In this document: piece by piece, positions 1 through 38,624 of the stretch
How the letters are laid out: the number at the start of each line of letters is the position of its first letter
Numbering within the stretch: position 1 is the first letter of the stretch
Origin: Lewinellaceae bacterium
GTDB taxonomy: Bacteria > Bacteroidota > Bacteroidia > Chitinophagales > Saprospiraceae
Assembly (NCBI GenBank): GCA_029976695.1
Contig: JARQTN010000261.1
Location: 1 to 38,624, forward strand
Direction: 5' to 3'
Length of the DNA stretch: 38,624 bases
Program-made: the position numbers and the translations under genes
The notes under the pieces: model-generated
Told to the model about the DNA's origin: nothing
Seen by the model: the letters and a program-made list of their open reading frames with translations, nothing else
Databases searched by the model: none

Positions 1-1933
1 TCGCTATCCATTTATCACATGCACGAATTGCGGCCCCCGGTATTCCATCATCCGCGCCCTCCCCTATGACAGGGAGCATACGGAGATGGTTAGATTTCAC
101 ATGTGCCACGAGTGCCAGGAGGAATACCAGAATCCCGAAAATCGCCGGTACTATTCCCAGACAAACTCCTGTCCGGATTGTGCCGTCCGGTTGTCCCTTT
201 ATGATCAGGGGAAATCGCCTGTGTCTTCTGACCAGGAAGAAATTATCCAACTCACCGTTGAAGCGTGGAAAGCAGGAAAGATTGTCGCCATCAAAGGCAT
301 TGGCGGGTACCTGCTGACGTGCCGGGCCTCAAGCGCTTCCGCAATCCAGACCCTGAGACAAAGGAAACACAGGCCATTCAAGCCATTTGCCCTGATGTTC
401 CCGGATCTGGCATCACTGGAGTCAGTTGCCCGAGTCAATCAATCTGAAATGGCAGAAATCAGTTCTATTGCTGCACCCATCCTGCTGCTGGATGTGAAAA
501 AGGAGGCATGGCAACAGCTGGATATGCAGGGTATTGCACCGGGACTCGACCAGATCGGCTGCATGCTCCCCTATACACCCCTGTACGCTTTACTCCTGGG
601 GGAAATGCAGGAACCTATCGTGGCCACCAGCGGGAACCTCACGAATGCACCGATCGTGTTCAGCGATGAAAAGGCGCTTGGAGAACTCACGGCCATCGCG
701 GACCTCATTCTCCTGAATGACCGCGACATCACGGTCCCGCAGGATGACAGTGTGATCAGGCACGCCCGAATATCAGGACAACGGATCATCATCCGCCGGT
801 CCCGGGGACTTGCGCCTACATTCCTATATCCGGAGACCAGGGATATAAAAACAAGCGTCATCGCCACTGGCGCCATGCTGAAAAACACTTTCTGCGTGCT
901 CCACCAGGGAAATGTCTACCTGAGCCAGTACCTGGGTGATCTCGCGCATTACGACACACAGCAAAGTTACAGGCATGTGATGCAGCACTTCATGCGGCTT
1001 TTGGGAATAGAACCTGAAATTATCCTGCATGACCAGCACCCGGATTATCCTTCCTCGCATTTTGCCCGTGAACTGGCACAACAATGGTCGGCCGACAGGC
1101 TGTCCTATCAGCATCATGTGGCTCATTTTGCAGCGATCATCGGCGAGCAACGGCTTATCCACACCAGTGAACCCATACTCGGGGTCATCTGGGATGGAAC
1201 CGGGCTGGGTCCGGACGGACATATCTGGGGTGGTGAGTTTTTCCACTACGAAAAATATTGTTTTACCCGTATTTCGCACTTTGCTTACTTCGATTTTATC
1301 CTGGGTGACAAAATGCCGAAAGAACCACGGATCTCGGCACTTGCCCTGACACGTGGCATTGCTTCAGCCGAGCCGTTCCTCAAGGAAAAATTTACCGAAG
1401 CTGAATGGAAGCTATACCAACAGGTGCTGCGGAAGGAAAGCAAGCTGAAATCATCCAGCGTGGGCCGCATATTCGACGGCGTGGCATCCCTGCTGGGTGT
1501 CCGTGACAAACAGACGTTTGAGGGTGAAGCAGCCATGTTGCTGGAAGCAATGGCAAGAAAACACATGGTGGAATATGGTTTAAAGGATGTCTGTTCCTAC
1601 CTGCCTGAAAAAATGGAATGGGATACGGTTCCGCTCAACAGTCTGCTCAGCAACATGCTGAAAGATATCATCGATGACAAACCTGCAGGCTCGGTCGCCC
1701 TCAACTTCCACCACACGCTGGTGGAGACAATCTGGATACTTGGCCGAAAATCGGGTGCTCGGCAAATCGCATTCAGCGGGGGCGTATTCCAGAATGCCCT
1801 GCTGGTCGACCTGATCCACCTGCACCCCAACCCGGAAGGATTTCAGTTCCTGTTCCACAGAGAATTATCACCCAATGACGAATGCATCTCTTTCGGCCAG
1901 TTGATGTGTTACCTGATCGACCAGAAGAAATGA
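1..1933 (+). CDS. hypF: Carbamoyltransferase HypF, 5'-truncated by window edge
   Basis: HypF makes the cyano ligands of [NiFe]-hydrogenase: it transfers carbamoyl from carbamoyl phosphate to the C-terminal cysteine of HypE in the cytoplasm. The open frame runs from base 2 without a start codon. It opens inside the first zinc finger (CTNCGPRY, then CHEC, then CPDC), so only the N-terminal acylphosphatase domain and a few finger residues, roughly 100-130 aa, are missing. Next comes a YrdC-like domain (GKIVAIKGIGGYLL, then ATSGNLTNAPI). The Kae1-like carbamoyltransferase half shows HHVAHFAAII, WDGTGLGPDGHIWGGE, GRIFDGVASLLG and FSGGVFQN. The ATG at 86 is internal and not the true start. The gene ends one base before the stop of the convergent BNR gene. 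No other hyp or hydrogenase gene is visible, so the rest of the locus must lie upstream of the window or elsewhere. Confidence 0.95.
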   Translation, partial: RYPFITCTNCGPRYSIIRALPYDREHTEMVRFHMCHECQEEYQNPENRRYYSQTNSCPDCAVRLSLYDQGKSPVSSDQEEIIQLTVEAWKAGKIVAIKGIGGYLLTCRASSASAIQTLRQRKHRPFKPFALMFPDLASLESVARVNQSEMAEISSIAAPILLLDVKKEAWQQLDMQGIAPGLDQIGCMLPYTPLYALLLGEMQEPIVATSGNLTNAPIVFSDEKALGELTAIADLILLNDRDITVPQDDSVIRHARISGQRIIIRRSRGLAPTFLYPETRDIKTSVIATGAMLKNTFCVLHQGNVYLSQYLGDLAHYDTQQSYRHVMQHFMRLLGIEPEIILHDQHPDYPSSHFARELAQQWSADRLSYQHHVAHFAAIIGEQRLIHTSEPILGVIWDGTGLGPDGHIWGGEFFHYEKYCFTRISHFAYFDFILGDKMPKEPRISALALTRGIASAEPFLKEKFTEAEWKLYQQVLRKESKLKSSSVGRIFDGVASLLGVRDKQTFEGEAAMLLEAMARKHMVEYGLKDVCSYLPEKMEWDTVPLNSLLSNMLKDIIDDKPAGSVALNFHHTLVETIWILGRKSGARQIAFSGGVFQNALLVDLIHLHPNPEGFQFLFHRELSPNDECISFGQLMCYLIDQKK

Positions 1934-1934
1934 G

Positions 1935-4900
1935 TTACTCATTTCCGTTGAGCAGGATCCGTACAGCCTGGCTCATTTCAATTGTACTACCGGGAACGTT
2001 CTCCAGGAGTGTCTGACCGGGGGCAAGCACACCGGGAGATTGCCGGATATCGGCATCTTCCAGATTGAGGGTGCCTGCATTGCGGATTGCGGCACCTGTC
2101 AAAGATGATCCGCCGAACAGGGTCAGGTCCTTAATGGAGAGCACAATCCCTGCCTGGACATCAAAAACCCGGCTCACTGCCTGGCCATTGACGTATGTTG
2201 TAAACTTACCCGACCCGATGATATTCAGGTCCTTGTCGATCACAAATGGCATGCTCGAAACATGAACCGTATCCCCCGCCAAATGCGGGGAAAAATGAAC
2301 ATACTGGCCGCCTTGCGCACACCCGATAGCTTCCCGGAGGGTTCCCGTACCGCTATCTCCCGGATCACGCACGACCAGGCAGGACAATGTCTTCGCATGG
2401 AGGGAAAACTGGGAAAACCCGGTCAGGTTCAACCCGTCATCAAACAGCAGTGAATGCACCATGGCACTGTCTCCCTCATCGATGATGTCCCCAAGGTCAT
2501 TCCCGTGGGCGTTCGAGCTCCGTTTGTAGAGGGCATATGCACCTGGCTGCTCCGGGTCCCCGACCGGGACGTCGTAAAAGGCGATCGAAGCAAGGGGCGA
2601 AAATGTGGCATTTGCACCGTAATTATTGACAACCCAGTAACTGCCGGGAAGGATGCCGGGATACTCCCCTGCCCCATCGGGATTCACATTCAGTCGGGAA
2701 ACTACCACATCACCACCCGGGTAGGTGCCCCCCGCGGGAAATGCCATCTGCAAGTCAGCCAGTCCAAAGTCGTAGATACCCGCAGCTGAAATGTCTTGAA
2801 TAGAACTATTCCCTCCCCCAACCGGCGCTGTCCCCGGTTGAAGTGAGGCCCCGTTGACCAGGGTGCCGTGATACGAACCAGCATGGTCAAGCACCTGGTT
2901 GTTTTCCTCCTCATTGAACTGGTAATAGGCGATCAGGTCCGGGTCTGCCGTGATGGCATCTTCCTTTGTGAGGTGCCGCAGCAGCCTGACCTCTTCTTCG
3001 CTGAGTGCCCTTTTCCAGATCGTCACTTCGTCGATCTCGCCGACAAATGCATGGTTATAATGCCCCTTCCCGATGTGAATGGATTCGATCTGTCCGGTAT
3101 CCAGGGGAATTGCATGGACAAATTTCTCTTCATTCAGGTATATCGTGGCACCCGATGGCTCGATCACCAGGGCGACATAGCTCCATTCGTCCAGCGGGAT
3201 CACCATGCCGCTGTTTTCGCCCCAGTTCGCTGCATTTCCTGGCCATTTGTACCAGACCCTCGAACCGAAGTAATCAATGATCAGGCCTTCTGTGTCATCG
3301 CAATGGGCACACCAGTCCCCGCTTGAGAACAGTGCGGCAAACCCGGCCTGGCCTCCGGATGGCTTCCACCAGCCGGTCACCGTGAAATGCGTGAGGTCCT
3401 CAAGATTCGCATTGCTGGCAACAAAATATTCCTGCTCGGTATCACTGTGAAATGCAAGGCCCGGAATCGTGTCTGGTGCACACCTGTTTTCAAGCGATAC
3501 CATACCGGCGATCGATTTCATGCTCGAATGACCGTTTCCATCAGTCACAGTGAGGCTCACATCATAACTGCCATCCTGGCCAAAGAGAACCTTTGGGTTT
3601 CGCACGTCAGTTGAGCTCACATAATCCGGTGCCGGCGTAAAGGCCCACGACCAGGATGCATTCCCGTGGTCAAGCATGGAAAAATCATCGAAGTAAAACG
3701 TATCCCGGCTGCAACTCGAATGCAATTTATCCACTGTCGGTTGTGCAACGGGCATGGAGGACTCAAAAAATGGCGCACTCCAGATACCCCGGTTGTAGGA
3801 TGCTATGCGCACCTTCGCGTCCCTGTAGAAAGGCCTCATCGACATGGAGGCGAATTTTACCGGGAGCCCTGTCGAATAAACCTGCCAGTCACTATGGGAT
3901 TCATTGCGGTAAAACACCCCCAGGTTTGTCGCAAGATATACGCCCCCGTCAGTGCCCCCCTGTACCATGACCTGCTCCGGCCAATGCCCATCCAGCAATG
4001 GGGTTGTCAGGTTCGTCCAGTTGGCGCCCGCGTTTAGAGTCACAAAAATTTTCTCAGTGCTGCTGCCTCCGTTAGACACGGCAAGAAATAAGTGTTCCGG
4101 ATCTTCAGGATCCAGGCTGATGAAGATCCCGCCACCTGTTGAGGTTGCTGGAAGGATCAATTCAGCCCAGTTCTCCCCGCCATCAGCTGACTTCCAGAGT
4201 TTTGAACTCCCTGATACGCGCTGGCAGACATAAATCACTTCCGGATCGGAACGCGATATTTCGATCCCCGTGGTGCGCTGGCCGGGATCGGCCCCGAATG
4301 CATGCACCAAATCAAACGATGTACCGCCATCTGTTGATTTCCGGAGCTCATTGTCCCTGGTCAAATACAAGTGGTTGTAGCAGCGGGGATCCGGTTCGAT
4401 CTCACCGCTCTGCTCGTTCGATATCGCTTCATTCGGGTACAACCCCAAGTTCCCAATATTCAGCACATTCCCGTTCAGATCTTCAGGAATGAGCTTGCCA
4501 CCCACATCTGAATGGTAGACTTGCCTGTTCAGCCCCTGGTTGACATATCCGGTTGAAGCTTCCGCGCCACCCAGGTTCCGGCAGATCCCGTCCGGGTAGT
4601 TTTGATACAGGACGACATTCCCGTTATGGTATCTTCCCCCGACGAGCACATCCTCATTCCATCCGCTGCCGAAGCCCCAGTATTCGGAGCCATTGATCCC
4701 ATGGTTGAGGGATTCTTTTGAAGAAAGGTCAGGTGCGTACAGATCCACACCGCCATCCGTCACGACCCAGACATCACCACCATTGATCTCGATCTCCTGG
4801 ATGTCCGGATGCGAGTACCCTGAAATGCCGGGCTGATAGCCTCCGATCCCGGTGTAGGTTGCTCCGCCATCTTCGGACAGGAAAAGGTTCAGGCAACCGA

Positions 4901-6188
4901 CCATGACCTGTTGCGGATCTGTGGACGACACGGCTATGGCAAGGTTGTAGTACCCCTGGTCATAGTTGCCGCCCCAGTCGAACGTGGGATGGAAGGAAGA
5001 AAGGCAGGGATGGGCTGCTGAATAGGGTCCGCCGGGGTCTCCTGCAGGGAGCGACCAGGAACTGCCCGCATCCGTGCTCCGGTATACACCGATCCAGTTG
5101 TTGTCCTGCGCATAGCTGACGTCATTTCCCAGCAGGGCGACATACACGAGATCCGGGTCTGCCGGTGTCACTGCCATCCGGGCGCCGTTATTGGAATTGT
5201 CCAGTCCGGCGGAACTGCCCGCAAACCATCCTGCATTCAACTCAGTGAATGTAAACCCCCTGTCAATGGAACGGTAAAAACGGATATGCTGTGCACTCGT
5301 ATTGGTCTGCAGGAGGTATACGGTATCAGCACTGAACGGTTTCCTTTCAATATCCCAGCAGGACGCCGTCGTACGATATGACCAGGACTGCCCTTCATCC
5401 GTGCTTCGGAGCAAGCCTTTGGCCGTTGCCGCCATCAGGACCATGTCGCCGGGAAGTTCCCCGGGCAGGAAAAGGAAATCTCGCGGAGTCAGGCCTGATG
5501 CACTGAAGACACTTTCCCAGGTCTCCCCGCCATTCAGTGTCCTGTATATATGGCTGCCCTGTCCCAACAGGACAAAGCCCGGATCTGAAGGATGGACCTT
5601 GATCGACCCCACACCTCCGATATTGAGCGCATCCCCGACAGGCACCCAGCTTTGTCCTTTATCGGTTGTTTTGAAGACCCCTCCGGTTTCCGTTCCGCAG
5701 TACAGGATAGCCGGCGATGAAAGTGACTGGTCGATCGTATACACATTCACCTGTTTGGAAATCCATTGGGAGCCGTCCCATGTTTCCATCGGCCCCATCG
5801 GCGACCAGCTCCCCTGCCCATTTCTCAAAGCATCGTTTTTCTTCCGCAGTTCATGCCACGACTGGTTGATCCTTTCAACCTGAGCGAAATCCGGCCGCCT
5901 GATGAATCCGTCCTCGCTGATCCAGTGATTCTGCCTGAGCAGGCGCAGCCAGTGCCTGTAGTTCTGCGTATGCGTATTTTTCGCAAAGGGATACTCCTTG
6001 TAATAGGCATGATACATACGCTCTACCTCCCGCACATCCGGATCCTCAGAATACATCCTTTCAGCCCATTCGGGCATTGAAGTGCCTTGGGGAGGAATTG
6101 TCTTGAAAAAGGATGGATCATTCTGGCTGAAAGCAGTATCTGCCACCGCCACGATGAGCAATATGATCAGAAAACGATGTGACATCAT
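1935..6188 (-). CDS. Secreted multidomain protein: Asp-box (BNR/sortilin-like) propellers, PKD, LamG, beta-helix tail
   Basis: Very large exported protein of about 1417 aa; no enzymatic activity can be assigned. A signal peptide (SHRFLIILLIVAVADTAFS) is followed by about nine Asp-boxes between residues ~175 and ~720, such as TDKGQSW, TDEGQSW, TDAGSSW, TDGGTSF and ADGGENW, the hallmark of BNR/VPS10-like propellers. A PKD domain (SLTVTDGNG, ~820-895) and a LamG/concanavalin-like domain (~905-1075, ending GEIDEVTIWKRAL) follow. The tail (TLREAIGCAQGG onward) looks like the start of a parallel beta-helix. Neither a type A nor a type B type IX sorting domain is recognisable at the C-terminus, which is odd for this class. 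I chose the ATG at 6188 because a purine-rich AGGGGGA precedes it and it puts the signal peptide at the N-terminus; the frame stays open to 6224. A terminator separates it from the CHU_C gene upstream. Confidence 0.85.
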   Translation of the reverse strand: MMSHRFLIILLIVAVADTAFSQNDPSFFKTIPPQGTSMPEWAERMYSEDPDVREVERMYHAYYKEYPFAKNTHTQNYRHWLRLLRQNHWISEDGFIRRPDFAQVERINQSWHELRKKNDALRNGQGSWSPMGPMETWDGSQWISKQVNVYTIDQSLSSPAILYCGTETGGVFKTTDKGQSWVPVGDALNIGGVGSIKVHPSDPGFVLLGQGSHIYRTLNGGETWESVFSASGLTPRDFLFLPGELPGDMVLMAATAKGLLRSTDEGQSWSYRTTASCWDIERKPFSADTVYLLQTNTSAQHIRFYRSIDRGFTFTELNAGWFAGSSAGLDNSNNGARMAVTPADPDLVYVALLGNDVSYAQDNNWIGVYRSTDAGSSWSLPAGDPGGPYSAAHPCLSSFHPTFDWGGNYDQGYYNLAIAVSSTDPQQVMVGCLNLFLSEDGGATYTGIGGYQPGISGYSHPDIQEIEINGGDVWVVTDGGVDLYAPDLSSKESLNHGINGSEYWGFGSGWNEDVLVGGRYHNGNVVLYQNYPDGICRNLGGAEASTGYVNQGLNRQVYHSDVGGKLIPEDLNGNVLNIGNLGLYPNEAISNEQSGEIEPDPRCYNHLYLTRDNELRKSTDGGTSFDLVHAFGADPGQRTTGIEISRSDPEVIYVCQRVSGSSKLWKSADGGENWAELILPATSTGGGIFISLDPEDPEHLFLAVSNGGSSTEKIFVTLNAGANWTNLTTPLLDGHWPEQVMVQGGTDGGVYLATNLGVFYRNESHSDWQVYSTGLPVKFASMSMRPFYRDAKVRIASYNRGIWSAPFFESSMPVAQPTVDKLHSSCSRDTFYFDDFSMLDHGNASWSWAFTPAPDYVSSTDVRNPKVLFGQDGSYDVSLTVTDGNGHSSMKSIAGMVSLENRCAPDTIPGLAFHSDTEQEYFVASNANLEDLTHFTVTGWWKPSGGQAGFAALFSSGDWCAHCDDTEGLIIDYFGSRVWYKWPGNAANWGENSGMVIPLDEWSYVALVIEPSGATIYLNEEKFVHAIPLDTGQIESIHIGKGHYNHAFVGEIDEVTIWKRALSEEEVRLLRHLTKEDAITADPDLIAYYQFNEEENNQVLDHAGSYHGTLVNGASLQPGTAPVGGGNSSIQDISAAGIYDFGLADLQMAFPAGGTYPGGDVVVSRLNVNPDGAGEYPGILPGSYWVVNNYGANATFSPLASIAFYDVPVGDPEQPGAYALYKRSSNAHGNDLGDIIDEGDSAMVHSLLFDDGLNLTGFSQFSLHAKTLSCLVVRDPGDSGTGTLREAIGCAQGGQYVHFSPHLAGDTVHVSSMPFVIDKDLNIIGSGKFTTYVNGQAVSRVFDVQAGIVLSIKDLTLFGGSSLTGAAIRNAGTLNLEDADIRQSPGVLAPGQTLLENVPGSTIEMSQAVRILLNGNE

Positions 6189-6228
6189 AAATCCCCCTGT
6201 AAGAACACTGGCTGAAGGTATCATTTTT

Positions 6229-6241
6229 GGTCAAATTGACC
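6229..6241. repeat. 13-bp perfect palindrome upstream of the BNR gene
   Basis: GGTCAA-A-TTGACC is a perfect dyad lying 41 bp upstream of the chosen start of the BNR/PKD gene, between that start and the terminator of the CHU_C gene. Position and symmetry fit an operator, but no regulator is identified and this is inference. Confidence 0.4.
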
Positions 6242-6250
6242 TACATGAAA

Positions 6251-6283
6251 TCGAAAACGGCTGCCTGTTGATGGGCAGCCGTT
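6251..6283 (-). terminator. Hairpin terminator after the CHU_C gene
   Basis: A perfect 10-bp stem (AACGGCTGCC at 6256-6265 pairing with GGCAGCCGTT at 6274-6283) has an 8-nt loop and, read on the minus strand, runs into a short TTTT tract. It starts 41 bp after the stop of the CHU_C gene and precedes the BNR gene, so it likely ends the secretion-cassette transcript. Confidence 0.65.
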
Positions 6284-6323
6284 CCTTAAAAAATCAATTA
6301 CTCACCTCAGCGAATTCACGCCG

Positions 6324-9300
6324 TCATCGGAATAATGTAATATTTCCCTGCGTCTGATATCTTTTATCTCCCGGACATCCAACCGACAGGTAGTAGCCAA
6401 ACACATCCGGTGTAAGCTGTTCACCATTAAAGGTGCCATCCCACCCCATATTCTGGTCATTTGTAAAGAAAACCTCCTGTCCCCAACGGTTGTAGATGCG
6501 CAATTCTACATCGAGGATGAAATTACCCCGGATAAACAACACATCATTTTCACCATCATCGTTGGGTGAAAATGCATTGGGCAGGAAGATATCCTCTTCA
6601 TTACAGGGTGGGTCAAATGCGTTGATCCCGATAGAGGCAACAGCAGTACAACTCCCGTCATTTGTCACCGTAACCGTATAGGTATAAGCGCCGCCTGCAG
6701 GTGGTGTCACGATCGGGTTAAATACATTGTCAATATCATCAGGCGGTGTACTTGTCCATTCGTACATCCAGGAAGGATCCTGATTAACTTCCAGCTGGAC
6801 CTCATCTACGCCAACAATCACTGAATCACTGCCTGAAACAATATCGATCATTACATCAGGCGGATCGAAGACAAAAACAGTCACCATGATGGTCATCTCT
6901 TCAATACAACCAACCTCGCCGTTTTCGACTGTCACCATGTAGGTTGTGGTATTTGACGGGCTCACAATGATGATGCTGGAGTCCGGGTTTGTCAGGATTC
7001 CGTCAGTCGGGGTCCAGGAATACGTCAGGTCCTGGTTCGGGTCATTGTTTGTGACCGAAAGTTCCACCTCATCGCCGACACAGATCCCTTCATCATTGGA
7101 ATAGGTCAAATTGAAGAATGTGGGCGTTAGCGTAATGCTGGCATCCTTTGAACACCCATACGGGTCTGTGCCGGTGACCATGTAACTCGTCTGTTCGGAC
7201 GGAGACAGGTCTATCGAAGCGCCTGTCCCGATCGAATTTCCATTTTCGTCAAACCACTCGAAGGATATGCCATCGATGGTAGCCCCTGCTGTCACTGTAA
7301 TGGTCTGCACCCCGCAGTATACGGTATCCTCCTGCAACAGGATCTCGAAATCTTCCGGCACGAAAACAAGAATACTGTCCTCAACCGTACAATTCGGGGG
7401 GATATTATCCGTAATGGTGAGGTAGAAAACAGTAGATCCATTAACCGTTGCGATCGGGTTTCCGATCATCGGGTCACTCAGCCCTTCCACGGGTTCCCAT
7501 TCATAGGTCCAGATCGGGTTAAAATCCGGGTTGAGGGGAACAGGCTCCATGAAACAGCTGATCACGGTATCTTCAAGCATATCGGATACGCTCACCATCG
7601 GGTATGAGACCTGGACCGTATCCAGGATGCTGCAGCCCGGGAAAGCATTATCTGTGATCGTGACATAAAAGGTTGTATCCTGGTCCAGGATGACAAGCGG
7701 ATTCGGATCATTCGGATCCTCGAGCAGGTCCTCCGGCGACCAGGCATAGCTGTATCCCGGGTTAAAATCCGGATTCAGGAACACCGGTTCATTGACACAG
7801 CCCAATTGCACATCATCGACAATTTCCTGGATTGCGCTGACTGTAATTTCTCGCGTGGCACTGGTGTCGCAGCCATCATTGGTCTGCAGGGTGACCGTGT
7901 ACACACCGGGGTTCGCATAGGTATATGTCGGTTCTTTATCGAAGGAAATATCATCTTCCGTATCCGGGTCACCAAAGTCCCAGATGAATAGTCCGCCTTC
8001 GGAAAGGTTCTCTGTCGTGATCGTCAGGCTCCTGCAATCCGTAAACACGCTGAAGTCAATGTCAGGCCTCAGCTGTACACCGACAAAGATCGAATCCTCC
8101 ACGACACAGATACCATCGGTTACGGTCACATAATAGGTCGTGGGCACGGTTGGGGTAGCAATCGGGTTGATGGGTTCCGAGAGGTCCAGCGTTGGATCAT
8201 CCCCCCAGGTGTATTCGAGATCCGGATCCACAAATGCGATAATCTCCGTGGATTCACCATTGCAGACAAACAAACTGTCTGCAAAAAAGGAAATGTCAAT
8301 GATCTTTGGACTGAATGTCTGACAGGTCATGGATGAGCATCCGTTCTCATCTGTTACCGTAAGGCAGAGAGTACAATCATCCGGTTCTTCTGTGACATTG
8401 AATGTCGGGTTCTGGGCTGAGGAAACCTGGATATCCAGGCCACAGGTCAGGATCCAGTCCCAGCTTTCAATGGCATACCCTTCCGGGGAAGTGGAAGCAT
8501 CCATTGCCATGATGACAATCTCCTCCTGGCATGCCGGGATGTCGAAACTGAAAGCAGCTTCGGGCCTGAGCCCGACACCCACATAAATGGAGTCTTCCAC
8601 GGTGCAAATACCATCAGTCACCGTCACCCGGTATGTTGTGGATATGGTTGGAGTAACTACCGGGTTTAGCGGATCTGTGAGATCCAGCCCGGGATCATCG
8701 CCCCAAATATACTGGACAGTGGTATCCACAGATGTCACGATCTCTGTAGATTCCCCATCGCAGACAAACAAACTATCGGAAAGGAATCCGATATCTATGA
8801 GATGCGGATCGAAAGCCTGGCAGGACACGGCCGTACATCCATTTTCATCAGTCACGGTCAGGCAAAGGTTGCAATCGTCAGGGTCTCCTTCCAGCGTAAA
8901 AACAGGAAACTGCTCTGCAGATACCTGGGTATCCTGATCACAGGTGAGGATCCAGTCCCAACTCACAATTTCATAATCCGGATCACTTGACTGATCAATT
9001 GGTGATATGACAATTTCTTCTGTGCATGTCGGGATCTCCAGGATAAAGTCAGCTGCAAGCTCGGATTCGAATACCCCGACAGTCTGGATGAGGGTATCAA
9101 AACAGATCGAGTCAATATCATTTGTGATCAGGGCGACATCGTAGAAGCCCGGCCCGGGAAATGTATATGTCGGTTCCAATTCATTGGAGATATCACTCCC
9201 CGGATTGCCATAGTCAAATATCCACCGGTATTCATCAGAAAAGAGTGAGCTGTTGAAAAATTCAACAGTCAATGTATCACAATACAGGTCCTGTTCGGTG

Positions 9301-10286
9301 GAAAAATCCGCAACAGGCACATCCCGGCACATCCGGACATTGACCTGGAAATCCCTCTTTTTATAGCCAACAAGCACTCCATCGCGATATGAATCCACCC
9401 TGATCCCGACGATAAACTGTCCGACGACATTCGGGACGGCATTGATCACACCCGTATGCGGATCGATGGTAAGGGGTTCGCCACCCAGCAGGTTTTGCGG
9501 CCCGTAGGGTGGCTGCCAAACGACCGTATCATATGGCGGATTTGGCGGCGGCTGAGGCATATTGAAATCCTGATCCCCCCCCGCCAGTGGCGTACACAGC
9601 GAATAGACCAGTGAATCGCCTTCATCATCCGTGGCACTGTGGTTGAAGGTAAAAGGTTCGTTGGCGCAGATATAAATGGGCGGATATGGCCCGAACTGTG
9701 GTCCATTGCCACAATCCGTCATTTCCTGCGGACTCAGGTACGCTGTCAGTGTCATCCCGGTATGCAAGGGATTGGCGACATTCGCCAGGGTCCCGTTGCG
9801 GCAACATCGCTGGTATGCCATGATATACCCGTTCGGGCGGAATGGGAGCGTAACCGTATCGACATAAACGGTCTGTTCGACACACACATCATTCCCGGCA
9901 ATGGTACAGTCACTGATAAAGGTCTGATTGAGGGTATCATTCTCATTCAGGAACATGGGAAGATAACCGCCCACGCCGCCGATCGGGATCAGCTGGTTTG
10001 TCACGGCATCGAAAAACCCGACACCTGCAGGGTTGTCAAAGGGTGCATCTTCAGCACCGAGAAGGCAATCCCTGCGCATGGTCAGGCGGATCTCATACCG
10101 GTTATTTCCAAGACAGCGGAATGTCAGGTCACCACCCACGATATGTGTGGCACTGAGGTTTGTGGGCACAATGAATCCGGCCAGCAGGATCAGCACGCTT
10201 ATCCGGCTGAAAAACTTCCAAGTGAACATGTGTTTATGCTTGATATCTTTAATTAGATCCATGATCCTTTTCTTAATTGTCACCAT
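6324..10286 (-). CDS. Giant PKD/Ig-repeat cell-surface protein with gliding-motility-type C-terminal domain (CHU_C)
   Basis: Predicted type IX secretion substrate of up to 1320 aa, an adhesin or gliding-motility-like surface protein. After an N-terminal hydrophobic signal (SVLILLAGFIVP) come an N-terminal domain of unknown fold, PKD-like domains (CDTLTVEFFNSS, then WIFDYGNP) and many Ig-like units built on the pattern Y-x-W ... TTY-x-VTV-D-x-GC. Two consecutive units of about 166 aa are clear duplicates (each has CLTVTDENGC and SLFVC-GESTEI). Residues ~1229-1320 form the type B sorting domain: IFLPNAFSPNDDGEND, YNRWGQEVF, WDG. In Flavobacterium, such type B proteins need a PorP/SprF-family partner for secretion, and one is encoded two genes upstream. 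The 10286 start overlaps the upstream stop by 14 bp; ATGs at 10262 and 10229 are real alternatives, the last giving the most conventional signal peptide. Confidence 0.9.
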   Translation of the reverse strand: MVTIKKRIMDLIKDIKHKHMFTWKFFSRISVLILLAGFIVPTNLSATHIVGGDLTFRCLGNNRYEIRLTMRRDCLLGAEDAPFDNPAGVGFFDAVTNQLIPIGGVGGYLPMFLNENDTLNQTFISDCTIAGNDVCVEQTVYVDTVTLPFRPNGYIMAYQRCCRNGTLANVANPLHTGMTLTAYLSPQEMTDCGNGPQFGPYPPIYICANEPFTFNHSATDDEGDSLVYSLCTPLAGGDQDFNMPQPPPNPPYDTVVWQPPYGPQNLLGGEPLTIDPHTGVINAVPNVVGQFIVGIRVDSYRDGVLVGYKKRDFQVNVRMCRDVPVADFSTEQDLYCDTLTVEFFNSSLFSDEYRWIFDYGNPGSDISNELEPTYTFPGPGFYDVALITNDIDSICFDTLIQTVGVFESELAADFILEIPTCTEEIVISPIDQSSDPDYEIVSWDWILTCDQDTQVSAEQFPVFTLEGDPDDCNLCLTVTDENGCTAVSCQAFDPHLIDIGFLSDSLFVCDGESTEIVTSVDTTVQYIWGDDPGLDLTDPLNPVVTPTISTTYRVTVTDGICTVEDSIYVGVGLRPEAAFSFDIPACQEEIVIMAMDASTSPEGYAIESWDWILTCGLDIQVSSAQNPTFNVTEEPDDCTLCLTVTDENGCSSMTCQTFSPKIIDISFFADSLFVCNGESTEIIAFVDPDLEYTWGDDPTLDLSEPINPIATPTVPTTYYVTVTDGICVVEDSIFVGVQLRPDIDFSVFTDCRSLTITTENLSEGGLFIWDFGDPDTEDDISFDKEPTYTYANPGVYTVTLQTNDGCDTSATREITVSAIQEIVDDVQLGCVNEPVFLNPDFNPGYSYAWSPEDLLEDPNDPNPLVILDQDTTFYVTITDNAFPGCSILDTVQVSYPMVSVSDMLEDTVISCFMEPVPLNPDFNPIWTYEWEPVEGLSDPMIGNPIATVNGSTVFYLTITDNIPPNCTVEDSILVFVPEDFEILLQEDTVYCGVQTITVTAGATIDGISFEWFDENGNSIGTGASIDLSPSEQTSYMVTGTDPYGCSKDASITLTPTFFNLTYSNDEGICVGDEVELSVTNNDPNQDLTYSWTPTDGILTNPDSSIIIVSPSNTTTYMVTVENGEVGCIEEMTIMVTVFVFDPPDVMIDIVSGSDSVIVGVDEVQLEVNQDPSWMYEWTSTPPDDIDNVFNPIVTPPAGGAYTYTVTVTNDGSCTAVASIGINAFDPPCNEEDIFLPNAFSPNDDGENDVLFIRGNFILDVELRIYNRWGQEVFFTNDQNMGWDGTFNGEQLTPDVFGYYLSVGCPGDKRYQTQGNITLFR
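8030..9050 (-). repeat. Tandem ~166-aa (~498-bp) duplication inside the CHU_C protein
   Basis: Two adjacent segments share the order FxIPxCxEEIVI, SWDWILTC, DDCxLCLTVTDENGC, DSLFVCxGESTEI, WGDDPxLDL, NPxxTPT, TTYxVTVTDGIC, VEDSI. The copies are clearly related in the DNA as well but have diverged, so this is an older intragenic duplication. Boundaries are approximate. Confidence 0.75.
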
Positions 10287-12705
10287 TTATGATTTCAATG
10301 ATCTCAACCCTTCTTTCAATACTTGCATCAGGGCTGTAAACAGACAACCTCAAGTTCCGGATATCGTCAGAGACGTTTGAAGGCGCATCCTCCTCTCCGA
10401 ATGACTTCTCCGTAACCGCAAGGCTGCCATCATCAAAGTACTTCATCAGCACCCCTCCTCTGAAGGACCTGAATTCGTTCTGGATGGTATTGATCCTTCG
10501 TTGTCCAAGCGCATAATTGTATTTGTTTGAGGCCAGCGGGCTTGCATATCCTTTGAGGTAGATCTGGAAATCAAGCCCTTCCGCGAGGTACTGGTCCAGG
10601 ATGTTCAGGAAAGACTCGAATTCCTGTTTGCCGACCTTGAGCGAATCCTCGAAAAACCCGTCTACTTTTTGTTCCAGGCCGGCATCGCCGTCCGCATACT
10701 TGCGCTTGAATAACCCTTTCTTCCCATAGTATGCATCATAGGTTTCCAGGTAGCGCTTCTCCGTATTATAGGAATTGGACCTTGGATCCGGGTGGTCATT
10801 GTCAAAATAGATAGCTAACGGAAGGAAATCCTCAAGGCTCCCAAGGTCGAGGTAGAGATCTTTTTCAATTGTATCGATATCGTTCGTATTGTACGTCTCA
10901 AATTCAAGGGATGCATTGCGATATCCTTTTTTGTTCCCTTCAAGGATATATTCTGCATTCCTGTCAATTGGCATGTATACGATATGCCCGTTTCGGTTGT
11001 ATGCCTCCTGGACACTATTGTCAAACTTGTTGATCAAATCGATATTGACCCTGGGTAGCGGCTGCTGGTTGCGCATTTCAAAGGTGCGTACTTTCAACAC
11101 AAGGGTGGACGGTTCGAGGTAGAGCCTGATGATGATCTCCTCCGATTCCTGGTAGCCACTTGTCGTGAAGTTTGCAGAATCAGGCTGGTAGCCGGACCTT
11201 TCCCCGAGTACATCATAAAACTTGTTCCTGTTCAGGTCCATGGTGACCCAGTTCTTGTTCCCGGTTGTATTGGTCACCAGTACTTCGTCGCCATTGCTCC
11301 GTTCTGTCATGTAAATGGTAACTCCTGTCAAAGAATCACCAGTCAGTTTATCATATGTTTCAATGCGCACGGTCAGTTCGATCGGCTTCAGTTCCACCTG
11401 GTAGACGTCATAGCAGCATGCTTCCTCGAGGTCATCGATATACATGGACCCAAGCCGGTTTGAGGATATGAAACCAATTGCCTCATCATCGGACAAGGTG
11501 AAATGGATGTCGCTCAGGCTCGAATTTACCCCGTAACCCATATTGTCCGGTTCGGCCCAGACACCTCCTGTTACTTCTGCCCGGAAAACATCATGGCTGC
11601 CATAACCATTCTTCCCATCTGTGCTGTAAAAGAGCGAACTTGTTGCCCTGTGGTAGAACGGAGAGACATCATCCCCACTCGTATTGAGGGCCTCGAGGTT
11701 CTGAGGCTCGGAAAAATTGTCCTTGTCATTCATCACTGTGTACCAGATATCCAGGCCTCCGGAACCACCTTCCCTGTCGGATACAAAATACAGGACGTCC
11801 TTGTGCAGCATGTTGTCGTAGCCCACATTCGGCTGTGTGCTTGTATACCCGGGCGCGTTGATCGGCTCCGGCAACCTCATCGGATCACCCCATGTGCCGT
11901 CATCCAGGATATCACGATAGTAGAGATCGCAAAGAATGTCTCCCTGTTCATTGTAATCGCAAAGCGTATAGTAGACCCGTCCCTGCTTCTTCGAAAAGGT
12001 GAGATGTCCGGTATGCCGTGCCGGATCATTGATCAGGCTATCGAGGGCGACGGCTTCCCCTGTGATATCCTCGGCCTTCAGCACACCACTGTAATACTTG
12101 TGCGGAAGGAACTCATCAGGCGGCTCAAGCCTGTACCTGACGGAACTGAAGAAAAGGTGGTTGTCCTCATCCCTGACAGGGCTGAATTCCGAATAGATCG
12201 TATTGACATTTGGCCCTAGCCGCTGGATCTTGATGGTGGAGTCTGTCTCTGTGCCCGCATCGATTGCCCATTGCACATTTTCGATTTCCCTCCTGGCGGC
12301 CGCTGTCAGCTCCTCATTTTCCCCGTCGTGCTCGGACAGGTAGATCTGGAAGTAATCCATGGCCTCCTGGTATTTCCCAAGGCGCTGCTTTACCGTGCCC
12401 AGCCAGAATGCTGTTTCAGGGAATTTATCATTTTCGTCACTCTCCAACACCACAGTATATGCAGTATCCGCTTTCGTGAAAGCAGAAAATTGCCGTGCCG
12501 CTTCAGCGTAATTGTAGAGTACTTTTGTATCATTTGCCCTGACATCTTTCACGATTTGCATGAAATGATACGCGGTATAATAATCCGATGTTTCCATGGC
12601 CTCCAGCGCCGCTTTCATATACTGTTTGGCAGTCTGGGCCGTAGTTTGGCCAAAAAAGGAAACAAGCAGGAATAAGGAGATCGCAATTCTCATCTGGTAT
12701 TGCAT
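10273..12705 (-). CDS. PorE-like OmpA family protein: TPR, PD40 beta-propeller, CRD-like and OmpA domains
   Basis: Periplasmic or outer-membrane-associated protein with the domain order of Porphyromonas PorE, a type IX secretion accessory. From the ATG at 12705 (810 aa): signal peptide (RIAISLFLLVSFFGQTTAQ), TPR-like helices ~25-125 (FWLGTVKQRLGKYQEAMDYF), PD40/WD40-like blades ~160-430 (DNHLFFSSV, LYFVSDREGGSGGLDIW, GFISSNR), two carboxypeptidase-regulatory-like folds ~445 and ~538, and an OmpA-type domain from ~628 (IYLKGYASPLASNKYNYALGQRR). The OmpA domain keeps the arginine region but has YASPLAS where classic peptidoglycan binders have an Asp motif. The frame also allows a TTG at 12711 or ATG at 12693. 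It sits between the PorP/SprF-like and CHU_C genes, with 6 bp to the former (12706-12711) and a 14-bp overlap with the longest form of the latter, so co-transcription is likely. Paralogues of PorE are common, so core versus cassette-specific function is uncertain. Confidence 0.88.
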   Translation of the reverse strand: MQYQMRIAISLFLLVSFFGQTTAQTAKQYMKAALEAMETSDYYTAYHFMQIVKDVRANDTKVLYNYAEAARQFSAFTKADTAYTVVLESDENDKFPETAFWLGTVKQRLGKYQEAMDYFQIYLSEHDGENEELTAAARREIENVQWAIDAGTETDSTIKIQRLGPNVNTIYSEFSPVRDEDNHLFFSSVRYRLEPPDEFLPHKYYSGVLKAEDITGEAVALDSLINDPARHTGHLTFSKKQGRVYYTLCDYNEQGDILCDLYYRDILDDGTWGDPMRLPEPINAPGYTSTQPNVGYDNMLHKDVLYFVSDREGGSGGLDIWYTVMNDKDNFSEPQNLEALNTSGDDVSPFYHRATSSLFYSTDGKNGYGSHDVFRAEVTGGVWAEPDNMGYGVNSSLSDIHFTLSDDEAIGFISSNRLGSMYIDDLEEACCYDVYQVELKPIELTVRIETYDKLTGDSLTGVTIYMTERSNGDEVLVTNTTGNKNWVTMDLNRNKFYDVLGERSGYQPDSANFTTSGYQESEEIIIRLYLEPSTLVLKVRTFEMRNQQPLPRVNIDLINKFDNSVQEAYNRNGHIVYMPIDRNAEYILEGNKKGYRNASLEFETYNTNDIDTIEKDLYLDLGSLEDFLPLAIYFDNDHPDPRSNSYNTEKRYLETYDAYYGKKGLFKRKYADGDAGLEQKVDGFFEDSLKVGKQEFESFLNILDQYLAEGLDFQIYLKGYASPLASNKYNYALGQRRINTIQNEFRSFRGGVLMKYFDDGSLAVTEKSFGEEDAPSNVSDDIRNLRLSVYSPDASIERRVEIIEIINGDN

Positions 12706-12711
12706 TTTCAA

Positions 12712-13737
12712 TTAAAAGATTCTACAATTTTTTGTTTCCATCAATGGCCGCGGTGCCTTGATCACGTAGATCAAACTGAGTTCTGGACCACCATTCCTGC
12801 CTGTCGCGGCCTGGAAGGGTGAAGTATTGACATCATAACTGAATCCTGCCTGCCATCCATCATACCTGATCGCTACCTGGGGATAGAAACTATCCTCAAG
12901 CCGGATACCTGCACCAAGCATGAGTTGCAATTCACGCGCTTTCCTGGTACTGAGATGGATATTCAGATAACCGTTCAATACCGTTTTTTCATACGCATTC
13001 TGGCGATGGTGCAGGGCATTGACCATCAGGTCCAGCCCTTCCGAGAGCTGCAGGACTCCCTGCAGGTTATAGGCTAGCCTGATCGGGAGTTTCGAATCCG
13101 GATCGTTATAGAAAGAATGCTGTGGCCGGTTCAAGTGAAAAGCCCCGACCCCGATATCCAGTTTGGATCTCGTCCTGTTTGCCTGAATGTGGAGGTTCAG
13201 GCCCGCTGAAATATCCGCATGGCCAAAACCATCGGTATCAAAATTTTCATTGGGATCACGGTTTGGATCAAACGCTGATCCGTCCCACTGGTTATCCCAG
13301 GTCAGGTTTTCCAGCTGGAAATTGCGTCCGCCGTATCCGACCTGGGCCCCTGCTCCCAGGTAGACATTGTTGGAGAGTTTTTGCGTGTAGGACCCTCCCA
13401 GTGTAAAGTTGAACAACGTCAGCTCACTGTCCCCTGCCTGGTCATAATTGAACAGGAACCCGAGGGAAAAGAACCCATTCTGGTTCGGGTTTGCATGATT
13501 GATGAAGTTCCGGTCGTAACTCGCCGTAAATGTTTTGTAATCTACCGGGACGGTATGCCATTGGTTCCGGTAGAGTGCGGCAAATCTCTGGTCCCCGTCA
13601 AAGATCCCGATGAACGCAGGGTTGTGGTTCATCGGAGAGAACTGAAACTGCGAAAAGTGGATATTCTGGGCGCCAGATTTTTGTATACAAAAACCCATAC
13701 AGATACCCAAAACGAGCAAATAGGTCAGCCTTTTCAA
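12712..13737 (-). CDS. PorP/SprF family type IX secretion outer-membrane protein
   Basis: Outer-membrane beta-barrel of the PorP/SprF family, which in Flavobacterium (SprF) is needed to secrete the cognate CHU_C-type protein. The mature N-terminus shows the family signature (HFSQFQFSPMNHNPAFIG, then LYRNQWHTVPVDYKTFTASYD). The rest alternates beta-strands (GGSYTQKLSNNVYLGAGAQ, YNLQGVLQLSEGLDLMVNALHH) and ends GGPELSLIYVIKAPR. The usual length of about 300-340 aa is met. No ATG gives a full signal peptide: the frame opens after a stop at 13765, and the best start is the TTG at 13737 (KRLTYLLVLGICMGFC). It is the first gene of the cassette with the PorE-like and CHU_C genes. A 16-bp dyad and a weak promoter candidate lie upstream. 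Confidence 0.9.
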   Translation of the reverse strand: MKRLTYLLVLGICMGFCIQKSGAQNIHFSQFQFSPMNHNPAFIGIFDGDQRFAALYRNQWHTVPVDYKTFTASYDRNFINHANPNQNGFFSLGFLFNYDQAGDSELTLFNFTLGGSYTQKLSNNVYLGAGAQVGYGGRNFQLENLTWDNQWDGSAFDPNRDPNENFDTDGFGHADISAGLNLHIQANRTRSKLDIGVGAFHLNRPQHSFYNDPDSKLPIRLAYNLQGVLQLSEGLDLMVNALHHRQNAYEKTVLNGYLNIHLSTRKARELQLMLGAGIRLEDSFYPQVAIRYDGWQAGFSYDVNTSPFQAATGRNGGPELSLIYVIKAPRPLMETKNCRIF

Positions 13738-13775
13738 AACCAGCGTAATTTTATGTTCATGAAATTATATTCGTA

Positions 13776-13806
13776 TCAATCTACTAAACAAACAGTTACA
13801 TAAAAA
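13776..13806 (-). promoter_or_regulatory. Weak promoter candidate for the secretion cassette
   Basis: On the minus strand TTTT-N19-TAGATTGA resembles the Bacteroidota TTTG-N19-TAnnTTTG form with exact spacing but with three mismatches in the conserved positions. It lies about 40 bp before the TTG start of the PorP/SprF-like gene. Confidence 0.25.
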
Positions 13807-13807
13807 A

Positions 13808-13823
13808 CAATGGACATCCATTG
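13808..13823. repeat. Inverted repeat upstream of the secretion cassette
   Basis: CAATGGA-CA-TCCATTG has perfect 7-bp arms and a 2-bp centre. It lies directly upstream of the weak promoter candidate for the PorP/SprF-like gene, about 70 bp before its start. It may be an operator (inference). Confidence 0.35.
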
Positions 13824-13942
13824 ATTCAACTGTTCTCTTGCAAAAACCATACAAGTTTTTCCTTTTCACCCAACTTATTGGGTTCCTGTTCTTACTTAAA
13901 GGGGTGGTTAGTTCGTCTGTCTGGACGTTATGGTGTCAGCAT

Positions 13943-15049
13943 TCAGGTGGTTTCCTTCGGTGGTTTCGGATGTGTTTCAAGCTTTTCCATGCGGAATGCG
14001 ACCGAGGGAACAGCGATCATTTCAATACTTTCAAACTGACGGATTAAGAGGCGGTTGTAAGCAGGGTTGCTGAAAACTTCATCCAGCGTCCTGATCTTCC
14101 CGTAAGGGATCAATTCGTTATCTAAAATAGGAAATAAATCATTTGATTGTATTGCTTCACATTTTTCTTGCAAAATTTTTGCCAATTCCTTTCTTAAGGA
14201 AATCCGCTTTGTATTTGTGGAAAAATGATCAAATGTGCAAACATCTTCGAGTCCGAGGGAATCAAAGAGCCGTCTGAATTGCTGGTTAGTACCGACTGCG
14301 ATCAGGAATGCCACCCCGTCAGCTGTGGTCAGGACCTCCCCGTACGGGGCAATATTCGGATGTTTTGTCCCCATGCGTTGTGATTGATAGCCAGCCATCA
14401 GGTAGTTCGAAGCCTGGTTGACCAGGCCGGTCAGGGCAGCTTCATCCAGGGCAACTGAAACACAGGCGCCCTTTCCTGTGCGCTCACGTCGCCAGAGTGC
14501 AGCCAGGATTCCCTCCTTTAGCTGGTGGGCGGCAATTACGTCGAGAAGTGCCACAGGCATCTTGGCAGGTCGGCCATCATCCGTTCCGCACATTGAAATG
14601 TACCCCATTTCGGCCTGGAGCACGGCATCATACGCTGGCCGCTCCGGCTGTGTGCGGTAGCCAAACATCTGGCCAAAGATGATTCTCGGGTTTGCCATTC
14701 GGATCGTTTGGATATCAATCCCCAATTTTGCCGCCTTTGACGGCAGGTGGTTGCTGATCACGATATCCGCCTGTGCCACCAATTGCATGACCTGCTGATA
14801 CTCATGGGGATCTTTCAGGTCTGCCATGACCACTTCCTTCCCGATATTCAGGCTTGCATAGTATGCCGAAACCGGCGCATCATCCTGCTCGCAGGGCAAT
14901 TTCCACTGCCTCGTGACATCACCTCCCCTCGTTTTATTTTCCACTTTGATGACACGGGCACCGCATTCAGCAAAAAACTGCCCAACAGCCGGCCCTGCCA
15001 GCACGCTCGCCAGTTCAACCACCAATATACCTTCGAAGATTTTATCCAT
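13943..15049 (-). CDS. CaiB/BaiF family CoA-transferase
   Basis: Class III CoA-transferase moving CoA between carboxylic acids through an aspartyl-CoA thioester; the substrate cannot be told from sequence. The 368-aa length is somewhat short for the family (about 380-430). The N-terminus is typical (VVELASVLAGPAVGQFFAECGA, shortened here: ILVVELASVLAGP, GARVIKVE). The expected nucleophile is Asp141 in YDAVLQAEMGY. The small domain carries NIAPYGEVLTTADG, and the usual C-terminal NP-pocket region is present (YGKIRTLDEVFSNP). The ATG at 15049 is a good start, since the conserved N-terminal strand begins eight residues later. It is transcribed divergently from the NAD(P)HX repair gene across 69 bp. 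No CoA-ester pathway genes flank it, so its pathway is unknown. No clear terminator follows, only a 6-bp hairpin at 13868-13883 without a T tract. Confidence 0.92.
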   Translation of the reverse strand: MDKIFEGILVVELASVLAGPAVGQFFAECGARVIKVENKTRGGDVTRQWKLPCEQDDAPVSAYYASLNIGKEVVMADLKDPHEYQQVMQLVAQADIVISNHLPSKAAKLGIDIQTIRMANPRIIFGQMFGYRTQPERPAYDAVLQAEMGYISMCGTDDGRPAKMPVALLDVIAAHQLKEGILAALWRRERTGKGACVSVALDEAALTGLVNQASNYLMAGYQSQRMGTKHPNIAPYGEVLTTADGVAFLIAVGTNQQFRRLFDSLGLEDVCTFDHFSTNTKRISLRKELAKILQEKCEAIQSNDLFPILDNELIPYGKIRTLDEVFSNPAYNRLLIRQFESIEMIAVPSVAFRMEKLETHPKPPKETT

Positions 15050-15118
15050 TCCGTTTTACCATTTTCCGTATTTCCCTATTTTCGGGCAGATAGTCTGTGA
15101 CCAAGCACAAGAGATGAA

Positions 15119-16624
15119 ATGAAAATACTCAATGCCAGCCAAATCCAGGAACTGGATGCCTATACCATCAAGCATGAACCCATTGATTCTGCTGACCTCA
15201 TGGAACGGGCAGCTACCCGGTGGACAGAAAAATGCATCGAGCTGGCCCATGAAATCAGCGGGGCGACGATCTTCTGCGGTTCCGGCAACAACGGAGGTGA
15301 CGGAGCTGTGATCGCACGACTCCTTGCAACACGGGGTATTCCTGTCCGTGTTTACCTGTGTCACATCGGTCCTTTCAGCGAGGACCTCAAAAAGAATCTT
15401 GGGAGGCTCAAGACACTCTCATCTGATCAACTGGAGATCATGGACCTGCAAAAGGGAGACCTGTTTCCGGAAATCGCGCAAGGCCACCTGGTCGTAGACG
15501 GCATCTTCGGATCCGGGCTGAACAGGCCCGTCACCGGAGAATGGGCTGAGGTGATTACCGCGATTAACAAGGCTCCAAACAGGGTGTACAGCATTGACAT
15601 TCCTTCCGGGCTCCACCCGGACAGGTCCATGGAGGGAGCGATCATCCGTGCAGATGTGACCATCACGTTTGAATTGCCGAAATATACCTTCATGTTTCCG
15701 GAAAATGCGGGCTATGTCGGCCAACTGGAAATCGTTTCGATCGGTCTGCACCAGGAATTCCTTGAAAGGCTCGAATCAAAAAATGAATACCTCACGGGGA
15801 CCGAGGTCTCACGCCTGATCACCCCCAGGTCAAAATTTGACCACAAAGGAGTCTATGGCCATGGTTTGATCATTGCGGGCAGTGTGGGCAAAATGGGCGC
15901 TGCCTTGCTCGCCGGCCGGGGGGCATTGCGCAGCGGGATCGGGCTGCTGACGCTCCATATCCCGCAGAAAGGCGTCATCATCGTCCAGACAGGTTTGCCG
16001 GAGGCCATGGTATCCATTGACCGGCACGGGTATTGCTTTTCTGAATGCCCGGATAGCACACCCTACCAGGCCATCGGCATCGGTTGCGGGATCACAACCT
16101 CCGAGATCAGCCGGAACGCCCTCAGGGAAACGCTTGACGCCGTTACCGTCCCTATGGTGATCGATGCAGATGCCTTAAACATCATCGGCATGCACCCGGA
16201 ACTGCTCGAGAAGGTCCCGCATGAAAGCATCCTGACACCACACTTCAAAGAATTTGAACGATTGTTTGGTCCATCCGAAAATCATGAGCAAAGGCTGGAA
16301 AAAGCGCGGGTCAATGCACAAAAGTACAACGTCAACATCCTGCTAAAGGGAGCTCACTCCGCTCTGGCTGACACATCAGGGATGATCTTTTTCAATAGCA
16401 CAGGCAACCCGGGGATGGCGACTGCGGGCAGCGGGGATACGCTGACTGGAATCCTGACCGGCCTGCTCGCACAACGGTACGCCCCCAGGACCGCCGCAAT
16501 GATCGGAATGTATGTGCACGGTCTGGCCGGAGATCTCGCAGCTGAAAAGGTCGGGCAAAGCGCCCTGATCGCCAGCGACCTGATCGACTCTCTGGGACGA
16601 GCATTTCAAACCCTCCAACTATAG
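15119..16624 (+). CDS. nnrD: Bifunctional NAD(P)H-hydrate epimerase / ADP-dependent dehydratase (YjeF fusion)
   Basis: Repairs damaged NADHX and NADPHX in the cytoplasm. The N-terminal YjeF_N domain (residues ~1-215) epimerises R- to S-NAD(P)HX, and the C-terminal ribokinase-like domain (~225-501) dehydrates S-NAD(P)HX using ADP. Visible motifs are GSGNNGGDGAVIARLL (~54-69) and VDGIFGSGLNRPVTGEW in the epimerase half. The dehydratase half has KGVYGHGLIIAGS, VIDADALN, LTPHFKEFERL and the nucleotide loop NPGMATAGSGDTLTG (~430-445). The 501-aa length is normal for the fusion. The ATG at 15119 directly precedes the conserved KILNASQIQELD start. It is first in an operon with the sirtuin gene (9-bp gap) and a small unknown gene (6-bp gap), giving an NAD-related unit. 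Confidence 0.96.
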   Translation: MKILNASQIQELDAYTIKHEPIDSADLMERAATRWTEKCIELAHEISGATIFCGSGNNGGDGAVIARLLATRGIPVRVYLCHIGPFSEDLKKNLGRLKTLSSDQLEIMDLQKGDLFPEIAQGHLVVDGIFGSGLNRPVTGEWAEVITAINKAPNRVYSIDIPSGLHPDRSMEGAIIRADVTITFELPKYTFMFPENAGYVGQLEIVSIGLHQEFLERLESKNEYLTGTEVSRLITPRSKFDHKGVYGHGLIIAGSVGKMGAALLAGRGALRSGIGLLTLHIPQKGVIIVQTGLPEAMVSIDRHGYCFSECPDSTPYQAIGIGCGITTSEISRNALRETLDAVTVPMVIDADALNIIGMHPELLEKVPHESILTPHFKEFERLFGPSENHEQRLEKARVNAQKYNVNILLKGAHSALADTSGMIFFNSTGNPGMATAGSGDTLTGILTGLLAQRYAPRTAAMIGMYVHGLAGDLAAEKVGQSALIASDLIDSLGRAFQTLQL

Positions 16625-16633
16625 ATCTGACTG

Positions 16634-17344
16634 ATGAAAAAAGTTGTTGTCTTGACAGGGGCAGGCATCAGTGCAGAGAGCGGCATCAGGACCTTCCGTG
16701 AATCGGGCGGGTTATGGGAAGACCATGATGTCATGGAAGTAGCTTCCCCGGAAGGATTCGCCAGGAACCCAGGGCTTGTCCTTGAGTTTTACAATCAGCG
16801 ACGCAGGCAGCTGATGAATGCGCAACCCAACCAGGCACACATTTCCCTGGTTGACCTCGAATCCCACTTTGAAACGGTCATTATCACCCAGAATATCGAT
16901 GATTTGCATGAACGGGCCGGCAGCACCAATGTCCTCCACCTGCACGGGGAACTGCTCAAGGCAAGGAGCACTGCCGATCCCTCCCTGGTCTACCCATGGA
17001 AGAAAGACCTCGGCATCGGTGACACCTGTGCCGCAGGCAGCCAGCTAAGACCGGATGTGGTCTGGTTTGGCGAGGCCGTCCCGATGCTTGAAACAGCCGC
17101 ACGCCACCTGGTCGATTGTGCCATCGTGCTGATCATCGGGAGTTCCATGCAGGTCTACCCTGCCGCAAGCCTGGTCTCATTTGCCCCGGCCCAAGCAGAA
17201 TTGTATTACATTGACCCGAATCCTGCGATCAACTATGAATTGTCCATGCGGCAAGGACTCAGGGTCATAGCCCGGCCCGCCACCATCGGAGTACCCGAGA
17301 TCGTCTCCATGGTGATCGAATCACATTCGGAATTGCCAACCTAA
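16634..17344 (+). CDS. cobB: NAD-dependent protein deacylase, sirtuin class III (CobB/SIRT5-like), zinc cysteines missing
   Basis: Removes acyl groups from lysines in the cytoplasm, consuming NAD+. The Rossmann motif VVLTGAGISAESGIRTFR (residues 5-22), TQNID (85-89), catalytic His104 in LHLHGE and the LRPDVVWFGE segment are all present. Tyr53 and Arg56 (FYNQRRRQ) match the YxxR pair that lets SIRT5 and CobB accept succinyl- and malonyl-lysine. The region that normally holds four zinc-binding cysteines has only one (Cys132 in GDTCAAG); the first pair is replaced by KARSTADPSL. I recall similar zinc-less forms in other Bacteroidota, so this is probably a lineage subtype and not damage. The 236-aa length is normal. 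It lies 9 bp after the NAD(P)HX repair gene and 6 bp before an unknown gene in the same operon. Confidence 0.94.
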   Translation: MKKVVVLTGAGISAESGIRTFRESGGLWEDHDVMEVASPEGFARNPGLVLEFYNQRRRQLMNAQPNQAHISLVDLESHFETVIITQNIDDLHERAGSTNVLHLHGELLKARSTADPSLVYPWKKDLGIGDTCAAGSQLRPDVVWFGEAVPMLETAARHLVDCAIVLIIGSSMQVYPAASLVSFAPAQAELYYIDPNPAINYELSMRQGLRVIARPATIGVPEIVSMVIESHSELPT

Positions 17345-17350
17345 CCCCCG

Positions 17351-17872
17351 ATGGATTACGGAAGACGCATCCTTGAAGACCGGTCCAAAAAAACCTGCCT
17401 GGAGATCGCCCGGTATATCGGTGAGGATGATGCCCGTTTCGGCAGCCTGGTCGATGCCTTTTTCAATGCCGAAGGAAAGGAACAAAACTGGCTGATGTGG
17501 GTGATCACACATACTGTTGAAAGAAATCCCCGCCTGGTGCTTAGTCACCTCGAGAAATTCGTGCACTTGCTTGGCAAGGAACAGTCGGGTGCCGTGAACA
17601 GGGGAATCGTGCGCATCCTGCGGGATGTATCCATCATGCCAGAGGAACTCACCGGGGAAGTCTATGCCAAATGCTTTGACCTGATGTGTGATCCCGGGCA
17701 GGCAATCGCAGTTCGTGCTTTCTCCATGAAAGTGCTCGCACGCATTGCCCGCCTTCATCCGGAACTAAAGGCTGAACTCATCCCCATCCTGCAGGATATA
17801 TACACCTATTCGGAAAAGGCATTATTTGTCAGTGCCCGTGATGCCTTGTGTGACCTGGATGAAAACACCTAA
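17351..17872 (+). CDS. Conserved-looking all-helical (HEAT-like) protein of unknown function
   Basis: A 173-aa protein I cannot assign to a named family. It is predicted soluble and almost wholly helical, with repeated two-helix segments resembling HEAT/ARM repeats (PRLVLSHLEKFVHLL, GAVNRGIVRILRDVSI, IAVRAFSMKVLARIARL, PELKAELIPILQDIY). It has no signal peptide, membrane segment or catalytic motif. The ATG at 17351 follows the sirtuin stop by 6 bp, so it is almost certainly co-transcribed with the sirtuin and NAD(P)HX repair genes. A scaffold or substrate-adaptor role for one of them is possible but is inference from position only. Its stop overlaps the stop of the convergent radical SAM gene by 4 bp (17869-17872). 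Confidence 0.8.
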   Translation: MDYGRRILEDRSKKTCLEIARYIGEDDARFGSLVDAFFNAEGKEQNWLMWVITHTVERNPRLVLSHLEKFVHLLGKEQSGAVNRGIVRILRDVSIMPEELTGEVYAKCFDLMCDPGQAIAVRAFSMKVLARIARLHPELKAELIPILQDIYTYSEKALFVSARDALCDLDENT

Positions 17873-18927
17873 AAGAGGCTGAGCTGAGGATGCTTCAGCT
17901 GCCGGTAAAGGCTCCTGTCAAAATCACGCGGCACGGGTTCAGGCAGGAATTTTTGCACGGCCAGGTGAAACTGGTCATTCAGGCTCTCGGCAAATTTCCC
18001 CTCCCCTTTCATCCGGACCTTGAACCGGCTGTCGTTTACCTGGCCCCCGTGAAAGTCTGCAATCCGCCCCATTACTTTATTCTTCCGGTCGGGGTGGTAC
18101 TTTTCCAGCCAGTCTTCAAAGATCTGCGCCACATCGCCGTTCAACCGTGCCACGATATACGAAGCCCCCTGTGCACCTGCCTCGCCAACGGCTTGCAGCA
18201 GGTCAAAGATCTCATGGTCATTCAGGCCCGGAATGATCGGGGCCGCAAGCACATGGACGGATATACCCGCATCGGTGAGCGCACGAATGGTCTTAAGCCT
18301 TTTCTGAACTGAAGCAGCCCTTGGTTCGAGCATCCTGCGAAATCCATCATCAAGCGTGTTCAGGGAAATCGCCACCCTGAGCAGCCGCTTTTCGGACATC
18401 CGTTTGAGGATGTCAAGGTCACGCAGGATCAACTGGCTTTTGGTAACGACACCCACCGGGTTGCCGAATCGCTCCATCACTTCCAGCATCCTGCGCGTCA
18501 GCTGTAGTTTCCGCTCAACGGGCTGATAGCAATCCGTATTCCCGCTCATCATGATCGGGGAACCATCCCATTTTTTGGAGACCAACCGCTTGTGCAAGAG
18601 TGCCGGCGCGTTTTTCTTGACCATGATCACGGCCTCAAAATCCAGGCCCGCCGAGAATCCCCAGTAAGGATGCGTGTTGCGCGCATAGCAATACACACAG
18701 CCATGCTCACACCCCTGGTATGGATTCATTGAATAGTCCATCCCCACGTCCGGAGAGTCTACTTTGTTGACGATCGTCTTTGCATGCGTGGTCACGTACC
18801 GTGTCCTGACCTCCCTTTCGCCCTCTTCCATATGATATCTGTCCGTCGTATCCGAACCTACTTTCGCAAAAGGATCCTGTGGGTTCAATTGTGCACCGCG
18901 ACCGGGGATAATGGGCAATTGTTGCAT
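17869..18927 (-). CDS. PA0069-family radical SAM protein (SplB-related)
   Basis: Predicted 4Fe-4S radical S-adenosylmethionine enzyme of 352 aa; the substrate of this family is not known to me. The cluster motif CxxxCxxC is CEHGCVYC (Cys73, 77, 80), followed by YARNTHPYWGFSAGLDFE, which is characteristic of the PA0069/spore-photoproduct-lyase-like group. Later motifs are ISLNTLDDGFRRMLEPRA and HVLAAPIIPGLND. I chose the ATG at 18927, giving MQQLPIIPGRGAQLNP, because GRGAQ lies near the N-terminus in relatives. The upstream ATG at 18960 adds 11 residues but falls inside an inverted repeat and just beside a direct repeat, which looks like control DNA. It is convergent with the helical protein gene, overlapping by 4 bp. 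Confidence 0.9.
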   Translation of the reverse strand: MQQLPIIPGRGAQLNPQDPFAKVGSDTTDRYHMEEGEREVRTRYVTTHAKTIVNKVDSPDVGMDYSMNPYQGCEHGCVYCYARNTHPYWGFSAGLDFEAVIMVKKNAPALLHKRLVSKKWDGSPIMMSGNTDCYQPVERKLQLTRRMLEVMERFGNPVGVVTKSQLILRDLDILKRMSEKRLLRVAISLNTLDDGFRRMLEPRAASVQKRLKTIRALTDAGISVHVLAAPIIPGLNDHEIFDLLQAVGEAGAQGASYIVARLNGDVAQIFEDWLEKYHPDRKNKVMGRIADFHGGQVNDSRFKVRMKGEGKFAESLNDQFHLAVQKFLPEPVPRDFDRSLYRQLKHPQLSLF

Positions 18928-18976
18928 TATTCGACTTTTTAATGTCGCAATATATGACATTTACCCAATTGTTGCA
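18916..18976. repeat. 11-bp direct repeats flanking an inverted repeat at the radical SAM gene start
   Basis: CAATTGTTGCA occurs at 18916-18926 and again at 18966-18976, exactly 50 bp apart. Between them AATGTC (18941-18946) and GACATT (18956-18961) form an inverted repeat with a 9-bp spacer. The cluster surrounds the start region of the radical SAM gene and may bind a regulator (inference). Confidence 0.45.
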
Positions 18977-19145
18977 ATAGCGGGTGATCTGTACTGTGCA
19001 TTCTCCTGATTTCTGCACCGCTACCGTGCTGCGATACCTGGTAGCATTGAATGCATACCTGAACTGCTGTACAATTCACTATTTTGGTGGTCTAAACACA
19101 TGCATTTGCGTCCATTAGATTGGTCATTCAACAAAGTCATTCTCA

Positions 19146-20801
19146 TTGCATTCAATTGACAAATATGCCTGGATGTGGATTGCCCTCGGGGCGCTGTTCT
19201 TTATCCCTTTCCTGGGCGGGGTACACCTTTTCGACTGGGACGAGATCAACTTTGCCGAGATCGCACGCGAAATGATCGAAAGCGGTGATTACCTGAGGAT
19301 GCAGATCGGGTATTTCACCTTTACTGAAAAACCGCCGCTTTTCTTCTGGCTTCAGGCAATCTTTATGCACCTCTTCGGCATCGGTGAATTTTCTGCCCGG
19401 TTTCCGAATGCACTGTTAGGTGTCATCGTACTTCCGCTGCTTTACCTGGGCGGAAAAAGGCTTGTAGACAAAAAATTCGGCATGCTCTGGGCAATGAGCT
19501 GGTTTGGCAGTATCCTGCCCTTCCTGTATTTCAAATCCGGCATCATCGACCCCTGGTTCAACTTTTTCACCTTCGCCGGTTTCACATCTGTTATTCTGTA
19601 TACGTGGAAAAAAGGAGGCCACGGACCAATGCCCCTTCGGAAAAGCCCGGCATTTTACCTGGGCATCGGGGGGCTCATGCTGGGACTTGCTGTCCTGACC
19701 AAGGGGCCAGTCGCTTTCCTGGTGGTCGCGATCTGCATTGCTGCCATGTGGTTCGTCAAACGGTCGAAACTCCATTTTTCTTTTATTTCCTTCCTCAAGC
19801 TCGGTTTGGTTGCGCTGGGTGTGTTCATGCTCTGGTTTATCGCGGAATTCCTGGCTCGTGGGCCGGCGTTTATTGTGGAATTCACCATCCGCCAATGGGA
19901 ATTGCTGACAAGGAGTGATGCCGGTCATGGCGGGTTCCCGGGTTACCATCTCGTTGTCCTCCTGATTGGATGTTTCCCGGCAAGCATCTTTGCGATCCGC
20001 GGGATGGGGAAATTCCCGCGGCTGCCGGCCAGCGTCCGGGATGTGCAGAAATGGATGATCATATTGCTCTTTACGATCCTGGCATTGTTCAGCCTGGTTG
20101 GCACTAAAATCGTCCATTACTCATCTCTGGCCTATTATCCGGTCACGTTCCTCTCGGCCCTGGCCATGTGGCATATCCTGAACAACAAGGCAAAACATGC
20201 AGTATGGATCACGCTTTCACTCGTATTCACCGGCCTTGTGCTCATTGTGGTATCCGCGGCCATCCCCTGGTTAGGCATGCACCCGGAAATCCTTCTGCCA
20301 GTCCTCGAAAAAGACCCTTTTGCGGCTGCCAACCTGGATGCCGGGGTGGAATGGACGTTCTGGCACTACATCCCTGCCCTTCTCATGGTCTTTGCATTAG
20401 CCGGATTCCTGGCATTCCTTCCCCGAAAGAAAAAAACAGCATATCGGATATTTTTCTTTGGCACGGGAACCTGGGTCATGTTCGGGCTCATCTTTTTCAT
20501 TCAGAATATCGAAGGGATTTCACAGGCAGCTGCAGTGGAATTCTTTGAAAGCCAGCAGGGCAAGGACGCTTACGTGACCACGTATGGGTACAAAAGTTAT
20601 GTCCCTGTATTTTACGGAAGGATCATGCCCGACCAGAAACCTCCGGAAAAAGCCAGGGAGTGGTTGTACGGCAGCGATATCGACAAGCCAGTGTATATCA
20701 GCACGAAAATCACCAAGCGGGAAAGACTCGAAAGTGACATCCCGGATGCGCAATTCCTGTATGAAAAGAACGGGTTCGTCTTTTACAAAAGGATCCCCTG
20801 A
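19146..20801 (+). CDS. ArnT-like integral-membrane glycosyltransferase (GT-C fold)
   Basis: Polytopic inner-membrane protein of the ArnT/PMT-like family, which transfers sugars from polyprenyl-phosphate donors to lipid or protein acceptors on the periplasmic side; the acceptor is unknown here. After the first hydrophobic segment comes the acidic loop FDWDEINFAEIAREM (Asp30, Asp32, Glu33), then FTEKPPLFFWLQAIF, both hallmarks of the family. About 11-12 membrane segments follow, with LTKGPVAFLVVAICIAAMW and a soluble C-terminal domain from ~460. Length 551 aa fits. The frame has no ATG before Met10, and the TTG at 19146 is the likely start. No lipid A or glycan genes flank it. Spacers of 218 bp from the radical SAM start and 142 bp to the sigma factor suggest a single-gene unit. 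Confidence 0.88.
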   Translation: MHSIDKYAWMWIALGALFFIPFLGGVHLFDWDEINFAEIAREMIESGDYLRMQIGYFTFTEKPPLFFWLQAIFMHLFGIGEFSARFPNALLGVIVLPLLYLGGKRLVDKKFGMLWAMSWFGSILPFLYFKSGIIDPWFNFFTFAGFTSVILYTWKKGGHGPMPLRKSPAFYLGIGGLMLGLAVLTKGPVAFLVVAICIAAMWFVKRSKLHFSFISFLKLGLVALGVFMLWFIAEFLARGPAFIVEFTIRQWELLTRSDAGHGGFPGYHLVVLLIGCFPASIFAIRGMGKFPRLPASVRDVQKWMIILLFTILALFSLVGTKIVHYSSLAYYPVTFLSALAMWHILNNKAKHAVWITLSLVFTGLVLIVVSAAIPWLGMHPEILLPVLEKDPFAAANLDAGVEWTFWHYIPALLMVFALAGFLAFLPRKKKTAYRIFFFGTGTWVMFGLIFFIQNIEGISQAAAVEFFESQQGKDAYVTTYGYKSYVPVFYGRIMPDQKPPEKAREWLYGSDIDKPVYISTKITKRERLESDIPDAQFLYEKNGFVFYKRIP

Positions 20802-20903
20802 TCCAGTTTCCCACACAACCGTTTCAGCTCGGCCAGGCAATGGTTTTGCCATATTCCCGTTAATTTTTCAGGCTGAGGCAGCATATCACTGCCAGATCGT
20901 GTC

Positions 20904-20911
20904 TACCTTTA
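20904..20911 (+). promoter_or_regulatory. Possible -7 element of the sigma factor operon
   Basis: TACCTTTA matches the Bacteroidota TAnnTTTG at five of six positions and lies 33 bp before the sigma factor start. No TTTG is seen at the expected distance upstream. A short dyad (GGCAG at 20877-20881, CTGCC at 20889-20893) sits where the -33 box would be. Confidence 0.3.
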
Positions 20912-20943
20912 GGAATCCGGACTGATATCAGAAAATTCTGCCC

Positions 20944-21480
20944 TTGGAAACAGCACACATCGTACAACAGTGCCTGCAAAATGACAAGCGTGCCCAAAAG
21001 GCGCTGTTTGAACTGTATGCCGGCAAGATGATGGCCCTGTGCAGGCGATACGCCCGTACACAGGAAGAGGCTGAGGATTTCCTGCAGGAAGGCTTTATCC
21101 GTTTGTTCCGTTACCTGGGCTCCTATGACGGAAAAGGTTCTTTTGACGGCTGGGTCCGCAGGATCTTTGTCAACACGGCAATACGTCATTACCACCGGCA
21201 GAAAAAACACAACCAGGTCAATGATTTCGAAGCCGAGCACCATGAACGGATACCACAGAATGCCATCAGCCAGCTCAGCGAACTGGAATTGATTTCACTC
21301 ATCAACCGGATGCCGGAAGGATACCGGCTCGTTTTCAACATGTATATCGTTGAAGGGTACAGTCACAGGGAGATCGGTGAGTTATTGGATATCGGTGAAA
21401 GCACATCAAGGTCACAACTGCTCAAAGCCAGGAAGTGGCTGCAGCATAAAATTCGGGAAAATCAAAAAGTGTTCCTATGA
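20944..21480 (+). CDS. ECF-type RNA polymerase sigma factor
   Basis: Alternative sigma factor of 178 aa directing RNA polymerase to a specific regulon. Region 2 spans ~22-90 (LFELYAGKMMALCRRYA, EAEDFLQEGFIRLFRYL, FDGWVRRIFVNTAIRHYHRQ). Region 4 spans ~118-172 (LISLINRMPEGYRLVFNMYIVEGYSHREIGELL; helix-turn-helix STSRSQLLKARKWL). The start is the TTG at 20944, preceding ETAHIVQQCLQNDKRAQKALF; no ATG fits, since the first in-frame ATGs fall inside region 2. Its stop overlaps the ATG of the next gene (ATGA at 21477-21480), so the two are translationally coupled. That partner has the layout of a membrane-spanning anti-sigma factor, so this sigma is probably held inactive at the envelope until a signal arrives (inference). 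Confidence 0.95.
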   Translation: METAHIVQQCLQNDKRAQKALFELYAGKMMALCRRYARTQEEAEDFLQEGFIRLFRYLGSYDGKGSFDGWVRRIFVNTAIRHYHRQKKHNQVNDFEAEHHERIPQNAISQLSELELISLINRMPEGYRLVFNMYIVEGYSHREIGELLDIGESTSRSQLLKARKWLQHKIRENQKVFL

Positions 21481-22910
21481 ATCAAAGAACGGACAAAATC
21501 ATCAGGAAAAAGCTTATGGATGCAGAGCAGGCCTACCCTGCCGGTTTGTGGGAACAGATTGCGCCGCAAATCCCGGATTATCCATCCGGAAAGGCCCAAC
21601 GATGGAGGCCTGTGTTGCTGTTCACAGCCCTGGGCCTATTCCTGGCTCTCGCCTTTTGGTTCGGTCAAAACGCTAAAGATCGCGGGGAAGTCTTCGACAC
21701 AAGTCAACAAGCTGCCGGCTTTGTGGTAAACGATCCGGGCACGCCTGCCATATCGGACAATGCCGGCAATGCTGGTGATGATCAGGAAATGAGCAAACCA
21801 GCCTTGATTTTAGCGGGTGAGGAACCAGAAAATCCAGAACTCAGCAGTCCGTCGGGCCCAAAAGTAAAAGCCGGTCAACCTGCCCTGGTACAACCTGTAA
21901 AAAAGTTCTCAAATCTCAAAGCTGATGCGGCCAACAAGCTGTCTCAGGCCCCGGCTTCCGAAGGAACAGCAGTGCATCCGGTCAGTTTAAAAGCGGATAC
22001 GCCGGCTAACCGAGATGCCTTGGAAGTGAAAGGCTTCAACCAATTTCAGGGTACAAACCGTACATCTGTGCGTTCCCCTGCCATCACCCAATTGAAGTCG
22101 GAATTTACCACTTCTCCATTCATGACATCAGACCGGCAGGATCTTGAAATTGATGGCATCGGCCCCGACCCGGACTGTTACTCATTCGGCAGGCGGCACC
22201 AGTCGAATTTTACCATTGATGTCTATACCGGATTGGGGATCGCCCTGCGCCCGATGGGCTCTGCCAACGAGGATGTAAGCAATTACATCGATGCGCGTCA
22301 GGAAACGGAAAGTTTCAAATACCTCTTCACTTTTGGCGGGCGCATCAATCTGATGATGAACAACGGGCTCGCATTCAGGGGAGGACTGCATTACACCCAG
22401 ATCGGGGAAAAGTTTGACTATACCGATACTTCTGCCGTACGGATCATCACGATTATCGACACGACATTTGTAGGCGGGGATACAATCGTCAACACCACAC
22501 AGGAGGTCCAGGAAGGCACAATCATTAAAAGGATCAACAACCGGTTCCACTCCATCGACATCCCTTTGCTGGTCGGCTATGACGTACCCCTTGGCAGGAT
22601 GCAGGCGAGCGTGAGTGCAGGACCTGTCCTCAATATCTCGGCATGGCAGCGGGGCCAGTTCCTGAGCCCTTCCCTTGAACCCGTATTCATCGAGACGGAT
22701 TCCCCGGATTATTATCCCGCTTACAAAACCAGCCTGGGCATCGGGGTATATCTAAGTGCGGCACTTGCCGTCCCCATTACGGAGAAAATGTGGCTTTTTG
22801 GCGAGCCATACATGCTCCACCGGTTTAACCCGGTCACCCTGGATGATTATTCCATCCGCCAGCAGAATACGAATATGGGATTAAATGTCGGCTTGAAGCT
22901 AAAGATCTGA
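21477..22910 (+). CDS. Putative dual-membrane-spanning anti-sigma factor: cytoplasmic N-terminus, TM helix, linker, outer-membrane beta-barrel
   Basis: 477-aa protein with an unusual layout. Residues 1-44 are a short helical cytoplasmic part (KIIRKKLMDAEQAYPAGLWEQI). Residues 45-63 form one transmembrane helix (PVLLFTALGLFLALAFWF). About 64-235 is a low-complexity Pro/Ala/Ser-rich linker. From ~240 (FTIDVYTGLGIALRP) to the end is an OMP beta-barrel with alternating strands (GLAFRGGLHYTQIGEKFDY, RFHSIDIPLLVGYDV, NTNMGLNVGLKLKI). There is no cleavable signal peptide at the N-terminus. This matches the Dma proteins described in Bacteroides thetaiotaomicron, anti-sigma factors that span both membranes and are paired with a sigma factor. 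The ATGA overlap with the ECF gene supports that pairing. A plain barrel with an uncleaved signal anchor is the alternative. A strong hairpin follows the stop. Confidence 0.85.
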   Translation: MNQRTDKIIRKKLMDAEQAYPAGLWEQIAPQIPDYPSGKAQRWRPVLLFTALGLFLALAFWFGQNAKDRGEVFDTSQQAAGFVVNDPGTPAISDNAGNAGDDQEMSKPALILAGEEPENPELSSPSGPKVKAGQPALVQPVKKFSNLKADAANKLSQAPASEGTAVHPVSLKADTPANRDALEVKGFNQFQGTNRTSVRSPAITQLKSEFTTSPFMTSDRQDLEIDGIGPDPDCYSFGRRHQSNFTIDVYTGLGIALRPMGSANEDVSNYIDARQETESFKYLFTFGGRINLMMNNGLAFRGGLHYTQIGEKFDYTDTSAVRIITIIDTTFVGGDTIVNTTQEVQEGTIIKRINNRFHSIDIPLLVGYDVPLGRMQASVSAGPVLNISAWQRGQFLSPSLEPVFIETDSPDYYPAYKTSLGIGVYLSAALAVPITEKMWLFGEPYMLHRFNPVTLDDYSIRQQNTNMGLNVGLKLKI

Positions 22911-22954
22911 TTAAAAAGGTGACCCGGGCAGCATCGGTTGCCGTACCCGGGTCA
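22911..22954. terminator. Strong hairpin between the barrel and lipoprotein genes
   Basis: TGACCCGGG (22920-22928) pairs perfectly with CCCGGGTCA (22946-22954). A smaller inner stem may form in the 17-nt loop. On the plus strand only a weak ATCCTTT tract follows; on the minus strand a TTTTT tract follows (the AAAAA at 22913-22917), but no minus gene ends here. It may partially terminate or attenuate transcription into the lipoprotein gene. Confidence 0.5.
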
Positions 22955-22997
22955 ATCCTTTCGATAATAGTTTGCACACGTAAAATACATGTTTCAC

Positions 22998-24002
22998 ATG
23001 AAAAGATCCATTTTTCTTTTTCTCCTCGCACTGGCTGCAGCATTCATTTTTGATGCCTGCCAGAAGGATGTCGACGAGTTCATCCCGAACCCCGTAGAAG
23101 AACCCGAAGTGCCAATCGGTGATATCGGTAATTTTTTCAAAGCCCTGGAGGGTGATTTTGACACGAGTCATGACCTGCCCTGCCAATCCTTTTCCGAGCT
23201 GGTCATCCTGCCGTCCGGCACGATCATCGAAGTGCGGGCCGACCAGTTTGAGTTGCCAGTTGATATTGACTGCAATGCCAATAACGGGCGCCCCCTCAAA
23301 ATGACCGTCACAGAGATTGATTCCAAAGGGGAGATCATCATGGGCGGCAAACAGACCGTGTCCAATGGCCGCCTCCTCGAATCCCGGGCGGAATACCGCA
23401 TCGAAGTGACCTATGGAGGAAAACCTGTTCGTCTGAAGGCAGGAAAGCAGCTGCGCATTCTCGTGGAGGATGATAATCCCGTACAGCAAATGGAGCTTTT
23501 CTACGGAGGGCAGGATGCCAACGGATTCAACTGGGAGCAGGCCGATGGTGATGACAATACCTGGGATGGTGCGCGCCCCTCCGAATGGGCATTCCAGGAC
23601 TCGACAAATACGCTGTTTGGCTTCGGCTATGAATGCTTCAGTGACAGCCTGAACTGGATCAACGTCGACATCTTCAAGGATGTCCCGGAGGACCAGAAAA
23701 CGACCGCATGCGTCGAATTGCCAGAAATCTTCACCAACACCAACACCGCCGCGTTTCTCGTCTTTGATGACTTCAACGGGGTTGTCGGCATGGTGGGAGA
23801 TTCAGCCACCATGCAGTTTTGCGAACCCTACGGCCTGGTCCCGATCGGGTTCAATGTCACCTTCATCGTGATCTCCGAGCAGGGAGAGGATAACTACTAT
23901 TTTGGTATGGCATCGGCAGTGATCGAGGAAAACCACGTTGAATACATCCAACCACAAATGATGTCTCTGGATGCCATCAAAGACATCCTGATGGGGCTAT
24001 GA
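22998..24002 (+). CDS. Putative lipoprotein of unknown function downstream of the sigma/barrel pair
   Basis: Exported protein of about 334 aa that I do not recognise. The N-terminus is a signal sequence (KRSIFLFLLALAAAFIF) ending at a cysteine in FDACQKD; the -2 Asp makes the lipobox atypical, so lipidation is likely but not sure. The mature part is acidic, probably beta-rich (VRADQFELPVDIDCN, GGKPVRLKAGKQLRILVE, AFLVFDDFNGVVGM), and holds several cysteines (in LPCQSF, DIDCNA, YECFS, TACVE, QFCEP) that could form disulfides. The start is either the ATG at 22989 or, with a more typical n-region, 22998. It lies 78-87 bp after the barrel gene on the same strand with a hairpin between. It may belong to the sigma regulon, by position only. 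Confidence 0.85.
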   Translation: MKRSIFLFLLALAAAFIFDACQKDVDEFIPNPVEEPEVPIGDIGNFFKALEGDFDTSHDLPCQSFSELVILPSGTIIEVRADQFELPVDIDCNANNGRPLKMTVTEIDSKGEIIMGGKQTVSNGRLLESRAEYRIEVTYGGKPVRLKAGKQLRILVEDDNPVQQMELFYGGQDANGFNWEQADGDDNTWDGARPSEWAFQDSTNTLFGFGYECFSDSLNWINVDIFKDVPEDQKTTACVELPEIFTNTNTAAFLVFDDFNGVVGMVGDSATMQFCEPYGLVPIGFNVTFIVISEQGEDNYYFGMASAVIEENHVEYIQPQMMSLDAIKDILMGL

Positions 24003-24035
24003 CACATAAGTCTTTTTGATTACCGTTCTTTGAAG

Positions 24036-24060
24036 AGGCTGCCGCGAGGCGGCCTTTTTC
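24036..24060 (+). terminator. Rho-independent terminator after the lipoprotein gene
   Basis: AGGCTGCC (24036-24043) pairs with GGCGGCCT (24048-24055) through an 8-bp stem with one U-G pair and a GCGA tetraloop. TTTTC follows directly. It lies 34 bp after the lipoprotein stop and closes the sigma/barrel/lipoprotein unit. Confidence 0.8.
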
Positions 24061-24233
24061 TTGTACAGAACTGTGATTTGAATCATCCTCGTCGTGATCG
24101 GAATCCTGATTCCCCTGCAGATGAACAACTTGTACGGTTTTCATTCTGGCATCAGGGAATTGAGGCAGGTTAATTGCGATTTACACAGGGGTGAGTTCCC
24201 ACCCATTGTTTACCCGCAATGAGCGCTTGTTCG

Positions 24234-25010
24234 TCAACTGATCGCAGCATATTCGAATAAACCAAGATAAAAGACCACCCAGTATGCCGGGGAGAATAAA
24301 AATGCCATTTCATAGATGCTGTCGTAAGTCAGCGCCGCTGCCTGAAACAATGGTCCTGGCTTTACATACGCCTCGCGCTTTGCATCAAAAATCTCCACGA
24401 ACCTTGCTCCCAGGCTATAATTGATCAAATAGAAGAGCATGACCAGCAGGGAATAGGCAGCCACAAAAATGAGCGCATGTGTCCTGTAAGGCATGGGCAT
24501 CAGGAAAAGAGCACCCAGGCTTACGGTATTGATCAGTGCAAGGAACATGACTGCACCGGGATTTGTCATGGTGCGCCGGCTGATCAATGGCGCTTCATTT
24601 TCAGGCAGGCGTCGAACGCCATTTCGATCGGTGATGCCCATGTACAGGGAAGCAAGCCCCATAATCAGGGTCGCGATCAAAATCCCTGTCCATGGATGCC
24701 CTGACATGATCTGGTCAGCAACAAAAAAAGAGGGCACAAACACAGAAGGACCATCAACCAGCGCACGAAGAAAAATATCGGCAACCCTCGGGAGTTTTCG
24801 ACCAAATACATAAACAGTTCCCTTCCTGATTTTGCCCACAAAGAGGATTATTTCCAGAAGCAGATGAATCAAACTGCTGGAGATATATATGATGAGGTAG
24901 TCCTTTCCATACAGCCAATAAAAAACTGCGGACACGATGAAGGTGCCAATCAGCATGTAAAACTGCGTATTGCCATGACTTCTTGTGTATATGCGGACAG
25001 AGTACATCAT
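24234..25010 (-). CDS. Multi-pass membrane protein of unknown function
   Basis: A 258-aa protein with six or seven predicted membrane helices and no recognised family. Clear hydrophobic segments are FYMLIGTFIVSAVFYWLYG, DYLIIYISSSLIHLLLEIIL, GILIATLIMGLASLYMGI, AVMFLALINTVSLGALFLM, ALIFVAAYSLLVMLFYLI and FLFSPAYWVVFYLGLFEYA. Short loops carry charged patches (KIRKGTVYVFGRKLPR, GITDRNGVRRLPENEAP) but no catalytic motif. Two adjacent ATGs at 25010 and 25007 are equivalent starts. It stands alone, with the terminator of the lipoprotein unit on one side and a 398-bp spacer before the divergent aldo/keto reductase on the other. No function is suggested. Confidence 0.75.
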   Translation of the reverse strand: MMYSVRIYTRSHGNTQFYMLIGTFIVSAVFYWLYGKDYLIIYISSSLIHLLLEIILFVGKIRKGTVYVFGRKLPRVADIFLRALVDGPSVFVPSFFVADQIMSGHPWTGILIATLIMGLASLYMGITDRNGVRRLPENEAPLISRRTMTNPGAVMFLALINTVSLGALFLMPMPYRTHALIFVAAYSLLVMLFYLINYSLGARFVEIFDAKREAYVKPGPLFQAAALTYDSIYEMAFLFSPAYWVVFYLGLFEYAAIS

Positions 25011-25408
25011 TGGAATTGTGGGTAGGTGCTTATTACGCTGGACTTAGGTATTGAATCCAGATGTGGGAATAATTGAATGATCATATTTTGCCATCCGTTG
25101 TCCGTGTAAGATACAAATCGGGATGCCTTCCAGCAAAAATGCGTGGAAAAGTAATCAATGACCCGAATCGCTTTCAAAACCTGTCATTCGGAATTAAACT
25201 TTTCACCTCACCGAATGCAATGACTGCTTTGTTTCATAAAAAATGCCGGATTACGCGTAAAAATGGTCTAGCTGCACCGATATCAAGATAAAAGATGTGC
25301 TCCCGATAACATGCAGGGGAAAGATATTGAATGGTGCCAGAATTATAGTAAATTGAATGCACAACCCGGCATACGCTGGTCTCAAAAAGTTCGATCAAAA
25401 TAATAAGC
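25011..25408. other. 398-bp divergent spacer without a recognisable gene
   Basis: It separates the unknown membrane protein and the aldo/keto reductase. One 72-aa frame on the plus strand (from 25073) has no family signal and is not supported. Apart from a weak promoter candidate near 25327-25357 I see no RNA gene, repeat or structured element. Confidence 0.5.
25327..25357 (+). promoter_or_regulatory. Weak promoter candidate for the aldo/keto reductase
   Basis: ATTG-N19-TAAATTGA has the exact Bacteroidota spacing and ends 52 bp before the start codon. One mismatch in the -33 box and two in the -7 box keep it tentative. Confidence 0.3.
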
Positions 25409-26365
25409 ATGAAACAAATCACCACACTCGGACATAGCGCACATACCGTGAATCGTATCGGCCTCGGCTGCATGGGAATGTCAGAATTCTATGGGTCATT
25501 CGATGAAAATGAATCCATCAGGACATTGCACAAGGCGCTCGATATGGGGGTGAATTTTTTCGATACAGCAGATATGTATGGCAGTGGCGCCAACGAAAAG
25601 CTGCTTGGTAAAGCATTCAAAGGACGCTGGGATGACCTCGTGCTGGCAACCAAATTTGCGATCATGAGGGGTCCAAAAGGTGAATTTTTAGGCGTGAATG
25701 GGAAGCCCGAGTACATCCGCAAAGCTTGTGATCAAAGCCTGCAAAACCTGGGCATAGAATCAATTGACCTGTACTACATGCACCGGAAAGATCCGGAAGT
25801 GGAGATAGAAGAAACAGTCGGCGCGATGGCAGAACTGATCAAACTGGGAAAGGTTAAATCAATTGGCCTGTCCGAAGTGGATCCGGAAACACTGAAGCGC
25901 GCCCACGCGGTCCATCCCATCACTGCCCTGCAGACCGAATATTCCCTGTGGAGCAGAGAGCCGGAAAATGAACTCTTCGGCATATGCAAAGAGCTGGGCA
26001 TCACCTTTGTTGCCTATAGCCCGCTCGGAAGGGGTTTCCTGACCGGGGCGATCAAAAGCCGGGCGGATCTGGAAGAAGGTGATTTTCGGTTGAACAACCC
26101 GCGGTTTACCGAGGAAGCGATCAGGAAAAACCTGGAGTTTGTTGATGTCATTGACAAGCTCGCGCAAAGCAAGGGAGTGACAAAAGCACAAGTCGCACTG
26201 GCCTGGATCCTCAGCCAAAATGATGAGATCACGACAATACCAGGAACAAGGAAGGTGCATCGCCTGGAAGAGAACATGGGTGCTCTGGATGTGGAACTGA
26301 CCGCTGAAGACCTGGCTTACATTGAAGCATCGATGCCCTCGGAAACGATTGGAACGCGGTACTAG
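25409..26365 (+). CDS. Aldo/keto reductase
   Basis: NADPH-dependent oxidoreductase with a TIM-barrel fold, 318 aa, the usual length. The catalytic tetrad is visible: Asp52 and Tyr57 in [12 protein letters not shown], Lys82 in LATKF and His125 in LYYMHRKDP. The N-terminus ([12 protein letters not shown]) and the NADP-binding C-terminal part ([19 protein letters not shown]) match the group of general aldo/keto reductases often annotated as pyridoxal- or xenobiotic-reducing; the true substrate is not readable. The ATG at 25409 precedes the conserved [19 protein letters not shown] region. It is followed after 195 bp by the cytidylate kinase-like gene, which probably has its own promoter. Confidence 0.95.
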
Positions 26366-26495
26366 GAAAATGGGGATTGGAAGCACCAAAATCCCGGAAA
26401 ACTGATCTTGAGAACAAACGCCTTTTCTCCTGTCGGATCGGTAACGGATATATAGGGGAATATAAGTGCAGATCGGGCTATATTTTCCGGAAATC

Positions 26496-26524
26496 TTTGG
26501 ACAGATTATTTGCTTTTATTGTTG
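26496..26524 (+). promoter_or_regulatory. Weak promoter candidate for the cytidylate kinase-like gene
   Basis: TTTG-N17-TATTGTTG lies 36 bp before the start codon. The -33 box is exact, the -7 box has one mismatch, and the spacing is two bases short of the usual 19. Confidence 0.25.
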
Positions 26525-26560
26525 TACCTTATAAAGATCTTACCGAACTTATGATGTATC

Positions 26561-27259
26561 ATGGATAGAATTCAACAGATCATTTCTGAACAGGTACTCA
26601 GCTGGGCACAAAGGGAGGCAAAACACAGGCAGAAAAAAGGTCGTGCGGAAACCTTGCCAGTAATTACAATTTCACGGGAATTCGGCGCTGGTGGCAGCAC
26701 ACTGGCTAAGGAATTGAGTAAGCGGACTGGATTCAAGGTATGGGACAAGGAACTCCTTACCGCCATCACGGAAGTGACAGGTGCCGATGAAAAATTCCTG
26801 GCATCGCTGGATGAACGGCGTCGCTCCCTCATCGAAGACACGCTTTACGGAGCTTTTATGGGATTCAAACATAGCAATACCAGTTATTTCAGTTCCCTGT
26901 TGCGCATCGTCCATACGATCGGTGCCCATGGCAAAAGCATCATCGTCGGACGCGGCAGCAATTACATCCTTGATGCTGAATCAGCCCTGCATTTGCGCCT
27001 GGTTTGTCCGCTTCACAAGCGCACTGCCAGAGTTTCAGGTCAAATGGGCTTATCAGAAAAAGAAGCGGAAAAACTGATTCACACCCGTGATGCAGAAAGA
27101 ACGGATTTCATTCAGTACAATTTCAAGCGCAACTCTGCAAATCCTGAAGACTACGACCTTGTGCTCAACTCAGGCAATTTCAACATTGGTGAGCTGGCTG
27201 ACATTCTGTTATATGCCTATGAGAAAAAAGTCGGGGAAAAAATCCTCCAGGAGGTCTGA
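26561..27259 (+). CDS. Cytidylate kinase-like family protein
   Basis: 232-aa P-loop protein of the cytidylate kinase-like family (Cytidylate_kin2), distinct from the housekeeping CMP kinase; a nucleoside-phosphate kinase role is expected but the substrate is unproven. After a basic helical N-terminus comes ITISREFGAGGSTLAKELS (~36-54), the family's nucleotide-binding loop, then FKVWDKELL. The GxGGxxxA form lacks the classical Walker lysine, which I believe is normal for the family. Further motifs are SIIVGRGSNYILD and a lid-like segment (HTRDAERTDFIQYNF) followed by YDLVLNSG. The ATG at 26561 follows two other in-frame-independent ATGs and gives the expected length. It lies 267 bp before the next gene. 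Confidence 0.9.
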   Translation: MDRIQQIISEQVLSWAQREAKHRQKKGRAETLPVITISREFGAGGSTLAKELSKRTGFKVWDKELLTAITEVTGADEKFLASLDERRRSLIEDTLYGAFMGFKHSNTSYFSSLLRIVHTIGAHGKSIIVGRGSNYILDAESALHLRLVCPLHKRTARVSGQMGLSEKEAEKLIHTRDAERTDFIQYNFKRNSANPEDYDLVLNSGNFNIGELADILLYAYEKKVGEKILQEV

Positions 27260-27359
27260 GCCCTGTATGTTTCAGAATCTGACATTCTATCCGGGAGGAA
27301 ATTTGACTTTTTATTGAAATGAATCTTTTGACTTTGACATACTGATCACTGTAGCCAGC

Positions 27360-27386
27360 AGGGCCGACAATTTGATCGGGCCTTTC
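27360..27386 (+). terminator. Possible terminator after the cytidylate kinase-like gene
   Basis: AGGGCCGA (27360-27367) pairs with TCGGGCCT (27376-27383) with one G-G mismatch, followed by a TTTC tract. It is about 100 bp after the stop, and its loop holds the -33 box of the next promoter. Confidence 0.4.
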
Positions 27387-27401
27387 TCCTCCATACTTTT
27401 G
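27371..27401 (+). promoter_or_regulatory. Consensus Bacteroidota promoter for the small lipoprotein gene
   Basis: TTTG at 27371-27374, exactly 19 bp, then TACTTTTG at 27394-27401: a perfect match to the Bacteroidota -33/-7 form TTTG-N19-TAnnTTTG. It predicts a leader of about 115-120 nt before the ATG at 27527. This is the best promoter in the window. Confidence 0.7.
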
Positions 27402-27526
27402 CATCAGGACAGAAGCTCCGCACCCTGAAATCAATCCAAAGGCATATTCTTCCGGAGTGCACTGCGAATCTTTCCGGAAGATCCGGGGATTTCTGGTTAC
27501 CTTCCAGCCATCAAACCTCCAAAACC

Positions 27527-28096
27527 ATGCGCACTCAGATCCTTTGTCTCTTCCTCCCCCTGTTCCTGGCAGGATGCCAGCAAATGCATACCAGGAATGG
27601 CATGGAGGACCTTGCCAACGAATTTATCCAGGCCTTTTACTCATTCAATCCCGACGACTTGCACAAAGCCATCCCGGAAGCAGATGAAGAATCAAAGTCT
27701 TCCATCCTTTATTACCAGGGATGGGCTGAAGGCGGGAATTACAGGGTCCTGACGCGCCATTCCCTTTTGGTAGAAAATGACTCCATTGTCAAATGCCCCG
27801 TCACGGTCAAAGATGACCTCATCGGGGCACTTCAGCTTGAAATGCACGTGACCGATACCTTCCACCTCATGATCAGGGAAGGAGCCATCCGTTCGATTGA
27901 AACATCTTCCAATGATCCCCCTCTTTTTTACGAGGCCCGCAAGTGGGTACGCGAAAACCGCCCTGAATTGACTGAGATCCCTTGTGCACAGGATGAAAAT
28001 GGAGGCACACCGGGTGACTGCTGCCGGGCGGTGGTACAGGGATTCAGGGAGTTTATGGAGAAAGAAACAAGGAACAAGGCCGGAAGTACCAGGTAA
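27527..28096 (+). CDS. Small putative lipoprotein, function unknown
   Basis: 189-aa exported protein. The signal peptide RTQILCLFLPLFLAGCQQM has a textbook lipobox (LAGC, Cys17), so it is expected to be lipid-anchored in the envelope. The mature part (ANEFIQAFYSFNPDDLHKAI, then beta-rich segments such as DSIVKCPVTVKDDLIG and LQLEMHVTDTFHLMI) could be an NTF2-like or DUF4878-like fold, but I cannot confirm this. Cysteines occur in IPCAQ and GDCCRAV. The C-terminal codons (EKETRNKAGSTR) run through a short AAGGAAC heptamer repeat that extends past the stop, so the original C-terminus may have been altered by it. It has its own consensus promoter and is convergent with the DUF1566-type gene. Confidence 0.82.
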   Translation: MRTQILCLFLPLFLAGCQQMHTRNGMEDLANEFIQAFYSFNPDDLHKAIPEADEESKSSILYYQGWAEGGNYRVLTRHSLLVENDSIVKCPVTVKDDLIGALQLEMHVTDTFHLMIREGAIRSIETSSNDPPLFYEARKWVRENRPELTEIPCAQDENGGTPGDCCRAVVQGFREFMEKETRNKAGSTR

Positions 28097-28110
28097 GGAA
28101 CAAGGAACAA
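28062..28110. repeat. Short AAGGAAC heptamer repeats at the 3' end of the small lipoprotein gene
   Basis: Two units (AAGAAAC, AAGGAAC; 28062-28075) lie inside the coding end, and two perfect AAGGAAC units (28095-28108) start within the stop codon, with 19 bp between the pairs. Confidence 0.55.
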
Positions 28111-28207
28111 TTACCGAAGGATCAATGAAGATACGAGAGACAATTCCGGAATGAACATACAATTGATAAGGGAAAAATTCCTCTTCGCATCCACTTACCG
28201 AAATCAA

Positions 28208-28984
28208 TCAAAATGACCGTATAGCCCGTCCATTGTAAAACCAGGTTTTATCTTGAGAGAACTGGCTACCCCCCTGGGAAAAATTCTGTGCCCACGCATC
28301 AAACTGATCAACCTCGGTTGAACTCCAATATGTAAAATTCAGGGGCGTGCCACCAAATGCCGTCATGGAAGCATTCACTGTGGACAGGTGGATGTAAATC
28401 TCATTGAGTTCATCCTTTGCGGGCAGGAACCAGTCGGTATAGCCGCCAAAATTCAGGCTGTCGGCAGCTTCCGCAGCATATTGGCCCGGCAATCCCAGGC
28501 TTGCAATGATGGCATCCGTATTCGATTTGCCCGTTCCGATTGCAGTACCGCTGGCATTGGTTTCGGTATAGGATCCTCCATTTGTCCATGAAACGCCCCC
28601 CAGATCTGCATCCAGGTCGTTCAACGCACACACGAGTCCGCCACCGCTGCCATCCAGGTAGAAAACGATCCCGCCCTGGAAATAATCCCCAATCTCAAGT
28701 GGTTCTGCGGGCGATCCGTCAAAATGCACCCAGACGGAACCATTGAAATAGTTCGGCCTTCTTGTGGTACTGTTAAAGACTTGCAGCCCGGGCTCGGGAT
28801 CACTGATAGCATCCCGCTGCGCTTCTGTCATCCGTGGCGGGAGGAAACCCCTTGTCGTGCTTTTCACATCAAGCATTGCGCTGGAATTTGGCACATCTCC
28901 TTCAGCGCTGATGCTTACCTGGGCAAACAATCCGAAACTGATCAGGAACAAAAAGGGAAAGATCGCAAACGCTTTCATCATCAA
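28208..28984 (-). CDS. Secreted DUF1566-type (Lcl-like) protein
   Basis: 258-aa exported protein. A signal peptide (FAIFPFLFLISFGLFA) leads to a head segment typical of Bacteroidota surface and fibre-like proteins (SSAMLDVKSTTRGFLPPRM, PGLQVFNSTTRRPNYFNGS). The C-terminal domain (~105-258) resembles DUF1566/Lcl C-terminal domains: GGIVFYLDGSGGGLVCA, GYTDWFLPAKDELNEIY, FTYWSSTEVD and a final GRAIRSF. Such domains occur in adhesin-like surface proteins; no enzymatic motif is visible. No type IX sorting domain follows, so the protein ends with the DUF1566 fold. The start is one of three ATG codons beginning at 28984. The 484-bp region upstream holds a stem-loop and a heptamer array but no clear promoter. 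Confidence 0.85.
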   Translation of the reverse strand: MMMKAFAIFPFLFLISFGLFAQVSISAEGDVPNSSAMLDVKSTTRGFLPPRMTEAQRDAISDPEPGLQVFNSTTRRPNYFNGSVWVHFDGSPAEPLEIGDYFQGGIVFYLDGSGGGLVCALNDLDADLGGVSWTNGGSYTETNASGTAIGTGKSNTDAIIASLGLPGQYAAEAADSLNFGGYTDWFLPAKDELNEIYIHLSTVNASMTAFGGTPLNFTYWSSTEVDQFDAWAQNFSQGGSQFSQDKTWFYNGRAIRSF

Positions 28985-29361
28985 AAGTTCAGGTGTTTAA
29001 TTTGATTTTCATTTCGATGCACGCGGCGGAAAGAGTAGAAACCCAGCGGATGCGGCAGATCCTTGTTTCATCCGGTGAGAAACCCCGGATGAAAGCAAAA
29101 CACTTTCTGCGCAGGACACCTGTTCATTTCCTTTACTGCCTGTGCGTGGGATGAATCAAGTACAGATGGGGTGAAACTTCTGTGACAAAAAAAAGAAAAT
29201 TCACAATTCCCCGAAAGTGTTGGGTCATTTTTTTTGTGCAAAAAATTCAAGATCTGCAAAACGGCCATTTTATATCGTTGGCATGATCAGACACAAAAAC
29301 CTGAAAACTGAACACTCAATACATAAACAAGAATCGTGATTGACTGCCATCATCGCTCGCG
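28985..29361. other. Long leader/spacer upstream of the DUF1566-type gene
   Basis: No open frame here has protein-family character. It is A+T-rich around 29180-29260, contains the 10-bp-stem dyad at 29066-29094, and continues into the heptamer array. No exact TAnnTTTG promoter on the minus strand was found. Confidence 0.5.
29066..29094 (-). promoter_or_regulatory. 10-bp perfect stem-loop upstream of the DUF1566-type gene
   Basis: TTTCATCCGG (29066-29075) and CCGGATGAAA (29085-29094) are perfect inverted arms around a 9-nt loop, 82 bp upstream of the start codon. There is no T tract on the minus strand, so it is more likely an operator or leader structure than a terminator. Confidence 0.45.
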
Positions 29362-29459
29362 AACCCGAAACCCGAAACCCGAAACCTTAAACCCGAAACT
29401 CGAAACTCGAAACCCGAAACCTTAAACCCGTAACCTTAAACCCGAAACCTTAAACCCGT
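29362..29459. repeat. Heptanucleotide tandem array, 14 consecutive 7-bp units
   Basis: Fourteen in-phase units of the form AAC[C/T][C/T][G/T][A/T]: AACCCGA (six copies), AACCTTA (four), AACTCGA (two), AACCCGT (two). In the second half, AACCTTA alternates strictly with AACCCGT or AACCCGA, giving a 14-bp higher-order period. It ends 9 bp before the stop codon of the channel gene (which reads leftward into it) and has no conserved spacers, so it is not CRISPR. It resembles the short tandemly repeated heptamers known from cyanobacteria. Confidence 0.9.
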
Positions 29460-29468
29460 AACCCAACC

Positions 29469-30554
29469 CTACAAATGCTCCAGCTGGTACTCAGATAGCA
29501 ATAGTGTCCAGTCTTTTGACTCGATGGCCTCCAACATTACTTCTGTGATGATCGCCTCGAGACCGTGGTCGAGCTTTTTCCGCATAGGCATCGCATATTG
29601 CTCCATCTGGAAGCGAAGGGGCAGGATCTCAAGCTGCCTGAATGCCGGATTATGATACACCTGGTATGCCAGCCATGGCTCGTCGTATACAAAAATGTCC
29701 ACCTCCTCATCACGTAATGCAGTTAAGCCCTCTGTCAAGTTCGGGTACAGGTTGATATCCCTGAAAAAATTCCTTTTGAGGTAGTCCTCAGTCGCTGATG
29801 CATGGACAGTGGCAACCCTGGATTGTTTGAAATTCTCCGGAGCCAGGTCGGCATCCGTGAGATTTTTCACAGTCAGGCTCGATGTAATGCTCGCCACGAA
29901 AAAGGAGATGATGATCAACGAGAAAAGCATCCAGAAAAAGGCAATCAGCCGTCCGACATGGGACTTCGGCACAGTATCCCCGTACCCGACAGTCGTCATG
30001 GTCACGGCGGACCACCAGAATCCAGAAAGCAGTCCCCGGATCCCTTTGCCAAAATGTCGGTTGTTCCTTTCCACCCGCCAGATGATCATCCCGAATAAAA
30101 TGACAAAACCAAAGAGCAGCAGGGTCATGTTCAAAACCCGACGGTTCATGAAGCCCTTGAAAAAATCAGCAAATGATTCCAGCTTCGTCTGTGATAGCCT
30201 GGCCATGGTGAGATTCCCGATATAGAACGGAAACGTAAAGTCAATCGAATCATACCTTTCGCTGGTGATCGCTATCGGATTGATCGAAAGATCGATGTGC
30301 CCTCCCTCGAGATCATCCAAAAGGTGCTTCAGGGGTTCATCCTGCTGGTAGTGCACAAAAATATGCGGCATCTCGATCTCCTGAGCAAGTCGGCCCCACA
30401 GCCATGCACTAACGCCTTCAATTTCATTCTGGTCATCCAGAATGACAAATGGCGGGGAGTGGTACACACCGATGCGCAACGTATCAAGCGGTTTAGCAGA
30501 TAATCCTGACCCGATGACCATCCAGGCGATGCACAAAAAAGCGATCCTTCTCAT
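29469..30554 (-). CDS. GluR0-like ligand-gated potassium channel (SBP_bac_3 domain split by a pore)
   Basis: Inner-membrane channel of the prokaryotic ionotropic glutamate receptor type. Signal peptide 1-20; ligand-binding lobe S1 ~24-120 (LRIGVYHSPPFVI, ITSERYDSIDFTFPFY, where Arg100 is the expected carboxylate binder). Then come the first transmembrane helix ~141-160, the pore loop FWWSAVTMTTVGYGDTVP with a canonical K+ filter TVGYGD (188-193), the next helix ~203-222 ending SFFVASITSSLTV, and lobe S2 ~235-361 with Asp291 in VYDEPWLAY. This is the whole GluR0 layout (S1-M1-P-M2-S2), with length 361 aa close to GluR0. The ligand, probably an amino acid, is inferred. A perfect TAnnTTTG box precedes it. 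It lies 100 bp downstream of the HD/PycTM-like gene on the same strand. Confidence 0.93.
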   Translation of the reverse strand: MRRIAFLCIAWMVIGSGLSAKPLDTLRIGVYHSPPFVILDDQNEIEGVSAWLWGRLAQEIEMPHIFVHYQQDEPLKHLLDDLEGGHIDLSINPIAITSERYDSIDFTFPFYIGNLTMARLSQTKLESFADFFKGFMNRRVLNMTLLLFGFVILFGMIIWRVERNNRHFGKGIRGLLSGFWWSAVTMTTVGYGDTVPKSHVGRLIAFFWMLFSLIIISFFVASITSSLTVKNLTDADLAPENFKQSRVATVHASATEDYLKRNFFRDINLYPNLTEGLTALRDEEVDIFVYDEPWLAYQVYHNPAFRQLEILPLRFQMEQYAMPMRKKLDHGLEAIITEVMLEAIESKDWTLLLSEYQLEHL

Positions 30555-30572
30555 CAGTTTTCTTTAGAAACA

Positions 30573-30580
30573 CAAAATTA
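30573..30580 (-). promoter_or_regulatory. -7 promoter element of the channel gene
   Basis: Read on the minus strand, TAATTTTG matches TAnnTTTG exactly, 18 bp before the ATG of the GluR0-like gene. At the ideal 19-bp distance upstream lies TTTC, one mismatch from TTTG. This gives the channel a promoter separate from the HD/PycTM gene. Confidence 0.5.
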
Positions 30581-30654
30581 ACGCGGATTGGCCAAAAATG
30601 AAACGCGATTCGATTGAAGAATATTCGAAATGCAATGAAAAGTGGTAATTGCGA

Positions 30655-31821
30655 TCAGAAGAATACAAATACGACCGTAAAAGCGATCACGGCACAGATC
30701 AGGCCATACATGAAAAAGTTATAACAAAGCCTGAGGTAGTGGTATTTTTTGCCAAGTGCTTTACCCAGGTAAAACAGGTCCCTCGTGATGGCACTGTCAA
30801 GTACCTGGTCGTCACCGATCACCTTGTTGATTCCCCTCGCATAATCATCGATGGACATTTTATAGAAGTTCCCGAAGAAGAACAGGTTTGCACGTTTGTT
30901 CTCGATTGATTCAATGGTCGTCACACCTTTCATCCGGATGGGACGGGTTGCGAGGGTGGCAAATACGATCGAGATCATGCATACGACAAGCAGGATGATC
31001 GTGGGGATGATCACTGTCGGGTCTGTCTTGATCAGATCCCAGAGCGCGGGTAATGCAAACGTGATGATTAATGCATTCACAGAAAGCATGATGTTCGCCT
31101 TGTTATCCGCGATGGCGCTCAGGTCTATGTGATTGCGCAAGGCCGTTTTGAATTGTGTCTGAGCTGACTTGCTTGTGCTTATCGTTGCCAATTTCTTCTT
31201 TTTTTGGTCTCTTCCCATATCCCGCTTCAACCGCTGGATGTTTTTGAGTTTTCGCTCATTGAAAAGGAGCTTGGCTTCATCCGTGTAGTATTCGTGGTTT
31301 TCCAGGAACTCGAGGTTAATTTCCTTCCATTGCGCTTCGGACAGGTTTTCGTTCCGCACATCATTCAGTTCCATCCTGAGTTTCTCCGCCTGTTCGAAGT
31401 ACGTCCTTTTCCCCAGGTTGCAGAGGTCGGCATCCTTCATGATCCACTCCAGCACGCCCGAAGGCTGATGCGTCACTTTCGTTGCATCAATACAATCCAG
31501 CACCTGGTCCAGGTATTCCTTTGGATAGTTTTCCTTTTCAAGGAACTCGCGGGCATACTGTTTGCTTACCTTTTCGTGGCCCTGGTAAACTTCGGCAAAG
31601 CCCACATCGTGAAACAAGGTAGCCAACCCGAGGATTTCCTTATCCTGGGCTGACAAGCCGGCCAAACCAGCAATTTCAAGGGCAGAATCATGCACCTGCA
31701 TTGTATGATCAATGCTGTGGTAGGTATACGAGGCATACGGAATATGGTCTGCAAAAATTTGCCGCACATACCTTTTGGCCTTCTCCATAAGCGTGAGTTC
31801 TGCCACTTTTGCTGTCTCCAT
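30655..31821 (-). CDS. HD-domain protein fused to a Pycsar-effector-like (PycTM) membrane domain
   Basis: 388-aa protein with two parts. Residues ~10-200 are an HD phosphohydrolase-type domain: His39 in YHSIDHTMQVHD, His71-Asp72 in LFHDVGF and Asp132 in KDADLCNLG, so metal ligands are intact. Residues ~224-388 match the PycTM/DUF5706 type: FKTALRNHIDLSAIADNKANIMLSVNAL (shortened: NHIDLSAIADNKANIM), helices ~243-264 and ~270-291, RPIRMKGV, NLFFFGNFYKMSIDDY and a final helix ~370-388. In Pycsar defence, PycTM proteins respond to cCMP or cUMP made by a neighbouring PycC cyclase and disrupt the membrane. No cyclase gene is visible here. HD-fused forms occur widely in Bacteroidota, so a housekeeping or signalling role is as likely as defence. 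Two dyads and a weak promoter lie upstream. Confidence 0.88.
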   Translation of the reverse strand: METAKVAELTLMEKAKRYVRQIFADHIPYASYTYHSIDHTMQVHDSALEIAGLAGLSAQDKEILGLATLFHDVGFAEVYQGHEKVSKQYAREFLEKENYPKEYLDQVLDCIDATKVTHQPSGVLEWIMKDADLCNLGKRTYFEQAEKLRMELNDVRNENLSEAQWKEINLEFLENHEYYTDEAKLLFNERKLKNIQRLKRDMGRDQKKKKLATISTSKSAQTQFKTALRNHIDLSAIADNKANIMLSVNALIITFALPALWDLIKTDPTVIIPTIILLVVCMISIVFATLATRPIRMKGVTTIESIENKRANLFFFGNFYKMSIDDYARGINKVIGDDQVLDSAITRDLFYLGKALGKKYHYLRLCYNFFMYGLICAVIAFTVVFVFF

Positions 31822-31840
31822 CTGCGTTTCCTTTCTGGTG

Positions 31841-31871
31841 TCAAGTTACAATTTTTCCGATTTAGCCGAAA
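31841..31871 (-). promoter_or_regulatory. Weak promoter candidate for the HD/PycTM-like gene
   Basis: On the minus strand TTTC-N19-TAACTTGA has exact Bacteroidota spacing but one mismatch in the -33 box and two in the -7 box. It ends 19 bp before the ATG; AAAGGA lies between as a possible ribosome site. Confidence 0.3.
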
Positions 31872-31883
31872 ACAGCCTGCAAA

Positions 31884-31895
31884 GCAGAATTCTGC
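31884..31895. repeat. 12-bp perfect palindrome upstream of the HD/PycTM-like gene
   Basis: GCAGAATTCTGC is a perfect palindrome 12 bp upstream of the candidate -33 box and 62 bp before the start codon, a position suiting an activator or repressor site (inference). Confidence 0.4.
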
Positions 31896-31904
31896 AACTC
31901 CTTA

Positions 31905-31950
31905 AGCGCGATCATCCTGCCAGTTCCATCCATGGTTGGCAGTTCGCGCT
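31905..31950. repeat. 46-bp extended dyad (17 base pairs) upstream of the HD/PycTM-like gene
   Basis: Three nested arm pairs: AGCGCGA/TCGCGCT (31905-31911, 31944-31950), CTGCCA/TGGCAG (31917-31922, 31937-31942) and CCAT/ATGG (31926-31929, 31932-31935) around a 2-nt centre. Neither strand has a good T tract, so a terminator is unlikely. Confidence 0.55.
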
Positions 31951-32000
31951 ATTTTAGACCATAAGAATAGTGCCAAACTTTCAATTTCATCTCCTGCACA

Positions 32001-32027
32001 GGGAAAAACGGGCCTCGGGTAACCCGT
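32001..32027 (-). terminator. Terminator after the SdiA-regulated-type gene
   Basis: On the minus strand ACGGG-N10-CCCGT is followed by a T-rich tract (TTTTT including the last stem base), 14 bp after the stop at 32041. The stem is short (5 bp) but GC-rich. Confidence 0.5.
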
Positions 32028-32040
32028 ATATGGATAACTG

Positions 32041-32928
32041 CTACTCACGCGGGCTGAACTGCAATAGTGTTGCCTTTCCCTTTCTCCCTTCGCTGGAGAT
32101 GTACAGATTCCCGGATCCATCAAAACAGATTCCCTCCGGCTGGGGAAAAAGCACTGTTGACAACGGCATCAGGTGCTTGAGACGGTAAGCCGTGTCGAGC
32201 ACACAGAGTTGTTGATTTGGATAGGAAAGAATGTAGAGATCATGGGTCGAGGGTTGTACCGCAACGGCGCTTGGATGGAAGCTATAGTTCCAGTAAGCCG
32301 CCTTCAGTGCAAGTCTTTCCGCAGTGGATCGCGCATTGTCCAGGAGAAATTCCTTCATTTCGCCATGTATAAACTCATACAATTCCGCAGGCTTGTTCTC
32401 CGGAGATGTAAATGGCACCCCGTACAATTTGCGGTATTGGTCTTTCTTCAGATTTTCTTTCTTGGAGGCAATCAGCAACATGGAATTCAGGGGATCATAG
32501 CCAAGCCCTTCCAGATTTCTGTTCTCCTTGATATCCAGCTCTACCTTGATCACATCTTCATTGCTTTCACTGGAGAGGAGCGTAAGATACAGCCTGCTGT
32601 CCGATCGGAGCAGGTACAGCATATCCCCGACACATTCAATGCCCTCAAAGTCCCCTTTCCCTTTCATTTCAAATGAGGAAACCATCTGCTCAGCGGACGG
32701 GTCATACCTGAATATCGTGCCTTCCTCATCAGAGACCATGTAAAGCAGGCCATCCCTGAATGTCAATCCGCTCACCTCGTTGAGCTCTTCCGGAAGAATC
32801 ACCTGTTTTTTCGGCCTGGAAATGTCATATGGAAAATCCTCGGCCCGAATTCCCATCTCACATTCCCCAAGGAAGACCGAAAACAGCAGGAACAGGAAGC
32901 GCGATATGAAGCCGGACAGAAAGATCAT
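32041..32928 (-). CDS. SdiA-regulated-domain beta-propeller protein, exported
   Basis: 295-aa envelope protein of the SdiA-regulated family (YjiK-like), a six-bladed propeller with no established enzymatic role. The N-terminus is hydrophobic (FISRFLFLLFSVFLGEC); the cysteine could be lipidated although Glu at -1 is atypical. Blades are marked by VSGLTFRDGLLYMVSDEEG, FEGIECVGDMLYLLRSD, NLEGLGYDPLNSMLLIASK, HPSAVAVQPSTHDLYILSYP and FPQPEGICFDGSGNLYISSEG, the last being the family's most conserved strand pair. Its ATG at 32928 directly abuts the stop of the GAF gene with no gap, so the two are co-translated; the reason for the pairing is unknown. A terminator candidate follows. Confidence 0.88.
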   Translation of the reverse strand: MIFLSGFISRFLFLLFSVFLGECEMGIRAEDFPYDISRPKKQVILPEELNEVSGLTFRDGLLYMVSDEEGTIFRYDPSAEQMVSSFEMKGKGDFEGIECVGDMLYLLRSDSRLYLTLLSSESNEDVIKVELDIKENRNLEGLGYDPLNSMLLIASKKENLKKDQYRKLYGVPFTSPENKPAELYEFIHGEMKEFLLDNARSTAERLALKAAYWNYSFHPSAVAVQPSTHDLYILSYPNQQLCVLDTAYRLKHLMPLSTVLFPQPEGICFDGSGNLYISSEGRKGKATLLQFSPRE

Positions 32929-35301
32929 TTATAAAGATGATTGATGTTTAAAAAGTTGTGTAATCAATTTGTTCTGCTTGTTGGCCAATTGAACCCTGAT
33001 CGCCTTCATGCCCTCCAGGCCCTGCAGGTCATTCAATTCAAGGAATTCAGTTTTTGCTGTCAGCAGCCCTTTATGCTGCAGGTATTCGATGTAGTCCATG
33101 TATTCGCTGATGATGGCTGCATTGCTGTACACGATCGCGATGCAGCCGGGTTGTGTCAACCTTTCATTGGTATCCCTGATCGTTGCCTTGTCGAGCCTTT
33201 TTTTCACGATCTCGAAACGGGCATTGAATGACCCGTCAACATCAAAGCGTTTCTCATCAAACTTGAATATGATATCGATGGGTGCATTCTGGACAAAAAG
33301 CATCTGGGCAGTCTTGAGCGGGATATCCAGCTCACTTTCAAGCTGGCGGAGATACAGGGCAATCTGGACCATATTCTCAAGCTGCCAGAGCCTGAGGTTG
33401 CGCAAATATACCGGGCTGAACGGAATCTCCGGGGAAATGGATTCACCGATGAAAATATCATACTCCACACCGTCAGTCCTCGACTTTTCAAAATAATGGG
33501 GATAGATTTCCTGTGCGGTCACCTGGTCCCGTTCAAGCATGTTCGAGACGGTGTTATTGATCCGCTCAAGGCTCTTTTCAAATGCCTTGCGTCGCTCATA
33601 CAGGATACCCTGCAAAGGATCGAGCCTGTCCAGGTAGGTAGACACCCATTGCTGATTTACGCGCGGATCCTTTTCCAATTGGCTGAAAACGGGATTCACC
33701 TCTGACTCCAGAAAGTGATAGATCTCATCTCCATCATGTGGGGTGGTAAATTGGCCATGCTCTTTTGCAAAATCCCTTAGGTTATATTCCAGTTGATCAA
33801 GGATCCTTAACCTGATTTCCTGTCTCAGATGCTGAATTGCATCCAGGGCCAGGTCCAATTGCATTTTGAGGTCATCCGAAATGGCTTTGTTGAGTTGGAT
33901 CGTGCTATCCCGGATATCAAAAAGCCCGTAGAGCGGATAGACTTTCTGGAAGGCGATTCTGCCCATTTGGGGAATCACGGGAAAGTGTTCAGATGACTTT
34001 TTATACGCCCTGGCTGCCTTCTTCAGGAACTTCCATTCTACGGATGGATGGATTGCTGTACAATTTTCTTTGATAATGGCCTGGATCCGGTTGTGTACAA
34101 ATTCAATCGCACGCTCCACAGCAAGTTCAAAGAGGGGGATCACCTTGCTGAGTTTGTTCACAGCAAATCCCATTCTGGACTGGGTCTTTGAGGTGAGTTC
34201 CAGAATCCCCGTCAATTTCCCTTCTTTCATGAGCGGGGCAAGCATCATGCCCTTTATGCCGGACCTCCGGATCTTCTCGATCATTTCGGCGGGAATAAAA
34301 GGGTCGTGCTCCTTGATTATCACAATGTCATATACGGACCTGAACTTTTCGGCAAACAGTTTTTTGATCTTCCGGTGCGAAAACTGCGCATCCAGTCGTA
34401 CCAGGGCCGAAGACCAGACCTTTTCATCCAGTTTGTACAAATCAAAGTAATCATCAAACGCGATCAAACCGATGCGCAAGTCACGCAATTCCAGGAAATT
34501 GCCCATGACTTTCTGGATGTCTTTCATGGCATCGATCGTCATCATGTTCTGCTCCAAAAGGCTGCTGCGGAGGCGCGTGACGGATTCCCTTTCCGTGATA
34601 TCGATGAATTTGAGCAAGCCGACACCTTTGAAGTGGATCTTTTCCGGGGGCAGGTATTTCAACCAGAGGTCATAGTTGCCATAATTGGCTACGAGTTCCT
34701 CGATCTGGCGGGAAGTCAGCCTTGGAAAACTGTCTGATTCAACCTCGATAAATTTTGTGTATAGTTCCTCCGTATAATAGCGCACCAGCCCTGTTTCCGG
34801 ATTCTTGTACGGAATGATCAGCGGGACATCGGCCTCCTGCAACTCGGTCCCATAGACACGGTGGAAGATAAAACTGTATGCGTGGATCAGGCGGGAGAGC
34901 AGGATCCCTTCATCCATATACTTTCTAAAGGCCTCGTCCTCCTGGTCGATATTCTCTACGATGTGCCTGAATTTTTCAGTCTGAAACAAGAATTCAAAGA
35001 TAAATGGGGCAGAAATGGACAATGCTTCATGTTCTGCAAAGTCAACGGAATATACATCACTGAACAAGTGGTGGATAAACCCTTCTGCCTTGCCCAGGTC
35101 CGATGCCTTTTTGAATGGTTTGTCCAGTCCCGGGTATTTTTGAACAAATTTCAGGATCATGCGTGCCTTTTCCGCAATGAAGGAGTCCTGTGAGCCAGCC
35201 TTGTCCTTCCAGTTATCGATGACCCGATGAAGGCTGAACCTCGTCCTGTACGGAAAAAGGGCGTCCTTTTCCCTGATTTGCTGATAGATATCTTTATTCA
35301 T
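32929..35301 (-). CDS. Large GAF-domain-containing protein, function unknown
   Basis: 790-aa soluble protein without signal peptide or membrane helix. A GAF-like sensor domain lies at ~245-400 (SLLEQNMMTIDAMKDIQKVM, IGLIAFDDYFDL, GIKGMMLAPLMKEGKLTGILEL), the GKLTGILEL strand being typical of GAF folds. The N-terminal ~240 and C-terminal ~390 residues are mostly helical (QLDLALDAIQHLRQEIRLRILDQLEY, shortened: LDLALDAIQHLRQEI) and unassigned; no kinase, cyclase or GGDEF motif is visible, so an output activity cannot be named. Proteins of this length and layout occur in Bacteroidota as GAF proteins. The ATG at 35301 follows a TATTTTTG box at 35331-35338. The stop abuts the start of the SdiA-regulated-type gene, indicating a two-gene operon. 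Confidence 0.88.
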   Translation of the reverse strand: MNKDIYQQIREKDALFPYRTRFSLHRVIDNWKDKAGSQDSFIAEKARMILKFVQKYPGLDKPFKKASDLGKAEGFIHHLFSDVYSVDFAEHEALSISAPFIFEFLFQTEKFRHIVENIDQEDEAFRKYMDEGILLSRLIHAYSFIFHRVYGTELQEADVPLIIPYKNPETGLVRYYTEELYTKFIEVESDSFPRLTSRQIEELVANYGNYDLWLKYLPPEKIHFKGVGLLKFIDITERESVTRLRSSLLEQNMMTIDAMKDIQKVMGNFLELRDLRIGLIAFDDYFDLYKLDEKVWSSALVRLDAQFSHRKIKKLFAEKFRSVYDIVIIKEHDPFIPAEMIEKIRRSGIKGMMLAPLMKEGKLTGILELTSKTQSRMGFAVNKLSKVIPLFELAVERAIEFVHNRIQAIIKENCTAIHPSVEWKFLKKAARAYKKSSEHFPVIPQMGRIAFQKVYPLYGLFDIRDSTIQLNKAISDDLKMQLDLALDAIQHLRQEIRLRILDQLEYNLRDFAKEHGQFTTPHDGDEIYHFLESEVNPVFSQLEKDPRVNQQWVSTYLDRLDPLQGILYERRKAFEKSLERINNTVSNMLERDQVTAQEIYPHYFEKSRTDGVEYDIFIGESISPEIPFSPVYLRNLRLWQLENMVQIALYLRQLESELDIPLKTAQMLFVQNAPIDIIFKFDEKRFDVDGSFNARFEIVKKRLDKATIRDTNERLTQPGCIAIVYSNAAIISEYMDYIEYLQHKGLLTAKTEFLELNDLQGLEGMKAIRVQLANKQNKLITQLFKHQSSL

Positions 35302-35330
35302 ATTCCTTCCCGGAAATGCGGGATTCCCGG

Positions 35331-35338
35331 CAAAAATA
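35331..35338 (-). promoter_or_regulatory. Possible -7 element of the GAF/propeller operon
   Basis: TATTTTTG on the minus strand is an exact TAnnTTTG, 29 bp before the GAF gene ATG. No TTTG is found 17-21 bp upstream, so the promoter is only partly supported. Confidence 0.4.
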
Positions 35339-35411
35339 CGATCATTGCGCTATTCAGACCCGGAATAAATTCAACCTGGCTGGTGCATGTGCGCCAGATC
35401 ACACTCGTTCC

Positions 35412-36158
35412 TTAGGATGGTTTTACCGCCCGGATGAAATCCCTTGCTGCCTTTACGGGATCATCTGAGCCATCAATCGCTTTCAGGAATGCCGACCCGA
35501 TGATCGCCCCGTCTGCATGATGATAGGCCCGTTCGACACCCTCTTTGTCAGCGATCCCGAAACCGATCAGTTTCTCTGAGGTCAAATGCATGGCATGCAG
35601 CCGGTCATAAAAATCACCTTCGGCTTGGCGGGCTTGCTTTGGGGTCCCTGTGATCGTATTTTGGGAAATGATGTACAGATACTGGTCGGATAGCTCGTCC
35701 GCCAGCCGGATACGCTCTTCCGAAGTCCCGGGACTGACAAGGAAATTCATGCCCAGTCCATGCCGCTTGAACAGATCCCTGTACTGAGCCAAATAGAGTT
35801 CCATGGGAAGGTCTGGCAGGATGCAACCGCGGATGCCGGCTTCCTTTGCCTTGCCGATGAATTTTTCCACACCGTATTTCAGCACCGGGTTCAGATAGCC
35901 CATGTAGATCAGGGGGATGCTGACCTCATCCCGGATTTCCATCAATTGCGCGAAAAGCAGGTCCATTTTCATCCCGTTTTCCAGAGCCACTTTGCTGGTA
36001 TGCTGGATGGTGAGCCCATCGGCCAACGGATCGGAATAAGGCATGCCGATTTCGATGTAGTCCACACCTTCCTGGTCCAGTGTCCGGATCATCCCGGGCA
36101 TGGATGCGAGATGGGGGAAACCTGCGGTAAGGAAAATGCAAAGTTTTTTGTTATCCAT
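35412..36158 (-). CDS. trpA: Tryptophan synthase alpha subunit
   Basis: Cleaves indole-3-glycerol phosphate to indole and glyceraldehyde 3-phosphate and channels indole to TrpB. The catalytic Glu and Asp lie in [50 protein letters not shown] and [11 protein letters not shown] follow. From the ATG at 36158 it is 248 aa, near the usual size. That start overlaps the trpB stop by 8 bp, has GGTGG a few bases upstream, and places [10 protein letters not shown] at the expected position. An ATG at 36176 is a second choice. The frame stays open to 36314, but that extension lies inside trpB and is not real. It is the last gene of the trp cluster. Confidence 0.96.
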
Positions 36159-37347
36159 GGCCACCGTTTGATTCATTGAATTGGGAAAATGTCTCGAGGT
36201 CCTTGTCTCCCCTGCCGGAGAGGTTGATGACCACGACCTCATCTGGCGAGAAGGAATGTTTTTCAAGAACGGCAAGTGCATGGGCAGTCTCCAGGGCAGG
36301 GATGATCCCCTCAAGCCTGCTCAACTCATAAGCCGCCCTCACCGCCTCCTTGTCAGTCACAGGAAATGACTTGAGGCGTCCCGTCGTGATCAGATGTGCG
36401 TGCAGGGGTCCGATACCGGGATAGTCAAGACCTGCAGATATACTGTGCGGCTCGGTCACCTGACCGTCAGCATCCTGCATCAAAAGGGTCATGGAAGCGT
36501 GCAGCACCCCTTTCGACCCGATGAAACTGGTTGCCGCCGTCTTTCCTGAATGCACACCGTAACCGGCCGCCTCGGCAGCAATCAGGGCCACACCGGGATG
36601 ATCCAGATAGTGGTAATATGCACCGGCTGCATTGCTCCCTCCACCGACGCAGGCGATGATCGAATCCGGGTAATCCCGGCCGGTCGCGGCTGGAAGCTGT
36701 TCTTTCATTTCCGCGCTGATCACGGCTTGCAGCCTGGCCACCATGTCCGGGTATGGATGGGGTCCCACCACGGACCCGATCACATAGTAGGTATCATCCA
36801 CATGCTGGATCCAGTCCCTGATGGCTTCGTTCGTGGCATCCTTAAGCGTGCGGCTGCCGCTCAACACAGGCCTCACCTCGGCACCCAGCATATGCATCCG
36901 CTTGACATTCGGAGCCTGTCTTTCGACATCCTTTTCCCCCATGTATACAATACAGGGCAATCCCATGCGCGCACAAACAGTTGCTGTGGCAACACCATGC
37001 TGGCCGGCCCCTGTCTCCGCGATGATCCGTTTTTTCCCTAAGCGCTGTGCGATCAGGATCTGCCCGATCACATTGTTCAGTTTGTGCGAGCCAGTGTGGT
37101 TCAGGTCTTCGCGCTTGAGGTAGATTCGGGTTCCATATCGTTCGGATAGCCGCTCCGCGTAATACAGCGGGCTCGGACGGCCGGCATAATGCTTTAGCAA
37201 GGCATTGAATTCCTCCTGGAAAGATGCCGACTCCATGATGCCAAGGTAGTTATCCCTTAACTCCCGGATATTTGGAAACAGGATCTCGGGTATGAATGCA
37301 CCTCCGAAATCACCATAAAAGCCATGTTGGTCAACCTCGTATTTCAT
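36151..37347 (-). CDS. trpB: Tryptophan synthase beta subunit
   Basis: PLP enzyme that condenses indole with serine to tryptophan, in complex with TrpA. Lys89 in HTGSHKLNN carries the cofactor; [16 protein letters not shown] and the phosphate-binding [10 protein letters not shown] are intact, as are [10 protein letters not shown] and [12 protein letters not shown]. At 398 aa it is a standard TrpB1. The ATG at 37347 is supported by the conserved [16 protein letters not shown] a few residues in. It overlaps trpF by 17 bp at its start and trpA by 8 bp at its end, so expression is translationally coupled. Confidence 0.98.
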
Positions 37348-37954
37348 CGATAAATTTCTTTAAGCTGTCTATTGATTTTATTCCGGGTGAATCTTCAAAA
37401 CCACTGTTCAGGTCTATGCCCGCCAGGGCAGGATGCTTGATCGCCAGGATCTCGGAAACCATTCCCGGACGGATGCCGCCACTCAGGAAGAAGGACTTCC
37501 CGCTTTGATAGGATTCCAGCAGCGACCAGTCAAACCGCCTGCCTGATCCACCATGATGCACTGTCTTTGTATCCAGCAGGAAAAAATCCACATCGTTCTC
37601 ATACCTGTGGATATGCTCAAAATCCGGGCTGTCGGCGACAGAAATCACCTTGATGACTTCCTGGCCTGCATTCCTGAGCCGCGCGCAAAGTGAAGGTGGT
37701 TCCTGGCCATGCAGCTGTACGGCCTGCAGATCCGACAGCGTACATTTTTCCATGATTTCTTCAAATTGTGCATTGACAAAAACCCCCGTCTTCCGGATCC
37801 CGGATGGGAGGTTCACTTTCGGGACGGACTGCACATACCTGGGGGATTTACCGTAGAAAATGAATCCCATGTAATCTATCCCCAGGGATGCCACATCGCA
37901 CATATTTCCGGCCTCCCGCATGCCACAAACCTTGATTTTCAGATCCTCTCTCAT
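37331..37954 (-). CDS. trpF: Phosphoribosylanthranilate isomerase
   Basis: Amadori isomerisation of N-(5-phosphoribosyl)anthranilate in tryptophan synthesis. The 207-aa TIM barrel starts with KIKVCGMRE, where Cys10 is the general base. [42 protein letters not shown] (which carries the catalytic Asp) and [10 protein letters not shown] follow. The start ATG at 37954 lies 3 bp after the trpC stop, and the end overlaps trpB by 17 bp. It is a stand-alone TrpF and not a TrpCF fusion. Confidence 0.96.
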
Positions 37955-37957
37955 GGA

Positions 37958-38624
37958 CTACTGTTTTGTTTCCAGCATGCGGTGATAAACCAGGTCTTTT
38001 GTAAATGAGATGCATGCCGCACCGGGATCTTCTGTTTTCATAAACTGTTCCCCGATCAGGAGTCCGTGATAGCCCTGCGCAAGCAATGCCAGGGCGTCAT
38101 CTACATTGTGGATCCCGCTTTCCGAGATGTATGCGCTCCCGACTGGCAAAGTGGCATACACATCAAGGGACTGCCGAATATCGGTCCTGAATGTACTCAG
38201 GTTGCGGTTGTTCACACCGATAATATCCACGAACGGGCTGTACTTTTCAAGTTCCTCTGCTGCATGCACTTCAAGCAATACTTCAAGTCCGAGGGCACAG
38301 GCATGATGTGCCAGGTCGTGAATCTGGCCCGCAGAAAGGCATGCAGCGATCAGCAGGACAACATCCGCCCCGTATGCTTTGGCTTCGTGGAGCTGGAATT
38401 CATCGATAATAAAATCCTTTCTGAGCAGTGGCAGGTCTGTATGCTGCCTTGCTGTCTGGAGGTCTGCCAGGTTACCCCCGAAAAAGCGTTCATCCGTCAG
38501 AACGGATATTCCAGCACAGTTGCTGGAGGTATATTGTGATACGATGTCCGGCAACGAGGCATCCAGGTTGATCTCTTTTTTCGAAGGGGATTTCCTTTTG
38601 AATTCTGCGATCACACCAGTCGAG
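37958..38624 (-). CDS. trpC: Indole-3-glycerol-phosphate synthase, N-terminus cut by window edge
   Basis: Closes the indole ring from CdRP in tryptophan synthesis. The frame is open to the window end; VIAEFKRKSPSK begins three codons from the edge, so about 40-50 N-terminal residues are missing. The GTG at 38614 is internal. Catalytic-site segments are present: Lys in FKRKSPSK, LRKDFIIDEFQ, VLLEVHA, GVNNRNL and YISESGIH. It is the first visible gene of trpC-F-B-A; any trpE, trpG or trpD and leader lie outside the window. Confidence 0.97.
   Translation of the reverse strand, partial: STGVIAEFKRKSPSKKEINLDASLPDIVSQYTSSNCAGISVLTDERFFGGNLADLQTARQHTDLPLLRKDFIIDEFQLHEAKAYGADVVLLIAACLSAGQIHDLAHHACALGLEVLLEVHAAEELEKYSPFVDIIGVNNRNLSTFRTDIRQSLDVYATLPVGSAYISESGIHNVDDALALLAQGYHGLLIGEQFMKTEDPGAACISFTKDLVYHRMLETKQ

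Follow-up and report, generated by a model that had tools for sequence, protein, structure and literature searches.

A probable Dma/Reo-type sigma/anti-sigma pair in a Lewinellaceae bacterium, with signs of a wider distribution of its kind in Bacteroidota

Two overlapping genes of a Lewinellaceae bacterium very probably encode a sigma/anti-sigma pair of the Dma kind (Das/Dma, EcfO-Reo), in which the cytoplasmic end of an outer-membrane barrel protein would tether an ECF sigma factor to the inner membrane. They lie in a stretch of DNA of 38,624 nucleotides (contig JARQTN010000261.1), the whole of which is referred to here as the window. The Dma kind is already known from Bacteroides, and the window pair is an ordinary-sized member of this known but young kind. 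New here are the prediction of a contact between Arg163 (R163) of the sigma factor and Asp6 (D6) of the barrel protein, and the spread of such pairs through the phylum. The features discussed are listed in Table 1.

Table 1. Positions of the genes, predicted protein segments and residues of interest in the window
Feature	Position	Strand	Remarks
ECF sigma factor gene	20944..21480	+	TTG start; 178 aa; regions 2 and 4
Codon of sigma R163 (region 4.2)	21430..21432	+	predicted partner of D6; aligns with E. coli RpoE R178
Probable Dma/Reo-type anti-sigma factor gene	21477..22910	+	477 aa; ATG at 21477
Predicted cytoplasmic anti-sigma domain, residues 1-42	21477..21602	+	two short helices; motif D..FR.KL...E...P..LW..I
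Codon of anti-sigma D6	21492..21494	+	covaries with sigma R163
Predicted single transmembrane helix, residues 43-68	21603..21680	+	hydrophobic core 46-62
Predicted disordered periplasmic tether, residues 69-243	21681..22205	+	pLDDT under 50
Predicted C-terminal outer-membrane beta-barrel, residues 244-477	22206..22907	+	AlphaFold2, Foldseek, Pfam OMP_b-brl_2
Strong hairpin in the gap between the barrel and lipoprotein genes	22920..22954	+	9-bp perfect inverted repeat TGACCCGGG/CCCGGGTCA; folding energy z -2.6
337-aa lipoprotein-like gene	22989..24002	+	completes a three-gene unit in near relatives

The product of the first gene is matched by Pfam Sigma70_r2 (5e-16) and Sigma70_r4_2 (6e-14), and its TTG start is aligned with GTG and TTG starts at homologous loci. 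The start codon of the second gene lies inside the end of the first, the two sharing the four bases ATGA. The initial annotation had reported this overlap and had described the second product as a short N-terminus followed by a helix at residues 45-63, a linker of about 170 residues and a beta-barrel. The coordinates bear out the former, and an AlphaFold2 model based on an alignment of 28 homologues matches the latter closely. Two N-terminal helices are predicted at residues 3-14 and 24-31, ahead of the membrane helix. The disordered stretch comprises about 173 residues, with pLDDT below 50 at residues 69-231 and 233-240 (about 31-45 over 69-240), and is followed by barrel strands spanning residues 244-476, for which the block pLDDT is about 88-98. 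In Foldseek the model resembles outer-membrane barrels, OmpA, NspA and OmpW amongst them, with E values from about 1e-6 to 1e-5, and in Pfam the protein matches OMP_b-brl_2 at 2e-6, barely above the cut-off. In the 28 homologues the tether has a length of 126-262 residues (median 175.5). It is therefore long enough, when extended, for a periplasm of about 25 nm, a distance that corresponds to about 70 extended residues at 0.36 nm each.

This arrangement of an N-terminal anti-sigma domain, one transmembrane helix, a long disordered tether and a C-terminal barrel is that of the Dma proteins, which adjoin an ECF21 sigma factor (PMC13088901). The comparison with Bacteroides was made on B. faecis MAJ27, a sister species of B. 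thetaiotaomicron, and likens its proteins to Dma1 and Dma2 taken together. A profile of the N-terminal domain, built without Bacteroides sequences, found as its two best matches in B. faecis proteins of 350 and 419 residues (E 1e-11 and 9e-10); both have the Dma layout and each is encoded after an ECF sigma gene. Two further loci of the same genome, L138 (558 codons) and L139 (552 codons), encode sigma-transmembrane-barrel fusions, which is the published layout of Dma3. When the window sigma factor was compared with the 49 sigma-region matches in B. faecis, the four best were exactly the four that are coupled to barrels, with E values of 1e-32, 9e-27, 1e-25 and 1e-20; the next stood at 3e-13. 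In a tree of 62 sigma factors the window sequence, the family sigmas sampled across the phylum and the four barrel-coupled B. faecis sigmas form one clade (100/99), apart from the other sampled sigmas of the window's genome and of B. faecis. Judged by these best matches and by this clade, the cognate sigma of the window protein is of the ECF21/Das type. The profile, the sigma matches, the tree and the architecture thus all agree with the earlier proposal that the pair is a divergent member of the Dma kind.

The degree of divergence can be seen by comparison with the individual systems. Dma1/Das1 and Dma2/Das2 of B. thetaiotaomicron share with the window a sigma gene beside a gene for an anti-sigma domain, transmembrane helix, tether and barrel (PMC13088901), and, as judged on the sister species B. 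faecis, a homologous sigma factor and N-terminus. The identity of the sigmas is, however, only 34-35%, and the N-terminal domain is reached by the profile only. The Dma3-type fusions resemble the window pair in a sigma domain of the same clade and in carrying a barrel on one chain, but they lack a separate anti-sigma domain, whereas the window has two genes. EcfO-Reo of B. fragilis and Phocaeicola vulgatus is likened to the window pair by description: its anti-sigma factor is described as spanning five compartments (PMC9308784, PMC13114119).

A contact between the N-terminus and the sigma factor had been set beforehand as a check on the proposed pairing, and residue covariation now points to one. 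Mean-field direct coupling was applied to 123 sigma/anti-sigma pairs. At each of four pseudocounts sigma R163 and anti-sigma D6 head the list of 7832 inter-protein pairs (z about 12), and the score of 3.07 exceeds both the maximum of 15 random shuffles (1.35) and every within-sigma coupling at an equal setting. The taxa were also split into two disjoint sets: amongst order-level relatives the pair ranks first, and in the remainder of the phylum it is either first or third. Exchanging the N-termini of near neighbours, a control that preserves most of the relatedness, sends it down to ranks 28-4068. The letters at the two positions are mostly R-D (67) and K-E (23), with 13 R-E and five K-D. Independent contrasts of R/K and D/E on the best tree gave eight the same and one opposite in the commonest pairing (p about 0.04), a weak result with too few contrasts on well supported branches.

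Sigma R163 aligns with Arg178 of E. coli RpoE. Analysis of more than ten thousand class I pairs has identified RpoE R178-RseA D11 as the contact that helix 1 makes on the -35 side of sigma region 4; the D11H mutation abolishes the activity of RseA (PMC7406223). Since R163 covaries with D6 and corresponds to the partner of RseA D11, the short N-terminus most likely binds region 4 of the sigma factor in the manner of classical anti-sigma factors. Couplings of Ile9 (I9) with sigma I170 and F131 are weaker and not above the shuffles, and those of Ile28 (I28) with sigma residues 42, 48 and 52 in region 2 rank high but fall below the shuffled maximum; both would fit a dual interface.

A fused sigma/anti-sigma chain was also folded. 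Here the homologous locus L024 was used, in which the two genes are in frame and separated by 21 bases; the frames of the window genes bar read-through. The model has a pLDDT of 85.6 (70-80 in the anti-sigma part) and a pTM of 0.44, a docked complex is not confirmed, and the VIA and Foldseek matches concern the sigma part only. The structures matched by the sigma domain include CnrH in its complex with CnrY, the matched chain being the sigma factor and not CnrY. CnrY is itself a short two-site anti-sigma factor with a short membrane-anchored cytoplasmic end, as in the window protein, but it has no barrel. The likeness to RseA consists in an acidic helix-1 residue paired with an arginine equivalent to RpoE R178 in region 4. 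The window protein differs in having two short helices within 42 residues rather than four, a periplasmic part made up of tether and barrel, and an N-terminal domain whose profile has no match amongst solved anti-sigma chains.

The pairing of the two genes is conserved. Homologues were picked by similarity to the barrel or to the N-terminus, and the sigma gene was never a criterion. An ECF sigma gene is directly upstream in all 28 full-length relatives, with the ATGA overlap in most. Two wider searches gave 59 of 59 loci, a set that partly repeats the 28 relatives, and a sigma gene was also found upstream at 59 of 60 further homologous loci. The sole exception is L167 (G023:C91:4500-7300), where the search used found none. 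A density of 26 sigma genes in 4.12 Mb would put less than 1% of genes within 1 kb of one by chance; the observed adjacency is more than chance. Six matches of the N-terminal profile lie in the window's own genome, every one beside a sigma match, and seven sigmas of the clade were found there (the window sigma and those at L098, L099, L100, L102, L209 and L215). Two loci of this genome, L099 (G000:C199) and L102 (G000:C144), encode short homologues of 123 and 181 residues that carry the N-terminal motif and the helix and have no barrel; each adjoins a clade sigma gene. The motif given in Table 1 is common to the homologous N-termini. No Pfam model, anti-sigma families included, matched them, and the NCBIfam model NF052375 (`anti-sigma factor') gave a weak match in 13 of 50 members.

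Taken with work on the Bacteroides systems, these observations suggest the following model. In the resting state the sigma factor would be kept at the inner membrane by the 42 cytoplasmic residues of the barrel protein. D6 and I9 of helix 1 would rest against R163 and I170 in the final helix of sigma region 4, the face that reads the -35 element, with helix 2 probably touching region 2.1/2.2. After a single passage of the inner membrane the chain would extend across the periplasm as the disordered tether and finish as an outer-membrane barrel. Disturbance of the outer membrane, or loss or failed assembly of the barrel in it, would free the sigma factor, which would then transcribe its targets, probably including its own pair and the adjacent lipoprotein gene. 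We infer binding and inhibition of the sigma factor from the covariation and from Bacteroides and Phocaeicola, in which loss of the anti-sigma factor activates the sigma factor and a lipoprotein regulon (PMC9308784, PMC13114119, PMC13088901). Vesiculation, too, is switched on when a Dma protein is lost. A surface or barrel-stress signal, as first suggested for the window, would be in line with the analogy to EcfO-Reo, which responds to agents causing outer-membrane damage or blocking BamA (PMC9308784).

The lipoprotein-like gene behind the pair bears on both the output and the signal. Of the 68 loci with sufficient sequence, 16 have a relative of it directly behind the pair, and almost all of these 16 belong to the nearest relatives of the window pair, in which the three genes form a unit. 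Its family (about 300-345 residues) is found in this position in the window and at L010, L013, L016, L017, L020, L023, L025, L028, L029, L038, L070, L071, L072, L074 and L075. The window protein has no family in Pfam or NCBIfam. In B. faecis a lipoprotein gene likewise comes after one of the two pairs; its 187-residue product shows no significant similarity to the 337-residue protein of the window. The EcfO regulon includes lipoproteins, in P. vulgatus those of the NigD type (PMC9308784, PMC13114119), but the window lipoprotein has no NigD match in Pfam. Given its position behind the pair in the relatives, the B. faecis example and the presence of NigD in the EcfO regulon, it is plausible that the lipoprotein is an output or a partner of the pair. 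A hairpin with a weak T tract, a candidate terminator or processing site, stands ahead of the gene, which may therefore have an expression level of its own. A scan for sigma-70 promoters gave nothing above shuffled sequences.

The signal could also be of a different nature. A surface ligand, or a partner such as this lipoprotein, might grip the barrel and release the sigma factor by pulling or by a conformational change, rather than by proteolysis after failed assembly. The adjacency of the lipoprotein gene, which is largely confined to loci of the window type, speaks for such a signal, as does the proposal that Dma2 senses a glycan (PMC13088901). Against it stand the induction of EcfO-Reo by envelope damage and the nature of the tether, since a long disordered segment passes on little conformational change. 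We regard this alternative as possible but on balance unlikely, and prefer envelope disturbance as the signal.

The model also depends on a single chain spanning both membranes. The helix might instead belong to a signal peptide that has a long cytoplasmic n-region and is cleaved, in which case the cut N-terminal stub alone would regulate the sigma factor and the barrel would be a separate outer-membrane protein. The window protein does have Ala-Leu-Ala at residues 57-59, after about 11 hydrophobic residues, but amongst 126 homologues an A-x-A motif occurs near the end of the helix in only six; looser small-x-small motifs, present after the helix in 108 of the 126, are uninformative. Cleavage is accordingly unlikely for the family, to judge from these sequences, and possible for the window protein. 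The same homologues have 45 residues ahead of the helix (5th-95th percentile 38-52), an unusual length for the n-region of a signal peptide, and the uncharged stretch has a median of 21 residues, as in membrane anchors. The cytoplasmic flank of the helix is the more positive side in 114 of the 126. The sigma-transmembrane-barrel fusions of B. faecis, each in a single frame, and the published treatment of Dma and Reo as continuous bridges also argue against cleavage. We consider a separate stub and barrel improbable and infer one uncleaved chain.

That the barrel protein is merely an outer-membrane target co-transcribed with the sigma gene, and not a regulator, fits with the recognition of the barrel alone by the curated Pfam and NCBIfam cut-offs, but is very hard to reconcile with the covariation of the N-terminus and sigma region 4, the barrel-less homologues beside clade sigmas in the same genome and the published activation of the sigma factor upon loss of the anti-sigma factor, and we give it almost no weight.

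The published work found on the Dma kind covers Bacteroides and Phocaeicola, in keeping with the remark in the initial annotation that little is known of such systems outside Bacteroides; the family is nevertheless abundant in other Bacteroidota genomes. The N-terminal module has 12 matches in genome G016, ten in G004 and nine in each of G014, G020 and G023, which suggests that relatives hold large families of such pairs. There are thus signs in the sequences that the kind is phylum-wide and diversified in Bacteroidota rather than a speciality of Bacteroides. On present evidence it is a common link between envelope and transcription in the phylum. In most anti-sigma factors the sensing part is a periplasmic domain or a receptor that sits separately in the outer membrane, whereas in the Dma kind the receptor and the sigma-binding part are on one chain. 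The N-terminal profile provides a means of finding such unannotated domains, and R163/D6 is a named residue pair open to charge-swap tests in every member, the Bacteroides proteins included. A more speculative picture would be a minimal two-helix anti-sigma module found throughout Bacteroidota, which uses the salt bridge of RseA and is wired to outer-membrane barrels, in many copies per genome and with two to five tandem modules on one barrel holding several sigmas, the barrel being gated by a dedicated lipoprotein in the window's branch. Taken as a whole we consider this picture rather doubtful.

Tandem copies of the N-terminal sigma-binding motif precede the transmembrane helix at L074 (G440), L064 (G003), L035 (G006), L175 and L168. 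There are four copies in L074, with a period of 28 residues within an anti-sigma part of residues 1-130, about five in L064 and two in L035. Such homologues could possibly hold several sigma molecules per barrel.
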